Positions 1 through 64,000 of a stretch of DNA of 64,000 nt are shown one piece after another (positions within the stretch are counted from its first letter, which is position 1; the number at the start of each line of letters is the position of its first letter). Under the pieces are notes generated by a model that worked only from the letters and a program-made list of their open reading frames with translations, searched no databases and was not told the origin of the DNA. Source of the DNA: Verrucomicrobium sp. BvORR106 (GTDB taxonomy: Bacteria > Verrucomicrobiota > Verrucomicrobiia > Verrucomicrobiales > Verrucomicrobiaceae). The stretch lies in the NCBI RefSeq assembly GCF_000739655.1, contig NZ_BATR01000164.1:1-64000 (forward strand), read 5' to 3'. The translations under genes were made by a program, and so were the position numbers.

Positions 1-435
1 ATTTCGTCAACAATGTGAGGCTCTTTTTTTGAAGATTTTTGAAGATCGAAAACTGGCAAACTGAGCCGTTTAACGAACCCATGGAGACGAAAAATGGAAG
101 GCCTCGCAAAGCCCCCTAGTGGCAGGCGGATCGAGCGGTCTCATTAATTAAGACTGACAAATCATTAGCAGATTCAAGCGCCGAAAAAATGCGCACCTCG
201 AAGCCGAAAAAAGCCCTTCAGAACGCCGCGAAGCCCCCAAAGCGGGTTCTGTAGGGATGTTTGGATGCGAAATTTCGCGGTCAGAAAGTGGCAATTCGAT
301 GCTTGGCGCATCGCTCCGCTCCCAAAAAAGCACCGCGAAACCCTGGCCGCTCATCGTGTTACCATAACACAGCACCTTGATTGCCTCCGCGCGCGGTTCG
401 GTGCCTCATAGGGGCCGTTCTTCTTTCCTCACCGC
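1..435. other. Upstream non-coding region
   Basis: No credible gene is seen here. A 75-codon minus-strand frame (148-375) has no recognisable motif and an atypical composition. The region is less GC-rich than the genes to the right and has several A/T runs, for example at 24-30. It probably holds the promoter of the four-gene operon starting at 436, but no convincing -35/-10 pair can be assigned by eye. Confidence 0.5.
356..370. promoter_or_regulatory. Candidate operator palindrome
   Basis: The sequence reads GTGTTA-CCA-TAACAC, a perfect inverted repeat with 6-bp arms and a 3-bp spacer, 66 bp before the start of the sialidase operon. Position and symmetry fit a dimeric repressor site. A repeat of this size is expected by chance several times in a 64-kb window, so the functional call is inference only. 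Confidence 0.3.
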
Positions 436-3252
436 ATGAAATCACTTCCCCTATTCTGCGCGGGCTCTCTGTCCCTCTGCCTCCTCCCTGCCTTGCACGC
501 CGCAGGGTCGGAGCCTGCCTCCTCCCCCTCTCCTTCCCTGGTCCCGGCCTCGGTACTGGATCTGGCCATGCAGCCTTCCGAGCTGATCACCAACCCCGGG
601 GCCAAATACTCCGCCGAAGAACGGGACTACGCGATGGTGATCGGGATGGATCGCACGCCGAAGGGCCGCATCTGGTCCGCCTGGGTGGGTGGTGGCGACA
701 GTGATCTCGGCTACTTCGTGCTGGCATCCAGTGATGACAACGGTGCCACGTGGTCCAAGCCCCGCCTTGTGATTGATCCCCCGGAAGCTCCGACGGGCCT
801 GCGCAAGCGCATCCTGGTCGGCAATCTCTGGACGGATCCCAACGGCAAACTGTGGCTCTTCTATGATCAATCCATGGGGTACTACGACGGCCGCGCGGGT
901 GTATGGGCCATCTGCTGCGAAAACCCGGATGCAGAGAACCCCACTTGGTCAGAGCCTCGCCGCATCTGGCACGGACTCACTCTGAACAAGCCGATTGTAT
1001 TAAAGAACGGCGAATGGCTCCTCCCCATCTCCCTCTGGACGCGTGACCGCATCGGGCCTGGGGAACTCCGGGAAGGATTCAAGGAACTGGATGAGTTCCG
1101 CATGGCAAACATCTTCGTATCCACCGATCAGGGCAAAACGTGGACACGGCGCGGCGGCGTGACCGTGCCAGAGACGGACTTCGATGAGCACATGTTCGTG
1201 GAGCTGAATGATGGACGCCTCTGGCTGCTGGCCCGCACTAAATACGGCATTGCCGAGAGCTACTCCTCAGACCAAGGCCGGACCTGGACCGAGGCGCAGC
1301 CATCCAAGATTCAGAATGTCAGTTCTCGATTCTTCCTGCGCCGGCTCGCCTCAGGCAACCTGCTCCTGGTAAAGAATGGCCCTCGGGACCAACGGCTCAA
1401 AGGGCGCAGCCATATGACGGCCTACCTTTCTGATGACGAAGGCAAAAGCTGGAAAGGCGGGCTGGTCATCGATGAACGTGGTGGCGTCTCCTATCCTGAT
1501 GGTTTCCAGGCCCCTGATGGCACAATCTACGTCATCCACGATCACAACCGGGACAAGGATCGCGAGATCCTCTTTGCGAAGTTCAAAGAAGAAGATGTGC
1601 TGGCAGGCAAGTTCACCCAGCCTGATTCCGCGGGTATGCTGATGGTGAGCAAGGCCTTGGGCAAGCATATCGGCGAGGTCACTTACAACGGCATTCAACT
1701 CGATAGCGAGTGGCCACCCCGCACCCAGGATCCGAAATCCACGGAGCCTATGGCGGTGCCTTATTTGACCAATCCGCCTGCCGTCGTCCCCATCAACTTT
1801 GGGCGTCAGCTCTTCGTGGATGACTTCCTCATTCAGCAAACCGACCTGAAGCGCACCTACCACGCTGCGGAGAAGTACTCGGGCAATCCCGTCTTTAAAG
1901 CAGAAACTCCCGACGAGCTCAAACCTTCTACGGTGGGGGAAACCGGTGAGGAGGCCGTGTGCTACCTGGGCCATGGCGGGGTGTTCTTCGAGCCCAAGGA
2001 GAAGCAGTTCAAAATGTTCTACACCGCCGGCTGGAGAGGCGGTCTGGCGCTGGCCACCAGCAAGGATCTGCTCCAATGGGAGCGTCCGTCTCTCGGCCTC
2101 GCGGGTGGAAACCTGATCCTCCCCGGCGGCAAACAATGGGCCGGTGGTGACAACTCCGTGTGGCTGGACCTGAGCTCCAAGCTGCCTGAAGAACGCTACA
2201 AGCTGCTGACGGATCGTCAGCCCCATACCATCCACACTTCCCTGGACGGCCGCATCTGGTCCCAGGGCATCCCCACGGGCAAGGCTGGTGACTACTGCTC
2301 CTTCTTCTACAATCCCTTCCGCAAGAAGTGGGTGTACAGCATCAAACAAGGCGGCCCCCGGGGACGCAGCCGCTACTACGCGGAGACCAACGAGTTCGTC
2401 AAAGGTGCGGACTGGAAGAACTCCGTGTACTGGACCAACGCCGATCAACTGGACCCTGCCGATCCCGAGATCGGCGAGGCTCCTCAACTGTACAGCCTCA
2501 ATGCGGTGGCCTATGAGAGCCTGATGCTGGGTGAGTTCTACATCCTCCAGGGACCCAACAACGAGATCTGCGACAAGGGCAAATTCCCCAAGGTCACCCA
2601 GGTGATGCTGGGATTCAGCCGTGATGGCTTCCACTGGCACCGTCCCGAACGCAAGCCCTTCATCGCTGCCACCAAGAAGGAAGGCGACTGGGACCGGGCC
2701 TATATCCACGGCACCACGGGTGTCATGGTGGTGAAGGAAGACCGCCTGTACTTCCCCTACACCGGCTACTCCGGCATCGCCCCCAATGGTACTCGCGGCA
2801 TGTACACGGGCGCCAGCATAGGTCTGGCCACCCTGCGGCGCGATGGCTTCGCCTCGATGGAAGCCGGTGCCACCACCGGTACGCTGACCACTCGCCCAGT
2901 GGCGTTCAATGGCTCGCATCTCTTCGTCAACGTGAACTCGCCTCAGGGCAGCCTGAAGGCCGAAGTCATCGATGAAACAGGCAGGGCCATCGAGCCCTAT
3001 ACGATCGCCAACAGCGAAGCCATCACCGCAGACAGCACCCGCACGCGGGTGCTGTGGAAAGGGGCGGTCGATCTGGAAGGTGTGCGGGGCAAGGCCGTGC
3101 GTCTGCGCTTCCACCTCACCAACGGCAGCCTCTATTCCTTCTGGATCACGCCACACCTCAGCGGCGCCAGCGGTGGCTACGTCGGCTCCGGCGGCCCTGG
3201 CTTCCCGGGAGTAGTGGACACGGTGGGCGACGGCACCCCGGCGGCCAAGTGA
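436..3252 (+). CDS. Secreted sialidase-like / glycosidase fusion protein
   Basis: This 938-residue exported protein probably acts on glycans outside the cytoplasm. Residues 1-23 are a signal peptide (MKS, hydrophobic core, HAA). The N-terminal half is a BNR/sialidase-type propeller with Asp-box motifs near residues 98 (SSDDNGATW), 229 (STDQGKTW), 277 (SSDQGRTW) and 331 (LSDDEGKSW). From about residue 460 (FVDDFLIQQTDLKRTYH) a second domain follows, of the five-bladed GH32/GH43-like type found in secreted planctomycete proteins. Exo-alpha-sialidase is the usual name for the first half, but the substrate cannot be read from sequence. It heads an operon: the BASS transporter follows after 36 bp, then a kinase and an aldolase, which suggests a degrade-import-catabolise pathway. 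The first ATG after the leader gives a complete signal peptide. Confidence 0.75.
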   Translation: MKSLPLFCAGSLSLCLLPALHAAGSEPASSPSPSLVPASVLDLAMQPSELITNPGAKYSAEERDYAMVIGMDRTPKGRIWSAWVGGGDSDLGYFVLASSDDNGATWSKPRLVIDPPEAPTGLRKRILVGNLWTDPNGKLWLFYDQSMGYYDGRAGVWAICCENPDAENPTWSEPRRIWHGLTLNKPIVLKNGEWLLPISLWTRDRIGPGELREGFKELDEFRMANIFVSTDQGKTWTRRGGVTVPETDFDEHMFVELNDGRLWLLARTKYGIAESYSSDQGRTWTEAQPSKIQNVSSRFFLRRLASGNLLLVKNGPRDQRLKGRSHMTAYLSDDEGKSWKGGLVIDERGGVSYPDGFQAPDGTIYVIHDHNRDKDREILFAKFKEEDVLAGKFTQPDSAGMLMVSKALGKHIGEVTYNGIQLDSEWPPRTQDPKSTEPMAVPYLTNPPAVVPINFGRQLFVDDFLIQQTDLKRTYHAAEKYSGNPVFKAETPDELKPSTVGETGEEAVCYLGHGGVFFEPKEKQFKMFYTAGWRGGLALATSKDLLQWERPSLGLAGGNLILPGGKQWAGGDNSVWLDLSSKLPEERYKLLTDRQPHTIHTSLDGRIWSQGIPTGKAGDYCSFFYNPFRKKWVYSIKQGGPRGRSRYYAETNEFVKGADWKNSVYWTNADQLDPADPEIGEAPQLYSLNAVAYESLMLGEFYILQGPNNEICDKGKFPKVTQVMLGFSRDGFHWHRPERKPFIAATKKEGDWDRAYIHGTTGVMVVKEDRLYFPYTGYSGIAPNGTRGMYTGASIGLATLRRDGFASMEAGATTGTLTTRPVAFNGSHLFVNVNSPQGSLKAEVIDETGRAIEPYTIANSEAITADSTRTRVLWKGAVDLEGVRGKAVRLRFHLTNGSLYSFWITPHLSGASGGYVGSGGPGFPGVVDTVGDGTPAAK

Positions 3253-3288
3253 CGTTTCCTTAAACCCATCTCTTCCTCCACCACCATC

Positions 3289-4302
3289 ATGTTCCGCTTT
3301 ATCAACTGGTTTACCGGGTTGTACCCGGTCTGGGTCATCTCCTTCGCCGTGGTCGGCCTCATCCGGCCAGAACTGCTCACGTGGTTCAACGGCCCGTGGG
3401 TGGTCTGGGCCCTCACTCTGGTCATGTTGGGAATGGGCTTCACGCTCAAGGTGGAGGACTTCCGACGGCTCTTCAAGGCGCCATCCTCCCTCGCCCTCGG
3501 CTTCCTGGCCCACTACACCATCATGCCGCTGGCGGGGTGGTCGGTGGCGCACTTGTTAAACCTCGATCCCGGTTTCGCGGTCGGCCTTATCCTGGTGGCC
3601 AGCTGCCCTTCCGGCACTGCGTCCAACGTCATCTGCTACCTGGCAAGGGCGAATGTCGCCCTCGCCGTCATGGTGACGCTGACCTCCACCCTGCTGGCGT
3701 TCCTGATGACGCCCGCGTGGTGCAAGGTGCTGGCTGGACAGTACGTGCCCGTGGATGCCGCAAAACTGAGCCTCTCCACCATCCAGATTGCTGTAGCCCC
3801 CGTCATGATGGGCGTCTTCTGCAACTGGCTCTTCCCAAAGGCAACCGCCTCGGCCTCCCGCGTCGGCCCGCTTATCTCGGTGCTGTCCTTGATGTTCGTG
3901 ACGGGCGGCATCGTCGCCCAGAACGCCGAGGCCGTGAAGATCAATGCTGGCAAACTGGCGCTCGCCGCCGTGCTGCTGCATTTGTTGGGTTTCGGCGTCG
4001 GCTATCTGGTCGCCAAGATCCTGCGCCGTCCCGAGGAAATCGCCCGCACCATCTCGATTGAGGTGGGTATGCAGAACGGCGGACTGGCGGCGGTGCTGGC
4101 GAAGCAGAACTTCCCGCTCCAGCCGCTGGCGGCGGTACCAGCCATCTTCAGCGCCATCACCCAGACCCTGCTGGGCAGCCTGCTCGCCACCTGGTGGCGG
4201 AACCATCCCGTCCCTTCCTCCAACCCGGAAGCGACTCTCGCCGCTGCCAAGCCCGCTCCCTTGCCTACGTCCCCTGCCATTCCTGAGGCCCGCCCGGAAT
4301 GA
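3289..4302 (+). CDS. BASS-family (bile acid:sodium symporter) transporter
   Basis: A 337-residue integral membrane protein of the bile acid:sodium symporter superfamily (YfeH/ACR3-like fold), which imports organic anions with Na+. About nine or ten hydrophobic segments are visible. The conserved region SCPSGTASNVI (about residues 105-115) and the later IEVGMQNGGLA stretch match the two crossover helices that bind sodium and substrate. The tail from about residue 305 is Pro/Ala-rich and cytosolic. The gene lies 36 bp after the sialidase-like gene, and its stop codon overlaps the next start (ATGA at 4299-4302). Coupling to a kinase suggests the imported molecule is phosphorylated at once. The substrate is unknown; a sugar acid or keto acid would fit the downstream aldolase. 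Confidence 0.8.
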   Translation: MFRFINWFTGLYPVWVISFAVVGLIRPELLTWFNGPWVVWALTLVMLGMGFTLKVEDFRRLFKAPSSLALGFLAHYTIMPLAGWSVAHLLNLDPGFAVGLILVASCPSGTASNVICYLARANVALAVMVTLTSTLLAFLMTPAWCKVLAGQYVPVDAAKLSLSTIQIAVAPVMMGVFCNWLFPKATASASRVGPLISVLSLMFVTGGIVAQNAEAVKINAGKLALAAVLLHLLGFGVGYLVAKILRRPEEIARTISIEVGMQNGGLAAVLAKQNFPLQPLAAVPAIFSAITQTLLGSLLATWWRNHPVPSSNPEATLAAAKPAPLPTSPAIPEARPE

Positions 4303-5441
4303 ACGCCACCGCCCTTCCTACTCCCCCCTCCGCCTCCCCTGCGGATTCCGTTCCCCTTTCCCATCGTCGCACGACTTACTATTGGAAGTGCGACCGCCCC
4401 GCCGCGTTCCACGGCACGACTGGCCGCACCGACGCCTCCAGCCTGCAGAGTTCCTTAAAACGAGCGCTGCAGGAGAAGTTTCCCAAGGCTCGCCTCTCCC
4501 TCCAACCAGGGCACGGCCAGGGGAATCACATCACGTTCATCTGCACCCTGGACGATGCCAAGCGCTTCGTGCGTGTGGAAGACGGTCCGGAAAAGGACAA
4601 CTACCTCATGGTGGAGTCCCGGGTGCTCCAAGAAGTGCGCACCCTCGGTCTGCCAGCCCCCCGGGTGCATGCCGTGGATGCCAGCCGGGAAAAGGTGCCC
4701 TTTGCCTGGCAAGTGCTGGATCTCGTGGACGCCCCCGACCTGAACCACTTCCACAAGCAAGGTGCACTGGATCTTCCCGCCATGGCGAAGGAGATTGGCT
4801 CCGCCATTGCCCACTGGCAGTGTCTGGAGCCATCAGGCTTCGGGCCCTTTGATCCTGCCGTGGTCACAGGAGCCAACACCCTCAGTGGATTTCACGCCTG
4901 CTATGAGGACTACTTTTTCCTGCACTTTGAGCGGCATCTTCGCTATCTGACCAACCAGGAACTGCTCAGCACCCGCGAAGCCGCAGAGATGGAATCCGAA
5001 GTGCTTGGGCACCGCAGTCTGCTCAGTCTGGAGCGCGGCTGCCTGGTTCACAAGGATCTGGCCCTCTGGAACATTCTCGGCACCCCGGAAGGCATCGCCG
5101 CGTTCATCGACTGGGATGACGCCATCTCCGGCGACCCCATGGACGATCTCTCCCTGCTGGGTTGTTTCCATGATGGCAGGGTGCTGGACCGCGCCCTCCA
5201 GGGCTATCAGATGCTCCGCCCCCTGCCCCGGGAGCATCGCCGACGTTTCTGGCTTCACCTCCTGCGCAACATGATCGTCAAAGCCGTCATCAGGGTCGGT
5301 GCAGGTTATTTCAAGAAATCCGACGGCTTCTTCCTGATTGGCAGCGGCAGCAATGGCCAGAACCTGGAGGAGTTCACCAAACAACGTCTCGCCACTGCCC
5401 TGCGCGGCCTCCGCGAGGATCTGCCGATTGAGTCTCTCTAG
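4299..5441 (+). CDS. APH-family small-molecule kinase
   Basis: A 380-residue protein with the aminoglycoside phosphotransferase/choline kinase fold. The Brenner-type catalytic loop is HKDLALWN (about residues 250-257), followed by the metal-binding IDWDDAISGDP segment (about 270-280). The N-terminal lobe has a hydrophobic strand pattern around residues 65-130. Relatives phosphorylate aminoglycosides, homoserine, choline or methylthioribose. The operon context (transporter upstream by a 4-nt overlap, aldolase 36 bp downstream) argues for a catabolic sugar- or alcohol-type kinase rather than antibiotic resistance. The N-terminal 20 residues are Pro/Ser-rich, and the true start could be slightly downstream, although the ATGA overlap favours this one. 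Confidence 0.75.
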   Translation: MNATALPTPPSASPADSVPLSHRRTTYYWKCDRPAAFHGTTGRTDASSLQSSLKRALQEKFPKARLSLQPGHGQGNHITFICTLDDAKRFVRVEDGPEKDNYLMVESRVLQEVRTLGLPAPRVHAVDASREKVPFAWQVLDLVDAPDLNHFHKQGALDLPAMAKEIGSAIAHWQCLEPSGFGPFDPAVVTGANTLSGFHACYEDYFFLHFERHLRYLTNQELLSTREAAEMESEVLGHRSLLSLERGCLVHKDLALWNILGTPEGIAAFIDWDDAISGDPMDDLSLLGCFHDGRVLDRALQGYQMLRPLPREHRRRFWLHLLRNMIVKAVIRVGAGYFKKSDGFFLIGSGSNGQNLEEFTKQRLATALRGLREDLPIESL

Positions 5442-5477
5442 ATAGATTGTTCCTTTCCTTTTGCTTCCACTTCTCCC

Positions 5478-6218
5478 ATGTCCGCCGATTTTTCGTCCGC
5501 CCCCGTTCTTCTGGGCACCTTCCTCTCGCTAGGCTCTCCGCTCGTCGCCGAACTGGCGGCTGAGTGTGGCTTCCAATGGCTTCTGCTCGATCTGGAGCAC
5601 GGTGCCAGCACGGATGCCACCTTGTTGCCCCAACTGATGGCCACCAAGGGCACCTCCACTCAGGTCATCGTCCGTTTTGGTATCCCTCATGCCGACCAGG
5701 TGCTGCGTGCCCTGGACTGGGGTGCGCACGGCATCATGATCCCCCGGGTCACCTCCGCAGCAGAGGCCGCCGCCTGCGTCCAGGCCGCGTCATACGCGCC
5801 CCGGGGACACCGCGGATTCTCCCGCTCTGCGCGGACCTATGGGCTGGGTCTGCGACCACCCACCTCCGCAGAGACCATCCCCCAGCCTCTGATCATGGCC
5901 CAGATTGAGAACATCGAGGGCGTGGCTCACGCCGATGAAATCGCCGCCGTGGACGGCGTAGACGTCCTCTTTGTCGGCCCGGCCGATCTGCAGTTCGATC
6001 TGGCGGCCCGCCCTGACCTAGCCACCCTCAGCTATGAGGAATGTCTGATCTCCGTGGCCAGCGCCGCCCAGAGCGCAGGCAAGGCGTGCGGCATCCTTTT
6101 GCGCGACGCTGCCGAGATCCCCAAATTCAGAGATCTCGGCTACACCTATCTGGCGCTGGACTCTGATGTGGCACTGCTTCGCAAAGGCTTCCTGGCCCTC
6201 GCAAACGCCGTCCGATAG
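5478..6218 (+). CDS. HpcH/HpaI-family aldolase
   Basis: A 246-residue class II pyruvate aldolase of the HpcH/HpaI/citrate lyase beta family, which cleaves 2-keto-3-deoxy sugar acids or related hydroxy-keto acids to pyruvate (or a pyruvate derivative) and an aldehyde. Visible signatures are the LLLDLEHG block near residues 36-43, MIPRVTSAAEA around residue 90, the arginine- and glycine-rich RGHRGFSR loop, and the metal-binding MAQIENIEG plus DVLFVGPADL segments. Length is normal for the family (about 250). It is the last gene of the operon starting at 436. Its stop lies 22 bp from the stop of the convergent phosphofructokinase gene. Confidence 0.82.
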   Translation: MSADFSSAPVLLGTFLSLGSPLVAELAAECGFQWLLLDLEHGASTDATLLPQLMATKGTSTQVIVRFGIPHADQVLRALDWGAHGIMIPRVTSAAEAAACVQAASYAPRGHRGFSRSARTYGLGLRPPTSAETIPQPLIMAQIENIEGVAHADEIAAVDGVDVLFVGPADLQFDLAARPDLATLSYEECLISVASAAQSAGKACGILLRDAAEIPKFRDLGYTYLALDSDVALLRKGFLALANAVR

Positions 6219-6240
6219 TCGCCCAGCCTCCTCGCCCTCC

Positions 6241-7530
6241 TTATTTGAAGAGGGCGGGTTGGCCGGTGGATTCCAGCACGGAGTGCCAGAGCTCGCGCGT
6301 GGGGTCCACCTTGCGACGACCGCCCGTCACCAGGTCCAGCGGCAGGTGCACGAAGGCGCCGTGCCAACATCCCACCAGCATGTTCGTCTTGCCCGCCATG
6401 GCAGCATGCACCGCCCCTTGGGCCAACCGTGAGCAGTACACGTTGTCCTGCGCATTGGCCGGCACGCTGCGCACGATGTAACTGGGGTCGATGTACTTGA
6501 GGTTCACCTCCATCCGGCGGCTCTTGAAGAAGGCATTGATCGTGTCCTTCAGATACAGGCCGATATCCCCATAGCGCTGGTTTCCGCTGGCGTCGGTAGC
6601 GGATGCATCACGGTCCATGAGATACTGTCCAGCCCCTTCAGAGACGACGATGACCGCGCTTCCGCGCTTCACCAGGCGATAGCGCAGCATTTCCAGCAGT
6701 CCCTTGGGCCCCTCGAGCTCGAAATTCACTTCCGGAATCAAGACGAAGTCCACATTGCTCCCGGCCAGAGCGGCAAAGCAGGCAATGAACCCGGAATCCC
6801 GGCCCATGAGCTTCACCAAACCCACGCCGTTCACCGCGCCAGTGGACTCCGTGTAGGCACACTTCACCGCCTGCACAGCTTCGGCAAACGCGGTGTCGAA
6901 CCCGAAGCTCTTGTCCAGGTACATGATGTCGTTGTCGATGGTCTTGGGGATGCCCACGACCGCCTTCTTCAGTCCACGACGCTCAATCTCCTGGGTGATG
7001 GCCGAGGCACCGCGCAGGCTGCCGTCCCCACCGATCACATAGAGGATGTCCACCTTCATGTCTTCGAGCGTGTCCACCATGTCGCCAATGTTCTGGTGAC
7101 CGCGGGAGCTCCCCAGCATGGTGCCACCGAAGTTGTGGATCTGCTCCACGGATTGCGGCCGGAGGATGAGCGGGGTGTGCCCATACCGCTGCACCAGACC
7201 TTCATACCCGTATCGGAACCCATAGATCTTGGTGATCCCATACTGATTGTGCGACTGCAGCACGATGCCGCGGATGATGTCGTTCAAGCCCGGACAGAGG
7301 CCACCACACGTCACGATGCCCACCGTGGTCTTCGGTGGATCAAAGAAGATGTGCTCGCGTGGACCCGCCTCCTCAAAGCTGTAGGGCATGGCCCCCGGCT
7401 CGTGATCCGAGGTCCGATTATTAAAATAGATGCGATTTTCGTCCGTCTTGAAGGGGGCCTCCATGCCGCCGAAGTGCGGCAGCGGTGAGGGAATGTGGCA
7501 AGGTCCGAGGGTTGGGATGTGGAGGTTCAC
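6241..7530 (-). CDS. 6-phosphofructokinase, plant/group III type
   Basis: A 429-residue phosphofructokinase that commits fructose 6-phosphate to glycolysis. The nucleotide loop reads GGDGS (about residue 166), as in ATP-dependent enzymes, rather than the GGDD of pyrophosphate-dependent ones. The catalytic strand reads GIPKTIDNDI (about residues 190-199), with the lysine typical of PPi-PFKs and of plant-type ATP-PFKs, where classical bacterial PfkA has Gly. The N-terminal GGLCPGLNDIIRG motif and the extra N-terminal 80 residues also fit the plant/trypanosome-like clade. ATP use is therefore predicted, though phosphodonor choice in this clade needs enzymology. The gene is convergent with the aldolase gene and divergent from the GNAT gene. 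Confidence 0.85.
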   Translation of the reverse strand: MNLHIPTLGPCHIPSPLPHFGGMEAPFKTDENRIYFNNRTSDHEPGAMPYSFEEAGPREHIFFDPPKTTVGIVTCGGLCPGLNDIIRGIVLQSHNQYGITKIYGFRYGYEGLVQRYGHTPLILRPQSVEQIHNFGGTMLGSSRGHQNIGDMVDTLEDMKVDILYVIGGDGSLRGASAITQEIERRGLKKAVVGIPKTIDNDIMYLDKSFGFDTAFAEAVQAVKCAYTESTGAVNGVGLVKLMGRDSGFIACFAALAGSNVDFVLIPEVNFELEGPKGLLEMLRYRLVKRGSAVIVVSEGAGQYLMDRDASATDASGNQRYGDIGLYLKDTINAFFKSRRMEVNLKYIDPSYIVRSVPANAQDNVYCSRLAQGAVHAAMAGKTNMLVGCWHGAFVHLPLDLVTGGRRKVDPTRELWHSVLESTGQPALFK

Positions 7531-7689
7531 GAAGCAGCGGGATCAAAAACGGGATGTCAATCAAGGGCAAGTTGCAAAGAAAGAAGCAGAAGCGATGCCA
7601 TGAAACGTCTGGCGATAGAGCTGCTTTTCACGTGCAAGATTGTCACTTTGGGCCAGCGTCCCCATCCGGGCAAGCCATCTCCTCCATCC

Positions 7690-8130
7690 ATGAATTCCTT
7701 ACTGATCCGCCCCTATGCGGCGAGCGACCAGGCTGCCGTCGTGGCCCTCTGGCAGGCTTGTGGTCTGGTCCGGCCGGTTAATGACCCGCTCAAGGACATC
7801 CAGCGCAAGCTGAATACCCAGCCGGAACTCTTTCTGGTGGCGGAGCAGGAGGGGGCAATCATCGGCACCGCCATGGCCGGTTACGAGGGGCATCGCGGCT
7901 GGATCAACTACCTCGCCGTCGCGCCCGCCTTGCAGAAGGGAGGGCTGGGCCGCCAGCTCATGGACCACGCGGAGCGCCTGCTGCGCGAGCGCGGCTGCCC
8001 CAAGATCAACCTGCAGGTGAGAACCGCCAACCGTGGGGTGATCGCCTTCTACGAGCGTCTGGGCTTTGTCCAGGATGACGTGGTCAGCCTCGGCAAGCGA
8101 CTGGTGACAGACGAGGCCTCTGCGGGCTGA
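7690..8130 (+). CDS. GNAT-family acetyltransferase, YpeA-like
   Basis: A 146-residue GCN5-related N-acetyltransferase. The acetyl-CoA binding pattern is clear: LAVAPALQKGGLGRQLMDH (motif A, with Q-x-x-G-L-G) around residues 75-93, then INLQVRTANRGVIAFYERLGF (motif B) at the end. Overall it resembles YpeA, an acetyltransferase of unknown acceptor. The frame is open upstream to 7495, but the chosen ATG places the fold start (LLIRPYAASDQ) at residue 4 and gives the usual family length of about 141-147; the upstream extension has no domain character. It stands alone, 46 bp before the alpha-hydroxy-acid oxidase. Confidence 0.8.
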   Translation: MNSLLIRPYAASDQAAVVALWQACGLVRPVNDPLKDIQRKLNTQPELFLVAEQEGAIIGTAMAGYEGHRGWINYLAVAPALQKGGLGRQLMDHAERLLRERGCPKINLQVRTANRGVIAFYERLGFVQDDVVSLGKRLVTDEASAG

Positions 8131-8176
8131 AGCCATCCATTGACAGTCCGATTCCCGGAGCTGACAGAGGGCAACG

Positions 8177-9286
8177 ATGTCCCTGCTCCCTCCCCTCACC
8201 CAAATCCCGCCGGAAGTGGCGTCTTTGGAGGACTATGAACGGCTCGCGCGGGAACGGCTCACTGATCACGCCTGGGCCTACTACTATGGCGGAGCGGGCG
8301 ATGAAATCACGGTACGCCGCAATCGCGAGGCCTTCGCGGAGCTTGCGCTGGCCCCCCGCGTGCTCGCTTCCATGACCGGAGGTCACACGCGCGTCAGCCT
8401 GCTTGGGCACGAGTACGATCACCCCATCCTCCTCGCTCCCATTGCCTACCACCGCATGGCCCACCCAGAGGGAGAGGTGGCGACCGCTTTGGGAGCCTCG
8501 GCATTGAAGGCGGGCATGATCCTCAGCACGCATGCCAGCATGCTGCTGGAGCAGGTGGCTGCAGCCGCCCAGGCCCCGTTGTGGTACCAGCTCTACCTTC
8601 AGCCGGATCGTGGCTTCATCCGCGAGCTGCTTCAGCGGGTGGCCGACGCCGGATATCGGGCCATCGTCGTGACGGTGGATGCCCCGCTCAAAGGGCTGCG
8701 CAATCGTGAACACCATGCGCTCTTCAAACTGCCTCCGGGCATTGAGGCCGTGAACCTGCAGGGGATGGAATCCCTGCCCCCGGTGTATGCGCGGCCCGGT
8801 GATCCTTCCATTTACTTTGGCCCCCACCTTGATGCCGCCCCGACCTGGCGTGACATCGCCTGGTTGCAGGAAAACACCTCCCTCCCGGTGCTAGTAAAAG
8901 GCATCATGCACCCAGACGATGCCTCTCTGGCCCTCCAGCACCAGGTGGCAGGGTTGGTGGTCTCGAACCACGGCGGCCGCACCCTCGACACTGCTCCGGC
9001 CACGATTGAGGTACTTCCCGCCATTGCGGACCGAGTGGCAGGCCAGGTCCCCATCCTGCTGGATGGCGGCATCCGCCGCGGGACAGACATCTTGAAGGCA
9101 GTCGCACTGGGCGCCAAAGCCGTGCTCATCGGCCGCCCGTACATTTACGGGCTCGCCGCCGCAGGTGCGGTGGGGGTGGCGCATGTGCTCAATATCCTGC
9201 GGGCCGAGCTGGAAATGGCCATGGCCTTCACCGGTCGGGCCACGCTGGACCAGGTGGATGCCTCCACGCTGTGGGATTGGGAATAA
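8177..9286 (+). CDS. FMN-dependent alpha-hydroxy-acid oxidase/dehydrogenase
   Basis: A 369-residue TIM-barrel flavoprotein of the glycolate oxidase/lactate oxidase/L-lactate dehydrogenase family, which oxidises L-2-hydroxy acids to 2-keto acids. Seen in sequence: the N-terminal LTDHAWAYYYGGAGDE motif, LAPIAYHRMAHPEGE over the flavin, WYQLYLQPDRG, VTVDAP, the lysine strand VLVKGIMHPDDA, the catalytic histidine in VVSNHGGRTLD (about residue 260), and the phosphate site LLDGGIRRGTDILKA followed by GRPYIYGLA. All catalytic positions are present. Whether the electron acceptor is O2 or a quinone cannot be told. It overlaps no neighbour; the beta-helix gene begins 58 bp later. Confidence 0.85.
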   Translation: MSLLPPLTQIPPEVASLEDYERLARERLTDHAWAYYYGGAGDEITVRRNREAFAELALAPRVLASMTGGHTRVSLLGHEYDHPILLAPIAYHRMAHPEGEVATALGASALKAGMILSTHASMLLEQVAAAAQAPLWYQLYLQPDRGFIRELLQRVADAGYRAIVVTVDAPLKGLRNREHHALFKLPPGIEAVNLQGMESLPPVYARPGDPSIYFGPHLDAAPTWRDIAWLQENTSLPVLVKGIMHPDDASLALQHQVAGLVVSNHGGRTLDTAPATIEVLPAIADRVAGQVPILLDGGIRRGTDILKAVALGAKAVLIGRPYIYGLAAAGAVGVAHVLNILRAELEMAMAFTGRATLDQVDASTLWDWE

Positions 9287-9344
9287 CGTGGGGCAAAATG
9301 CACGCCACTACGCAAGGGCGCGGTGGCAGGCCCGTTATGGGCTG

Positions 9345-10700
9345 ATGCCGCTTTCACGTCTGACCCGCCCACTGACGCATCTGCTGATCGCTCTCATCGG
9401 TCCCGGCATGATCGTTGGAGCCGAGCCCGGTGACAAACCGTTCTCCATTCAGGCAGCCCTGGATACCAATCCCGGCACCATGGTCCACGTGCCCGCCGGG
9501 GATCACCTGATCTCCGCACCCCTGCGGCTGCACCACGATCACAGCGGACTCTATGGCGAAGGGCGCATCATCCAGCAGAATCCTGAGGTGCCCATCCTCA
9601 TCATCGAAGACTCACGGGATGTGACGGTGCAAGGACTCACCTTCACCCGTGCCAAGGACAAGGAAGTCACGCGGGCTGAAGGCGTGGTCGCCATCAAATG
9701 CCGAGACCTGGTGCTGGATGGCATCTGGGTCATCAACAACCGGACTCGCTCGGCCGCCATCGCCATACGGGAAAGCCAGAGCACGGACATCCGCGATTGC
9801 CGGGTGCGCAACTACATGAGCCTCACCATCGATGACCGCACCCATAGTCCAGACTGGGGCTATGCGTTCAACTGCATCGACGGTACCGGCATCGCCGTTT
9901 CCTATAGCCAGGGCACCAGCATCACCGGCTGTCGCGTGGTGGAGGAGGATCTGCTCCCCACCCGGGAGGTGCAGCAGAAGCATGGGTTGGGCAAGTTCGT
10001 GAAAAAGAACCCGCAGAAAGGGGCCATCATCAGCCAGAAGACCTGGGATGAGGAGTTCGTCTCGAACTGGCACCAGGGATCCGCCATCATCGTCACCGCT
10101 CCGGAGTCCAGCGATCTCACCCGCATCCTGAACAACCACATCGAGAACGCCGCCCAGGGCGTGGACCTGCACTCGGACCACGTCATCCTCTCCGGCAATG
10201 TGATCCACAACTCCTTCATGGGCATGAAGGCGATGCACGGTTCAAGGAATGTCATCATCACCGGAAACCAGTTCATCAAAAACGACCTCTGGAGCATCGG
10301 GCTCATGCCGGGAGCGAGCTCCCATGCCGCCGCACCAGCGGCTGAGGGCAAGCCCGCCACACCGCCCAACGTGGATGGTGGGTCAGTCATCGCGAACAAC
10401 ATCATCTCCGACTTCGGCCGGGGGCACTCCGCCTGGGTCTGGGAAGGTCAGGGCACGCCCATCCGTTTCGACAGCCGTCAGAAGCCGCACAATCCCCCGC
10501 TCACCGATGTCGTGATCCAAGGGAACGTGATCTACGACTCGGACCGCGATGAAGCCCCTGCTGCGGGTACCGAAGGTCCGGCCAAGCCCAAGTACGAGTA
10601 TGCCGTGCGCATTGCCTCAGAAGCCCAAGGGCTGCACTTCTCCGGCAATCTGTTTCATCCCGGCCGGTCTGGCATCTCCAACATTCCCCTGCCACCCTGA
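9345..10700 (+). CDS. Secreted right-handed beta-helix protein
   Basis: A 451-residue exported protein built of parallel beta-helix (PbH1/pectin-lyase-fold) turns. After a signal peptide (about residues 1-27, ending IVGAEPG), the pattern of short strands with asparagine turns is clear: DVTVQGLTF, DLVLDGIWVINN, STDIRDCRV, RILNNHIENAAQG, HVILSGNVIHNS, NVIITGNQFIKN and VIQGNVIYDS. The opening IQAALDTNPGTMVHVPAGDH is the usual entry to pectate-lyase-like folds. It probably binds or cleaves polysaccharide; no catalytic residue can be named. The frame continues upstream over the previous gene, but the ATG at 9345 gives a complete signal peptide. Confidence 0.72.
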   Translation: MPLSRLTRPLTHLLIALIGPGMIVGAEPGDKPFSIQAALDTNPGTMVHVPAGDHLISAPLRLHHDHSGLYGEGRIIQQNPEVPILIIEDSRDVTVQGLTFTRAKDKEVTRAEGVVAIKCRDLVLDGIWVINNRTRSAAIAIRESQSTDIRDCRVRNYMSLTIDDRTHSPDWGYAFNCIDGTGIAVSYSQGTSITGCRVVEEDLLPTREVQQKHGLGKFVKKNPQKGAIISQKTWDEEFVSNWHQGSAIIVTAPESSDLTRILNNHIENAAQGVDLHSDHVILSGNVIHNSFMGMKAMHGSRNVIITGNQFIKNDLWSIGLMPGASSHAAAPAAEGKPATPPNVDGGSVIANNIISDFGRGHSAWVWEGQGTPIRFDSRQKPHNPPLTDVVIQGNVIYDSDRDEAPAAGTEGPAKPKYEYAVRIASEAQGLHFSGNLFHPGRSGISNIPLPP

Positions 10701-10714
10701 GCCCTCGGCGGACG

Positions 10715-10748
10715 GCGATTGCGGTCTTGTCTTTTTGCCGACAATCGC
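10715..10748 (+). terminator. Weak hairpin after beta-helix gene
   Basis: GCGATTG (10715-10721) pairs with CAATCGC (10742-10748), and CGG/CCG extends the stem across one bulged A. The T-rich run sits in the loop rather than after the stem, so this is not a canonical intrinsic terminator. It may still separate the beta-helix gene from the NHL genes. Confidence 0.25.
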
Positions 10749-10792
10749 GTCCAATTCTCCACGCTCCTGTCCTGATATTTTATTACCCAACC

Positions 10793-11887
10793 ATGAAACT
10801 CCCTTGTCTCCTTCTGGTCACCGGACTCGCCTGCGCCATCCTCTCGCCCCGTCTGCAGGCCGCAGACTGGACGATCTCCACCTTCGCCGGAACGGGCGTG
10901 AAGGGCTTCTCCGGCGATGGCGGCCCCGCCACCCAGGCCCAGATGGACAATCCCTTTGGCGTAGTACGCGGACCGGACGGTGCCATCTGGTACACGGAAT
11001 ACACCGGCCAGCGCATCCGCCGCGTCACTCCAGATGGCAAGATTGAAACCATGGCGGGCAACGGCAAGAAGGGCTACACCGGTGACGGAGGTCCCGCCAC
11101 AGCAGCCTCCTTTGACCTCCCTCACGAGATTCGTTTCGACAAGGCGGGCAACTACTACATCGCGGACATGTCGAACCACGCCATCCGCAAGGTGGACGCG
11201 AAAACGGGCATCATCACCACCTTGGCGGGAACCGGGCGCGGGGGCTACACCGGCGACGGTGGCCCTTCCGAGAAAGCGGAGCTCAAACAACCGCACAGCA
11301 TCCAGTTCGGTCCAGACGGCGATCTCTACATCTGCGACATCGGCAACCACGTGATCCGCAAGATCGACATGAAGACCGGCAAGATCTCCACCTTTGCCGG
11401 CACGGGCAAGCCCGGCCCGACCCCCGATGGCGCTCCCATCAAAGGCACGCCATTGAAAGGGCCGCGCTCCATGGACTTCGACAAAGAGGGCAACCTCTGG
11501 CTGGCCACCCGTGAGGGCAACCAGGTCTTCAAGCTCGACCTGAAGGCGGGCGTCATCCATCACATCGCCGGCACGGGAGCCAGCGGCTTCACTGGCAATG
11601 GTGGACCGGCCAAGCTGGCCACGCTGAAGGGCCCCAAAGGCATCGCTCTGGATGCAGAAGGCAATGCCTGGCTGGCCGACACGGAGAGCCACACCGTGCG
11701 AGTCATCATTGCCAAAACCGGCAACCTGGAACTCCTGGCCGGTACCGGTGAAAAAGGCGACGGACCCGATGGCGATCCGCTCAAGTGCAAGATGGCCCGC
11801 CTGCACGGGATCTATGTCGATACCGACGGCTCCGTCTTCATTGGAGACAGTGAGGCGCACCGCGTCCGCGTGATGAAGAAGAAGTAG
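10793..11887 (+). CDS. Secreted NHL-repeat beta-propeller protein
   Basis: A 364-residue exported propeller. The signal peptide is residues 1-23 (LACAILSPRLQAA). About six NHL-type repeats follow, each built on TFAGTGVKGFSGDGGPAT-like segments, a QAQMDNPFG or SFDLPHEI strand, and a WYTEYTGQRIRRV or YIADMSNHAIRKV strand. The conserved GDGGPA turns repeat about every 55-60 residues. NHL propellers are binding scaffolds, and secreted versions are abundant in Verrucomicrobiota, often with unknown ligands. A second NHL protein follows after 41 bp, so the two are probably co-transcribed and may form a pair. The ATG at 10793 is chosen over an upstream in-frame start because it begins a normal signal peptide. 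Confidence 0.75.
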   Translation: MKLPCLLLVTGLACAILSPRLQAADWTISTFAGTGVKGFSGDGGPATQAQMDNPFGVVRGPDGAIWYTEYTGQRIRRVTPDGKIETMAGNGKKGYTGDGGPATAASFDLPHEIRFDKAGNYYIADMSNHAIRKVDAKTGIITTLAGTGRGGYTGDGGPSEKAELKQPHSIQFGPDGDLYICDIGNHVIRKIDMKTGKISTFAGTGKPGPTPDGAPIKGTPLKGPRSMDFDKEGNLWLATREGNQVFKLDLKAGVIHHIAGTGASGFTGNGGPAKLATLKGPKGIALDAEGNAWLADTESHTVRVIIAKTGNLELLAGTGEKGDGPDGDPLKCKMARLHGIYVDTDGSVFIGDSEAHRVRVMKKK

Positions 11888-11928
11888 GTCCCGTTTACTG
11901 GTGATTTTGGATTGTTGATTACGACCCT

Positions 11929-13005
11929 ATGAAAATGCGTTTCGTTCTTCCTCTTCTGTTCGCGGCCACTTCCACCGTACCGGGACTCCCAGCTGCCGTG
12001 GAACAGATCATTGGTGCGCCCAAGACTGCCGCCGTCTCAGAGCCGTTCAGCGTGGACTTCGACGCGGACAAAACGCTCTACGGCGTGGAGTTCACCAAGT
12101 CCAACCGCGTCTTCCGCTGGAAGGATGGCAAGCTGGATTTCGTCGCCGGTGTTCAGCACAACACTGAGAAGATCAAGGGCCTCGCAGAGGTGGGAGACGG
12201 CAGCGACCCGCAAAAGGCGCTTTTCAACGGGATGCATGACATCCAGATCACTAATGATGGCAAGGCCATCCTCGGTGACTCCTTTAACCACCGGGTGCGC
12301 CAGCTGGATCTAAAGTCCGGTGCAGTGAGCACCATCGCGGGCACGGGGAAGGCGGCCTTTGGCGGCGATGGCGGTCCTGCCACGGCAGCCAGTTTCAACG
12401 TCACCATGACGGCGACGCTTTCGCCAGATCGGAAGCGTTACTACGTGGCCGACATCGGGAACCATCGTACCCGCGAGATCGATCTGGCCACCGGCAAGAT
12501 CTCCACGGTCGCTGGCAACGGTCAGAAAGGACTGCCCACCGATGGCGCAAACGCTCTGGAGACGCCCATGGGCGACACCCGGGCTGTCACCCAGGCCAAA
12601 GACGGCACGCTCTACGTGCTGCTGCGCGGTGGCAATTCCCTGGTCGCGGTGAAGGATGGCAAGGTGAACACGGTGGTGAATGCGGGTGGCAAAAAAGGCT
12701 ACGGCGGCGATGGCGGCCCAGGCCGTGACGCCCAGATGAACGGCCCCAAGTACGTGGCCATGGATGCGGAGAACCGCGTGCTCATCTGTGACACGGAGAA
12801 CCACTGCATTCGCCGTTTCGACCCGAAATCCGGGAAGATCGAGCTCGTCGCCGGGCAGCCCCCGAAGGCAGGCACCAAGATCGGCAGTGATTTCCTCGGC
12901 ACGGAACTTCGCCGCCCTCACGGCGTGCGGATTGGCCCAGACGGACTTCTCTACGTGGCAGACACCTACAATGACCGCGTGCTGCGCGGCCCCTACAGCC
13001 ACTGA
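11929..13005 (+). CDS. Second secreted NHL-repeat propeller
   Basis: A 358-residue paralogue-like neighbour of the preceding NHL protein. Signal peptide residues 1-22 (MKMRFVLPLLFAATSTVPGL). NHL repeats are recognisable from FNGMHDIQI and ILGDSFNHRVRQLD onward, with GDGGPATAASF and GDGGPGRDAQM turns and the YVADIGNHRTREID and ICDTENHCIRRFD strands. The first about 80 residues, including a HNTEKIKGLAEVGDG insertion, depart from the repeat pattern. Function and ligand are unknown; binding of a cell-surface or extracellular partner is the most that can be inferred. A strong bidirectional terminator lies 29 bp downstream. Confidence 0.72.
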   Translation: MKMRFVLPLLFAATSTVPGLPAAVEQIIGAPKTAAVSEPFSVDFDADKTLYGVEFTKSNRVFRWKDGKLDFVAGVQHNTEKIKGLAEVGDGSDPQKALFNGMHDIQITNDGKAILGDSFNHRVRQLDLKSGAVSTIAGTGKAAFGGDGGPATAASFNVTMTATLSPDRKRYYVADIGNHRTREIDLATGKISTVAGNGQKGLPTDGANALETPMGDTRAVTQAKDGTLYVLLRGGNSLVAVKDGKVNTVVNAGGKKGYGGDGGPGRDAQMNGPKYVAMDAENRVLICDTENHCIRRFDPKSGKIELVAGQPPKAGTKIGSDFLGTELRRPHGVRIGPDGLLYVADTYNDRVLRGPYSH

Positions 13006-13033
13006 TCCGCAGATCAGTTTTGGAGCTTGAAAA

Positions 13034-13072
13034 AGCCTCCGGCACCGAGGGTGACCGGAGGCTCACTTTTTT
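13034..13072. terminator. Bidirectional intrinsic terminator
   Basis: AGCCTCCGG (13034-13042) pairs with CCGGAGGCT (13055-13063). The inner CACC (13043-13046) pairs with GGTG (13050-13053) across a single bulged A, leaving a GAG loop. T residues follow on the right (13067-13072) and an A-run precedes on the left (13030-13034), which is a U-run on the minus strand. It can therefore end both the NHL genes (+) and the convergent small gene at 13089-13343 (-). Confidence 0.8.
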
Positions 13073-13088
13073 CGGGGATACTGTCTCG

Positions 13089-13343
13089 CTACGACTTTCT
13101 GATGGCCCGGTCCATCAGGTGCCTCAAGAACCGCTTGATAGAGGGCTTGTCCGCGATCCAGCCGGCGAAGGAAGCGCCGTGCTTGATGTAGCTGCGCCTC
13201 AGCCATCCGGGCGCCTCGCCCAACAACCATGCGCGGAACTCCAGCCAGCGGCCGTCATTCACTCCGTAAACTTCCCTAGCTACCCAGCAAACTTGTCCTC
13301 CGTTTCCTCCATTGTCCGGCGGGGGTGGTGGTACAGTGCTCAT
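13089..13343 (-). CDS. Small CFI-box-like protein
   Basis: An 84-residue protein with a Pro-rich start (STVPPPPPDNGGNGG) followed by QVCWVAREVYG and the spaced pattern FRAWLLGEAPGWLRRSY...ASFAGWI. This resembles the CFI-box C-terminal module (CFIATAAYG, then an FRD segment and a hydrophobic helix) that occurs alone or at the end of larger proteins. The Cys-Trp-Val-Ala-x-x-x-Tyr-Gly core is conserved but Trp replaces Phe. The molecular role of the module is unknown. It has its own divergent upstream region shared with the amidase gene and ends at the shared bidirectional terminator. Composition and motif make it much more likely real than the antisense frames around it. Confidence 0.6.
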   Translation of the reverse strand: MSTVPPPPPDNGGNGGQVCWVAREVYGVNDGRWLEFRAWLLGEAPGWLRRSYIKHGASFAGWIADKPSIKRFLRHLMDRAIRKS

Positions 13344-13570
13344 ACGTGGAGTCTGTTAAAGATTGATGTCTGTCTTGCCCTGAACCTCGTCAGACAGGTC
13401 ATCCGCAACCCTGCACGAGTCGCCGGAGCTGACGAGGGTCACATCAAGCTAACGTCAAAAAAGGAAAGTTCTCTCGACGAGTTGGAGAACGTATCGGTCA
13501 CAATAGGGAAAAAACCCACCAGCACCACACATGAACGGGATTCGACGGCACAACCCTTGCGATCCGTAAT

Positions 13571-14311
13571 ATGATGCCACCCTCCATTTCTCAGCTCCCC
13601 AAACCGGCCTTCCGCCTGCTGGGCGCAGCACTGCTGGGTCTCCTGGCAGCCTGCCAGACCGCCAGCCACCAGGAGATCTATGGGAACAAGCCTGGTCCCA
13701 AGGGCTTCAGCACAGTGGTGCTGGATGCAGGCCACGGCGGCAAGGATTCTGGTGCACGAGCCCGGGGGCAGATGGAGAAGGAGCTGACGCTGGACATCGC
13801 CCAGCGGGTGAAGAAGGAGCTGGCTGGCGACTTCCGTGTCGTGATGATCCGGGACGGTGACCAGTTCGTGGACCTGGACGACCGGGTGCGCAAGGCCAAC
13901 CGCTACGATGGCGGCGTGCTGGTGAGCGTGCATTTCAACTACGGTCCCCGTCGCCTGGCGGGGCCGGAGACCTACTGGTGGCGGGTGGACAGTTCCTCGC
14001 TGGCCCGCCGCCTGCACCAGAACCTGATGAGCGCCTGCTCGGTGGAATCCGGCAACCGCGGGCTCGTACGACGCCGTCTACGGCTCACCCGCAACCCCGA
14101 GATTCCCTGCGTGCTGGTGGAATGCGGTTACCTGACCAATGCCCGGGAAGCAGCGCTGCTCAAGACGCCGGAGTATCGGGCCAAGCTGGCCAGGGCCATC
14201 GCCAACGCGTTGAAAGACCAGAAGCGGCACGGGGATGCCGGAATGGGACCCTTGCCCGCCCCGATCATCGCCCCGCCCAGCAAGGGCTCGGACGCGCGGG
14301 ACAGCTTCTAG
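13571..14311 (+). CDS. N-acetylmuramoyl-L-alanine amidase, lipoprotein
   Basis: A 246-residue peptidoglycan amidase (Amidase_3 family) that cleaves the bond between MurNAc and the stem peptide. A lipobox LLAAC ends the signal peptide (Cys about residue 27), so the enzyme should be lipid-anchored. The zinc and catalytic residues are in place: AGHGG (His), MEKELTL (Glu), SVHFN (His) and the catalytic LVECGYLTN (Glu). Length is that of a single catalytic domain plus linker; no AMIN or SPOR domain is present. The first ATG of the ATGATG pair is used. It likely acts in cell separation or peptidoglycan turnover. No co-transcribed partner is evident. Confidence 0.85.
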   Translation: MMPPSISQLPKPAFRLLGAALLGLLAACQTASHQEIYGNKPGPKGFSTVVLDAGHGGKDSGARARGQMEKELTLDIAQRVKKELAGDFRVVMIRDGDQFVDLDDRVRKANRYDGGVLVSVHFNYGPRRLAGPETYWWRVDSSSLARRLHQNLMSACSVESGNRGLVRRRLRLTRNPEIPCVLVECGYLTNAREAALLKTPEYRAKLARAIANALKDQKRHGDAGMGPLPAPIIAPPSKGSDARDSF

Positions 14312-14421
14312 GCCGCCATCGGGCCAGCTTGAAACCGCCTGGAATCAGGACTTGTGAAAGATCGGAGGGGAGATTCCCTTTCCTTCCGTCCTCATTTTCT
14401 CCTTACCCTTCCACCGGTCCC

Positions 14422-17400
14422 ATGCTGTTTCCGCCTCCCCGCTTTGCTGTCGTCGCCGCCCTTGTCTGCGCCAGCCCCCTTTTCGCTGCCCCTGTTCCTA
14501 TCTTCGATGGCAAGACCTTCGACGGTTGGGAGGGCGAGACCGCCAAAGTCTGGCGGATCACTGACGGCACCATTGTGGGCGGCTCGATGGAGGGGAATCC
14601 CCAGAACGAGTTCCTCACCACCAAGAAGAGCTACAAAAACTTCACCCTGCAGCTGGAGTACAAGCTGGACGGGACGGAAGGTTTCGTGAACGGCGGGGTG
14701 CAGTTCCGCAGCAAGCGCATCCCCAATCCCCCCAACGAAATGTCCGGCTTCCAGGCCGACATCGGCGCGGGCTATACCGGGTGTCTCTACGACGAATCCC
14801 GTCGCAAGAAGATGATGGCCACAGCGGACAAAGCTTTGATCACCAGCACGGAGAAACCCGGGGAGTGGAACAAGTACGAGATCCGTGCCGAAGGCCCGCG
14901 CATCCGGATCTTTCTGAATGGCAAGCTTACCATCGACTATGTGGAGCGTGAGGCAGGCATTGAATCCGATGGCGTGATCGCCCTCCAGATTCACGGCAAC
15001 TGCAAAGCGGTCATCGCCTTCCGGGACATCAAACTGGAGGTGCTGCCGGATACCCTCGTGCCGTCTGAACAAGAAGTGCTGAATCGCTTTGGCGACTTGC
15101 CTGCCCTCAACGTGGCCCTCGCCCCATGGCAAGGTGGGAAGTTTCAAATTGCGGACAAAGAGGTGATCGCCCTGGCAGGCCAGGCAAATCTGGTGCGGGA
15201 GCAAAAGGCTGGCGAGTTGGAGGCCATCCTCACCTCGTCCTATGCCAGCCGTGAGCCAAGTTTTCGCTCCATGGCCTGGGAGGGCGACACGGTGTATGAA
15301 CAATGGCGCGACCTGAACTTCGGTTCATGGAAAGGCCAGCTGGACGCCACGGGAGCCACCACGGTGCTGGCGCAATTTGGCCAGGTGGAATCCTTCGACG
15401 GCAAAGGCCGCATCCCGGAGTTTGTTTCCGCGTACCACCGCCTGATCGACCAGTTCGCCTCCCGCACGCCGCGCCTCGTCCTGATCTCCCCCATTCCTTT
15501 TGAAAAGCCAGCCTCCCCGCAGGCTCCGGATCTGACCAAGCGTAACGAGGACGTGGCTGCCTATGCCAAAGCCATCCAGGATGTCGCCCGCCACCGGGGA
15601 GCGATCTATGTGGATCTCTTCACTCCGCTTTCCCAGCGCGCTGCCGGATCACCCCGACTCACGGACAATGGCTTGCATCTGAATGCTGAGGGCCTGCGGA
15701 CGGTGGCGAAGCTCATCGCCACCCAACTGGGCGCCAGCGTGAGTGAGGCGGAAAACCTCGGCCCGCTCCGCGACGCCATTGTCGAGAAGAACCGCCTCTG
15801 GTTCGACTGCTGGCGGCCGGCCAACTGGTCCTTTGTGTATGGAGACCGGGTCACCCAGCTCTTCGGCAAGGCGGGTGGAGACGAACCCTCGCTGCGCGAG
15901 AGCTTTGAGAAACACAAGCCCCTCATCGCCGGTCTGGATGCCCGCATCCATGCTCTGGCCAAGGGAGAGAAGCCCCCGGAGCCGCCTCCCGCTCCTGAGA
16001 TTGTCCAGGAGGAGAAGGCACCGTTGACTCCTGAAGCGCAGCTCGCCAGCTTCACCCTTGCAGAAGGCTATGAGGCCAATCTCTTTGCCTCTGAAATCGA
16101 AGGTGTGGCCAAGCCCACGCAGTTCTCCTGGGACGAAAAAGGGCGCCTCTGGGTCGCCTGCTCTCCCACCTACCCCCAGGCCATTCCGGGGGTGAAGCCC
16201 TCTGACTACGTGCTCGTGTTGGAAGACACCAACGGCGACGGCAAGGCCGACAAATCCCACCGTTTCGCGGAGGGTCTCACCATGATCCAGGGCCTGGAGC
16301 CAGGGGCAGGCGGCTTGTACGTGTGCGACTTCGACCAGATCCTCCACTTCAAAGACACCGATGGCGACGGAAAGGCGGATGTGAAGGAGGTGCTCTACTC
16401 CGGCTTCGGCATTGGGGACACGCACCAGCTCGTCAACTCCATCTGCCACGGTCCAGATGGCTCATTGTGGTTCAGCCAGGGGCTGCATGCCTTCTCCCGC
16501 GTGGAGACGGAGTGGGGTCTCTCCCGCCTGGACAAGGCCGGCGTGTGGCGGTGGAATCCTCGAACCCGGCGCATGGACGCCTTCTTCAACGGCGGCAAGG
16601 CCGGCCACAACTGCTGGGGTGTGGCCTTTGACGACTACAATCAAGTCTTCCACAAGAGCGGCGACCGCCCGGTGGGCTACTACACCGTGCCCGGCATGAC
16701 CAAGCTGGCGGATCCCGACGAGTATCACCCCACGGGAGCCCTCTTCGACACCAGCCCCAAGACCACTGCGATTGATTTCATCGGCACCAAAGCCCTGCCC
16801 AAAGACATCCAGGGCTGCGCCCTGATCGGCGGCTACTTTGGGAATGTGGTGGAGTTGCACCGCCTGAAGGATGACGGCTCCGGGTTCAAGAGTGAACAGC
16901 TTCCCAAGCTGCTGCGCTCCAGTGAGACCGCCTTCCGCCCGGTGGACGTGAGCGTGGGCCCTGATGGAGCCATTTACCTGGCAGACTGGTTCAATCCAGT
17001 CATCGGTCACTACCAGGCCAGCTACGCAGATCCCCGTCGTGATCGCCGGCACGGGCGCATCTGGCGCATCACGGCCAAGGGCTATGCACCCGTCAAGCAA
17101 CCCAACCTGGCTGCCATGAAGCCGGCGGAACTACTGGAGCAACTCCGCTCCCCTGAGCGCTGGACCCGCTATCAGGCCAAGCGTCTGCTCTTTGACACCC
17201 CCACTGCCGATGCCCTGAAAGCCGCTGACGCTCTTGTGGCAGGGCTTGACCTGTCCAAGGCTGAAAACGAGCACCTGCTCATGGAAGTCTGCGGCGTGTA
17301 CGAGGCCCATGAATCTCCGAGCCTGGAGGTGCTGCAAAAGCTCGCCACTGCCCAGGACAGCCGCGTCCGTGCGTACGGTGCCCGCGTGCTGGCATCTTGG

Positions 17401-18090
17401 CATGACCGGCTGCCGGAGAGTCTGGCCCTCTTGAAGAATGCCGCCCTCGATGCCAACCCACGGGTAAGGCTGGAGGCAGTAGTGGCGGCCAGCTATTTCC
17501 AACAACCCGCCGCGGTGGAAGCCGCCATGCAGGTGCTGGATCAGCCTCGCGACAAGTTCCTGGACTACGCCCTCAAGCAGTCCGTACGTGGTCTGAAACC
17601 CGTCTGGAAACCGGCGCTAGCGGCTGGCCAGCTCACCTTCGGCGGCAGTGCCACCCAGGTCGCGTATGTGCGGGATCTGGCCAATCAGGGCGCCACGGTG
17701 GAGCATCCCGGCAAGACCATCTATGACGCCCTGTGCCTCAACTGCCACCAGCCTGAGGGCAAGGGGCTTCCAGGCATCTACCCCCCTCTGGCCAACAGCG
17801 AGTGGGTGAACGGTGACAAGGCGGCCTTCATCAAAATCGTCATCCACGGTCTCACCGGCCCCATCACGGTCTCCGGGCAGACCTATGGCGTCGCGGCCCC
17901 CATTCCCATGCCCCCCATGGGTCTGGATGACCAGCAGATCGCCCATGTGGCCACGTACATCCGCAGCCAGTTTGGCAACAGTTCCGCCCCCATCACGGTG
18001 GACGAGGTGAAGGCCGTCCGCGCCGCCACGGAAGGCCGGACCACCTTCTGGACCGTGCAGGAGTTGATGTCCCCGCCAGCGGCAAAGTAG
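14422..18090 (+). CDS. DUF1080-SGNH-dehydrogenase-cytochrome c fusion
   Basis: A 1,222-residue exported multidomain protein. Order: signal peptide (1-23); DUF1080/3-keto-disaccharide hydrolase, LamG-like (about 28-210, starting FDGKTFDGW); an SGNH/GDSL-like domain (about 237-440, with the terminal LTDNGLHLNAEG block); a PVC-type membrane-bound dehydrogenase propeller (about 545-890, YEANLFASEIEGVAKPTQ, DTNGDGKADKSHRF); HEAT-like helices (about 895-1070); and a C-terminal cytochrome c with CLNCH at 1104-1108. Such proteins are typical of planctomycetes and verrucomicrobia and are thought to oxidise sugars in the periplasm. The canonical serine of the SGNH part is not obvious, so that domain may be non-catalytic. 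The open frame extends upstream over the amidase gene, but this ATG begins the signal peptide. Confidence 0.78.
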   Translation: MLFPPPRFAVVAALVCASPLFAAPVPIFDGKTFDGWEGETAKVWRITDGTIVGGSMEGNPQNEFLTTKKSYKNFTLQLEYKLDGTEGFVNGGVQFRSKRIPNPPNEMSGFQADIGAGYTGCLYDESRRKKMMATADKALITSTEKPGEWNKYEIRAEGPRIRIFLNGKLTIDYVEREAGIESDGVIALQIHGNCKAVIAFRDIKLEVLPDTLVPSEQEVLNRFGDLPALNVALAPWQGGKFQIADKEVIALAGQANLVREQKAGELEAILTSSYASREPSFRSMAWEGDTVYEQWRDLNFGSWKGQLDATGATTVLAQFGQVESFDGKGRIPEFVSAYHRLIDQFASRTPRLVLISPIPFEKPASPQAPDLTKRNEDVAAYAKAIQDVARHRGAIYVDLFTPLSQRAAGSPRLTDNGLHLNAEGLRTVAKLIATQLGASVSEAENLGPLRDAIVEKNRLWFDCWRPANWSFVYGDRVTQLFGKAGGDEPSLRESFEKHKPLIAGLDARIHALAKGEKPPEPPPAPEIVQEEKAPLTPEAQLASFTLAEGYEANLFASEIEGVAKPTQFSWDEKGRLWVACSPTYPQAIPGVKPSDYVLVLEDTNGDGKADKSHRFAEGLTMIQGLEPGAGGLYVCDFDQILHFKDTDGDGKADVKEVLYSGFGIGDTHQLVNSICHGPDGSLWFSQGLHAFSRVETEWGLSRLDKAGVWRWNPRTRRMDAFFNGGKAGHNCWGVAFDDYNQVFHKSGDRPVGYYTVPGMTKLADPDEYHPTGALFDTSPKTTAIDFIGTKALPKDIQGCALIGGYFGNVVELHRLKDDGSGFKSEQLPKLLRSSETAFRPVDVSVGPDGAIYLADWFNPVIGHYQASYADPRRDRRHGRIWRITAKGYAPVKQPNLAAMKPAELLEQLRSPERWTRYQAKRLLFDTPTADALKAADALVAGLDLSKAENEHLLMEVCGVYEAHESPSLEVLQKLATAQDSRVRAYGARVLASWHDRLPESLALLKNAALDANPRVRLEAVVAASYFQQPAAVEAAMQVLDQPRDKFLDYALKQSVRGLKPVWKPALAAGQLTFGGSATQVAYVRDLANQGATVEHPGKTIYDALCLNCHQPEGKGLPGIYPPLANSEWVNGDKAAFIKIVIHGLTGPITVSGQTYGVAAPIPMPPMGLDDQQIAHVATYIRSQFGNSSAPITVDEVKAVRAATEGRTTFWTVQELMSPPAAK

Positions 18091-18114
18091 TCAAAGTTTC
18101 TGCGTCTCGAAACG

Positions 18115-18186
18115 CGCCATCCCTCTCTCTTACACTGGTCATTATATCTAACCTGTTAGGGCGACCCGAGGGATGGCGTTCTTTTT
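18115..18186 (+). terminator. Long-loop terminator-like hairpin
   Basis: CGCCATCCCTC (18115-18125) pairs perfectly over 11 bp with GAGGGATGGCG (18168-18178), followed by TTCTTTTT. The 42-nt loop is unusually long for a simple terminator. It lies between the dehydrogenase fusion gene and the FAD oxidoreductase gene and covers an alternative ATG (18173), which supports the start at 18194. It could terminate the upstream transcript or act as a leader structure. Confidence 0.45.
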
Positions 18187-18193
18187 GGCACGC

Positions 18194-19915
18194 ATGAAAC
18201 GCCCCGCTTTCCTCACCCTCCTCACCTGCAGTGCTGCCTGCTCGCTCACCGCGTGGGCGCAATCTCCCTCCGCTGCCATCTTGGAGGCAGATGTCTGCGT
18301 CTACGGTGGCACCTCGGGTGGCGTGGCCGCCGCCGTCCAGGCCGCCCGCATGGGGAAGAAGGTGGTGCTGCTGGAGCCAGGTCGCCATCTGGGAAGCATG
18401 ACTTCGGGGGGCCTCAGCGCGGTGGACATTGGCGATCCGCGCACCGTGGGCGGGATTGCGAAGGAATACTTCACCCGCCTCGTTGCGGGCTACGGCAAGA
18501 CGCTGGAGTGGGACAAGCCCTTCATCAGCAAAGGAGGCGGCCCTGCCACGGGCGGCGCTTATTCCATTGAACCGCATGTCGCCGAACAAGTGTTCAATGA
18601 CATGGTGAATGAGGCGGGGGTGACCGTACGCTTCGACAGCCGGCTCGCCAAAGCAGAGAAAGATGGTGCCAACATCACGGCAATCGTGTTGGCAGACGGT
18701 CAAACCGTCCGCGCCCGCATGTATGTGGACACCACTTATGAAGGCGATCTCATGGCCAAAGCCGGCGTCAGTTACACCATCACCCGGGAAGGCAACGCCA
18801 AGTATGGCGAGACGTACAACGGTATTTCCTATGATCCGAAGTATCAGCCCCGCACCAACCATCTGAAACCGGGCCCCACCGGCCGCGTGAAGGGCGGCCA
18901 GGGTGTCTGGGACCGAGACCTGCCCCTCGATCCCTATGTCGTCCCGGGCGATCCCAATAGCGGCTTGCTGCCACTGCTGAATGCTGGAGACCCCGGCACT
19001 CCAGGCGAACCCGCCCCCGGCGTCCAGGCCTACTGTTTCCGCCTCTGCCTCAGCACTGCCCCTGACCGGCTCCCTATTTCTCCTCCCACTGACTACGATC
19101 CCAAACGCTACGAGCTCGTTGCCAGATTCATCGCCGGCTGCCTGGCCATGGGGGATGACATGGATCTCCGCTGGTTCTCCAAGCACGACGCCCTGCCCAA
19201 TGACAAATGGGATTTCAACACTGCCACGTTTGGCGGCAATCTCCCCGGAGCCAGTTGGGAGTGGCCCGAGGCCTCGTACGATCGGCGCGTTGAGATCGCA
19301 AAAGAACACGAGAACTATCACCGGGGCCTATTGCACTTCCTGGCCACAGATTCCCGTGTGCCCGAGAAAGTCCGCGCGGATATGAAGCGCTATGGTCTGC
19401 CCAAAGATGAGTTCAAGGACAACGGCGGCTGGCCTCACCAGCTCTACATTCGCGAAGCCCGCCGCATGGTGTCCGACCTTGTGCTGACTGAGCATCACAC
19501 CTTCGGTCGCCAAATCGCCGCTCACTCTGTGGGCTTGGGCTCCTACGGCACCGACACCCATGAGATTCGCCGCATCGTCAAAGACGGCGTGGTGCAACGC
19601 GAAGGCAAGACCGCAGGCGGTCGCGACGGTGCTCCCCCCTACCCAATCGGCTACAGCGCCATTGTGCCCAAGGCATCAGAATGCACCAACCTCTACGTAA
19701 CCTTCGCCCTCTCCGCCAGCCACACCGCCTTCAGCAGCATCCGCATGGAGCCCGTCTTCATGGTTACCAGCCAGTCCGCCGCCACCGCCGCCTGCCAGGC
19801 ACTTGATGCGGGAGTCACCGTGCAGAACGTGGACCAAGCAAAGCTCCGCGAGCAACTGCTGAAGGACAAGCAAGTACTGGAGTGGAAGAAGGAGTGGGGC
19901 AGTTCAGGGCATTGA
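18194..19915 (+). CDS. Secreted FAD-dependent oxidoreductase
   Basis: A 573-residue protein of the FAD_oxidored family (annotated xanthan-lyase-like or FAD-dependent oxidoreductase). Signal peptide residues 1-23 (MKRPAFL, core, AWAQ). The dinucleotide fold follows at about residue 35 as VYGGTSGGVAAAVQAARMG, a G-G-T-S-G-G variant of GxGxxG, then VVLLEPGRHLGSMTSGGLS. The rest has the family blocks YSIEPHVAEQVFNDM, YEGDLMAKAGV, RMVSDLVLTEHH and the C-terminal SHTAFSSIRMEP segment near the flavin. Substrate is unknown; export and neighbours suggest carbohydrate oxidation. The alternative start 21 bp upstream lies inside a hairpin and would put charged residues before the signal peptide. Confidence 0.75.
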   Translation: MKRPAFLTLLTCSAACSLTAWAQSPSAAILEADVCVYGGTSGGVAAAVQAARMGKKVVLLEPGRHLGSMTSGGLSAVDIGDPRTVGGIAKEYFTRLVAGYGKTLEWDKPFISKGGGPATGGAYSIEPHVAEQVFNDMVNEAGVTVRFDSRLAKAEKDGANITAIVLADGQTVRARMYVDTTYEGDLMAKAGVSYTITREGNAKYGETYNGISYDPKYQPRTNHLKPGPTGRVKGGQGVWDRDLPLDPYVVPGDPNSGLLPLLNAGDPGTPGEPAPGVQAYCFRLCLSTAPDRLPISPPTDYDPKRYELVARFIAGCLAMGDDMDLRWFSKHDALPNDKWDFNTATFGGNLPGASWEWPEASYDRRVEIAKEHENYHRGLLHFLATDSRVPEKVRADMKRYGLPKDEFKDNGGWPHQLYIREARRMVSDLVLTEHHTFGRQIAAHSVGLGSYGTDTHEIRRIVKDGVVQREGKTAGGRDGAPPYPIGYSAIVPKASECTNLYVTFALSASHTAFSSIRMEPVFMVTSQSAATAACQALDAGVTVQNVDQAKLREQLLKDKQVLEWKKEWGSSGH

Positions 19916-19965
19916 CGTGGGCGAACTGAGCAAATGCACCTATCCACGAAGTGCTGAGAGGAGCC

Positions 19966-20148
19966 TTACGGAATCTCTTCCTCGAAGAGGATGTGGCTCC
20001 AAGCCCAACGTTGACGAGCTTCCAGCGAGTCTACGTAGGGTAAGCGAGAGATGGTGACCTTCTCCGAAGGAGTTGCGGCGGTCTGACGGGCTATCACCTG
20101 AGAGTCCTCAGCAAGCCCCCACCTTCCGCTCCCAAAGTCGTAAGGCAC
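19966..20148 (-). pseudogene. Short coding fragment, unknown family
   Basis: From an upstream stop near 20200 the minus strand stays open to 19966, giving a protein-like tail (SSDVPYDFGSGRWGLAEDSQ ... RQRWAWSHILFEEEIP). It has no ATG; a GTG at 20148 is the only plausible start in the conserved-looking part. It reads like the C-terminal end of a gene that lost its 5' part, or a small gene with a poor start. The rest of the 336-bp gap (19916-20251) shows nothing else recognisable. Confidence 0.3.
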
Positions 20149-20251
20149 GTCCGAACTACCCCCGAGGAACTCGCCAGGAGTAGTCCGACGGTCCCCGTCG
20201 GCTCAGTCGCCGCAGGGACGCACGTTCAAGTCTCCCCTGCCCCCTCCGCTA

Positions 20252-21040
20252 TCACGCAGAGAAACCATTTGTATCAGAATCCCTCGCTTCCACATACGTC
20301 TCGCCGTACGGAAACAAATCGCGGTGCTCCTGGTTGCAATGGATGAAACACCGATGCCTGACGAGCTCCACCCTTGCATGTTCTTCAAGCGGCGGATCTG
20401 AAGGCTCCCCCCTCGCATCCACGTTGTACATGAACGAACTTGCCGTCCTGTAGTCTCGCCGGAATCTCGTCCGCCACTGGGAGTTGTGTCCCCAACCTAC
20501 CGACAAATCTTCACACGGACGAGAACCTCGACGATGCGTCCAATAAATCGTCGAGCTCTCGGCAATGTCTTTTTGAACTGATCGCGTCCCCGCTGCTACT
20601 GACACCCCGGCCCGGGAAATCATGAGGGAGCCGAGCATAAATCCCGGCCAAATCGTGCCTAAGATCTCCACCGAAGCTTCTGGTTCAGACGCCTGCCAAA
20701 CATGGGAAATCTCATGGTAAAATGGATGAAAAGTTCCTTGGATCACCTCCTGCAACCCGAGCCCCAGCATGAACTGTCGGTAGGCACTTAAAAATCCATG
20801 ATGCTCCTCAATTCTCGAGATCAAAACATCAGCCACCCTCGACAGCGCGTAAAGCCCCCACAAATCTCCATCTGAAACTCTCGGAACCACGTCTCCGACC
20901 ACATCCGGAAGCTGACCAAGCCATTCCACCTCCTGTGGATTGTCACGCTGCCATTGTGCGATAGATGAGCTGACTGTGTCTCCGTCGTCTTTCTGGACGC
21001 GGTCCCACAGCATATAGGTATCAAACGGTTGATTAGTCAT
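20252..21040 (-). CDS. Hypothetical protein
   Basis: A 262-residue soluble protein from the ATG at 21040 (MTNQPFDTYMLWDRVQ). I do not recognise a family. The sequence is rich in Trp, His and charged residues. A segment GTFHPFYHEISHVWQ (about residues 115-130) carries two histidines in a helix-like HExxH-shaped arrangement, but written H-E-I-S-H, which fits the gluzincin HExxH zinc motif. No third ligand is obvious, so metalloprotease function is speculative. There is no signal peptide. The frame is open 123 bp further upstream, but that part looks non-coding. It is followed on the same strand by a coding fragment and preceded by the YwqK-like gene. Confidence 0.5.
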   Translation of the reverse strand: MTNQPFDTYMLWDRVQKDDGDTVSSSIAQWQRDNPQEVEWLGQLPDVVGDVVPRVSDGDLWGLYALSRVADVLISRIEEHHGFLSAYRQFMLGLGLQEVIQGTFHPFYHEISHVWQASEPEASVEILGTIWPGFMLGSLMISRAGVSVAAGTRSVQKDIAESSTIYWTHRRGSRPCEDLSVGWGHNSQWRTRFRRDYRTASSFMYNVDARGEPSDPPLEEHARVELVRHRCFIHCNQEHRDLFPYGETYVEARDSDTNGFSA

Positions 21041-21087
21041 TGAGTAGTGAAATAGACAAATCCTAACTCCCGAAACCTGACCCAACT

Positions 21088-21678
21088 TCACCCCATCTCG
21101 AAAAAGTTGCAGACATCGTACGCCCGCGGATGAACTCTTTCTCCGGCAGGCGTTTCCAGCCACGAATCGTCGTCTTCATGCAAATGTCCTCGATGACAAA
21201 GGCCGGTGAGGCTCAAGCGATCCCAGACTTCTTCGGCTTCCTGACCCCGAACCTCGATCAACGTCCCCGGCAAGGGCCCGGCGCCATAAAAGTACGGCTC
21301 CACCGAAAACAGCCCTCTCCACCAGTCCAATAAGTCCGCTGCGGGGCGATCCATGATCCACAACCAGCGTTTGAACCCGTGCTCCTCCACCAGAAGCAAG
21401 GTGTTATCAGGCGTCATTGCGATGTCTGACAAGGCCGGGATTACTTGCGACTTTGCATACTCTCCCTCGCCGAACTCCACCAGACTGAGCACCTCTCCCT
21501 CCTCGGAGTATTCCCTCCACAGCCCGCGGCGCACCCCGAAAGCATAGCAGCCCTCGATCCACCTCTTGCCGCTTGGGTAGTTCCAAAAAGCATGCCCCGA
21601 GGCACATCGCCCAACCGGATCGAGGTGAAAGTGGGCGAACAGAATTCCTGAAGCAAAAAAGGTCTCGTGGGGTTCGCT
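21088..21678 (-). CDS. YwqK/MORN-variant-like hypothetical protein
   Basis: A 196-residue protein from ATG 21678 (MSEPHETFFASGILF). Its first 70 residues carry MORN-variant strands, FWNYPSGKRWIEGCYAFG and RGLWREYSEEGEVLSLVEF, as in YwqK-type proteins often annotated as toxin-antitoxin or immunity components. The second half (LLDWWRGLFSVEPYFYG ... DDDSWLETPAGERVHP) is unfamiliar. No signal peptide. It is divergent from the Nudix gene, sharing a 116-bp intergenic region, and is followed 47 bp later by the unknown gene at 20252. Function is not assignable; an immunity- or toxin-related role is only a guess from the family label. Confidence 0.5.
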   Translation of the reverse strand, partial: SEPHETFFASGILFAHFHLDPVGRCASGHAFWNYPSGKRWIEGCYAFGVRRGLWREYSEEGEVLSLVEFGEGEYAKSQVIPALSDIAMTPDNTLLLVEEHGFKRWLWIMDRPAADLLDWWRGLFSVEPYFYGAGPLPGTLIEVRGQEAEEVWDRLSLTGLCHRGHLHEDDDSWLETPAGERVHPRAYDVCNFFEMG

Positions 21679-21755
21679 CATCAACGGTGGGGAGGATTGA
21701 GAGACCATTTCACGGCCTGCATCATTGCACAAGTTTACATCGAGCTTTCACCTTA

Positions 21756-21793
21756 GTGTTGCAATCACACAATGCATAGTGTAGATGTTACAC
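21756..21793. promoter_or_regulatory. Tandem candidate NrtR operators
   Basis: Two related 15-bp inverted repeats lie just before the Nudix gene: GTGT-tgcaatc-ACAC (21756-21770) and GTGTA-gatgt-TACAC (21779-21793). Both are preceded by TA, and their centres are 23 bp apart, close to two helical turns. The second ends one base before the ATG. Position upstream of a NrtR-like gene suggests autoregulation of the operon. No Shine-Dalgarno sequence is visible here. Confidence 0.5.
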
Positions 21794-21794
21794 C

Positions 21795-22490
21795 ATGAGC
21801 TTCACCTACGAATACCCAAGAGCCGCCCTCACGGTGGACGCCGTGATCTTCGGGTATGACGCCTCAGAAAACGAACTGCGCGTCTTGCTCATCCAACGGG
21901 CCCTCCCGCCCTTCCAGGGGAAGTGGGCTCTTCCGGGAGGTTTTGTCCGGGTGGGTGAGTCCACTGATGAAGCGGCACGCCGCGAATTGCAGGAGGAGGC
22001 GGGCTTGCAGAAGGTCTTCCTGGAACAGCTCTACACTTTCAGCGCCCCCGAGAGGGACCCCCGTGAGCATGTCATCACTGTCGCCTACATGGCCCTGGTG
22101 CATCTGCTGGATCACCCTCCTCAGGCTGCGACCGATGCCGCGCAGGCCGCGTGGTTCAGCTTGAGCGAACTGCCCCCACTGGCTTTCGACCACGACCAGA
22201 TCCTCGAGACAGCGCACCGCCGCATTCAGTCCAAGATCCGGTACGAGCCGATCGGCTTCGAGCTTCTTCCCTCAAAGTTTACCCTCACACAGTTGCAGCA
22301 TCTTTATGAAGCCGTGCTGGGTCAGGCCCTCGACAAACGCAACTTTCGCAAAAGGTTCCTCGCCATGGATCTGCTCAAAGACACAGGCGAAGTCCAACAA
22401 GACGTGGCTCATCGTGCCGCCGCCCTCTGGTCCTTTGACCGACGCCGCTACGAACGCCTCCGCAAAGAAGGTCTCAACTTCAGTCTCTAA
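21795..22490 (+). CDS. NrtR-like Nudix regulator/hydrolase
   Basis: A 231-residue protein with an N-terminal Nudix domain and a C-terminal winged-helix segment (about residues 150-231, [15 protein letters not shown], then [12 protein letters not shown]), the layout of NrtR, a regulator of NAD metabolism that responds to ADP-ribose. The Nudix box is fully intact (G49-x5-E55-x7-R63-E64-L65-x-E67-E68-x-G70), so ADP-ribose or related pyrophosphate hydrolysis may be retained; many NrtR regulators have a degenerate box. It is the first gene of the cluster, 9 bp before NADAR, behind two candidate operators. Prediction: it senses ADP-ribose or NAD turnover and controls the genes that follow. Confidence 0.8.
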
Positions 22491-22499
22491 CCCCCCTTC

Positions 22500-22940
22500 A
22501 TGGAACCCATCCTCTTCTACAGCACCAAGGGAATGTACGGCGCGTTCTCCAACTTCTCCGCGCATCCTTTCGTGCTGAACAACAAGCGCTGGCCCACCAC
22601 AGAGCATTACTTCCAGGCTCAGAAATTTGCCGACACCGAACATGAGGAAGCGATTCGAATGATCGCCTCCCCCATGGTGGCCGCACGCATGGGCCGATCC
22701 CGCCAGCGACCGCTTCGCAAAGACTGGGACGCGGTAAAAGATGACGTCATGAGGAAAGCCCTGCGCGCGAAGTTCACGCAACACCAGGATCTGCAATCCC
22801 TCCTCCTGTCCACAGGTGAAGCGCAACTGATCGAACACACCAAAAACGACTCGTACTGGGCCGATGGCGGCGATGGTTCTGGAAAGAACCGTCTCGGCAT
22901 CTTGCTCATGGAATTGCGAGATCAGCTGCGAACCTCCTGA
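22500..22940 (+). CDS. NADAR-family N-glycosidase (YbiA-like)
   Basis: A 146-residue NADAR domain protein. The family includes YbiA-type N-glycosidases of riboflavin intermediates and enzymes that remove ADP-ribose from guanine bases in nucleic acid. Signature blocks are all present: FSNF (16-19), WPTTEHYFQAQKF (31-43), RKDWDAVKDDVM (73-84), NDSYW (116-120) and GGDGSGKNRLG (123-133). Length equals a single domain. It starts 9 bp after the Nudix gene, and the next start is 7 bp after its stop. Among ADP-ribose genes the reversal of nucleic-acid ADP-ribosylation is a more attractive role than riboflavin salvage, but sequence alone cannot choose. Confidence 0.82.
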   Translation: MEPILFYSTKGMYGAFSNFSAHPFVLNNKRWPTTEHYFQAQKFADTEHEEAIRMIASPMVAARMGRSRQRPLRKDWDAVKDDVMRKALRAKFTQHQDLQSLLLSTGEAQLIEHTKNDSYWADGGDGSGKNRLGILLMELRDQLRTS

Positions 22941-22947
22941 ATCCACC

Positions 22948-23847
22948 GTGAAATCCGATCATCACTCTCGACTGGAGCGCGCCTCCGCATCGCTCACCGG
23001 CCTTTCGGTTGGCGACTCGTTTGGCGACCAGTTCTTTGTGTCAGATCAGATCATCGAGCTTCGCCTCCTGCATCGCAGTCCACCACCCCCAGTGTGGTTT
23101 GTCACCGACGATACCATCATGGCCCAGTCCGTGGTGGAGGTGCTCTCGTCATCTGGGACCATCGATCAGGACAAGCTCGCCCAAGCGTTCGCCAACCGCT
23201 ACACGCGAGATCCTGGGAGAGGATATGGCGGCACCGCGCACCGGATTCTTCGGTCCATTGCCAGCGGCACCTCGTGGCAGGTCGCAGCATCGGAAGCGTT
23301 CGACGGCATGGGCTCCATGGGCAATGGCGGAGCCATGCGCGCTGGCCCGTTGGGGGCATGGTTTGCCTGTGATCTTGTGGAAGTGATCCTGGAGCAGGCT
23401 CAACGCTCCGCAGCAGTGACTCACAGCCATCCTGAAGGTCAGGCCGGTGCCATGGCAGTCGCCCTGGCCGCCGCGTATGCCGTGAATCATCCGGGGCGTG
23501 AAACCTGCCCAGAGCTTCTCGCCCACGTTCAGGGTCACCTTCCCGATGGCGAGACACGCAGCATCATTCGTCGCGCCATGGACATTCCGTTCACCCGCCC
23601 TCCTGGAGTGGTCGCCGCCATGCTGGGCAGCGGCGAGCGGGTGCTGGCACAAGACACTGTCCCCTTCGCGCTGTGGTGCGCCGCCAGACACTGGAGCAGT
23701 TATCCTGCCGCCATCTGGTCCACCGTGAGCGGCCTTGGGGACCGCGACACCACCTGCGCCATCGTGGGCAGCATCGTCGCCCTGTCCGCCGGGCTGCCGA
23801 GCATTCCTCAAGAATGGCTCGACTCTAGAGAGCCGATTCCTCCCTAG
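22948..23847 (+). CDS. ADP-ribosylglycohydrolase 1
   Basis: A 299-residue ADP-ribosylglycohydrolase (ARH/DraG superfamily), an Mg-dependent enzyme releasing ADP-ribose from proteins, nucleic acids or O-acetyl esters. Motifs: GLSVGDSFGD (18-27), TDDT (53-56), the GNGGAMRAGPLG loop, SHPEGQAGAMAVALA, and GDRDTT with the metal aspartates D265 and D267. All metal ligands are present. The start is taken as GTG at 22948, 7 bp after the NADAR stop; the open frame reaches 22864, but that part overlaps NADAR and has no family similarity. The substrate linkage (Arg, Ser, RNA or DNA base) is not deducible. Confidence 0.8.
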   Translation: MKSDHHSRLERASASLTGLSVGDSFGDQFFVSDQIIELRLLHRSPPPPVWFVTDDTIMAQSVVEVLSSSGTIDQDKLAQAFANRYTRDPGRGYGGTAHRILRSIASGTSWQVAASEAFDGMGSMGNGGAMRAGPLGAWFACDLVEVILEQAQRSAAVTHSHPEGQAGAMAVALAAAYAVNHPGRETCPELLAHVQGHLPDGETRSIIRRAMDIPFTRPPGVVAAMLGSGERVLAQDTVPFALWCAARHWSSYPAAIWSTVSGLGDRDTTCAIVGSIVALSAGLPSIPQEWLDSREPIPP

Positions 23848-23903
23848 TCAGTAACAGCGCGCTTCGATCAGCAACTTTCCAAACCTCCCCTTTGCCAACT
23901 TCA

Positions 23904-24458
23904 ATGCAACCTTCCCCCAAGGCTCTCACTCAAACCAGCAAGTTTCTCAGTCTCGTGCTCCGCCACAAACCTGAGGAGATCGGCCTCGTGCTGGATGAGG
24001 CTGGCTGGGCCTCGACTGATGAGTTGATCGATGCCTGCAATCGTCATGGCCCCAGATTGGACCTCTCCACGCTCCAGCTTCTGGTCAACACCAACGAGAA
24101 GAAGCGTTTCGAGTTCAACGCCGACGGTTCCCGCATCCGGGCCTCCCAGGGACATTCTGTGGAAGTCGATCTGGGCTACACTCCACAGGTTCCGCCCGCC
24201 GTGCTCTACCACGGCACAGTGGAAGATTTCCTCGATCCCATACGGTCCCAAGGCCTGGTCAAAGGCGAGCGCCATCATGTTCATCTCTCTGCGGATCCCG
24301 CCATCGCTCGCATCGTTGGCACGCGCCGCTGCAAACCGGTCGTTTTGACCGTCCAGGCCAGCACCATGCACACCGCGGGACACCCTTTTTACCTTTCAAC
24401 CAATGGGGTTTGGCTCACTGACCATGTGCCCGCCAGCTTCATCGATTTCCCCTCATGA
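23904..24458 (+). CDS. kptA: RNA 2'-phosphotransferase KptA/Tpt1
   Basis: A 184-residue Tpt1/KptA homologue. The family transfers an internal 2'-phosphate from RNA to NAD+, forming ADP-ribose 1'',2''-cyclic phosphate and nicotinamide; some members also ADP-ribosylate RNA or DNA 5'-phosphates. Visible: SKFLSLVLRHKPEEIGLVL (12-30, catalytic Arg-His), GSRIRASQGHS (75-85), LYHGT (101-105), HVHLS (125-129), GTRR (139-142) and VWLTDHVP (169-176). The N-terminal winged-helix-like and C-terminal ART-like lobes are both complete. ATG 23904 is preferred to a TTG 12 bp upstream. Its stop overlaps the next start (ATGA, 24455-24458). Bacteria lack the yeast tRNA splicing route, so the physiological RNA is unknown. 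Confidence 0.88.
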   Translation: MQPSPKALTQTSKFLSLVLRHKPEEIGLVLDEAGWASTDELIDACNRHGPRLDLSTLQLLVNTNEKKRFEFNADGSRIRASQGHSVEVDLGYTPQVPPAVLYHGTVEDFLDPIRSQGLVKGERHHVHLSADPAIARIVGTRRCKPVVLTVQASTMHTAGHPFYLSTNGVWLTDHVPASFIDFPS

Positions 24459-24652
24459 CAACCAAGATCTCCGGCAAGAGAAGCTCACGGGCAGATTCCT
24501 CTGCCCAGGTGGCACAGGTTTTTGCAGAACAGCTCGGACCCGACGGGCCATTCGGGGGCACCTTCCAACGTGTTGTCTTTGCGATCTACGATTCCTCTTC
24601 AGGCACTCCCGTGCTGAATGCCTTCCAAGCCGCCTTCCCTCATCCCCAATGA
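24455..24652 (+). pseudogene. Remnant of microbial-type PARG (TIGR02452-like)
   Basis: A 65-codon frame whose residues about 16-62 (QVAQVFAEQLG, FGGTFQRVVFAIYD, NAFQAAF) match the extreme C-terminus of TIGR02452/DUF2263 proteins, the microbial poly(ADP-ribose) glycohydrolase-like macrodomain family of about 270 residues. The first 14 residues (MTTKISGKRSSRAD) resemble the basic family N-terminus. The catalytic macrodomain between them is absent, as if deleted in frame. Overlapping ATGA junctions with kptA and with the next gene remain, so it may still be translated and couple its neighbours. Identification rests on the tail only. Confidence 0.55.
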
Positions 24653-25011
24653 ACGCAGAACCCAAACCAACCGTCACGCTGTATCGCCCTGTCGGTCCCG
24701 CAGAGTTGGAACTGATCTCGGCATCGGCCTGGAAGCGCTTCCCGCCCCGCCTCCCAGACCAGCCGATCTTCTACCCAGTGCTCAATGAGGCCTATGCGGC
24801 ACAAATTGCCCGGGACTGGAATGTCGCAGCCTCTGGCTCGGGACATGTCCTGAAGTTCGAGATCGACGCCGAGTACATCTCCCGATTCGACCGACAGATT
24901 GTGGGTGGCTCACAGCACGAAGAACTCTGGGTTCCGGCCGAAGAGCTGGAAGAGTTCAATGACCACATCGTAGGCACCATTGAAGTGGTCGCCAACTATG
25001 GCCCCCAATAA
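24649..25011 (+). CDS. Small 'ADP-ribosylation/crystallin J1'-type protein
   Basis: A 120-residue cytosolic protein with a conserved look: TVTLYRPVGPAELELI (8-23), FPPRLPDQPIFYPVLNE, AAQIARDWN, and ELWVPAEELEEFNDHIVG near the end. Similar bacterial proteins are commonly annotated 'ADP-ribosylation/crystallin J1', a label inherited from neighbouring glycohydrolases rather than from biochemistry. I recognise no catalytic motif. Its start overlaps the PARG remnant stop (ATGA), and its end overlaps the next glycohydrolase by 14 bp, so it is firmly part of the operon. It could be an ADP-ribose-binding partner or a small ART-like domain; this is open. Confidence 0.65.
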   Translation: MNAEPKPTVTLYRPVGPAELELISASAWKRFPPRLPDQPIFYPVLNEAYAAQIARDWNVAASGSGHVLKFEIDAEYISRFDRQIVGGSQHEELWVPAEELEEFNDHIVGTIEVVANYGPQ

Positions 25012-26065
25012 CATCCCGGTCGTTGAACGCCTGCAGGGTCTCGTGGTGGGAGCCTCGCTGGGCGATGCCTTGGGCCTTCCTTCGGAAGGACTCTCCCGAC
25101 AGCGCATCGCCCGGCTCTGGCCAGGGCCGCTCACGCATCGCTTCATCGCAGGACGGGGCATGGGCAGTGATGATACCGAGCACCTCGTCTTCACCGCCCT
25201 GGCCATCCTGAAGTGCCGGGGAGACACTAAGTTGTTTCAAACAACTCTGGCCAGACATTTGCGATGGTGGCTGCTGCTCCTGCCTGCTGGAGTCGGGCTC
25301 GCCACCGCGCGCGCCCTGGTCAAACTCTGGCTGGGATGGAAACCGGGACGAAATGGCGTCTTCTCCGCCGGCAATGGACCTGGCATGCGCAGCAGCGTCA
25401 TCGGCGCCGTTCTGCCTGGATCACCAGACCTGATAATACTGTACGTCACCGCATCCACGCGGCTGACTCACACGGATCCCAAGGCCCTCACCGGAGCCTT
25501 GGCCCTGGCCCATTCCGCCGCGTGGATCCGGGCGGCAGACACGCCCTTGGAGGAATTGTTTCTCACGTGGGAAAGTCTCAGCATAGATCAAGAATGGCGT
25601 AACGCCGTGTCATTGATCCAAAGCTGCCATGGAGCACAAGTATCTGTTTCCGAATTTGCCGCTCGCTTTGGCTGCACCCGACGTGTGTCTGGATACATCT
25701 ACCACAGCGTTCCAATTGCCCTTTATGCCTGGCTCCACCATCGCGGCAACTATTCGGACACGCTTACCGAGGTGGTTCGTTGCGGCGGCGATACCGACAC
25801 GGTTGCTGCCATGGCCGGAGCCCTGGCTGGCCTTGACGTTGGCATCCATGGCATCCCCACCCCATGGAGAAAAGGTTGGTGCGACTGGCCGACAACTCAA
25901 GAGTATCTGCTTGATCTAGGCAGACATCTGGCCGCATTTGACCCGAGTTCTCCATCGGCGTCCATTCCAGACAAACCGCATTGGGCCCTGGTGCTGCCAC
26001 GGAATCTCTTGTTCCTATTTGTGGTACTCTGCCACGGATTCCGTCGGCTCTTGCCGCCGTACTGA
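24998..26065 (+). CDS. ADP-ribosylglycohydrolase 2 with hydrophobic tail
   Basis: A 355-residue ADP-ribosylglycohydrolase, clearly diverged from the one at 22948. Motifs: GLVVGASLGDALG (14-26), GSDDTEH (56-62), and GGDTDT with metal aspartates D265 and D267, then VAAMAGALAG. Between them is a longer helical insert (LLLLPAGVGLATARALVKLW). The last about 28 residues (ALVLPRNLLFLFVVLCHGFRR, then LLPPY) are strongly hydrophobic and could anchor it to the membrane or pack against a partner; ordinary DraG enzymes lack this. The start at 24998 overlaps the previous gene by 14 bp. Two distinct glycohydrolases in one operon suggest two different ADP-ribosyl linkages. Confidence 0.8.
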   Translation: MAPNNIPVVERLQGLVVGASLGDALGLPSEGLSRQRIARLWPGPLTHRFIAGRGMGSDDTEHLVFTALAILKCRGDTKLFQTTLARHLRWWLLLLPAGVGLATARALVKLWLGWKPGRNGVFSAGNGPGMRSSVIGAVLPGSPDLIILYVTASTRLTHTDPKALTGALALAHSAAWIRAADTPLEELFLTWESLSIDQEWRNAVSLIQSCHGAQVSVSEFAARFGCTRRVSGYIYHSVPIALYAWLHHRGNYSDTLTEVVRCGGDTDTVAAMAGALAGLDVGIHGIPTPWRKGWCDWPTTQEYLLDLGRHLAAFDPSSPSASIPDKPHWALVLPRNLLFLFVVLCHGFRRLLPPY

Positions 26066-26189
26066 CTCCCGCCACGCGCCCCCAGCATCACCGTCTCACA
26101 CGGCCCTTCATACCTGACTTAATAGTCATGGAACCTGCGAAGGCAGAGTTTTCTCCATTCCAGAACTCACGCCATCGTGCCACCTCCCC

Positions 26190-26639
26190 ATGCAACTCAT
26201 GCTCTTCACCGGCATCCCGGCCTCAGGCAAGTCGTTGTTTTACAAGCAACGGTTTGCTGACACGCACGTCCGCATCAACCTCGACATGCTGCGCACCCGG
26301 CACCGGGAGTCCATCCTCTACCGCGCCTGCCTGGAAGGCAAGGCCCAGATGGTCGTGGACAACACGAACCTCACCCGGGCAGCCAGGGCGGACTACATCC
26401 GGAGGGCACGGCTCAACCACTTCTCCATTCATGGGTACTTCTTTGATGCCGATGTGGAAGAGGCGCTGCGACGCAACACCACCCGCATCGGCATGGCCCG
26501 GGTGCCGGAAGTGGCCATCCTGACCGCCGCCAAGAACCTCGAACCGCCTTCGTACGATGAAGGCTATGATCAATTGAGCGTCGTCCGCATCGAAGCAGGC
26601 TCGTTCATCGTGGAGGAATATGCTTGTGAGATTCGATGA
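26190..26639 (+). CDS. P-loop polynucleotide-kinase-like protein
   Basis: A 149-residue single-domain P-loop kinase. Walker A is GIPASGKS (8-15), and VVDNTNLT (55-62) with ARADYIRRAR is the DxTN signature of the T4 PNK / Zeta-toxin-like AAA_33 group. A lid arginine-rich helix (EEALRRNTTRIGMARVPE) follows. Such proteins phosphorylate 5'-OH RNA or DNA ends or small sugars. With KptA in the same cluster, 5'-end repair of RNA is a reasonable inference. A 124-bp gap separates it from glycohydrolase 2, so it may have its own promoter. A terminator-like hairpin lies 38 bp downstream. Confidence 0.75.
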   Translation: MQLMLFTGIPASGKSLFYKQRFADTHVRINLDMLRTRHRESILYRACLEGKAQMVVDNTNLTRAARADYIRRARLNHFSIHGYFFDADVEEALRRNTTRIGMARVPEVAILTAAKNLEPPSYDEGYDQLSVVRIEAGSFIVEEYACEIR

Positions 26640-26676
26640 TCTTGAAAACAAAATGCGGGCTTTGGAAGCCCTGGAC

Positions 26677-26703
26677 GACGCCCGGTTCATGCCGGGCGTC
26701 TTT
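26677..26703 (+). terminator. Terminator of the ADP-ribose/RNA cluster
   Basis: GACGCCCGG (26677-26685) and CCGGGCGTC (26692-26700) form a perfect 9-bp stem with loop TTCATG, followed by TTT. The U-run is short, but stem stability and position after the kinase gene support termination. Confidence 0.6.
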
Positions 26704-26726
26704 GCGGTGGCGCGTGCATTTCATCA

Positions 26727-26813
26727 GTCCCGGAGGGACGTCGGACAGTAGCCGGTGGTGACAACCACCGGACCACCTCCTACCCTACCACCCGCGTCCC
26801 GGAGGGACGCCGG
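26727..26813. repeat. REP module, left of RAYT
   Basis: Three palindromic units: GTCCC-GGA-GGGAC (26727-26739), CCGGTGGT-GACA-ACCACCGG (26752-26771) and CGTCCC-GGA-GGGACG (26795-26809). The same module occurs inverted at 27306-27392, on the other side of the RAYT pseudogene, which is the arrangement of a REP/RAYT unit. Confidence 0.75.
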
Positions 26814-26821
26814 ATCGGCCC

Positions 26822-27264
26822 CTACCACAAATGGCGCTCATCGTACGCCACCATCCCCGCTTGCAGCATCTCAACGTACTCTTCTTGAAACGACTTTACC
26901 CGGTGATGCTTGTCCTGATTCTGGACCGGGCCACGCGTTCCAGATGAGACGGACTAACGGAGAACGCTCCATATCCCTCCTGCCAGGCAAATCCCGCCAG
27001 ACGCAGTTCCTCGTGTATCCATCGTGAAGACACGCTCTTCATTCGTTGCACAACGTCGGCGAGACAATGCGTGGCCCTTAGGCCGATCAGTGCATGGAGA
27101 TGATCCCCCATTCCTCCAATCATATGAGGAAACACGTTCTCTGCCGTGAGTACTCCACCAATGTACTCATGAACACGAGGCCGAGGCGTTGGGGCAAGCC
27201 ACGGTTCACGATTTTTGGTGCTGAAGACAACGTGAACATGGAAAGCCAGATGCGTTGACGGCAT
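26822..27264 (-). pseudogene. Frameshifted REP-associated transposase (RAYT, Y1_Tnp)
   Basis: A single-strand DNA transposase of the IS200-like REP-associated (RAYT) family. From ATG 27264 the frame gives MPSTHLAFHVHVVFSTKNRE, the HUH motif GDHLHALI, and the tyrosine region SSRWIHEEL ... FAWQEGYGAFSVSPSHLE. After about residue 110 it runs out of frame near 26924, giving VARSRIRTSITG and a stop. The expected tail (QNQDKHHRVKSFQEEYVE, then LQAGMVAYDERHLW) continues in another frame to a stop at 26822. A 4-nt deletion, where two codons such as Tyr-Ile should stand, explains the shift. Inverted REP modules flank it. It is presumably inactive, though a sequencing error cannot be excluded. Confidence 0.8.
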
Positions 27265-27305
27265 CCGGCAATTTTGGCGCACAATCCATCCAATCGCAAT
27301 CCGAT

Positions 27306-27392
27306 CCGGCGTCCCTCCGGGACGCATTGAGCCTGAGACCAATAATCCGGTGGTTGTCACCACCGGCTACATTCCGACGTCCCTCCGGGACG
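27306..27392. repeat. REP module, right of RAYT (inverted copy)
   Basis: Units CGTCCC-TCC-GGGACG (27310-27324), CCGGTGGT-TGTC-ACCACCGG (27347-27366) and CGTCCC-TCC-GGGACG (27378-27392) are the reverse complement of the left module, in matching order. Spacing between units is similar on both sides. Confidence 0.75.
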
Positions 27393-27481
27393 AGCATCGA
27401 TGTCAGCATGGGCATTTGCATCCGCCTCCCCCTCCACACCCCACTGCAACACCCCGCCCTTCCACATCGTTAGACCGTCGT

Positions 27482-28414
27482 ATGCGTTTTCTCCCGCCCG
27501 CCTTCAACATCCTCGCCCTCTCCGGCCTGCTAACCACCATCGCACCTTCAGCCGACACGCCCCCCACCACAACTCCCACCCCCACCACAGCAACCTCACC
27601 CGCCCCTGCAAAACCCAAATCCAAGGACTACGTCGACACCCTTGGCGAAGGCCTGCAGCCCACCCGCTCCATCACGTACAAGACCATCGGAGATCGCCAG
27701 CTTCAGCTTCACATCTTTGAACCCGCTGGCTTCAAAACCACAGACAAGCGCACCTGCTACATCACCATTCACGGCGGCGGCTGGGGCGGCATGACACCCG
27801 CGCGCATGTTCCCCTTTGCAGCCCATTTCACCAAGCTCGGCATGGTGGGTATCAGCGTTCAATACCGCCTCTACAACGCCAAAACCCAGACGACGGTCTT
27901 CGATTGCGTTAAAGACGCCCGCTCGGCAGTGCGATACGTCCGCGCTCACGCTGCGGAACTCGGCATTGATCCCAATAAGATCATTGTCAGCGGGGGTTCC
28001 GCCGGCGGGCATCTCGCCGCAGCCACCGCCTTCTTTGACGGCATCAACGAAACCGGTGAAGACACATCGGTCTCCTGCAAGCCCAACGCGCTGGTGCTGC
28101 TCTTCCCCGTGATCGACACTTCTGCCGAAGGCTATGGCAATGCCAAGGTCGGGAAGGACTGGCAGACCATCTCCCCCGCCCACCAAGTCACTCCCGGAGC
28201 ACCACCCACTCTGGTCTTCCATGGCACCGGCGATACCGTGACGCCCTTCAAAGGAGCCAAAGCTTTCCACGAAGCCATGATTAAGGCTGGCAACCGCTGC
28301 GAACTCGACATCAACGAAGGCGGTGCCCACGGCTACTTGATGCGCACCAAGCCGCTCTACGATGACACCCAAACCAAGACGGAAGCTTTCCTCCGCTCAC
28401 TCGGTCTGCTTTGA
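27482..28414 (+). CDS. Secreted alpha/beta-hydrolase esterase
   Basis: A 310-residue exported esterase of the BD-FAE/hormone-sensitive-lipase-like group. A signal peptide (about 1-24) is followed by a Thr/Pro/Ala-rich linker (about 25-55). The oxyanion motif HGGGWGG (about residues 96-102) and nucleophile elbow SGGSAGG (about 170) are present, with a late acidic position in GTGDTVTPF and the catalytic His in GGAHGYL near the end. Such enzymes remove acyl groups from polysaccharides such as acetylated xylan. The frame extends upstream into the REP module, but ATG 27482 starts the signal peptide. The following 167 bp hold no gene. Confidence 0.78.
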   Translation: MRFLPPAFNILALSGLLTTIAPSADTPPTTTPTPTTATSPAPAKPKSKDYVDTLGEGLQPTRSITYKTIGDRQLQLHIFEPAGFKTTDKRTCYITIHGGGWGGMTPARMFPFAAHFTKLGMVGISVQYRLYNAKTQTTVFDCVKDARSAVRYVRAHAAELGIDPNKIIVSGGSAGGHLAAATAFFDGINETGEDTSVSCKPNALVLLFPVIDTSAEGYGNAKVGKDWQTISPAHQVTPGAPPTLVFHGTGDTVTPFKGAKAFHEAMIKAGNRCELDINEGGAHGYLMRTKPLYDDTQTKTEAFLRSLGLL

Positions 28415-28581
28415 GGGTCAGATTCTCGGCAGCGCATCCAAATCCAAAACTCTGGAATTTTGGATCTATCGTAACCAGCCCTGCGGTGTGATCGTCTCAT
28501 GCAGGACGAGGGGGGAAATGGCGGGCCAGCCTGGCAGCCACTCCCCGTTTCGAGCACCACCTTTTCCCGTTCTGCCCTGCC

Positions 28582-30858
28582 ATGAAGTTCCCCACCCCCA
28601 AGGTTCCCGTCCTTCTCCTCACCGCGGCCGCGGCTCTGCCCTGGACCAGCCTCCGCGCCGACGAAATCGAGGACAAGTTTCGCCAGTTCGACCGCGATTC
28701 TGACGGAAAGATCACCGGGGACGAGTTCAACGGCGAGGTCTACCTCCCCAAGCTGGATCTGAACAAAGACGGCACCCTCACCCTGGAGGAGTCCCGAGCG
28801 GCCCTCGCCCTCTGGCAGCTGGCCAAGAAGAAGAAGGCGAAGGACGAAACTCCTGCACAAACCTCCCCTGCGGAAGCGGCCACAGGTCCCCGATTGGAGA
28901 AGCTCTTCAAGCGGCTGGACCGCAACGGCGACGGACAACTGGACTCCCAAGAGCTGCCCCAGGCAGAATGGCGCACCCGGTTGGATGCCAATGGCGATGG
29001 CTTGGTCTCCAAGGAGGAAGCCCGCCAGAAGGTGAGGCTCATTTTCCAGAACGGCCAGGACCCCGGTGACACTCCACCCCCACCACCTGTGGAGCTCGAC
29101 AAGACGCTCACGGAAGGCCCCCTGGTTCTCAAAGCCAGCGATCACCTCGTGGGACACCTCATCCCAGATCTCACGCTCACTCTTGCCGACGGCAGCCCCC
29201 AGCGGCTTAGCGACTACAAGAAGTCCAAGGCCATCGTGTTGGCATGGTTCAGCGCCTCCTGCCCCCTCAGCGGCAAACTCGGCCCGGAGCTCGCCCGATT
29301 GCAGAAAGATTGCGCCAAGGACAACGTCGCCTTCCTGCTGGTGAACGCCATCCCCACGGACACCCCGGAGGACATCAAAGCCTTTGCCACGAAGTTCGGT
29401 CTCACCGCACCACTGGTGCATGACAAATCACTGGCCATTTCCCAGGCGCTGAAAGCCACCGTAACCACTGAGGTGTTCCTCCTGGATGCCGCCCGCACCC
29501 TCACGTATCGCGGCGCCATCAACGATCAGTACGGTCTGGGCTATCAACTGGAGGCTCCCCGCAAACAGTTCCTGCGCGATGCTCTCGCCTCCCTCCTGCG
29601 CGGTGAATCGCCCTCCATCGCCGCCACCACAGCACCTGGGTGCGCATTGGATCTGGATGCCGCCAAGCCCGATGTTGCGGCCAACGCGGCACCCGCCCAA
29701 TCCTCCTATCATCGTGATATTTCCCGTATCCTCCAGGCCAACTGCGTGGAATGCCATCGCAAGGATGGTCTGGCCCCCTTCAGCCTCGAGACCTACGCCG
29801 ACGTCATTAAGAATGCCGGCATGATCAAGAAGCAGGTGACCCGCGGTGCCATGCCGCCATGGTTCGCCGCGCCCACCACTTCCACCCACGACACGCCCTG
29901 GGCCAACGACCGTTCCTTGAACGATCAGGACAAGTCCACACTCCTATCCTGGCTGGAGTCCGGCCGCCCTCAGGGAGACATTGCAGACGCCCCCCTACCC
30001 CGGAAGTTCCACAGCGGCTGGTCCATCGGCGAGCCCGACGCGATCTTCCAGCTGGGCCAACCCATCAACATCAAGGCGGAGGGCACCATGCCCTATCAGA
30101 ATGTCACCGTGCCAACCAACTTCCCTGAAGACCGCTGGGTGCAGTCCTACGAGATCGTTCCCACCGACCGCGGTGTCGTCCACCACGTGATCGTGAAGGT
30201 CGTGGAGAAGGGCAAGTCCGGCACCAAGGATGAAGATCGTGCCGAGCGCGAAGGCTACTACGCCGCCTACGTCCCTGGAAACAGCTCCCGCATTCTGCCA
30301 GAAGGCTTTGCCAAGAAGCTCCCCGCGGGAGCCACCCTGCATTTCCAGATCCACTACACCCCCAATGGCAAGGCCACCCAGGACCAGTTGAAAATTGGTT
30401 TCAAGTTTGCCCCCCAGCCGCCTCAGTATGTGGTGCACGTGAACGCAGTGGCCCAACCCCGGCTCAACATCCCGGCAGGCGAGGCCAATCACGTGGAAAC
30501 CGCCCAGCAGAAGCTTCCCTTTGACATGATGATGACCGCCTTCATGGCGCACATGCACGTACGGGGCAAGGCGTTCAAATACGAGGTCACCTACCCAGAT
30601 GGCAAACAGGAGGTGTTGCTCGATATTCCCCGCTACGACTTCAACTGGCAACTCGCCTACAACCTGGCCCAGCCCAAGCTGATTCCCCGCGGCAGCATCG
30701 TCAAGGTAACCGCCGTTTACGACAACAGCACCGGCAACCCCGCGAATCCCGACCCGACCAAGAGCGTGCGCTGGGGTCAGCAGACTTTCGACGAGATGAT
30801 GATCGGCTACGTGGAGCACTATGTGCCCTACGTCGCGCCCAAAGTGGCCGGCCGTTGA
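28582..30858 (+). CDS. EF-hand/redoxin/cytochrome/Cu-monooxygenase-like protein
   Basis: A 758-residue exported protein of unusual design. Signal peptide about 1-26. Four EF-hand loops are visible: DRDSDGKITGDE and DLNKDGTLTLEE near residues 39-70, DRNGDGQLDSQE and DANGDGLVSKEE near 113-150. A thioredoxin-like redoxin domain follows (about 190-340), whose active site FSASCPLSGK has Cys-x-x-Ser rather than CxxC. Then come a haem-binding CVECH (about 387-391) and a C-terminal copper ascorbate-dependent monooxygenase-like region with HHVIVKV, HFQIHYTPNG and AHMHVRG. It precedes the DUF1549/DUF1501 pair by 97 bp, suggesting periplasmic electron transfer with them. Substrate unknown. Confidence 0.72.
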   Translation: MKFPTPKVPVLLLTAAAALPWTSLRADEIEDKFRQFDRDSDGKITGDEFNGEVYLPKLDLNKDGTLTLEESRAALALWQLAKKKKAKDETPAQTSPAEAATGPRLEKLFKRLDRNGDGQLDSQELPQAEWRTRLDANGDGLVSKEEARQKVRLIFQNGQDPGDTPPPPPVELDKTLTEGPLVLKASDHLVGHLIPDLTLTLADGSPQRLSDYKKSKAIVLAWFSASCPLSGKLGPELARLQKDCAKDNVAFLLVNAIPTDTPEDIKAFATKFGLTAPLVHDKSLAISQALKATVTTEVFLLDAARTLTYRGAINDQYGLGYQLEAPRKQFLRDALASLLRGESPSIAATTAPGCALDLDAAKPDVAANAAPAQSSYHRDISRILQANCVECHRKDGLAPFSLETYADVIKNAGMIKKQVTRGAMPPWFAAPTTSTHDTPWANDRSLNDQDKSTLLSWLESGRPQGDIADAPLPRKFHSGWSIGEPDAIFQLGQPINIKAEGTMPYQNVTVPTNFPEDRWVQSYEIVPTDRGVVHHVIVKVVEKGKSGTKDEDRAEREGYYAAYVPGNSSRILPEGFAKKLPAGATLHFQIHYTPNGKATQDQLKIGFKFAPQPPQYVVHVNAVAQPRLNIPAGEANHVETAQQKLPFDMMMTAFMAHMHVRGKAFKYEVTYPDGKQEVLLDIPRYDFNWQLAYNLAQPKLIPRGSIVKVTAVYDNSTGNPANPDPTKSVRWGQQTFDEMMIGYVEHYVPYVAPKVAGR

Positions 30859-30954
30859 GCCCCACCGAGCTGCATCACCAGAAATTGTCCTTTTCTCTGT
30901 GCAACTCCCGGAGCAATCCGCGGTTGTACAGGGTAACCACTGCCTGCCCGTGCC

Positions 30955-33447
30955 ATGAAGCCCGTGCCCGTCTTCCTTCCCGCCGTCGCTGCCCTGGCAC
31001 TCGCACCCGCCCTCACCGGAGCGGATGTCGCGCTCTCGGACGAACAAACCCGCTTCTTCGAGCGCAAGATCCGCCCTGTGCTGGTGGAGAAGTGCTACGA
31101 CTGCCACTCTGCCTCTGCCAAGAAGGTGAAGGGCGGCCTCGTCCTCGACACCAAAGACGGCACCCTCCACGGAGGCGACAACGGTCCCGCCGTGGTTCCC
31201 GGAAATATCGATGACAGCATCCTCATCGCGGCCATCCGCTATGGCAACAAGGACATGGAGATGCCCCCGAAGGGCAAGCTTCCCGACAGCGTCATCGCTG
31301 ACTTCGAAACATGGGTGAAGATGGGCGCCCCGGATCCCCGCACCGGCCCCACCGTGGCCGATGCAAATGCTGCCTCCGCCCAGTGGCAGAAGAAAGAGAT
31401 CGATATCGCCGCAGGCCGTGCTTTCTGGGCATTTCAACCGCCCAAGGCCTCCCCGACTCCAACGGTCAAGAACACGAACTGGCCCAGGGGCGATATCGAC
31501 CGCTTCATCCTCGCCCGGATTGAAGAAAAAGGGCTTCAACCCGTCGCCGATGCGGGCAGGCTGGAGTTGCTGCGGCGCGTGACTTTTGATCTCACTGGTC
31601 TGCCCCCCACGCCCGACCTCATCCAGGCGTACGTGAAGGACACATCGCCCGATGCCTTTGCCAAGGTCGTCGACAACCTCCTCGCCTCCGAACGATTTGG
31701 CGAATATTGGGGCCGCCACTGGCTGGATGTCGCCCGCTACGGGGAGTCAGCCGGGCGCGATGCCAACGTACTCTACCCCTTCGCCTGGAGGTACCGCGAC
31801 TGGGTCATTGATGCCCTCAACCGCGACCTGCCCTACAACGAGTTTGTGAAACAACAGGTGGCCGGGGATCTCCTCCCCTTCAAGGATGCCGCCGATCAGA
31901 GCCGCAAGATCGTCGCCACCGGCTTCCTGGCCATCGGGTCCAAGCCTCAAAATGAGCGAAACCCACGGCAGTTTGCCCTCGAACTCGCAGACGAACAGAT
32001 CGACACCCTCTCCCAATCGGTCCTGGGCATCACCATCGCCTGCGCCCGCTGCCACGATCACAAGTTTGATCCCATCCCACAGAAGGACTACTACGCCCTG
32101 GCGGGCATCTTCCTCAGCAGCGAGACGCTCTATGGAACCAATCGCGGGCTGCAGAACCAGAATGCCTCCGACCTCATTGACCTCGGTCACGAGTCTGGCA
32201 TGTCCGCGGGATTTGAGGGCATCTCCCCCGCCCAGCGTGCCCAACTGGCCGGCAGGCTGGAGGAGGCCAAAGGCACCCAGGCAGAATCGTTCCGCACCGC
32301 TCAGGCAGCGCGACGTGCCGGGAAAGAAGCAGACAACCTCCGCCTCCTCGCCCTGCGTCAGCAGATCGGCACGCTCTCAGGCGAGCTCAACCGTTACGAT
32401 GAAAGCGGGAATGCCCGTATCCTGGCCATGGGGGTGTATGACCGGGCCCGCCCCGTGGACAGCCCCGTCTTCAACCGTGGGGAGGCCACCCAGCCCGGCG
32501 CTGTGGTGCCCCGAGGTTTCGTCCAAGTGTTGTTTCAGGAAACCCCTCCCCATGTTACCCGCGGCAGCGGCCGGTTGGATCTGGCAGAGTGGCTGGCATC
32601 CCGCGACAATCCCCAGACCGCCCGCGTGATGGTGAACCGCATGTGGCGCTGGCTGTTTGGCCGGGGCATTGTCCCCACGGTGGACAACTTCGGCGCGATG
32701 GGAGAAAAGCCTTCTCACCCGGAGCTGCTGGACCACCTGGCCCTGCAATTCATGGATCAGAGCTGGTCCATCAAGAAGATGGTGCGCGAGATCGTTCTCA
32801 GCCGCACCTACCAGCTCGCCACCCTGCATGCTCCGCAGAATTTCGCAGCCGATCCTGAGAACACCCTCTGCTGGCGCATGACCAGCCGCACGGTGGATGC
32901 AGAGTCCCTCCGGGACGCCATGCTTCTGGTGAGCGGCAAGTTGGACCTCTATCCCCAGGAGGGCTCCGTGGTGGCACGGGCCAGTGAGGGACGCGAGGGG
33001 CTCTTCCGCCTCTTCACCACCCTGCAGGAGCCTCGCTACGACCGCTCCGTCTACCTTCCGGTCGTCCGGGACTTGGTTCCAGAGGCGCTGTCCCTCTTCG
33101 ACTTCGCCAACCCCAGCCTCGTCACTGGTGATCGGGAATCCACCAACGTGCCTGCCCAGAGCCTCTATCTGCTCAACAACAAGCAGGTGCAGGAGCTCAG
33201 CGACGCCTTTGCCCGCCGCGTCTATGCATCGGCCAAAGATCAGCCCGGTCGCATTCAGTTCGCCTTCTGGACGGCTCTGGGTCGCGCGCCCACCGCGGAG
33301 GAGGTTCGTGCCGCCTACACCTTCTTCAGCGAGTACACCCAGGACGTCGCCAAGGCCAAGTCGAAAGGTACAGACCTCACCCGTTACGCCTGGAGCGCCT
33401 TCTGTCAGTCTTTGATGGCATCCGCTGAGTTCCGGCATCTGGACTGA
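30955..33447 (+). CDS. DUF1549/DUF1553 protein with PSCyt1 domain
   Basis: An 830-residue exported protein. Signal peptide about 1-22. A planctomycete-type cytochrome (PSCyt1) domain carries CYDCHSASAKKVKGG near residues 46-60 and MEMPPKGKL near 102. DUF1549 begins at DIDRFILARIEEKGL (about 182) and includes LLRRVTFDLTGLPPT and FGEYWGRHWLDVARYGES; a second CARCHDHKFDPI motif lies near 362. A reduced linker precedes DUF1553 (about 540-830, RLDLAEWLASRDNPQTARV, NRMWRWLFGRGIV). Proteins of this layout are nearly always paired with DUF1501, as here (41 bp downstream). They are thought to act in haem-dependent periplasmic degradation of complex glycans, but no activity is proven. Confidence 0.85.
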   Translation: MKPVPVFLPAVAALALAPALTGADVALSDEQTRFFERKIRPVLVEKCYDCHSASAKKVKGGLVLDTKDGTLHGGDNGPAVVPGNIDDSILIAAIRYGNKDMEMPPKGKLPDSVIADFETWVKMGAPDPRTGPTVADANAASAQWQKKEIDIAAGRAFWAFQPPKASPTPTVKNTNWPRGDIDRFILARIEEKGLQPVADAGRLELLRRVTFDLTGLPPTPDLIQAYVKDTSPDAFAKVVDNLLASERFGEYWGRHWLDVARYGESAGRDANVLYPFAWRYRDWVIDALNRDLPYNEFVKQQVAGDLLPFKDAADQSRKIVATGFLAIGSKPQNERNPRQFALELADEQIDTLSQSVLGITIACARCHDHKFDPIPQKDYYALAGIFLSSETLYGTNRGLQNQNASDLIDLGHESGMSAGFEGISPAQRAQLAGRLEEAKGTQAESFRTAQAARRAGKEADNLRLLALRQQIGTLSGELNRYDESGNARILAMGVYDRARPVDSPVFNRGEATQPGAVVPRGFVQVLFQETPPHVTRGSGRLDLAEWLASRDNPQTARVMVNRMWRWLFGRGIVPTVDNFGAMGEKPSHPELLDHLALQFMDQSWSIKKMVREIVLSRTYQLATLHAPQNFAADPENTLCWRMTSRTVDAESLRDAMLLVSGKLDLYPQEGSVVARASEGREGLFRLFTTLQEPRYDRSVYLPVVRDLVPEALSLFDFANPSLVTGDRESTNVPAQSLYLLNNKQVQELSDAFARRVYASAKDQPGRIQFAFWTALGRAPTAEEVRAAYTFFSEYTQDVAKAKSKGTDLTRYAWSAFCQSLMASAEFRHLD

Positions 33448-33488
33448 TTTTCACAACTCCCGCCCACTCAACTCCACACCCTGCCCCT

Positions 33489-34922
33489 ATGAACCTCTCT
33501 GGCGAACCGCTCCCTTTTAGCCGCCGTCGCTTCCTCCAGGGCACTTCCAGCGGGTTCGGCTACCTGGCTTTCAGTGCGCTTTCCACCTGGGCCGCCGAAC
33601 AGGGTGCCGCAGGCGGAGCGTCTCCGCTCGCGGCGAAGGCACCCCACTTCGCGCCCAGGGCCAAGCGCGTCATCTTCCTGTGCATGTCCGGTGGCCCCTC
33701 CCACCTGGACACGTTTGACTACAAGCCCAAGCTGGTGGCAGATGACGGCAAGGAATCGGGACGAGGTCGCGGCGGACCCGCCACGCTTCTGGCCCCGCGG
33801 TTCCAGTTCAAGCAACACGGTCACAGTGGCTTGTGGATTTCTGAGTTGTTTCCTCAGGTGGCCGGACATGCTGATGATCTCTGCCTGGTCCGGTCCATGC
33901 ACACGGATCTGCCCAACCATCCCCAGGCCTTCAGCCAGATGCACACGGGTACGTCCCAGTTCGTCCGGCCATCCCTTGGCTCGTGGGCACTCTATGGCCT
34001 GGGCACGCTCAATGAGAACCTCCCCGGCTTCATCACCATCAATCCCCCAGCCCAGAACGGTGGCGCCAAGAACTACGGCAGCGCCTTTCTCCCCGCCATC
34101 TACCAGGGCACGAAGATCGGTGCAGCCGGTTTTCCCGGTGCTGGAGCAGGCCCGGGACGCCGCAACGCGGGCGGGCAGGAGACCATGAGCAACATCTCGA
34201 ACCCCCGCTATCCTGCGGAGGTGGAGCGCACCCAGCTCGACTTCATGCAGACGCTCAACCGTGCCAAACTCCAGCGGGAGGGCTACGATCCCCAGATCGA
34301 AGGCGTCATCCAGAGCAACGAACTCGCGTTTCGCATGCAGAACGTCGTGCCGCAGGTCATGGATCTGGCCAAGGAAACCGAGGCCACCAAAAAGCTCTAC
34401 GGCCTGGACAACAGCGCCACGGAGACCTTCGGCCGCCAGTGCCTCATGGCCCGCCGCTTTGCAGAGGCCGGCGTCCGATTCATTGAAGTGTCTGCGGGAA
34501 ACTGGGACCAGCACCGCAACCTCACCGCCGACCTGGAGCGCAACTGTAGCGCCATCGACCAGCCCATCGCGGGCCTGCTCACCGACCTGAAACAGCGCGG
34601 CCTGCTCAAAGACACCCTTGTGATGTGGGGTGGCGAATTCGGCCGCACCCCACACGGACAGTCAGGTGATGGCCGCGATCACAACAACAAAGGCTTCACC
34701 CTCTGGATGGCTGGCGGCGGCGTCAAAGGCGGCCTCTCCTACGGCAGCACCGACGACTACGGCTACGAAGCCGTCGAGAACAAGGTCCACATCCACGACT
34801 GGCACGCCACCATCCTCGCCCTCCTGGGGCTCGATCACGAAAAGCTAACCTACCGCTACGCCGGCCGCGACTTCCGGCTCACCGATGTGCATGGCAACGT
34901 GGTAAAGGAAATCATGACGTAG
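33489..34922 (+). CDS. DUF1501 protein, Tat-exported
   Basis: A 477-residue DUF1501 protein, sulfatase/alkaline-phosphatase-like in fold. The N-terminus has a Tat signal, SRRRFLQGTSSG (about residues 11-22). The alkaline-phosphatase-like metal site begins FLCMSGGPSHLDTFDYKP (about 61-78). Other family blocks are FGRQCLMARRFAEAGVRFIE, WGGEFGRTPHGQSGDGRDHN and HDWHATILALLGLDHEKLTYRYAGRDFRL near the C-terminus. It is the obligate partner of the DUF1549/DUF1553 gene 41 bp upstream. Tat export fits a cofactor-loaded periplasmic enzyme. After its stop comes a 190-bp inverted repeat, so the operon probably ends here. Confidence 0.85.
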   Translation: MNLSGEPLPFSRRRFLQGTSSGFGYLAFSALSTWAAEQGAAGGASPLAAKAPHFAPRAKRVIFLCMSGGPSHLDTFDYKPKLVADDGKESGRGRGGPATLLAPRFQFKQHGHSGLWISELFPQVAGHADDLCLVRSMHTDLPNHPQAFSQMHTGTSQFVRPSLGSWALYGLGTLNENLPGFITINPPAQNGGAKNYGSAFLPAIYQGTKIGAAGFPGAGAGPGRRNAGGQETMSNISNPRYPAEVERTQLDFMQTLNRAKLQREGYDPQIEGVIQSNELAFRMQNVVPQVMDLAKETEATKKLYGLDNSATETFGRQCLMARRFAEAGVRFIEVSAGNWDQHRNLTADLERNCSAIDQPIAGLLTDLKQRGLLKDTLVMWGGEFGRTPHGQSGDGRDHNNKGFTLWMAGGGVKGGLSYGSTDDYGYEAVENKVHIHDWHATILALLGLDHEKLTYRYAGRDFRLTDVHGNVVKEIMT

Positions 34923-34938
34923 GTGCGCGTTCGAATTG

Positions 34939-35129
34939 ACCACAGAGGCACAGAGAGCACAGAGGAATGACTTTTTAGACAGAATTATCGGAATTAACAA
35001 AATTAAGGTTCAAGCTTCAGCTCATGGTGCTCTTGCACGTTAGTCAGAAGCTAAATCTAATTCCGTAAATTCTGTTAATTCTGTCTAAACCTCAGTTTCA
35101 TTCCTCTGTGTTCTCTGTGCCTCTGTGGT
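34939..35129. repeat. Inverted-repeat element with CACAGAGGCACAGAG arms
   Basis: A 32-bp arm (34939-34970, starting ACCACAGAGGCACAGAGAG) and its reverse complement (35098-35129) match with one mismatch. Inside, TTTAGACAGAATTA-like sequences form a second, imperfect pair of arms around an AT-rich centre. The element is far more AT-rich than its surroundings. Near-identical arm sequences recur in intergenic regions of many Verrucomicrobiota and Planctomycetota genomes. It may be a non-autonomous mobile element or a bidirectional transcript end between convergent genes. Confidence 0.7.
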
Positions 35130-35144
35130 TAAATTTGTATTTCC

Positions 35145-35801
35145 TCAATCCCCCAACAAACCCCTCACCTTCTCCGCCACGGCCTTGCCGAGCTTCTCAT
35201 GCTCACCGGCCTCCAGGTGCAGGGCATCCACCGTGCTTGGAGTAACGATGGTCTGGGTATTGAGATAGGCACAGCCCTGTTGCTGGGCCACCGCGGCGTA
35301 GTGCTGAGGGAAGCGTTTTGCCTTGGCGGCCACGCCGGTGAATTTCTCATCAAGATCCGGCAGATGACTCATGTCGCCCACGGGAGGCGGGCAGAGCAGG
35401 AGCACAGGCGGTGCCGCTGCCTCCACACCAGCCTCACTTTGCCGGATCATCTTCACGAGCTGTCCAGCTCCGGCGGCGATCTCACCGGCGGGCAGGTTGA
35501 ACATCATCTTCAGGTCATTGGAGCCCAGCATGAGCACCACCAGATCGATCGGCTTGTGCGACTCCAGGCACGCAGGGAGGTAGTCCCGCCCGTTGCGATT
35601 TCCCATGATGGGATCGTCATGCACGGTTGTACGTCCGTTCTGCCCCTCTTCCACCACTCGGTAGCCAGTTCCCAGTTCACGGGCCAGCACGCCCGTCCAG
35701 CGCACATCGTGAGCATGCCTGCGAGGAAAGGTCGACGCAGCGGTGGCCACGGGGTCATAGCCCCACGTGTTGGAATCGCCGTAGCAGAGGATGGTTTTCA
35801 T
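35145..35801 (-). CDS. SGNH/GDSL hydrolase (arylesterase-like)
   Basis: A 218-residue cytosolic GDSL esterase related to TesA-distant arylesterases. From ATG 35801: MKTILCYGDSNTWGYDP contains block I with the nucleophile serine (GDSN), LMLGSNDLK is block III (GxND), and VDALHLEAGEH is block V with the catalytic Asp and His. Length and layout fit the small arylesterase/acetylesterase subgroup acting on short acyl esters. The frame is open 126 bp further upstream, but that part is not family-like. It is convergent with the DUF1501 gene across the inverted repeat. Confidence 0.8.
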   Translation of the reverse strand: MKTILCYGDSNTWGYDPVATAASTFPRRHAHDVRWTGVLARELGTGYRVVEEGQNGRTTVHDDPIMGNRNGRDYLPACLESHKPIDLVVLMLGSNDLKMMFNLPAGEIAAGAGQLVKMIRQSEAGVEAAAPPVLLLCPPPVGDMSHLPDLDEKFTGVAAKAKRFPQHYAAVAQQQGCAYLNTQTIVTPSTVDALHLEAGEHEKLGKAVAEKVRGLLGD

Positions 35802-36388
35802 TCGAGTCCCTCTGGATTGGACGGAAGCAGGACGAATGCAAGAAAAGTTTGGCGACCGTCCAACTCTTGGCTGCCAGCATGGAACCAATGAGATGCCGCC
35901 ACCTCGTCGGTCCAGCCCGGACCTCACCAGTGGGCGGCCGCATATGAGCCAATGCCATCAGGGAAACGGATACAAATGCCACCTCAGGTGAGCCGAAGGC
36001 CCGGCGTAATACCCAGCCTTGGGCAACGCCCAAGGAATAGATGACCAAACAACCCTTGAAGTCTGAAAGCCCGGCCTCATCAAGCCTGCCCACGACAAAG
36101 CATTCCTGAATGACGCTGGGCCTACAGCCCTCTACATCTAAAACTACCACCAACCTTGGGCCTTCAGCCCTCAGCTCGTTCGCCAAAGGTAGATCATCGA
36201 CCTCGCCAGCTTTTCCCTGTTGGCATTGCCATAAAAGCGATCGAGGCCCCAATGTACTGATGCCGGAGGCATCGCAGCCCTTAGCCGGAGGTCGAGGGAG
36301 CGTAGCGACCGAACACCTCCGGTACCCTCAGCAAATAGATCCCATCCCGGAGGGATGGCAGCAAACTCCTCCTTGCCGCCACGCCTCC
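35802..36388. repeat. Intergenic REP-like cluster
   Basis: This 587-bp gap holds no gene but several palindromes: CCTTGGGC-AAC-GCCCAAGG (36017-36035), GATGCC-GGA-GGCATC (36259-36273), CCGGAGGT/ACCTCCGG arms (36285-36292 and 36315-36322) and CCATCCC-GGA-GGGATGG (36342-36358). GGGCCTTCAGCCC-type repeats lie at 36118-36172. The GGA-loop hairpins resemble those flanking the RAYT pseudogene. Confidence 0.6.
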
Positions 36389-37294
36389 TCACCCCGCCTT
36401 GCCCGCCCACTTCCGGTCCACCTGCCGCCTGAACCCCTGCAACCTCAACGATCGGTCCGGCATCACTTCGAGCACCCCATACCCATTGTTCTCCGCCCCC
36501 GAGCCCTCGATCAACGCCACGAGGGTGCAGTAGTGGATGCCCTGAATCTGCTGGTAGTCGTTCTTGTGGGAGTGTCCCTGAAACACGGCCAGCACTTTCC
36601 CACTGTCCTCCAGCACCTTTCGCACCGCGGCAGCATTCACAACACTGTGCGGTGCCGCCTCATCCAGCCGCTGATGGGCAAACACCACCACCGGGCCGGC
36701 CGTCGCGGCGAGATCCTTCCGCAACCACTCCAGCTCCGCCTCTGGCACATTGGCATCCTTCCAGTCAGCGTTGTTCCGCCCGTACGGCGCGCCATCAGAC
36801 CGATAGCAGGCGTCCAGCACCACAAAGTGCACGCCATTCTGATCGAATGAATAGTACGGTGCCTTGGAGGCTCCCGAATGCCGGGCAAACTCCTCCTTCG
36901 TCAGCGTCGCCACACAGTGGTTTCCCAGCACGTAGTGACGGGGGCAGGTCAAGCCTGCATAGATCTTGTCGATCTCTTCCAGCCAGGCAATCTCCTGCTC
37001 CACCGTGGGTGCCTGATCAATCAGATCTCCCAGCTCAATCACAAATGCCGGGTTGATTTCATTGAACTTGGCCACCGCCTCCCTCAGCTTCCCTGGTGTT
37101 TCCCGGTAGAACCGGGTCTTGGTGGGCTCTTTGTCGCCGTAGTGAAGGTCCGTGAGCAGACCGATCTTGATCAAGGCAGGCGTTTCATCCTCGGCAGCGA
37201 GCATACGCGCTCCTACACTGGCGGCGAGGCAGAGCGCCCCCCGCTTCAGAAGAACTCGGCGGGCGATTGATGTAGCAGCAACAGTATCTTTCAT
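36389..37294 (-). CDS. Exported metallophosphoesterase
   Basis: A 301-residue calcineurin-like phosphoesterase. The N-terminus carries a Tat-type signal, ARRVLLKRGALCLAASVGA (about residues 12-30). The dimetal motifs are complete: LLTDLHYGD (DxH), IELGDLIDQ (GDxxD), VLGNHCV (GNH), VVFAHQRLD (H) and FQGHSHKNDY (GHxH). The fold resembles secreted purple-acid or PhoD-like phosphatases acting on nucleotides or phosphate esters. It lies 19 bp after the 1,463-residue gene on the same strand, so the two may be co-transcribed. The exact substrate is unknown. Confidence 0.82.
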   Translation of the reverse strand: MKDTVAATSIARRVLLKRGALCLAASVGARMLAAEDETPALIKIGLLTDLHYGDKEPTKTRFYRETPGKLREAVAKFNEINPAFVIELGDLIDQAPTVEQEIAWLEEIDKIYAGLTCPRHYVLGNHCVATLTKEEFARHSGASKAPYYSFDQNGVHFVVLDACYRSDGAPYGRNNADWKDANVPEAELEWLRKDLAATAGPVVVFAHQRLDEAAPHSVVNAAAVRKVLEDSGKVLAVFQGHSHKNDYQQIQGIHYCTLVALIEGSGAENNGYGVLEVMPDRSLRLQGFRRQVDRKWAGKAG

Positions 37295-37313
37295 GTCTGG
37301 AGTCTGGTGTCTT

Positions 37314-40300
37314 CTAGTCTTTTGTCTGAGGCGAAGCCGGCACCAGTTTCCATTTCCCCCAGAGCGCAGGCGTCAGCTCCGCCTCGCTGGGCACATCCGC
37401 CGTGATGCCGGTGGCCTTGTTGTTCCAATAGACACGCTGCAACGTCTGGAAGCCATTGCCCCGCAGGATGCCGATATCCCCTTTTACCTCCGAGCCTGCG
37501 ACGGGTTTCCAGCCCAAGGCCGAGAGCGGGATGGAAATCTCGTAAAAGGCGCTCTTCACCTTGCCCTTCTCATCCTTCTCCACACTGCTGGCCAGCTCCA
37601 CATCCGCGCTGACGTCATGCACCGCATCCAGCGTGATGGTGCGCCAGGGTGAGGAGAAGGGCACCGGAATCTTGGTTCCAGGAACCACCGCACGATACAC
37701 CAGAGCCACCGTCTTGCCCTTCACTTGGGTGACAAGCAACCGCTGATCTCCCGCCACAGGGCGTGGGCGTTTGGGATCCGCCTTCTCATCGGTGCCAATC
37801 ATGACATCCAGGCAGCCTCCCGTCTTGAAGGGGGCATTGGGGGTTTCGCCTGAGTTCTTCAGCAATTCAGGGTCCTGCGTCCGGTAGGCTGCATAGAGCC
37901 GGTCACCCGCGATGGCCACGCTTCCCGTGATGTCATACGGCTTGCTGTCGCTATTGAAGTTGGCCGCCGTGCCCCTCCGGTCAATCACCGTCCACACGGC
38001 CTTTTCCCACTCCCCGATCTTGCCGTCCACCACCGGAGCTTGAGACAGCATCGGCACCTCCATGGTGCCAGAGCCACGAGCCTGTTGACGCGCCACCTCC
38101 GCCTGCACCCGCCAAGCCGCCGCGGCTTTCAACTCTTTCTCGGTCACTTTCAGCTCCGTCGCTGGCAGGCGTTTCAGGCTCTCCAGACCGTCCACCCGCA
38201 CCAGACTGGTGCGTGAGCCATCACAGAGATACACCTTCCCATCTGCAGCCTGGGCCAGCGTGGGGAAGAAGTTCTCATCATGCAGGGTCAGCTCATTGAG
38301 CAACGCCCCACGCTCCGCCCGTGGCATCGTCCAGGGCTTGCCCAGTCGGGAGTCCTGAAACAACTGCGCCACAAACAATCCGTCCGCCGTGAAGAGATAC
38401 GCGTCGCCCATGTTGCCATTGATGCCCCAGAGCGGGCCCACCTCCTTCCCGGCGGGTTCGATGAACCCACCCAAAAGGCGGGTGCTGCCGATCACCTGGC
38501 CGGGCTGATCCGGCAACGCCGCCTCATGCGAAGCATGAAGCCCTGGCCAGACACTGGGGTAGCTCCACATGGGCACACCATCCTTCACCCCGCCGAAGCC
38601 TTCCTTGGCGTACGGGAGAGGGGCCACGGTCAGCACGCTCCAACCATCTTTCGACACCAGGACCTGGTCCCCACCGGAGGATGCCGGGTTCTGCACGCCT
38701 GTCGCAAGCACCTTGCCTGCCGTTAGTTCATAGACCGGCACCCCTGCCTTGGTAAAGCGCGTCACGGGATATTGCACTGCCTTGTCATCCACCCGGGAGG
38801 CCGTGATGGAGAGGTCACTCATCAGCGTATAGCCGCCGCCCGCAGCCTTCTGCAGCTGCACCTCATCCTCCTGCACCCGTCCGTCTTCATTGAGATCACT
38901 CCAGGCAAACAACACCTGGTTCTTCGTCTTTTCAGAGGCCAGGTCCACGCCCTGCGGCCAGCGCGAGCGGAACCGGTCTTCCTTCAACAACGGCCACAAA
39001 TCCGCCCGTCCCAAGGAAGCCACGGGCATCGCCACAGCATTCTTCAAAAGCCACACCGTCACAAAGCCATGCCCGCCAGTGGGATTGCTGTTGTAGCTGT
39101 TCGTCATGTACTGACGCCCCTCCACATGCACGGTTCCTTCCGGTGCTCCGGAGCGGAACTGGTTGCTCAATTCATCCCCGCCCGGCCGGTAGATCACCGC
39201 GACCGGCACACTCGTGCCCTTCTCCCAGTCCAGTTTGAACTCGAGTCCATCGTAGTAGAAGCGGGTCTTGTCCACGGGGTCCAGCGTCCCGCCCCCGCCG
39301 TAGCGCCCCGGGCCGTAGAAGGTCTTTTCCAGCTTCCCTTCAGGCGACCACACACTCACCCTCTTGGGCTGGAAGTCATGCTCTGTCACCCAGATGTTCC
39401 CCTTCTCATCCACCGCCATGCCGAGCGGCTGGTTCATGTGCAGGGGATCGTACTTGCCAGCTGCCGGCTGGCCCGCCCGGCCGATGGCTCGCACCAATTT
39501 CCCATCCGGACTGAAGACCTTCACCTGATGCGAGGCGCCATGGTCGCTCACCAGGATGTTTCCTGAACCATCCAGCGTGATCCCCTGCCCGTCTTCCAGC
39601 CCGACGGTGATCAGTGCCTCAGGAGCCACCCCTTGGGCCACGAGCCGTACGTCTCCGCCGTAGCGGAACACTGTTTTCTCCGTCACCACCAGCAGGCGCC
39701 CTTTCGAGTCAAAGGCCACGCCCCGGGTTCCCGGCAGCAACACCTCGCCGATCACCTTGCCCGCCGCAGCATCGACAAAGATCAGTTTGCCCAGCTTCGG
39801 CATGCTGGCCACCACCACCCCATCATGCGCGGCAATCCCCGCCAACTGGCTGAGCCAGTGATGATCCCCATGTGAGCCATCTTCCACGTAGGGTGGTGGA
39901 TTGAACGGCATCTTCAGGATCGCCTTGTCCCCCTTCGCGGTGAGTCCAGTGATGCGCAGTTCGCCATCCTTCATGTTGCGATTGTCGCTGGTGGCCGTCC
40001 AGGTGGCCGCCACATAGGCATAGACATCCGGCAGTGCCTTGGTCCCACGGTCAGCGGCCAGATGAGGGGCGGCCGTCCAGTTGCCCCCAATCCATCCCCG
40101 GCCTCCCAGTTTGACGCCGTCGAGGCCCACCCAGGCCAACCCCGCTCCGCCCTCGCTCACCGCGCTGCCCAGATACACCATCGCCTTTCCTGTGGGGGAC
40201 TTGTCCGCTCCCACGAAGAGGGCTGCCTGCGGTGGTGAGTGGTTGGTAAGCCATCCCCCCGTGGTATCTGCCGTGGACCAGGCGGGATTCCCCGCGTTGT

Positions 40301-41705
40301 AGATGGAGAACTCATAGCGCAGATCGAGCGGCTTCCGCACCAGTCCCCGGACCCGGTAGGCTCCCGGGGCGACAGGCTGCCCGGGGATGTGATAGAGCCC
40401 ATGCTCCGCGGCATCCCGATCCCTGCCCAGATCATCCGTCCCATCCCACCATGCGGTGTTCTCACCAGCGGGATAAGGGGTCTCCGCCACCAGGTTGCGC
40501 ACGCGTTTGCCTGCCTGATCCTCAATCACCAGCGTCACCACCCCGGGCTCCTTCAGATGGAACTTCACCGGGATCGGAGGAAACAACTCCTGCTTCACGG
40601 ATTCCTGCACCGCGCTTTTCAAACCGGCCGTTCCCAGCGGGGTGAGTGCCATCACTTCTGCCAGCCACACCCGCCGCCCGTCCTTGGGCCGGGACTTCAT
40701 GTGGGGATGCCCCTCCTGCGGGGAGGACGTGAGCCTCAGCCGCACCGCCCGGGTGGTGATTGGCTGGTCAAACATCAGCCCACGGGGACTGAAGGGCAGC
40801 GGGTACCCGCTTGACAGCCCGGTATAGGTCTTCACCGATTTCCATTGCGAAGCCGCGGCCTCCCTCGGGTGCACACTGGCGTCGCCTGCATACTGCTCCA
40901 CTTCTGCCGTGCCAAAACCCGTCCCCAGTGTCTCCAACCCCGTGAGCTTCACCGCCTGCGGCCAGATCAACATGACCCATTCAGACCGTTCCGAGGTTAC
41001 CACTTGTGCAGCGCCCTCCGTGCCGTTGTCCCAGGTCTTCCATTGCTCATCCTGGGAGTTGATGAGTTTTCCCGCCGCCTCTTCCTGGCTGCTGGCAGCC
41101 ACTTGGGCTTGGGGCGCCACATTGGCGTATCGCTCCTGCAGGATGATGGCACCGCCAAGCCAACCCGCATATTTGGGGTCAGAAGCCTGGGCATCATGAG
41201 TGAAGCGCAAGACGCTCGTCTTTGTCCCTGGCGGCAGCACCCAGGTGGCCAGTTCGTCTTTAGCCACCGCTTCACTTCCCGGCTTGGTAGCGGACAGACG
41301 CTCCGCAGAAATCCATTCCTCCTCCGCGGCCGGTCTCCCTGGCCCCGCCACGCCCTCTTTCAGCACGCTCAATCTTCCGCCGCCTCGCACGATCACCGTC
41401 CCCACCGCAGTTGGCACCTTCAGTTGCACCAGCAGATGCCTTGCGCCAGGCGTGGACGAATCGCCAAAGGTCACCCCACGGAAGTCCGGCTGCGTGTTCT
41501 GCGTCCAGAGAACCGTTTTCGCCCCTGCGGCCAGCGGGACCAGAGCCGCCCCATCCCCGGTCTCTAGAGTTAACAAAGACTCCGCAGCGAGGTCTTCGCT
41601 CCGGATGTGGGTCTGACTGGTGCCCTCAGCGGACACCGCGTGGACAAATGCCAGCGAGCCGAAAAGACCCAGGCTCGCGGAGAAAAGGGAAAGAGGAAGC
41701 TTCAT
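37314..41705 (-). CDS. Giant secreted propeller / CBM9-like protein
   Basis: A 1,463-residue exported mosaic. Signal peptide about 1-26. Residues about 30-330 contain two discoidin-like (F5/8 type C) segments. Near 390-440 a FlgD-like Ig module appears (VTLVIEDQAGKRVRNLVAE, WDGTDDLGR). The centre (about 600-1,150) holds NHL-type blades such as GQGITLDGSGNILVSDHG and LGMAVDEKGNIWVTEHD, and further propeller strands. The C-terminus (about 1,230-1,440) is CBM9-like, starting PVVDGKIGEWEKAVW and ending with a YEISIPLSALGW strand. No catalytic centre is evident, so it may be a large extracellular carbohydrate-binding scaffold. It is followed by the metallophosphoesterase gene after 19 bp. Confidence 0.7.
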   Translation of the reverse strand: MKLPLSLFSASLGLFGSLAFVHAVSAEGTSQTHIRSEDLAAESLLTLETGDGAALVPLAAGAKTVLWTQNTQPDFRGVTFGDSSTPGARHLLVQLKVPTAVGTVIVRGGGRLSVLKEGVAGPGRPAAEEEWISAERLSATKPGSEAVAKDELATWVLPPGTKTSVLRFTHDAQASDPKYAGWLGGAIILQERYANVAPQAQVAASSQEEAAGKLINSQDEQWKTWDNGTEGAAQVVTSERSEWVMLIWPQAVKLTGLETLGTGFGTAEVEQYAGDASVHPREAAASQWKSVKTYTGLSSGYPLPFSPRGLMFDQPITTRAVRLRLTSSPQEGHPHMKSRPKDGRRVWLAEVMALTPLGTAGLKSAVQESVKQELFPPIPVKFHLKEPGVVTLVIEDQAGKRVRNLVAETPYPAGENTAWWDGTDDLGRDRDAAEHGLYHIPGQPVAPGAYRVRGLVRKPLDLRYEFSIYNAGNPAWSTADTTGGWLTNHSPPQAALFVGADKSPTGKAMVYLGSAVSEGGAGLAWVGLDGVKLGGRGWIGGNWTAAPHLAADRGTKALPDVYAYVAATWTATSDNRNMKDGELRITGLTAKGDKAILKMPFNPPPYVEDGSHGDHHWLSQLAGIAAHDGVVVASMPKLGKLIFVDAAAGKVIGEVLLPGTRGVAFDSKGRLLVVTEKTVFRYGGDVRLVAQGVAPEALITVGLEDGQGITLDGSGNILVSDHGASHQVKVFSPDGKLVRAIGRAGQPAAGKYDPLHMNQPLGMAVDEKGNIWVTEHDFQPKRVSVWSPEGKLEKTFYGPGRYGGGGTLDPVDKTRFYYDGLEFKLDWEKGTSVPVAVIYRPGGDELSNQFRSGAPEGTVHVEGRQYMTNSYNSNPTGGHGFVTVWLLKNAVAMPVASLGRADLWPLLKEDRFRSRWPQGVDLASEKTKNQVLFAWSDLNEDGRVQEDEVQLQKAAGGGYTLMSDLSITASRVDDKAVQYPVTRFTKAGVPVYELTAGKVLATGVQNPASSGGDQVLVSKDGWSVLTVAPLPYAKEGFGGVKDGVPMWSYPSVWPGLHASHEAALPDQPGQVIGSTRLLGGFIEPAGKEVGPLWGINGNMGDAYLFTADGLFVAQLFQDSRLGKPWTMPRAERGALLNELTLHDENFFPTLAQAADGKVYLCDGSRTSLVRVDGLESLKRLPATELKVTEKELKAAAAWRVQAEVARQQARGSGTMEVPMLSQAPVVDGKIGEWEKAVWTVIDRRGTAANFNSDSKPYDITGSVAIAGDRLYAAYRTQDPELLKNSGETPNAPFKTGGCLDVMIGTDEKADPKRPRPVAGDQRLLVTQVKGKTVALVYRAVVPGTKIPVPFSSPWRTITLDAVHDVSADVELASSVEKDEKGKVKSAFYEISIPLSALGWKPVAGSEVKGDIGILRGNGFQTLQRVYWNNKATGITADVPSEAELTPALWGKWKLVPASPQTKD

Positions 41706-41783
41706 GCGGGAGGAAACGGATACGCGAGTCCTCCTGGATTGTTGCGCCCAGCATGGCGTCCCATTTTTCCTCGCGACCCCGGC

Positions 41784-42317
41784 TTACTCCGCCATGGCTC
41801 CCAGAAAGATTTCCGAAACCTTCCCCTTCTCAAAGTGGAACACCAGACCGCCATACACGGTTCCTGCCACGAAGATCTCCCCCTTTCGACTCGCCTCCTT
41901 GTCTTCCAGCGCTCCATAGGCTTTACGAACCTCGGCTTCGCTGCTCCCGATGCGCAGCCCCTTCCGGGTTGCCAACGCCCCAGGTGCCTTTTGCGCGACG
42001 CACAGCACCTTCTTGGCCCCGCCCTTTTTGACAGAGGCCATTTGCAGCGTCACCCCCTGCGCAGGGTATTGCCACTCCTGCACATGCTCTCCTATCGCCT
42101 CCCATTCCACATCCTCACCTTTCTTCGCTGGCTTCCCCAGTACTTTGAGCACCGCTTGCTGGGGCATTTCCAGACGTATCTCATTTAGAGCCTCCTCCTT
42201 CATGAGTGCGAAGCCCTTCTCTGCCTGTTCGTCACCCATCACCACGGCTGTCGGCAGCATCATCAGCACCGCAACCCACCACACCAGAGCCAGACTTGAG
42301 AGACTCGTTTTCTTCAT
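41784..42317 (-). CDS. Secreted BamE/SmpA-like small protein
   Basis: A 177-residue exported protein. Signal peptide about 1-28 (MKKTSLSSLALVWWVAVLMM). It then has two similar beta-rich units, each with a helix preceding a strand pair: LEMPQQAVLKVLGKPAKKG with QEWQYPAQGVTLQM, and IGSSEAEVRKAYGALED with GGLVFHFEKGKVSEIFLG. This helix-then-sheet pattern resembles BamE/SmpA-like (OmlA) domains in tandem. No lipobox is seen, so it is not an outer-membrane lipoprotein in the usual way. A role in envelope assembly would be a guess. No operon partner is close. Confidence 0.55.
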   Translation of the reverse strand: MKKTSLSSLALVWWVAVLMMLPTAVVMGDEQAEKGFALMKEEALNEIRLEMPQQAVLKVLGKPAKKGEDVEWEAIGEHVQEWQYPAQGVTLQMASVKKGGAKKVLCVAQKAPGALATRKGLRIGSSEAEVRKAYGALEDKEASRKGEIFVAGTVYGGLVFHFEKGKVSEIFLGAMAE

Positions 42318-42401
42318 GGCATCACTCTACCAGCCAGACGGAGTTCCCGCAATCCCCCGGACTTTTTTCCAGGCTTGCCCACCGCTTTCCAACCTGCCAG
42401 A

Positions 42402-43589
42402 ATGAAAGCCGCACCCCTTCTCCCACCCCAGTTGAAGTTCCCCTCCCTATCGTCGGCAGACCGCCAGCGTCTCGATGCCCTGCAAGAGCGGCTTGAGTCG
42501 CTTCGTCCCCGGAACATCGGGTACCCCTGCAATCAGAACTTCGATTTCGAGGACCTCTTCCCCTTCCTCTCTTATTCCATCAACAACGTTGGGGATCCTT
42601 TCGGCAGCACCAACTACCGGCTGAACACCCAGGACTTTGAGCGCGACGTCCTGGCAGAGTTTGCCCGTCTCACCCACGCTCCGGTTGACGGCTGGTGGGG
42701 CTACGTCACCGCGGGAGGCACAGAGGGCAACATGTACGGCCTCTACGTCGCGCGGGAATTGTTCCCAGACGGCATTTGTTACTTCTCAGAAGACACCCAC
42801 TACAGTGTGGCCAAGATCCTCCGCCTGCAGCACACGCGGAACATCATGCTCAAGAGTCAGCCCAACGGGGAGATGGACTACAGTGACCTCCGCGAAACGC
42901 TGCGCATCCACCGTGATGTCCCTCCCATCATCTTTGCCAATATCGGCACCACCATGAAGGGCGCAGTGGACAATCTCCACAAGATCCGGGCCATTCTGGA
43001 TGAGCTGGCCATCACCAACGCCTACCTGCATGCCGACGCCGCCCTCAGTGGCATGATCCTGCCCTTCGTCGCCGATCCCCAGCCCTGGGACTTCGCGGGC
43101 GGGGCAGACAGCATCGCCATCAGCGGGCACAAGTTCCTCGGGTCCCCCCTGCCCTGCGGCGTAGTCTTGGCGAGGAAACAACATGTCGAACGGGTGGCCC
43201 GGTCCATCGAGTATGTCGGTGCCCTGGACACCACCATCGCCGGCTCCCGCAGCGCCATCACCCCCCTCTTCCTGTGGCATCGTCTGCGCACGCTCCGGGT
43301 TGAAGGAATCAAGGACCTGGTGCACCGTTGCCTGGAGCTCTCCCAGTACGCAGTGGAGAAGCTCAACGCCGCGGGTATCCCGGCCTGGCGGCACAAGAAC
43401 TCCGTCACCGTCGTCTTCCCGCGTCCTCCCGCCTCCGTGATGGCCAAGTGGATCATCGCCCCCATGAAAGACATCGGCCACATGATTGTCATGCCCCACG
43501 TCACCCAGGCCATCATTGATGAATTTGTGGCCGATTTTGCCTCCGCTCTCCGCCCCGCTCCGGTCGCCCCCGAGCCAGCTGTCCTATGA
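42402..43589 (+). CDS. PLP-dependent histidine/amino-acid decarboxylase
   Basis: A 395-residue group II pyridoxal-phosphate decarboxylase most like bacterial histidine decarboxylases (Hdc). Visible: GYPCNQNFDF near the N-terminus, GYVTAGGTEGNMYGLY (cofactor phosphate and ring), YFSEDTHYSVAKI, FANIGTTMKGAVDN, HADAALSGM with the PLP-ring aspartate, and SGHKFLGSP with the Schiff-base lysine K244. Histamine formation is possible, but related PVC enzymes may decarboxylate other substrates. ATG 42402 is preferred to one 27 bp upstream because the upstream residues are not conserved-looking. The stop overlaps the ACT gene start (ATGA at 43586-43589), implying coupled expression. Confidence 0.8.
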   Translation: MKAAPLLPPQLKFPSLSSADRQRLDALQERLESLRPRNIGYPCNQNFDFEDLFPFLSYSINNVGDPFGSTNYRLNTQDFERDVLAEFARLTHAPVDGWWGYVTAGGTEGNMYGLYVARELFPDGICYFSEDTHYSVAKILRLQHTRNIMLKSQPNGEMDYSDLRETLRIHRDVPPIIFANIGTTMKGAVDNLHKIRAILDELAITNAYLHADAALSGMILPFVADPQPWDFAGGADSIAISGHKFLGSPLPCGVVLARKQHVERVARSIEYVGALDTTIAGSRSAITPLFLWHRLRTLRVEGIKDLVHRCLELSQYAVEKLNAAGIPAWRHKNSVTVVFPRPPASVMAKWIIAPMKDIGHMIVMPHVTQAIIDEFVADFASALRPAPVAPEPAVL

Positions 43590-43984
43590 AACAACTCACT
43601 GTCTTTGTCCCCAACGAAATCGGCGTCGCCGCCCGCCTCGCTTCAGCCCTGGCCGACCGGGGAGTCAACATCGAGGCCCTGGACATTGAGAGCATCGAGA
43701 CTCATGGCATCGTCGTGCTCACCGTGGACCACTATGACGAGGCCCTCCGCGCGCTTCGCGATCACGGCTTCCAGGCCATCACCCAGGACACCCTCTTGAT
43801 CTGCCTGGAAGATCGCCCCGGTGCCCTCGCCCGCATCGCCATGCGCCTCCGCGACGCCGGACTCGATCTTCGCTCCATGCACATTCTGCGTCGCGAAGAA
43901 GGCAGTACCTTCGCCAGCCTCGTCGCCTCAGACAATCGCAAGGCCGCTGAGATCCTGAAGGATGTGCTGGTGGTCGATCGCTAG
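43586..43984 (+). CDS. Tandem ACT-domain protein
   Basis: A 132-residue protein made of two ACT domains, the amino-acid-binding regulatory fold. Domain 1 is about residues 1-68 (LTVFVPNEIGVAARLASAL), domain 2 about 70-132 (LLICLEDRPGALARIAMRL). Each shows the beta-alpha-beta start with the glycine turn (NEIGV, DRPGA) that forms the ligand pocket. No catalytic domain is attached. The overlap with the decarboxylase stop suggests it senses an amino acid and controls, or binds to, that decarboxylase. A free-standing IlvH-like or GcvR-like regulator is the alternative. Confidence 0.8.
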   Translation: MKQLTVFVPNEIGVAARLASALADRGVNIEALDIESIETHGIVVLTVDHYDEALRALRDHGFQAITQDTLLICLEDRPGALARIAMRLRDAGLDLRSMHILRREEGSTFASLVASDNRKAAEILKDVLVVDR

Positions 43985-44011
43985 ACCAGTCTGTGAGATC
44001 ATCACCCCACC

Positions 44012-44803
44012 ATGACCGCGTGGTTTCCCAGACTCCAGCACGCCTGCGGTCCCCGTCCCTTTGGCCCCATTGCTCAACTTGGTGGGCTCCCAATCGACCT
44101 TCCCAGCTCACTATGGCCATCATGCCTAATTTGCGATGCTCCCATGGCCTTGCTTGCGCAATTCCAGCATCACCTGCCTGTCATTGATCTTGGGGATGAC
44201 CAACGTCATCTGTTTCTCTTCCAGTGCACCAGTGACAACATCTGCCCTTCCTATGAATACGAATCTGGCGCTGGTCAGGCATTTGTCTGGCAAGTGAACA
44301 ATCGCATAAGCGCGGCAACAAATCCCCCTGAAACCGCAGAGTTGCTGCCCGAACTCTGGATCGAATCCTGGCTCCCCAGCGAAGATCAGATACCCGTTTC
44401 TCAGACCTCCAAGTTCTACGACCACCGCGAGTACTTTGCCCTCCCAGAGGAACAACAGCGCCCCTGGGGGTTCTTCGAGCAATATGCGACAAAGTTTGGG
44501 GGACTTCCGTACTGGACCAATGCGGGCCCCTCGGGCTTTCCCCCGCCTCCATTCGAATACCTGGGCCAAGTGAATCAGTGCCAATTTGTCCCGGGACTCA
44601 CTGAAGACGATGTTACGAACGAACGACGGAGCCAGCTCGCCGCACCCACGGAAAACGAAGCCGAGCTTCTCGCACGAATAGAAGCGATACAGCCAGCGGC
44701 CGCGATGGTGAACTTGGCAAACTTTGGCAGCGATGGCGTCGCCTACATCTTTCTTGATCGCACATCGAATCCACCACGGGCGGTGTGGTATTGGAACCGT
44801 TGA
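44012..44803 (+). CDS. DUF1963 / YwqG-like protein
   Basis: A 263-residue cytosolic protein resembling YwqG/DUF1963. Supporting segments are IAQLGGLPIDLP, a single CLICDAPM Cys pair, FLFQCTSDNICPSYEYESG, TKFGGLPYWTN, FEYLGQVNQCQF and the terminal DGVAYIFLDRT. The family is usually near 260 residues, so this is complete. Its function is not known; the family is often found near SMI1/KNR4-type immunity or antitoxin genes. It is an isolated gene 27 bp after the ACT gene and may be an independent transcript. Confidence 0.6.
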   Translation: MTAWFPRLQHACGPRPFGPIAQLGGLPIDLPSSLWPSCLICDAPMALLAQFQHHLPVIDLGDDQRHLFLFQCTSDNICPSYEYESGAGQAFVWQVNNRISAATNPPETAELLPELWIESWLPSEDQIPVSQTSKFYDHREYFALPEEQQRPWGFFEQYATKFGGLPYWTNAGPSGFPPPPFEYLGQVNQCQFVPGLTEDDVTNERRSQLAAPTENEAELLARIEAIQPAAAMVNLANFGSDGVAYIFLDRTSNPPRAVWYWNR

Positions 44804-44906
44804 TTTAGAGGTGCCTTTGATAGCTCTTTGATTTCTTGATTACCCACTTCTGCGACGGTTGGAATTCGCCTTGCGCCATCGTCCCACCCCATGAGACGAT
44901 GGAAAA

Positions 44907-46685
44907 ATGCTGAGATTGCGCCTGAATTCATTGGTCGCCCTCCTTTCGTTCGTGGCGAAAGCAAGCGCGGCCGACATCACAGGTACGGTAATACTCGGCA
45001 CTGGCATCCCTGCTCAATCCGCTACGGTCCTCATTCAATCCGCCCGCATGCGCACGGGCGACTCGACGATGTGCCCCACCTGCTGGCGCGATTGTCAGCG
45101 TAGTGCCCGTACCAACGCTCAAGGGGAGTTCCGCATTTCAGGAGTGGCGGACGACCTTGTCTTCAATCTTCTAGCCCTTGCCGAGCATCACGCCCCAGCC
45201 GTGCTTCGCGGCGTGGATCCACAAAAAAATCCAGTCACTCTGTCACTGCCCCCACGCGATCTCTCCCGCATCCCGCTCACCCATCAGATCCGCGGGCAGG
45301 TCCTGGATCCTCATGGAAAACCACTCGCTGGTGCGACGATCTCCCCCAACTTCTCTGGTCCAGAGGGCGACGATCAAACCCTCACCAATGCCGACGGCCA
45401 TTTCGTTCTCTGCTCCAGCAAGCCATTCAAAAAGACCAAACTCAAGATCACGGCACCCGGCCATGCTGGCATGTGGATCGAAGTTGCCAATCGCACTGAA
45501 AACGCGCCAGATGTAACTGTCTCTCTTCAGCGTGGAAGCACAGTAGTCGGCAGACTGCTTCTCGAAGGCCGTCCAGTTCCCAACGTCACCGTCGGCGTGG
45601 CCCAAACCAACCGGAACGCCGGTCAATTCCTCGGACCACTCTGCACCACAACCGATACGGAAGGGCGGTTCGCCATCCATGACGTCCGGTCCGATGATGA
45701 CTGGATCTTTTATGGCGAAATGGACAGCGCAAAATCTTTGGGCTTCATTCCGGCGAGGGAGTTTCACTCACCCTCCCCCGACTCCATTCACGATCTCGGC
45801 AACATCCAGACAACAAAGGCCCTTACCCTGCAGGGCCGCCTCGTGCGCCAGGATGGCAGGCCCTTTCCTGAAGGCACCCGCATGAACCTCAGCCGTAGCT
45901 CAGCTTGGGACGCCCAGAGGCTCGATGTTGCTTCGGATGGGACCTTCACCGCCCAGGGACTCCCCTCTTCTGAGGAACTGTCCTTGAACCTGCCGCCGAA
46001 CATTTATGTTGTTTCCTCACCCAATGGGTTCACCAGTAGTGACAGCTCGCAAAGCCTGACGTCTCGATTGAAAGAAAGCCTGTCAGGTCTTTCGATCACG
46101 GTCGTTGAAAAGGATCGCCAGACAAAGCAGCAAGAAGATCTGGTGGTCAGTGTCCAAAAGGAATACGTCTCGTTTTTGGAGCAGGTCAAACTGCCACAAA
46201 CTCAGGCCCAAGCCCTCCTGACCCTCCTGGTGGCGCGGCGCACCAATCTGCAAAATGCAGCTCAAGCGGATCCCCACGCCTACACGCAATGTCTCTCTAC
46301 CACCCAGAAGTCATATGCTCCGCGCCTGAAGGCCCTCCTTGGCCCTGCCTTGTATCAAGCATTCGACCACTGGGAGCTCTGTCAAGACGGCCAAGGCTTC
46401 GCCGAAGTGATCGCCGCACAAGGCGGCACCCCTTGGCTGACCCCGGCAGAGACCCAGATGATCACACTCGCCATGGGGCGGATGCAACGCCTGTTGCTGG
46501 AGTTTCACGCCAGCCGCCCACCACAATCTGAACTGAAGCCGGACCAACTGGTCAGCATGCTCAGCTGGCTTCAAAGTGAATCTTATGAGGCCACAGCAAG
46601 TGTGGTGGCTCCGGCCAAACACGAAACCCTCCGTAAGGCGATCCAGACCCTGTATGAAATGGCAGCCCAGGAGTCGTCTGAGTAG
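44907..46685 (+). CDS. Exported carboxypeptidase-regulatory-like domain protein
   Basis: A 592-residue exported protein. Signal peptide about 1-22 (LNSLVALLSFVAKASAA). It carries repeated Ig-like beta-sandwich units of the carboxypeptidase regulatory-like type: TGTVILGTGIPAQSATVLI (about 24-42), IRGQVLDPHGKPLAGATI (about 130), VVGRLLLEGRPVPNVTVGV (about 212) and LQGRLVRQDGRPFPEGTRM (about 310). The C-terminal third (about 395-592) is mostly helical and unfamiliar. An early MCPTCWRDC cluster could bind metal or form disulfides. The 8-bp hairpin CCATCGTC/GACGATGG (44876-44902) sits directly before the start codon and could modulate translation. Confidence 0.6.
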   Translation: MLRLRLNSLVALLSFVAKASAADITGTVILGTGIPAQSATVLIQSARMRTGDSTMCPTCWRDCQRSARTNAQGEFRISGVADDLVFNLLALAEHHAPAVLRGVDPQKNPVTLSLPPRDLSRIPLTHQIRGQVLDPHGKPLAGATISPNFSGPEGDDQTLTNADGHFVLCSSKPFKKTKLKITAPGHAGMWIEVANRTENAPDVTVSLQRGSTVVGRLLLEGRPVPNVTVGVAQTNRNAGQFLGPLCTTTDTEGRFAIHDVRSDDDWIFYGEMDSAKSLGFIPAREFHSPSPDSIHDLGNIQTTKALTLQGRLVRQDGRPFPEGTRMNLSRSSAWDAQRLDVASDGTFTAQGLPSSEELSLNLPPNIYVVSSPNGFTSSDSSQSLTSRLKESLSGLSITVVEKDRQTKQQEDLVVSVQKEYVSFLEQVKLPQTQAQALLTLLVARRTNLQNAAQADPHAYTQCLSTTQKSYAPRLKALLGPALYQAFDHWELCQDGQGFAEVIAAQGGTPWLTPAETQMITLAMGRMQRLLLEFHASRPPQSELKPDQLVSMLSWLQSESYEATASVVAPAKHETLRKAIQTLYEMAAQESSE

Positions 46686-46851
46686 CGCTGCCACGAACGG
46701 CCTCTGCGGTGACACGAGAGGGAAGCTTGTGGATGCATTCGTAAGAATGCGTGGCGGCAAGCGGTCGTGTGGGTGACTTTCTGGTATCGGGAGCAAGCGA
46801 TGCGCCTGACCGTGAAGCCTCTCAGCCTCCAACCCACCTACTGTGGCATCA

Positions 46852-47457
46852 CTATCGCTGCTCCTGGGCGGACAGGCATTTCCATCGCTCAATGAAGGCT
46901 GCTGCCTCCGCATGACTTCGCAGCCTGACAAACTGCACCTCTGTAAACTGCGAATCAGCCAGCATAGCTTCATACTTGGCGCGGACCTTTCCATGCGTGG
47001 TCAGCGTCCACCAGATCATGGAGTCCTTGCTGAACAGCGTCTGCCGAAATGACTCACGATTCCCTGTCCCCGGCCAGATCTCTTCCTTGCTCCACGCCCG
47101 CCGCAAGGCCCGCTTGATAGCTTGCCACATCGTGATGTGAAAAGGGTAGTCCAGCCAGACCACCAGCTCCACCTGCGCCCACTTGATCGGAATGGTGCGG
47201 GTATAATTGCCGTCCAGCACCCAGCCTGGCTCGTTCACCGCTGTCTGCACCCTAGCAAAGAATTGTTCGTCAGTGGCTTTGTGCCAGTTGGCACCCCAGA
47301 AGAGACTGTCCATCTCCACACAGGGCAATCTCAACTGATCGGCCAGACGCCGGGCAAAAGTAGACTTCCCACTGCCACTGGCGCCAATCACATTGATCCG
47401 CCTGGGAACCGCGCTCTCCCGTAGCAGAGACTCAGACTTTGGATCACGCGTCTCCAT
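46852..47457 (-). CDS. FlaR-like / adenylate-kinase-like P-loop protein
   Basis: A 201-residue P-loop NTPase resembling FlaR 'topology modulation' proteins and adenylate kinases. The Walker A motif GASGSGKST is near residue 24, followed by FARRLADQL, then LPCVEMDSLFWGANW (the conserved LD-x3-W substrate segment), GWVLDGNYTRTI and VVWLDYPFHITMW. The helix KRALRRAW is the lid-like basic region. Such proteins have AMP or nucleotide binding but often unclear substrates. Start: two adjacent ATGs (47458-47460, 47455-47457) precede the domain; one further upstream at 47478 is possible. It lies 67 bp after hisA, where secY clusters of other bacteria carry adk. Confidence 0.7.
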   Translation of the reverse strand: METRDPKSESLLRESAVPRRINVIGASGSGKSTFARRLADQLRLPCVEMDSLFWGANWHKATDEQFFARVQTAVNEPGWVLDGNYTRTIPIKWAQVELVVWLDYPFHITMWQAIKRALRRAWSKEEIWPGTGNRESFRQTLFSKDSMIWWTLTTHGKVRAKYEAMLADSQFTEVQFVRLRSHAEAAAFIERWKCLSAQEQR

Positions 47458-47524
47458 CATGAGACAGATCACTGCCACAAGACAGAGTGCCGCGCATCCG
47501 GCATTTTCAGCGCCGGCCCGCCAA

Positions 47525-48289
47525 CTACCGCCGGTTGTACGCTACGCAGTCCTCGTACTTGGCCAGCTTGCCGCCAAAAATATCCAGGGCGCTGCCGATG
47601 GTCACATCGACTCGACCACCACTGATCTCCTCTACCCTCTTGAGGTCGGCCACACTTCTGGCACCGCCTGCATAGGTCACAGGCTTCTCACACCAGAGGC
47701 TGAGGCATTGCACCAGGGATTCATCGATTCCCTCGCACTTGCCCTCCACATCGACGGCATGAATCAGGAACTCATCACAGTAGGGAGCCAGACGGTCGAA
47801 GGCATCCCCGTCAACCATCAGGTCCGTCATGGTCTGCCATCGATTCATCGCGACCACCCAGCCATCCTGAGTCGCCCGGCAGCTCAAGTCCAAAACCAGG
47901 CAGGACGCACCGACCTCGTTCACCATCTGCTGCAACCGGGCTTCACTGAAGCGGAACGCCTCATCGAAAACGTAGCTCGTCACGATCACATGACTGGCCC
48001 CCGCCTCCAGATACTTCGCAGCATTCTCCGGGCGGATGCCACCCCCGACGTGCAAACCACCCGGATAAGCTTGGAGCGCGGAGATCGCAGCCTCCTCGTT
48101 CCCTTTGCCCAACATGATCACATGTCCGCCTGCCAGACCATCTTCGCGGTACTTCTCTGCGAACCAGGCCGCTGGTTTTTCGCTGACAAAGTTCTCCTTC
48201 GGCCCCTCACCCTCATCTTTGAGGGTGGAGCCGACGATCTGCTTCACTTTGCCATCGTGAAGGTCAATGCAGGGGCGGAACCGGGTCAT
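47525..48289 (-). CDS. hisA: HisA, eukaryotic type (ProFAR isomerase)
   Basis: A 254-residue TIM-barrel enzyme for histidine synthesis, isomerising phosphoribosylformimino-AICAR phosphate. It matches the eukaryotic/yeast His6 type rather than the usual bacterial HisA: FRPCIDLHDGKVKQIVGSTL at the N-terminus, FVSEKPAAWFAEKY, GGHVIMLGKGNEEAA, LHVGGGIRPENAAKYLEAG, LVLDLSCRATQDG, AMNRWQTMTDL, EFLIHAVDVEGKCEGIDESL, VTYAGGARSV and SALDIFGGKL. The catalytic aspartates, in CIDLHDG and LDLSC, are both present. It begins 4 bp after map, and no other his gene is adjacent. Confidence 0.9.
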   Translation of the reverse strand: MTRFRPCIDLHDGKVKQIVGSTLKDEGEGPKENFVSEKPAAWFAEKYREDGLAGGHVIMLGKGNEEAAISALQAYPGGLHVGGGIRPENAAKYLEAGASHVIVTSYVFDEAFRFSEARLQQMVNEVGASCLVLDLSCRATQDGWVVAMNRWQTMTDLMVDGDAFDRLAPYCDEFLIHAVDVEGKCEGIDESLVQCLSLWCEKPVTYAGGARSVADLKRVEEISGGRVDVTIGSALDIFGGKLAKYEDCVAYNRR

Positions 48290-48293
48290 GGTC

Positions 48294-49118
48294 TCAGGCG
48301 ACCGTGCGATTCAACGGAGTCGTCAAACGCGGATTCAACCGGGGCCGGGCCGTGAGCACCTCAGGTTCCCCGTCAGTGATCAGCACCACATGCTCATAGT
48401 GAGCACTGGGCTTGTTGTCCATGGTCAGGACCGTCCATCCATCACTCAGGATCTTCGTCTGCTCAGCCCCCATGTTGATCATCGGCTCGATGGCCAGGGT
48501 CATCCCGGTGCGCAACCGTGGACGAGCCCCCTTAACACCGTAGTTCGGCACCTGCGGTTCCTCGTGAAGCTTGCGGCCTACTCCGTGACCGACAAACTCC
48601 CGAACCACCGAGAAGCCGAAGCGCCGCACGTAGTTCTCCACGGAGTGGCAAAGGTCTCCGAGCATCAGCCCGTCCCGCGCCCAGTCGATCGCCACTTCAA
48701 GCGCATCTTCTGTGGCTGAGAGCAGCTTCTGAACATCCGCAGCAATGGGAGGAACCGGAACCGTTAGGGCGTTGTCACCGACCCAACCGTCCTTGATGAT
48801 CCCAACATCGATCTTCACGATGTCTCCAGCCTTGATCGGCACATTGTTGCCAATGCCATGCACCACGACGTCGTTCAGCCCAATGCAGGCATAGGCTGGG
48901 AAAGGTCCACCTGCGCCTTTGTACTTGTAGAAGGCGCTGACCGCCCCCTGCGCCTTGATTTCAGCGGCGACGAACCGGTCCAACTCAGCCGTCGTCATGC
49001 CGGGTTCAACCAGTGCGGCCGTCTTGAGAAGGATGTCACGAGCCAGTCCGCAAGCAGCGCGGATGCCGTCCAGGGCTTTGCCGTGACGGGTGGGAATGCG
49101 GTCAAACGAAAGTGCCAT
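48294..49118 (-). CDS. map: Methionine aminopeptidase type I
   Basis: A 274-residue type I methionine aminopeptidase removing the initiator methionine. The dimetal site residues are visible: KIDVGIIKDGWVGDNAL (first and second Asp), FVGHGVGRKLHEEP (His), TLAIEPM (Glu) and YEHVVLITDG (Glu). HGIG near residue 90 carries the substrate His. There is no N-terminal zinc-finger extension. It is transcribed after secY across a 67-bp gap containing a strong hairpin, and is followed 4 bp later by hisA. Map next to secY is a common bacterial arrangement. Confidence 0.92.
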   Translation of the reverse strand: MALSFDRIPTRHGKALDGIRAACGLARDILLKTAALVEPGMTTAELDRFVAAEIKAQGAVSAFYKYKGAGGPFPAYACIGLNDVVVHGIGNNVPIKAGDIVKIDVGIIKDGWVGDNALTVPVPPIAADVQKLLSATEDALEVAIDWARDGLMLGDLCHSVENYVRRFGFSVVREFVGHGVGRKLHEEPQVPNYGVKGARPRLRTGMTLAIEPMINMGAEQTKILSDGWTVLTMDNKPSAHYEHVVLITDGEPEVLTARPRLNPRLTTPLNRTVA

Positions 49119-49142
49119 TGCAATGCGATGTCTATAAACAAG

Positions 49143-49169
49143 TGCGCCCCGCAGAATCTGCGGGGCGCA
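49143..49169 (-). terminator. Hairpin between secY and map
   Basis: TGCGCCCCGCAG (49143-49154) pairs perfectly with CTGCGGGGCGCA (49158-49169), with a 3-nt loop. It is 12 bp and very GC-rich. On the minus strand the sequence after the stem is CTTGTTTA, only moderately T-rich. Since map and hisA follow, it could be a leaky terminator or RNA-processing site that lowers expression of map/hisA relative to the ribosomal genes. Confidence 0.6.
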
Positions 49170-49185
49170 ATCAATTTGGCAAAAG

Positions 49186-50691
49186 TTATTTGCCGTGGAA
49201 AATCGCGAACGAAACGCCGATCAAAGCGATTACGGCGATCACCGTCCAGAGCATCACCACCACTTTGGGGTTGGCAGCGATACCACCGGACTGGCCGGGG
49301 CGGTCGAAACGACCACGAATCTTGCCCTTACGAAGGAAACCGTCGTAGTGGCGTTGCAGCAGGTGGGTTTCCACCTGGCGCATCATGTCGAGCACCACAC
49401 CTACAAGGATCAGAATGCTCGTACCACCGAAGAACTGGCTCACGCGAGGATCAAGGTTGACCTGCTTTTGCAGCAGCATCGGGAACACATAGATCAACGT
49501 CAGGAACAAGGCGCCGGCGAAAGTGAGGCGGCTCATGGTGAAGTCCATGAAATCAGCCGTGGGCTTGCCAGGGCGGACTCCAGGAATATAACCACCGCTC
49601 TTCTTGAGGTCTTCTGCGATCTGGTTGGGCTGGAACATGGTCGCCACCCAGAAGTAGCTGAAGAAGAAGATCAGTGACGTGGAGATCACGACGTACGGAG
49701 TGCCGCTGGTCAGCCACTCTGCCCACTGGCGCACGCTGGCGACATCTGGGAAAAGGAAGCTGATGATCTGCGACGGGAAGAGCACGATCGCCTGGGCAAA
49801 GATGATGGGCATCACGCCTGCATAGTTCACCTTGAGCGGCATGTACTGGGTCTGACCGCCGTAAACCTTGCGACCCACCACGCGCTTGGCGTACTGAATC
49901 GGAATGCGGCGTTGCGCCTGGGTCAGGGCGATAATGCCGGCGATCACTACAATGAGCAGTGTGATCAGTCCCAGCAGGGTAAGAGCATCCATGGCACCAG
50001 CACCTTCACGGCCGATGTAGGTCTTCCACACACGCACCAAGGCACCGGGAAGTTCAGCCACGATGTTGATACAGATCAAGAGGGAGACACCGTTGCCGAT
50101 ACCGCGCTCAGTGATCTGTTCGCCGAGCCACATGATGAACAAGCTGCCAGCCGTCATGGCGAACACAGCCGGAACCACGAAGCTCCAGAATCCATAGTCA
50201 GGCACCAGCGGACCGTATTTGCCGATGATCTCCTCAAGACCGTGCAGGAAGATGTTCTGTCCTGGGTTTTTGAGAGACACCGCAAGCAGGTAGCCTTGAA
50301 ACACACAAAGACCAACCGTGGCAAACCGAGTCCACTGGTTGATCTTCTGGCGTCCACCGTCTTCACGGGAGAGCTTGCTGATGCTGGGCACCACCGCCGT
50401 CAGCAACTGCATCATGATGCTGGCGCTGATGTAGGGCATGATCCCTAGGGCGAAGATGGCACAACGCTCCAGACCGCCACCGCTGAACACGTTCAACAAT
50501 GCCGCCGCAGCAGCAAAGGGCGAGGCAGAAGCTTCTGCCTTGCTATCGATCCAAGCCTGCAGCACGTGGGGGTTAACCCCGGGCAGCGTGATCGCGTAGC
50601 CGATGCGCACAATGACGATCATGGCCAGCGTGTAAAGGATGCGCTGGCGCAGATCCGGTATTTTGAAGATGTTGACGAAAGCGGAGATCAT
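49186..50691 (-). CDS. secY: Preprotein translocase subunit SecY
   Basis: A 501-residue channel subunit of the Sec translocon in the inner membrane, with ten transmembrane helices visible by hydropathy. Recognisable segments: IPDLRQRILYTLAMIVIVRI (TM1 region), GLERCAIFALGIMPYISASI (plug/TM2-3), KIQWTRF-like KINQWTRFATVGL, ERGIGNGVSLLI, the cytosolic RRIPIQYAKRVVGRKVYGGQ loop (SecA and ribosome binding), MPLKVNYAGVMPIIFA, and GYIPGVRPGKPT. It is longer than E. coli SecY (443), mainly in the periplasmic loops after TM1 and TM3. It is last of the spc-type ribosomal block, 93 bp after rplO. Confidence 0.95.
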   Translation of the reverse strand: MISAFVNIFKIPDLRQRILYTLAMIVIVRIGYAITLPGVNPHVLQAWIDSKAEASASPFAAAAALLNVFSGGGLERCAIFALGIMPYISASIMMQLLTAVVPSISKLSREDGGRQKINQWTRFATVGLCVFQGYLLAVSLKNPGQNIFLHGLEEIIGKYGPLVPDYGFWSFVVPAVFAMTAGSLFIMWLGEQITERGIGNGVSLLICINIVAELPGALVRVWKTYIGREGAGAMDALTLLGLITLLIVVIAGIIALTQAQRRIPIQYAKRVVGRKVYGGQTQYMPLKVNYAGVMPIIFAQAIVLFPSQIISFLFPDVASVRQWAEWLTSGTPYVVISTSLIFFFSYFWVATMFQPNQIAEDLKKSGGYIPGVRPGKPTADFMDFTMSRLTFAGALFLTLIYVFPMLLQKQVNLDPRVSQFFGGTSILILVGVVLDMMRQVETHLLQRHYDGFLRKGKIRGRFDRPGQSGGIAANPKVVVMLWTVIAVIALIGVSFAIFHGK

Positions 50692-50784
50692 GAGGTGAGG
50701 TCGTGTCTTAAAATAGCAAGCGACTCAGGACAAAGCTGAGCCGCTCGCGAAGAACATTGATGTAACCTAGCCGCAAGGCAAGGT

Positions 50785-51234
50785 TTATGCGGTCAGAGTT
50801 ACCGTACCGCCAGCCTTTTCAATCTTCTCTTTGGCGGACGCGCTGATCTTGTCCACCTGGACGGTCAACTTCCGCTCCACGACGCCGTCGCCGAGGATTT
50901 TCACCACGTCACAACGGCGGTTCACAAGACCCACATCACGGAGGGTCTGCTCATTCACCACTGCGCCGTCGTCGAAACGGCCATCAAGGTCACCCACATT
51001 CACCGTTTCCGTTGTGTCACGGAACTGCGTGTTGTTGAAACCCTTCTTGGGAAGACGGCGGTGAAGGGGCATCTGGCCGCCTTCGAAACCGGGGCGGATA
51101 GCGCCACCGGAACGGGCCTTCTGACCCTTGTTACCACGGCCAGAGGTCTTGCCGTGACCCGAGCTCTCTCCGCAGCCAACACGCTTGCGGCGATGCTTGG
51201 CCCCGGGCTGGGGTTTGAGGTTGTGCAGTCTCAT
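50785..51234 (-). CDS. rplO: 50S ribosomal protein L15
   Basis: A 149-residue L15, a late-assembly 50S protein. The N-terminal LHNLKPQPGAKHRRKRVG and RGNKGQKARSGG blocks match the family, and the extended basic loop ends in GFEGGQMPLHRRLPKKGF. It sits directly after rpsE with a 34-bp gap; the usual rpmD (L30) between them is absent. A small inverted repeat AGCGACTCAG/CTGAGCCGCT (50719-50745) lies between rplO and secY. Confidence 0.95.
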   Translation of the reverse strand: MRLHNLKPQPGAKHRRKRVGCGESSGHGKTSGRGNKGQKARSGGAIRPGFEGGQMPLHRRLPKKGFNNTQFRDTTETVNVGDLDGRFDDGAVVNEQTLRDVGLVNRRCDVVKILGDGVVERKLTVQVDKISASAKEKIEKAGGTVTLTA

Positions 51235-51268
51235 AGTCTTAATCTAGGATATAGGTTGCCAGGCGACC

Positions 51269-51808
51269 TTACAGAGCGGCTTTCTCAGCCACTTTCTTGC
51301 CGCGCATCTTGAGGATTTCATCAGGAAGGCGCAGAGCAGCGAGAGCCGCCAGAGTTGCCTTCACCACGTTGGCGTGGTTGCTGGAGCCGAAGGACTTCGC
51401 AAGGACGTCCTTGATGCCAGCTGCTTCACACACCGCACGCACACCGCCGCCAGCGATAATGCCCGTACCAGGAGAGGCGGGCTTGAGCAGGACGCGACCA
51501 CCGCCATGTTCACCCATCACTTCGTGAGGGATCGTGGCGTTGAGAATATTGACCTTCACGAGATCCTTGCGGGAAGACTCCGTCGCTTTCTTGATCGCGT
51601 CGGAAACTTCGTTGGCTTTGCCGAAGCCGAAGCCAACTTTGCCCTTCAGATCGCCAGCCACCACGAGGGCGCTGAAGCTGAAGCGACGACCACCCTTCAC
51701 GACCTTGGCGCAGCGGTTGATGAAAACCACCTTCTCGGACATGTCGGAACGGGACTCGGATTCCTGACGCTGATTGCCGCCCCGGGGGTTCCTGTTAAAC
51801 GTTGCCAT
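51269..51808 (-). CDS. rpsE: 30S ribosomal protein S5
   Basis: A 179-residue S5 shaping the mRNA entry site and decoding accuracy. Identifiable: [50 protein letters not shown] and [18 protein letters not shown]. An N-terminal extension of about 22 residues rich in Arg/Asn/Gln/Ser precedes the conserved fold. The Gly-rich [10 protein letters not shown] helix is the ramA-type region. It follows rplR by 17 bp. Confidence 0.95.
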
Positions 51809-51825
51809 AGTGTTGCGAGTGATGA

Positions 51826-52182
51826 TTAGAACTGAAGACCCTTGGCGCGTGCGGCATCAGCCAGCGCTTTGACTTTGCCGTGAAAGAAGAAACCGCCGCG
51901 GTCGAACACCACGCTCGTGATGTTCTTCTCAAGAGCGCGCTCAGCGATCGCCTCACCCACCTTGGTGGCGTTGGCCACGTTGGCAGCCTTGGAGGCAAGC
52001 GTCGCTTCGATGGTCGAAGCCGACACAATCGTCTTGCCCTCGTCATCATTGATGAGCTGGGCGTAAACACGTTGATTGGAGAAATGAACCGCGAGACGGG
52101 GGCGCTCGGCCGTCCCCCGGAGGGTCTTGCGAATACGGGCATGAACGAGGCGCCGGATCGCTTTGCGTTTGATGGTAGCCAT
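51826..52182 (-). CDS. rplR: 50S ribosomal protein L18
   Basis: A 118-residue L18, a 5S rRNA-binding protein. The start is basic ([19 protein letters not shown]), followed by [20 protein letters not shown] and the C-terminal [20 protein letters not shown], the family hallmark. Length is typical (about 117-122). It is transcribed between rplF and rpsE with gaps of 21 and 17 bp. Confidence 0.95.
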
Positions 52183-52203
52183 GATGTGTCTCTGCGAAAT
52201 GGA

Positions 52204-52740
52204 TTACTTGACGCTCTTGCCTTCCTTACGGCGGACGTATTCGCCCACGTAACGCACACCCTTGCCCTTGTAAGGCTCCGGCGGGTAGTAGCCACGGACG
52301 TCTGCAGCGAACTGGCCGACGACCTGCTTGTCGATGCCTTCCACGCTGATCTTCGTGTTTTCATTCACCGTGACCTTGAGGCCCTGGGGAATGGGGTGAA
52401 GCAGCGGATGAGAATAGCCAAGGCTAAGGTCAAGGTGGGAACCTTTAACAGCGGCGCGGAAACCGACGCCCTGGATTTCGAGGTCCTTCTTGAAGCCTGT
52501 GCTCACACCCTGCACCATGTTGCTGATGAGGCGTTGGGCCGTGCCATGGAAAGCGCGCACACGGCGATCTTCGGAGGCGCGGTTCACAGCGAGGACGTTG
52601 CCGTCCTGCTGAAGCGAGATACCGTCAGGGAGCACGTAATCGAGTTTGCCCTTGGGGCCTTCGACGTGCACGTTCTTGCCGGTGATCTTGACGTTGACCT
52701 TGTCCGGAAGCGCGATGGGTTGTTTACCTACTCGTGACAT
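52204..52740 (-). CDS. rplF: 50S ribosomal protein L6
   Basis: A 178-residue L6, located near the factor-binding site of the 50S subunit. Signature motifs: MSRVGKQPIALPDKVNV, GPKGKLDYVLP, MVQGVSTGFKKDLEIQGVGF, GYSHPLLHPIPQGLKV and the C-terminal RGYYPPEPYKGKGVRYVGE. A clear Shine-Dalgarno-like AGGAGG lies about 9 bases before the start on the minus strand. It follows rpsH after 18 bp. Confidence 0.95.
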   Translation of the reverse strand: MSRVGKQPIALPDKVNVKITGKNVHVEGPKGKLDYVLPDGISLQQDGNVLAVNRASEDRRVRAFHGTAQRLISNMVQGVSTGFKKDLEIQGVGFRAAVKGSHLDLSLGYSHPLLHPIPQGLKVTVNENTKISVEGIDKQVVGQFAADVRGYYPPEPYKGKGVRYVGEYVRRKEGKSVK

Positions 52741-52758
52741 GATTCAGTTCCTCCTGAC

Positions 52759-53157
52759 TTACCAGACTTTGGCCAGCAGCTCACCGCCGACATTTGCTTT
52801 GCGCGCTTTGGCGCCCGTCATCACGCCTTTCGGCGTGGAGAGAATGGTGATACCAAGGCCACCCAGAACGCGGGGGACATCATCCACGCCCACATAGTGA
52901 CGCAGACCGGGCTTGCTCACGCGCTTCACATCCGTGATCGCGGGGGTCTTGCCCTGGTACTTGATTTTCACCTGGATCTGGGGCTTGCCGTCGTTCGGCT
53001 GCACCTCATAGGACCAGATGTATCCTTCTTCCTGAAGGATACGGGCGACTTCCGCCTTGATCTTGGAATACGGTGCGCTTGCGCCTTCCTTGGCAGCGCG
53101 GCTCGCATTCTTGATGCGAGTGAGAAAGTCAGAAATGGGGTCGGTCAAAACGCTCAT
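52759..53157 (-). CDS. rpsH: 30S ribosomal protein S8
   Basis: A 132-residue S8, an early 16S rRNA-binding assembly protein. Recognised by DPISDFLTRIKNASRAAKE, APYSKIKAEVARILQEEGYI, RVSKPGLRHYVG and the C-terminal GLGITILSTPKGVMTGAKAR. It directly follows rplE (29-bp gap); rpsN (S14), normally located here, is missing from the cluster. Confidence 0.95.
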   Translation of the reverse strand: MSVLTDPISDFLTRIKNASRAAKEGASAPYSKIKAEVARILQEEGYIWSYEVQPNDGKPQIQVKIKYQGKTPAITDVKRVSKPGLRHYVGVDDVPRVLGGLGITILSTPKGVMTGAKARKANVGGELLAKVW

Positions 53158-53186
53158 CTTATTGGCCTCGGTCTTGAAATGGTTGG

Positions 53187-53771
53187 TTAGGCAGCTGCCA
53201 GATCGGCAGTGTCCGCCTTGTTGCCGCCTTTCGCGCGGAAGGGCATGCCGAGGCAGCGAAGCAGCTCACGGGCATGGTCGTCATTGCTGGCGTCCGTCAC
53301 GAAGGTGACGTCAAAACCCAGGGAGCGCTTGATTTTGTCGAGCTCGATCTCAGGGAAGATGGACTGGTCGGCGATGCCGAGCGTGTAGTTACCACGGCCG
53401 TCGAAAGCACGACCGGAGATCCCACGGAAGTCACGAATGCGGGGAATCGCAGTGCGCACCAGGCGCATCATGAAGTCATACATCTTCACACCGCGAAGAG
53501 TCACCTTGACCCCGATGGCTTCACCGGCGCGCAGCTTGAAGTTCGCGATCGCCTTCTTGCTGAAGGTCACGATCGGCTTCTGGCCGGTGATCAGGACGAT
53601 TTCCTTGACCGCGTCTTCGACAGCCTGCTTGCGGTCGGCTTCTTTGCCCACGCAGCAGTTGATGACGATCTTCTCCAGCTTCGGCACCTGATGGATGTTG
53701 GTAAGACCGAGCTCCTTGTGGAGATGCGCGATGACTTTATCCTTATATAGCGTTAACAATTCTGGCTGCAT
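53187..53771 (-). CDS. rplE: 50S ribosomal protein L5
   Basis: A 194-residue L5, a 5S rRNA and P-site tRNA contacting protein. Family blocks: VPKLEKIVINCCVGK, ITGQKPIVTFSKKAIANFKL, GVKVTLRGVKMYDFM and IRDFRGISGRAFDGRGNYTL. It is about 15 residues longer than E. coli L5, through a C-terminal AKGGNKADTADLAAA tail. It is separated from rplX by 78 bp, the largest gap within the spc block. Confidence 0.95.
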   Translation of the reverse strand: MQPELLTLYKDKVIAHLHKELGLTNIHQVPKLEKIVINCCVGKEADRKQAVEDAVKEIVLITGQKPIVTFSKKAIANFKLRAGEAIGVKVTLRGVKMYDFMMRLVRTAIPRIRDFRGISGRAFDGRGNYTLGIADQSIFPEIELDKIKRSLGFDVTFVTDASNDDHARELLRCLGMPFRAKGGNKADTADLAAA

Positions 53772-53849
53772 GATGATGACACCCTAGTTGGTTTCACACC
53801 CCGCGGCCCCACTGTGAGGCCGCGAATACGGGGCTGGCAAATTGCCTGG

Positions 53850-54092
53850 TTATTTCTTCTTTTCAACAAGTTTCACATTCGAAATGTGAATTGGGCCTTC
53901 GCGCTCGATAATACCGCCCTGGGGCTTGTCCTGAGAAGGACGGACAGCTTTCTTGATCATGCGCACGCCTTCGACGAGAACCTGATTTTTCTTGGCAACG
54001 ACCTGAAGAACGTTGCCCTGGGAACCCTTGTGGGCCCCGCTAGTGACCTCCACGAGGTCGCCTTTGTTGACGTGTGTTTTGATTCTGCTCAT
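53850..54092 (-). CDS. rplX: 50S ribosomal protein L24
   Basis: An 80-residue L24, an assembly-initiator 50S protein with a KOW motif ([20 protein letters not shown]). It is short compared with E. coli L24 (104), lacking much of the C-terminal extension, as in several other phyla. The start overlaps the rplN stop by 4 nt (54089-54092), so translation is coupled. Confidence 0.93.
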
Positions 54093-54457
54093 AGCACTTC
54101 GGGTGCGAGGGAAACGATTTTCATGAAGTTGCGGTCGCGCAGTTCACGGGCCACAGGGCCAAAAATGCGGGTGCCGCGGGGGTTGTTGTCCTTGTCGATG
54201 ATGACGATCGCGTTCTTGTCGAAGCGCAGGATCGAGCCATCATTGCGGCGGATCGGGGCGGCGGTGCGAACCACAACGGCCCGGACCACTTCACCCTTTT
54301 TCACCTGGGCGGTGGGGGTTGAGACGCGGACGTGGGCGGTGATGATGTCCCCCACCCCGGCTGTGCGCTTGTTCTTCTTGCCGATGACGCCAATCATCTC
54401 GGCCATACGCGCGCCGGTGTTGTCGGCGATCGCGATTTCGGATTCCATCTGCAACAT
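54089..54457 (-). CDS. rplN: 50S ribosomal protein L14
   Basis: A 122-residue L14 at the subunit interface (bridge B8). Recognised by [40 protein letters not shown] and [20 protein letters not shown]. Length equals E. coli L14 closely. A strong Shine-Dalgarno AAGGAGG lies 8 bases before the start. It overlaps rplX by 4 nt at its end. Confidence 0.95.
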
Positions 54458-54515
54458 AAGCTGATCCTCCTTGGGTTGGTAAAGTTACCTGATTCGATGC
54501 GAATGCCTGCCCGGC

Positions 54516-54797
54516 TTAGTGGGCCAGAACTTCCACCAACTTCCAGCGCTTGAGCTTGCTCAGCGGACGGGTCTCCTCGATGCGCACCTTGTCGCCAACT
54601 TTGGCGGTGCCTTCTTCATCGTGGGCGTAGAACTTGGAGGTCATGCGGACGATCTTCTTGAACTGGGGGTGCGGCACGCGGCGCTCCACCTCCACCACAA
54701 TCGTCTTCGACATCTTGTTGGACACAACCTCGCCCACGCGGGTCTTGCGGACAGGCGCCTTGGTTGCGGCGGTTTCGTTAGCGGTCACTTCGCTCAT
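54516..54797 (-). CDS. rpsQ: 30S ribosomal protein S17
   Basis: A 93-residue S17, a primary 16S rRNA-binding protein. The OB-fold core reads [40 protein letters not shown] and [20 protein letters not shown]. An N-terminal extension of about 17 residues ([14 protein letters not shown]) precedes it, longer than in E. coli. It follows rpmC by 25 bp. Confidence 0.94.
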
Positions 54798-54822
54798 CTT
54801 TCAGGGTCTCCCTTTAATTTGG

Positions 54823-55128
54823 TTACTCCGCGGCTTTCTTCGCGGCTTTCTTTGCAGGGGCCTTCTTGGCCGCCACTTTCTTTGCTGCCTTGGGCTTTGC
54901 AGCCGGGGCGGCGTCCGTTGACTTCTTGCCAACGGTCAGGTTGAGGCGGCGCTCAGACAGGATGGTCTCCATCCGGGCCACGTCGCGACGCGCCTGCTTG
55001 AGACGGGAGGGGTTCTCCAGCTGGCCGCTGGCCTGCTGGACACGCATGTTGAGCGCGTCCTGCTTGAGTTCACGGCGCTTTCCGCCGACTTCCTCATTGG
55101 TCAATTCGCGAAGTTCTTTGATCTTCAT
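54823..55128 (-). CDS. rpmC: 50S ribosomal protein L29 with Lys/Ala tail
   Basis: A 101-residue L29, a protein near the nascent-chain exit tunnel. The normal two-helix core (MKIKELRELTNEEVGGKRRE and ARRDVARMETILSERRLN) ends near residue 66, the usual family length. A further 35 residues form a histone-H1-like Ala/Lys/Pro tail (AAKKVAAKKAPAKKAAKKAA). The tail might contact rRNA or exit-site factors. It follows rplP by 38 bp. Confidence 0.94.
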   Translation of the reverse strand: MKIKELRELTNEEVGGKRRELKQDALNMRVQQASGQLENPSRLKQARRDVARMETILSERRLNLTVGKKSTDAAPAAKPKAAKKVAAKKAPAKKAAKKAAE

Positions 55129-55166
55129 ATCGTCGCTTCCTGCGCTATCTCTTAATGGTCAACGTG

Positions 55167-55586
55167 TTAGTGCATCGCCTGACGCGTTACAAAGCGCGTG
55201 CGAACCCCGAGTTTGTTTGCTGCCAGGCGGCAAGCGTCGCGGGCAAGAGCCTCGCTCACGCCAGCCACTTCAAAGAGCATCGTGCCAGGATAAACCACGG
55301 CAACCCAGAACTCTGGAGCACCCTTACCTTTACCCATTCGGGTTTCTGGCGGACGGGCGGTCACTGGCTTGTGTGGGAAAATGCGGATGTACACGGAGCC
55401 TTTACGCTTCAGGTGGCGGGTGATCGCCACACGGCAGGCTTCAATCTGCGTGTTCTTGATCCAGGCGCGCTCGAGGGTCTGGAGACCGAACTCGCCGTAG
55501 CTGACCTTGTTTCCTACGGTCGCATTTCCCGCGCGGCTTCCGCGGTGGGTCTTGCGATGCTTAACTCTGCTGGGCAACATTGCCAT
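55167..55586 (-). CDS. rplP: 50S ribosomal protein L16
   Basis: A 139-residue L16, which helps position tRNAs in the A and P sites. Blocks: [60 protein letters not shown] and [20 protein letters not shown]. Length is typical. A Shine-Dalgarno GGAGG lies close before the start. It follows rpsC after 59 bp. Confidence 0.95.
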
Positions 55587-55645
55587 AACTTGATTCCTCC
55601 AAAAGGTTGCTGATCGTTACTCTTGTAAACTCGGTCCGTGCAGGA

Positions 55646-56470
55646 TTAAGCCTGCTCAGGGGCTGGAGCGGGAGCGGGAGCTGGGGCCGGTGCGGGAGCC
55701 GAATGGCGGTCGCCGCCACGGTCACCACCACCACGGCGGTCTCCACCGCCACCACCACCACGGCGGTCGCCGCCACGGTTGTCGCGATCGCCACGAGGGC
55801 GGCGTTCGCGATTATCACGACGCTCGGCCTGAGGAGCGCCTTCCACTTCGGGCTTGCGGTTCAACCAGCACTTCACGCCGATGATGCCGTACACGGTACG
55901 AGCTTCGGTGAAGCCATAGTCGATCGGGATACGAAGGCTCTGAAGAGGCACTTTGCCCTGGCGGTACTGCTCAGCGCGGGCGATGTCCGCACCACCGAGA
56001 CGACCGGCGCAACGGATACGAATGCCGTCAGCACCCATGTCCATGGCGGTCTGCACCGCACGCTTCATGGCGCGCCGGAAAGAGATACGACGCTCAAGCT
56101 GGGTCGCCACCGTCTCGGCAACCAACTGGGCATCCAGCTCAGGCTGCTTGATCTCGATGATGTCGATCTTGACTTGCTTGCCGCCGCACATCTTGGAGAT
56201 CTCGACGCTCATCACTTCGATTTCCTGACCTTTGCGACCGATCACAAGGCCCGGACGGGCGGTGTGAAGCGTCACGCGGACGAGGTTCCACGCACGCTCG
56301 ATCACGATTTTCGCGAGAGCGGCCGAGGACAGCTTGCCCTTCAGGTAGCTGCGAATTGCCAGGTCGGCGTGAAGGAAGTCAGCAAACTCCTTTTCAGGAG
56401 CGTACCACTTGGAGCGCCAGTCTTTGGTGACGGCGAGGCGGAAACCGATAGGATGAACTTTCTGACCCAT
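55646..56470 (-). CDS. rpsC: 30S ribosomal protein S3 with low-complexity tail
   Basis: A 274-residue S3, forming part of the mRNA entry tunnel. N-terminal MGQKVHPIGFRLAVTKDWRS and the KH-domain VIGRKGQEIEVMSVEISKMC are diagnostic. The core ends near residue 215. About 55 further residues are Arg/Asp/Gly-rich (DRDNRGGDRRGGGGGGDRRG), then Ala-Pro repeats (SAPAPAPAPAPAPAPEQA). E. coli S3 has 233 residues without such a tail. The extension is disordered by composition and may bind RNA. It is 34 bp after rplV. Confidence 0.95.
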   Translation of the reverse strand: MGQKVHPIGFRLAVTKDWRSKWYAPEKEFADFLHADLAIRSYLKGKLSSAALAKIVIERAWNLVRVTLHTARPGLVIGRKGQEIEVMSVEISKMCGGKQVKIDIIEIKQPELDAQLVAETVATQLERRISFRRAMKRAVQTAMDMGADGIRIRCAGRLGGADIARAEQYRQGKVPLQSLRIPIDYGFTEARTVYGIIGVKCWLNRKPEVEGAPQAERRDNRERRPRGDRDNRGGDRRGGGGGGDRRGGGDRGGDRHSAPAPAPAPAPAPAPEQA

Positions 56471-56504
56471 AGCTTTGTGATTCGTTGGTGGTTCGGACGG
56501 GCGG

Positions 56505-56894
56505 TTACTTGGCCTCGGCCTTGGCGGCTTTCGCTGCCTTCGGCTTCTTCTCAGCCTCCGCTTCCTTGGCGGCGAGGATGAGGGTGATGTGGCTCATGCG
56601 CTTTTTGATGCCGCCGGCGGAACCGCGGGCGCGGGGCATGATTCGCTTCAGCACCGGACCCTTGGTGGCCGTGGCGCTTTTGACGAAAAGTTCATCCGCA
56701 TCCATCTCGTGGTTGTTTTCAGCATTGGCCACTGCGGAACGCAGAGCCTTGCCGATGAGGAGGGCGGCTTTCTTCGGGGTGAAGTTCAACACGCTGAGAG
56801 CCTGAGAAACCGGCATCCCCTGAATGGCACGGGCCACTTCCCGGGCTTTCTGGTCGGAGATTCTCGCGTATTTGAGGACGGATTTTACTTCCAT
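56505..56894 (-). CDS. rplV: 50S ribosomal protein L22
   Basis: A 129-residue L22, lining the exit tunnel. Core motifs: KYARISDQKAREVARAIQGM, FTPKKAALLIGKALRSAVAN and KRIMPRARGSAGGIKKRMSH, the last being the tunnel beta-hairpin. A Lys/Ala/Glu-rich C-terminal tail of about 18 residues is added (AEKKPKAAKAAKAEAK). It is separated from rpsS by an inserted exported coiled-coil gene. Confidence 0.94.
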   Translation of the reverse strand: MEVKSVLKYARISDQKAREVARAIQGMPVSQALSVLNFTPKKAALLIGKALRSAVANAENNHEMDADELFVKSATATKGPVLKRIMPRARGSAGGIKKRMSHITLILAAKEAEAEKKPKAAKAAKAEAK

Positions 56895-56908
56895 GACGTT
56901 GCTTCGTG

Positions 56909-57694
56909 TTAACCTTTCATTGCTTCCACCTTACCGGTGTCGCCGACTTTCACAGGTTCTGCCTTGTTGATCAGTTCTTGAACAACTGCGCCGCAGATGC
57001 CGCTGCGGACATCCACCACCACGGCGCGGGCGATGGGTTTGTCCTGACGATAAAGAGAGAAGGGCATTCCAGGATGCACGCCGTGCCTGGAGCCCACGTT
57101 GAGGATGGCGATGCCTAGATCGTCCTTCAAACTCACCACACGGGCGTTTTGAAGGTCGGCAACCGCCGTTTCGCCTTGATCCTTGAGAGAGGCCAGCGCG
57201 CGGTCTGCAGCGGTGAGCTTCTCTGTCAGGTTGGTCTTGGCTTCCGGAGCCAGATTCACACCGGAGCTGACAATGCCCGATGCAGCCTCTGACAGGCCGG
57301 AGAGAGCGCTCTGAAGCGCTCGTTTTTGAGTTTCAAGAATTCGCAGATCGCTCAACGCGGTCAGCATCCGCTCCCGAAGCACGGCATCCGTGGCGTCGAG
57401 TGCGGCAATACCAAGGCCTTCCATCTGCACGCGGAGCTTTTCATAAGCTTCGCGTGACTGCTGGCTTTCACCATTGGCAGCTGCCAGGCTTTCGGAGAGA
57501 GAGTTGATCTGCTCCTTGGCCTTGTTGAGCCGCGTTTCCAAATCAGCGATCTGGGCGGCAGAAATCTGGGCGGTGGCCCGGGCCTCCCGGACTTCCAGAA
57601 CCTCTTTCGACTGCCCCGAGGCCTGCCCAGCCACCACCAGCATCGCCAGAAGCGGTGCGGTAGAGAGGTTCAGGATTGGAACTCGAAATTTCAT
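56909..57694 (-). CDS. Exported coiled-coil protein inside the S10 operon
   Basis: A 261-residue protein between rpsS and rplV, where other bacteria have no gene. Signal peptide about 1-27 (LLAMLVVAGQASGQ). Residues about 30-190 are a long alpha-helical coiled coil (TAQISAAQIADLETRLNKAK, then repeated Leu heptads). The C-terminal about 70 residues form a small beta domain (DDLGIAILNVGSRHGVHPGM, FSLYRQDKPIARAVVVDV, CGAVVQELINKAEPVKVGD), a pattern recalling MreC-like or FlgT-like beta barrels. Its function is unknown; envelope organisation is possible. Gaps of 47 and 14 bp make it part of the ribosomal transcript. Confidence 0.75.
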   Translation of the reverse strand: MKFRVPILNLSTAPLLAMLVVAGQASGQSKEVLEVREARATAQISAAQIADLETRLNKAKEQINSLSESLAAANGESQQSREAYEKLRVQMEGLGIAALDATDAVLRERMLTALSDLRILETQKRALQSALSGLSEAASGIVSSGVNLAPEAKTNLTEKLTAADRALASLKDQGETAVADLQNARVVSLKDDLGIAILNVGSRHGVHPGMPFSLYRQDKPIARAVVVDVRSGICGAVVQELINKAEPVKVGDTGKVEAMKG

Positions 57695-57741
57695 GAGGCG
57701 TCTGAAAGTCTGGAATAGAAGGACCAGGAGGGTCTGACCGG

Positions 57742-58020
57742 TTACTTGGAGACCTTGGCGGTGTGCGCGCCGTGACCTTTGAAGGTACGGGTGGGTGAGA
57801 ATTCACCCAGGCGGTGACCGACCATGTTTTCCGAAACATACACGCTCACGAAGTCCTTGCCGTTGTGCACCAAGAAGGTGTGACCAACAAAGTCAGGTGT
57901 GATCATGGAGCTGCGGGCCCAGGTCTTGATAGGGCGTTTGGCGCCGGTCTCATTGAGCTGGTCGATCTTCCAGAGGAGTTTCTGGTTGACGAAAGGTCCT
58001 TTTTTAAGTGAGCGTCCCAT
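57742..58020 (-). CDS. rpsS: 30S ribosomal protein S19
   Basis: A 92-residue S19, in the head of the small subunit. Diagnostic segments: [60 protein letters not shown] and [16 protein letters not shown]. Length equals E. coli S19 (92). It follows rplB by 40 bp and is followed by the inserted coiled-coil gene. Confidence 0.95.
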
Positions 58021-58060
58021 GGTAAGAGGAGGGCTGAATCAGTAAGTTTCTAAATTGCAG

Positions 58061-58897
58061 TTACTTGCCTTTGCGGCCCTGCACGATGAGACGGTTGGAG
58101 TACTTCCGCTTCTTGCGGGTCTTCTGACCCTTGGCATGACCCCAGGGGCTGAGAAGGTGCTGGCGACCACCACCGGACTTGGAGCGACCTTCACCACCAC
58201 CGTTCGGGTGGTCGATGGGGTTCATACACATACCGCGGACTGTCGGGCGAACACCCTGCCAGCGCGTACGACCGGCCTTGCCGCTCACCACGTTCATGTG
58301 CTCCACGTTGCCCACCTGACCGATGGTTGCGTAGCACACCGCAAGGATCTTGCGGATCTCACCGGAGGGAAGACGCACGAGGGCGAAGTCACCTTCACGG
58401 TTGGAGAGAATGGCTGCCTGGCCGGCGGATCGGGCGATCTGGCCACCCTTGTTCGGGGTGATTTCGATGTTGTGGATCTGCGTACCGAGAGGAATGCGGC
58501 TCAGAGGAAGGGCGTTGCCCACTTCTGGTGCTGCCTTCTCACCTGCGACCACCTTGGCACCCACTTCGAGTTTGACCGGAGCGAGGATATAGCTCTTCTG
58601 GCCGTCTGCGAACTGGATGAGGGCGATGCGGGCGGAGCGGTTCGGATCGTATTCGATGCCGACCACGGTGGCGACGTCGTCACGACGGGAACGCTTGAAA
58701 TCAATGAGACGGTACCGGCGCTTGTGACCACCACCAATGTGGCGGCACGTGATGCGGCCGGTGTTGTTGCGACCACCGCTCTTGCGGAGGGCCACCGTGA
58801 GATTCGGCTCCGGGGTGCTCTTGGTGATTTCCTCAAAACCAGGCCACTGCTTGTAGCGGTTTGAGGGCGTGTTGGGCTTGTAAGTAGTAAGAGCCAT
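58061..58897 (-). CDS. rplB: 50S ribosomal protein L2
   Basis: A 278-residue L2, needed for subunit joining and peptidyl-transferase activity. Blocks: [60 protein letters not shown] and [18 protein letters not shown]. The highly conserved DHPHGGGEG loop reads DHPNGGGEG here: the first His is kept, the second is Asn. It ends with the basic [19 protein letters not shown] tail. It follows rplW after 44 bp. Confidence 0.95.
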
Positions 58898-58941
58898 AAC
58901 GCTGGGTTTGGAAATAGGTTGGCGGTTGCTCGGGCCGTCGA

Positions 58942-59226
58942 CTAGGCGAGTTCAATCTTCTCGCCGTCTTTGAGCCGGACGACGGCTTTCTTCCAGTGGT
59001 TGGTGCGGCCAAAGTCGGCGCGACGTTCGCGCTTCTTCTTGCCAGCGTAGTTCATCGTGCGGACGCCGACGACCGATTTGCCAAAGATCTTCTCAACAGC
59101 CTGCTTGATCTCAAGCTTGTTGGCGCGGGGATCCACGTTGAAGACGTACTCGTTGAGAGTTTCGCCAAGAACGGTGGCCTTTTCGCTCAACCGGATGGTC
59201 TTGATGACTTGATAAAGGTCTTTCAT
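58942..59226 (-). CDS. rplW: 50S ribosomal protein L23
   Basis: A 94-residue L23, at the polypeptide exit and the docking site for trigger factor and SRP. Start at 59226 ([19 protein letters not shown]) gives family length; the frame is open 81 bp upstream, but those residues overlap rplD and are not family-like. Core: [40 protein letters not shown]. The start is separated from the rplD stop by a single base. Confidence 0.94.
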
Positions 59227-59227
59227 G

Positions 59228-59836
59228 TTAGGCAGTCCTCCGGGCGATGGTTTCAAGGGCGTCGCCCGAGATGATGATCTTGTCGAACGCGAGAAGGTTC
59301 TCGGCATTCACGTCAGAGGCGGCCATGAGCTGCACGTTCTGAACGTTGCGTCCGCTGCGGAATGTCAGCTCGTCAAAGCTGTTGGCGAGCACGAGCACCT
59401 TGCGGGCATCCGTGAGGCCGGCGATGGCGGCGACAAAGCTCTTAGTCTTGCCGTCGGCGACCTGGAAGTCAGCCGTAACCAGCACGTCTCCGTCGTTGAT
59501 GCGGGAGGTAAGCGCCGTGCGGAACGCAAGGGTCTTCACCTGACGAGGGATCTTCTTGGAGTAATCGCGGGGCTTGGGACCCCAGACCACGCCACCACCA
59601 CTCCAGATCGGGGAGCGGGCGCTGCCCATACGAGCGCGGCCGGTTCCCTTTTGCTTCCAGAGCTTTTTGCCACTGCCGGCAACTTCATTGCGCGACTTCG
59701 TGGAGGCGTTACCCTGGCGGCGGTTGGCGCGGTAGGCGATGATAGTGTCATGCAACGCGTGGGCGCCCTTGCGGCCCTCCACCACTTGCACATTGGCCTG
59801 CTTGGCCGCGTCGATCGTTAATACATTCGATGCCAT
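59228..59836 (-). CDS. rplD: 50S ribosomal protein L4
   Basis: A 202-residue L4, an assembly-initiator whose extended loop lines the exit tunnel. Loop: NRRQGNASTKSRNEVAGSG, KLWKQKGTGRARMGSARSPI and VWGPKPRDYSKKIPRQVKTL. In E. coli L4 represses this operon. A Shine-Dalgarno AAAGGAG lies before the start. The last codon abuts the L23 start. Confidence 0.94.
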   Translation of the reverse strand: MASNVLTIDAAKQANVQVVEGRKGAHALHDTIIAYRANRRQGNASTKSRNEVAGSGKKLWKQKGTGRARMGSARSPIWSGGGVVWGPKPRDYSKKIPRQVKTLAFRTALTSRINDGDVLVTADFQVADGKTKSFVAAIAGLTDARKVLVLANSFDELTFRSGRNVQNVQLMAASDVNAENLLAFDKIIISGDALETIARRTA

Positions 59837-59857
59837 GATGACTGCACTCCTTTCAAA

Positions 59858-60496
59858 TTACTTCTTGGCCTGCTTCTTGAGAGCAGGACGGACGATGACA
59901 TAGCTGCCATTCGGTCCGGGAACGGCGCCCGCGATCAGGAGCACGCCGTCTTCTGCGCGACTCTGGACCACTTTAAGATTCTGTGTCGTGCGACGGTCGA
60001 AGCCGTGGCGTCCGGGCATTTTCTGGTTTTTCCAGACGCGACCAGGGGTCAGACGGCAACCGATGGAACCTGTCCGGCGGTGCATCATGGAACCGTGGGA
60101 AGCGGGCTGGCCCTTGAAGTTGTAACGCTTCACAACGCCGGAGAAACCCTTGCCCTTGGTGGTGCCGATCACATCGACATACTCACCGTCAGCAAACTTG
60201 TCTGCACCGAGGGTGGAACCGGCCTCAGGGGCCTCCCCTTCCGTGCGGAATTCGCGGATGACATACTTCGCGGAAGCATTGTGCTTCTTGAAGTGTGCCA
60301 GCTCCGGCTTGGAGCAGCGAGTTTCCTTCTTGTCGTTATAGCCAACTTGCACGGCGCTGTAGCCGTCCTTGTCTGCGTTCTTGACCTGGACAACCTGGTT
60401 GCCGGCCACGTCGATCACCGTCACAGCGACGGCACTGCCGTCCTTGAGGTAAACCTGGGTCATCCCCACTTTTTTGCCAATCAATCCGATGCTCAT
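59858..60496 (-). CDS. rplC: 50S ribosomal protein L3
   Basis: A 212-residue L3, reaching the peptidyl-transferase centre. Blocks: MSIGLIGKKVGMTQVYLKDG, KGKGFSGVVKRYNFKGQPAS, HGSMMHRRTGSIGCRLTPGR and KNQKMPGRHGFDRRTTQNLK. The MHRRTGS loop corresponds to the region methylated in E. coli. Length is near E. coli L3 (209). It follows rpsJ by 23 bp. Confidence 0.95.
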   Translation of the reverse strand: MSIGLIGKKVGMTQVYLKDGSAVAVTVIDVAGNQVVQVKNADKDGYSAVQVGYNDKKETRCSKPELAHFKKHNASAKYVIREFRTEGEAPEAGSTLGADKFADGEYVDVIGTTKGKGFSGVVKRYNFKGQPASHGSMMHRRTGSIGCRLTPGRVWKNQKMPGRHGFDRRTTQNLKVVQSRAEDGVLLIAGAVPGPNGSYVIVRPALKKQAKK

Positions 60497-60519
60497 GGAT
60501 GGTAATCCTCAGGTGTGAC

Positions 60520-60828
60520 TTAGATGCGAATGGTAATGTCCACGCCGGACGGGAGGTTGAGCTTCTTGAGCTCGTCCACTGTGCGGGCGGTCGGGTCAAC
60601 GATGTCCAGCAGGCGCTTGTGCGTGCGGATTTCGAAATGCTCGGAGGACTTCTTGTCCACGTGCGGTGAGCGGTTCACGTTGAACTTCTCGATGCGCGTA
60701 GGAAGAGGGATCGGTCCCGCGACTTTGGCGCCGGTACGCTTGGCGGTCTCGACGATCTCGGCCGTGGACTTGTCCAGGACGCGATAGTCGTAGGCGCGCA
60801 GGCGGATTCTGATGCGTTGGCTTTGCAT
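60520..60828 (-). CDS. rpsJ: 30S ribosomal protein S10
   Basis: A 102-residue S10, first gene of the S10 block. Segments: [60 protein letters not shown] and [11 protein letters not shown]. Length equals the family (about 102-103). It follows fusA after 37 bp; no tuf gene lies between fusA and rpsJ in this window. Confidence 0.95.
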
Positions 60829-60865
60829 GATGGGTACTCCCGCTGGTTGAAATGTTGGTTGTTAA

Positions 60866-63022
60866 TTAGGCCTTCTTGCCACCGCGCTGCTCGACGATCT
60901 GGTCCACGATCTGTTGCGGCACCTGGTCGAAATGGGACGGCTGCATCGAGTAGGATGCGCGGCCGCTGGAGAGCGTGCGGATCGTCGTGCTGTAGCCGAA
61001 CATTTCAGCCAGGGGCACTTCGGCCTTCACGATGCTCATGTTGTTGCGGCTGTCGATCGCGGTGATACGACCGCGGCGGCGGTTGATGTCACCCATGATG
61101 TCGCCCTGATATTCCTCAGGAGTGGTGGCCTCGACTGCCATGATGGGTTCCATCATGATACACTTGGCTTTCTTGAGGGCGTCTTTGACTGCGAAGATGG
61201 CCGCCATTTTGAAGGCGTTTTCGTTGGAGTCCACTTCGTGGCTGGATCCGTCAAGGATGTCCACGTGGATGTCCACCACTTCGTAGCCAGCGATGATGCC
61301 ATTGTGCATGGCTTCGTTCACGCCCGACTTACAGGCATTGATGTATTCCTTGGGAATCGTACCGCCGACCACTTTGTTCTCCACGGTGATGCCCTTGCCG
61401 CGCTCGGAAGGATACACCTTGAGGATCACGTGACCGTACTGACCACGACCACCGGACTGCTTGACGAGTTTGCCTTCGCCGTCGGCTTCCTTGGTAAGCG
61501 TTTCGCGGTAAGCGATCTGCGGAGCACCAGCGTTGGTGTCCACCTTGAACTCGCGCAGCATACGGTCGCGCAGAATTTCGAGGTGAAGCTCGCCCATGCC
61601 GGCGATGATCGTCTGGCCGGTCTCTTCGTCGGTCCGGACCACGAAGGTCGGATCTTCGTCGGAGAGGCGCTGGAGGGCCATGGCCATCTTCTCCTGGTCG
61701 CCTTTGGCCTTGGGTTCCACGGCCATGGAAATAACTGGCTCTGGGAACGACGGGGGCTCAAGCAAGATATCGTAATCGTCTTCGGCGAGGGTGTCGCCCG
61801 TGGTGACGTTCTTGATGCCGACCATGGCGGCGATGTCACCGGAATAACAGCAGTCGATGTCCTTGTGCTGGTTGGCCTGAATCTGGATCAAGCGGCCCAC
61901 ACGCTCAGTCTTGCGGGTGCGGGGGTTGTAAACGACGTCGCCTTTTTTGACGCAGCCGGAGTACACACGGAAGAACACCAGCTTACCGACGAATTTGTCG
62001 CTCCAGAGTTTGAAAGCGAGGGAGACAAACTTCTCGCCGTCGTCCGGACGGGCTTCGATCTTGATTGCTTCGTCGTCAGCGCTCTGGCCTTGGGCGGCTG
62101 GAATGTCGAGGGGGCCTGGGAGGTAATCCACCACGGCGTCCACAAGATACTGAACACCCTTGTTCTTGAAGGCAGAACCACCTGCCATCGGGATGATCTT
62201 GAGACCGATGACGGCGCGGCGGAGAGCCTGCTTCACGTCATTGACTGAGATCGGCTTCTCTTCGAGGAACATCGTGCCGATTTCATCGTCCACGTTGCAG
62301 AGTTCTTCGACGAGTTCATCGTAAGCCTGATTGGCGATGTCAACCTGATCGCCTTCAAGTTCGCGAACTTCGTAGGTGGAACCGAATTTGTCATCGTCAG
62401 AGAAGATGACGGCCTTCTTGTTCACCACGTCGATCTGGCCACGAAGGCTGTCTTCAGCACCGATCGGGATGAGGATCGGCCAGGCGTTTGCGCCCAGCTT
62501 GGTGCGAACGTCTTCCACCACACGCTGGAAGTTGGCACCAGTACGGTCCATCTTATTGACGAACGCAATACGAGGCACACCGTACTTCTCAGCCTGACGG
62601 TAAACCGTCTCGGACTGGGGCTGCACACCAGCCACGCCGCAAAGCACGAAGATCGCACCGTCAAGAACGCGCAGGGAGCGCTCCACCTCAGCCGTGAAGT
62701 CCACGTGACCGGGGGTGTCGATGATGTTAACGCGAATGTCCTGGTTTTCGAAGAGCTTGACCGTACCTGGCCCGGGGAGCTGCTTCCACTTGGTGGTCAC
62801 AGCAGCGGAGGTGATCGTGATCCCGCGCTCTTTCTCCTGTTCCATCCAGTCCGTGGTGGCTGCACCGTCGTGCACCTCACCGATCTTGTGGATCATCCCG
62901 GTGTAGAACAAGATACGCTCGGTGAGCGTGGTCTTGCCGGCATCGATGTGGGCGCAGATGCCGATGTTGCGGGTCCGCTCAAGCGGGTACTCGCGTTGGG
63001 GGGAATTCGGGGTGGCGGACAT
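60866..63022 (-). CDS. fusA: Elongation factor G
   Basis: A 718-residue translational GTPase driving translocation. Nucleotide motifs: AHIDAGKTT (about 24-32), [12 protein letters not shown] (switch II), and [11 protein letters not shown]. Domain IV reads [13 protein letters not shown] and [17 protein letters not shown], and domain V ends with the ANMREMFGYST-like [20 protein letters not shown]. It is about 15 residues longer than E. coli EF-G (704). It follows rpsG by 56 bp. Confidence 0.96.
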
Positions 63023-63078
63023 GAGTCAAAGATCAGGTGAAGAGGACGAACGACGTACGGGGAAAACTGCAGGACCGA

Positions 63079-63552
63079 CTACCAGCGGAAGTGGGCGAAG
63101 GCGCGGTTCGCCTGAGCCTGCTTGTGCACGTCATCACGCTTGCGGATGGCGTTACCCTGGTTGGTGGACGCGTCACGCAGCTCGTTGGCGAGGGCGCGGT
63201 GCATCGGAGTACCTTTGCGGGAGCGGGCGAAGTTGACGATCCAGCGGAGCGCCATGGCTTCGGAGCGAGCCGGCACCACTTCGAGGGGCACCTGGTAGGT
63301 CGCACCACCCACGCGGCGGGCTTTCACTTCCACACGGGGTTTGGCGTTTTCGATCGCACGGGTCACCAACTCAAGCGGATCCACGGCGTCGCTGTTCTCA
63401 TTCAGGGCGTCGATTGCGGCATACACGATGCGCTCGGCGAGGGACTTCTTGCCGCCCACCATGATTTTGCTGATGAGGTGAGCCACCAACTCGCTGTCAT
63501 AGCGAGAGTCTTTGCTGACCGGTTTGTCGAAAACGCGTTTCCTGCGGGACAT
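63079..63552 (-). CDS. rpsG: 30S ribosomal protein S7
   Basis: A 157-residue S7, the primary head-assembly protein. Core: RVFDKPVSKDSRYDSELVAH, LISKIMVGGKKSLAERIVYA, VTRAIENAKPRVEVKARRVG, GATYQVPLEVVPARSEAMAL and the C-terminal RKRDDVHKQAQANRAFAHFR. Length is typical. It lies between rpsL (44-bp gap) and fusA, as in the str operon. Confidence 0.95.
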   Translation of the reverse strand: MSRRKRVFDKPVSKDSRYDSELVAHLISKIMVGGKKSLAERIVYAAIDALNENSDAVDPLELVTRAIENAKPRVEVKARRVGGATYQVPLEVVPARSEAMALRWIVNFARSRKGTPMHRALANELRDASTNQGNAIRKRDDVHKQAQANRAFAHFRW

Positions 63553-63596
63553 GGTAAATTAGCTGCTAAAGATTAAAGAGGCAGAGAAGGCCGGGC

Positions 63597-64000
63597 TTAT
63601 TTCTTGCCCTTGCCAGTGGCGGCGGCTTGGCCCGGCTTCGGACGCTTCGCACCGTACTTCGAACGACCACGGCGACGCTTGTCCACCCCAAGGCAGTCCA
63701 GCGTACCGCGAACGATGTGATAACGGACACCCGGCAAATCCTTTACTCGGCCGCCGCGAACCAGGACGATGGAGTGTTCCTGGAGGTTGTGTCCTTCACC
63801 GCCGATGTAGGCGATGACTTCGAATCCGTTGGTCAAGCGCACCTTGGCAACCTTACGGAGAGCCGAGTTTGGCTTCTTCGGGGTTCTGGTCATCACCTGC
63901 AGACATACACCACGACGCTGGGGGCAGTTCGCAAGCGCGGGTGACTTGGATTTGACCGCTTTATCCTTGCGGCCATGTCGCACGAGTTGGTTGATGGTGG
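63597..64000 (-). CDS. rpsL: 30S ribosomal protein S12 (start outside window)
   Basis: S12, controlling decoding accuracy. The frame runs to the window edge: [20 protein letters not shown] is readable, preceded by two bases of a Pro codon, so the ATG lies just 4 bases beyond the edge. Length would be about 136. Both lysines whose mutation gives streptomycin resistance are intact ([10 protein letters not shown] and [11 protein letters not shown]). A Gly/Lys-rich C-terminal end ([13 protein letters not shown]) is present. Confidence 0.95.

Follow-up and report, generated by a model that had tools for sequence, protein, structure and literature searches.

Why should a gene for a predicted exported protein lie inside the S10 operon, whose gene order is among the best conserved in bacteria? 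The question arises from a window of 64,000 nucleotides of the Verrucomicrobium sp. BvORR106 genome. A sequence-only reading of this window had placed an ORF, here called gene X, at the rpsS-rplV junction, and both the coordinates and the gene order agree. Gene X (56909-57694, minus strand) begins with ATG, encodes 261 amino acids and lies exactly between rpsS and rplV, 47 nt from the former and 14 nt from the latter. The features discussed below are as follows.

51826..63983, minus strand: ribosomal gene cluster rplR...rpsL, with gene X inside
57742..58020, minus strand: rpsS (ribosomal protein S19)
57695..57741, minus strand: rpsS-X gap, 47 nt, without a promoter-like site (family-wide median 21 nt)
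56909..57694, minus strand: gene X, predicted exported helical protein with a C-terminal beta domain (ORF; same junction in relatives; dN/dS 0.11-0.13)
57611..57694, minus strand: signal-peptide-like N-terminus, codons 1-28 (from the sequence; hydrophobic in 82/91 homologues)
57401..57607, minus strand: 69-residue helix, probable coiled coil, codons 30-98 (AlphaFold2; 104-degree hydrophobic period, p 0.14)
57266..57388, minus strand: second helix, probable coiled coil, codons 103-143 (AlphaFold2; 103-degree period, p 0.024)
57173..57247, minus strand: third helix, codons 150-174 (AlphaFold2)
56924..57154, minus strand: six-stranded beta domain, codons 181-257 (AlphaFold2; FlgT C-terminal domain fold; most conserved part)
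56895..56908, minus strand: X-rplV gap, 14 nt (family-wide median 19 nt)
56505..56894, minus strand: rplV (ribosomal protein L22)

On the minus strand the genes follow in the order rpsL-rpsG-fusA-rpsJ-rplC-rplD-rplW-rplB-rpsS-X-rplV-rpsC-rplP-rpmC-rpsQ-rplN-rplX-rplE and onward. X has the features of an S10 operon member: it shares the strand of rpsS and rplV and adjoins both across short gaps. At 87 loci the flanking gaps have medians of 21 nt on the rpsS side and 19 nt on the rplV side, with 90th percentiles of about 40, so there is little space for private signals. A promoter scan around X found no promoter-like site, and terminator-like sites there occurred at chance level only. No private promoter or terminator could be assigned to X; the weak hairpin that follows rpsS (57739-57722) lacks a T run. 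Since the gaps on both sides average about 20 nt, X is very likely located in the S10 operon and co-transcribed with it, and the earlier claim of co-transcription holds up well. Elsewhere in the operon, the rpsC product (S3; 55646-56470, minus strand, 274 aa) has an extended C-terminal tail with many RGG/RDNR and AP repeats, and its similarity to relatives mostly stops near residue 212-220. The rpmC and rplV products have Lys/Ala-rich tails too.

Against a codon-usage background of the genes of the window, X has a codon adaptation of 0.536; all 20 neighbouring ribosomal and fusA genes are higher (0.571-0.803), and X ranks 12/29 among the other genes of the window, in the middle of the range. 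Because its codon adaptation is lower, the cell probably makes less of X than of the ribosomal proteins, and the earlier description of the protein as abundant finds no backing in these values. In a 2,664,102-bp genome, which we take to be that of the A. muciniphila type strain, the ribosomal cluster has 16 genes, of which X is the seventh. A published transcriptomic study of A. muciniphila (PMC11480725) reports significant upregulation of the ribosomal protein cluster Amuc_0294-0308 in its entirety, and position and gene count place X within it. The main text of an Akkermansia outer-membrane proteome study (PMC4960237) names no tag from the X region.

The X protein begins with a signal-peptide-like N-terminus, MKFRVPILNLSTAPLLAMLVVAGQASGQ. 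An N-terminal signal or anchor is conserved across X homologues, with a strongly hydrophobic N-terminal stretch in 82 of 91. The export call is based on hydrophobicity and inspection of the N-termini, which differ among homologues and include cleaved-signal, lipobox-like and transmembrane or uncleaved types. On this basis we are fairly confident that X leaves the cytoplasm. An AlphaFold2 model built from an alignment of 60 junction proteins (mean pLDDT 87.3, pTM 0.47) places helices at residues 30-98, 103-143 and 150-174, about 145 residues in all, and strands within 184-256. The helices are long and isolated, and their hydrophobic residues recur with a near-heptad period of 103-104 degrees (permutation p 0.14 and 0.02), so a coiled coil is likely. 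The first description of X as an exported coiled-coil protein with a C-terminal beta domain is thus upheld for export, helices and beta domain; the coiled coil itself stays at likely. The window X protein matches no Pfam or NCBIfam family at cut-off, and the aligned family gives only coiled-coil-type matches and weak FlgT_C or MreC profile matches.

X is a real gene under selection. Its dN/dS is 0.11 and 0.13 in comparisons with two congeners, and homologues with identity down to 25-30% lie at the same junction in relatives. The signal region (codons 1-28) evolves fastest, with a dN/dS of 0.24-0.32. Against the same two congeners the last 81 codons (181-261) show no amino-acid change at all (dN = 0, dS 0.17-0.19). 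Synonymous change, too, is lower in this beta domain (0.17-0.19; helical part, 0.57-0.58), which makes the omega of the beta domain less secure than its invariance. One locus (L112, 1273-1638) encodes a short X of 122 amino acids at the rpsS-rplV junction, consisting of a signal peptide and a beta domain, with the helical part absent. Because this protein keeps signal and beta domain without the helices, and because anchor types vary, selection appears to hold the location and the beta domain of X.

The location is indeed shared widely. All distribution figures given here cover Verrucomicrobiota genomes. X of Verrucomicrobium sp. BvORR034, from the same genus, is 91% identical and sits at the same junction. 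In an 8,220,857-bp single-contig congener (G067), X occupies about 5,534,190-5,534,972 on the minus strand, again with rpsS and rplV on either side. At the family level an X match was found in 61/68 genomes, and the order rplB-rpsS-X-rplV-rpsC in 30/30 loci examined. At the order level 274 of 289 genomes gave the match. The other 15 hold paralogue-like matches only; rplV is missing from the assembly in 14 of them, and in one the contig ends inside rplV. Among the 289 order genomes there was no absence of X wherever the rpsS-rplV junction is assembled, and the apparent absences arise because ribosomal contigs are missing. PMC9723686 describes the loss of ribosomal protein genes from MAGs as a general pattern. 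Here, rplV could not be found in assemblies rated 87-96% complete (G194, G195, G202, G212, G234, G252, G261, and likewise G262, G277, G283, G287, G290, G045 and G053), so ribosomal operons can be missing from draft genomes of this quality. Where both X and rpsS were matched, X adjoins rpsS in 53/54 genomes, and the remaining match is a paralogue.

In a junction survey at the class level, clearly more than half of the loci sampled had rpsS and rplV separated by an X-like ORF of 120-360 aa. In loci without X, rpsS and rplV are 1-150 nt apart, except for one (L123) with a 552-nt gap and no X-like ORF within it. Outside the class, X is shorter or more divergent and frequently has an uncleaved anchor. 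On a phylum-wide ribosomal-protein tree of 126 genomes, X stands before rplV in 88 and is present in every deep clade. The pattern requires 12 changes, at least 10 of them forced by starred branches, and the tree alone does not separate gain from loss. Ancestral presence with repeated loss is favoured because homologous genes occupy one identical site, and these sequences fit an X that was ancestral in the phylum and was then lost about a dozen times. The losses include whole families and a 0.9-Mb reduced genome, and since X was lost several times it is dispensable in some lineages. In that reduced genome (L094, G327) the junction gap is 148 nt; a larger relative (G580) retains X.

In many genomes of other classes a break in the S10 operon separates rpsS from rplV. 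In 24 genomes the upstream flank contains no rpsS, and X still stands immediately before rplV; most of these were chosen for having an X match. Among genomes chosen solely for a split operon, X was found in 4/5. Unrelated genes follow rpsS in several split operons (L148, L150, L152, L153, L154), and X usually heads the rplV half (L155-L183). In Verrucomicrobiota, the placement of X before rplV is therefore more durable than the contiguity of rpsS and rplV. The sequence-only reading was correct that X interrupts a conserved order, but this is an understatement, as X before rplV is the conserved state of the phylum. The survey of the junction that it had proposed shows X to be phylum-wide and no private insertion; X is present in relatives, and no promoter or terminator of its own was found. 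An assembly artefact is likewise ruled out by many independent genomes.

Proteins related to X are also encoded outside the ribosomal operon. In a comparison of 59 rplV-linked X proteins with 22 paralogues, the two sets form separate clades (support 95). Relocation of X in lineages that lack it was considered and rejected, as the outside-operon matches examined (e.g. L185-L188) group with the paralogues. In the BvORR106 genome, contig C200 encodes a tandem pair with an anchor, long helices and a FlgT-C-like beta domain; this pair and its relatives make up the loci L128, L129 and L189-L192, and pairs of this type recur across the order, one member having a Pro/Ala-rich tail. A third paralogue on contig C110 (L060, 1556-2249) combines a membrane anchor, a proline-rich linker and the same beta domain, and adjoins a TlyA-like rRNA methyltransferase gene. 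These own-genome paralogues resemble X in their anchor and C-terminal domain, and the C200 pair also in its long helices, but they lie outside the ribosomal operon and in the separate clade.

Several known proteins invite comparison with X, and some of them suggest other explanations of the gene. The architecture of X, with a membrane anchor or signal followed by a coiled coil and a beta domain, is also the plan of the elongasome scaffold MreC (PF04085), with which X shares a 'G..dGv' turn motif. X could then be a divergent form of this rod-shape protein; Foldseek lists MreC 2j5u (E 7e-4), and MreC models pick up a few members of the X family (E 2e-4 to 3e-3). Window X itself, however, matches no PF04085 or other MreC model at E <= 1, and a true MreC is encoded elsewhere in the genome, on contig C77 beside mreB, whereas X has no such link to mreB and lies in the S10 operon. 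Profile-profile comparison with this true MreC gave a probability of 0.4%. We reject membership of the MreC family, which is exceedingly improbable. A second explanation makes X part of a specific envelope machine, such as a pilus or secretin, outer-membrane assembly or cell division, with the FlgT-C-like domain as a docking module and the operon position accidental. The beta domain superposes on the FlgT C-terminal domain (3w1e) with Z 11.0 and an rmsd of 2.0 A over 77 aligned residues, and FlgT (PF16538; PDB 3w1e, 8z5n), an exported protein of the Vibrio flagellar H-ring, is a motor-ring protein with this same fold. The N-terminal barrels of F1-ATPase subunits score only slightly lower (Z about 10), and fold sharing alone shows no function for X. 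FlgT_C scores 16.8 bits on X, below the Pfam cut-off of 27. The N-terminal and middle domains of FlgT gave no Pfam match at E <= 1 in window X, which has helices there instead, and FlgT belongs to a flagellar locus, unlike X. X was therefore rejected as a FlgT, although one of its domains has the FlgT fold. The X profile also matches the secretin-associated TsaP (PDB 3jc8) at residues 192-230 (E 0.008), but this match is weak and short; TsaP has a LysM domain, for which X gave no Pfam match at E <= 1, and lies in a secretin/pilus locus rather than a ribosomal one. No pilus or division genes adjoin X, and X is carried by every lineage of an order whose members have diverse lifestyles. A role in one specific machine is rather unlikely on this evidence.

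The remaining explanations turn on the operon position. X may act mainly in cis, its translation or nascent-chain export tuning rplV-rpsC through translational coupling or as a SecM-like sensor, with the protein itself secondary. The short gap to rplV (median 19 nt) and the persistence of X directly upstream of rplV in the 24 split-operon genomes would suit such a role. It accords poorly, however, with a folded beta domain as the most conserved part of X, with final residues that vary between genera, unlike those of known arrest peptides, and with the many lineages in which rpsS and rplV are directly joined; we regard a mainly cis-acting X as quite unlikely. It is also conceivable that X is a passenger, an old insertion of minor function kept since excision from a ribosomal operon is hard. 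Its ordinary codon adaptation and its absence from part of the phylum would agree with this. Yet X can be removed, as its clean losses (gaps of 1-148 nt) demonstrate; X accompanies rplV through operon splits, and a passenger would hardly be expected to have a dN/dS of 0.11-0.13 and an invariant beta domain. We judge this quite unlikely too.

The account that we tentatively favour is that of an ancestral, vertically inherited, exported periplasmic scaffold, co-transcribed with the S10 operon and supplied in step with growth. X would be transcribed within the S10 mRNA just ahead of rplV, and its N-terminal signal or anchor would direct it to the Sec pathway. It would stand in the periplasm as a stalk of long helices, probably a coiled coil, with a FlgT-C-type beta barrel at its end, as the structural model suggests. 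The invariant beta domain may bind an envelope partner, as MreC or FlgT-C modules do. Its supply would be set by the same transcription as the supply of ribosomes, so that an envelope component would follow growth rate, with the level of X probably set by a translation rate lower than that of the ribosomal proteins. The more specific role of a periplasmic scaffold or spacer is possible, given the architecture, though doubtful. The low codon adaptation of X speaks against a structural protein made in bulk.

Non-ribosomal genes are familiar within S10-spc-alpha operons: secY, adk, map, infA and rpoA. Like X, they are co-transcribed with ribosomal protein genes, and members such as secY proved central. 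They serve translocation, metabolism, transcription and translation in the membrane or cytoplasm, whereas X is predicted to be exported and is position-specific. X is thus a non-ribosomal gene in a ribosomal operon, and its probable export is the new element. Literature searches turned up neither an account of an exported protein at this position in the S10 operon nor an experiment on X. Another clade-specific protein, CT421.2, is a hypothetical signature protein common to all main PVC phyla, and its description sets it apart from X (PMC3444138).

X probably couples a component of the envelope to the making of ribosomes. It is a bolder and unlikely proposal that X is a phylum-wide coupler of envelope building to ribosome production, an exported scaffold with its gene locked ahead of rplV, by which envelope capacity would scale with the capacity for translation; export of X might also feed back on the expression of rplV-rpsC. 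The question can be put to the test in the genetically accessible Verrucomicrobium spinosum, for which transposon data have been published (PMC12283558), and is relevant to the gut bacterium Akkermansia muciniphila. That an apparently exported protein has been held since the base of the phylum, and has stayed with rplV where the operon broke, strongly hints at a core envelope function scaled to growth.
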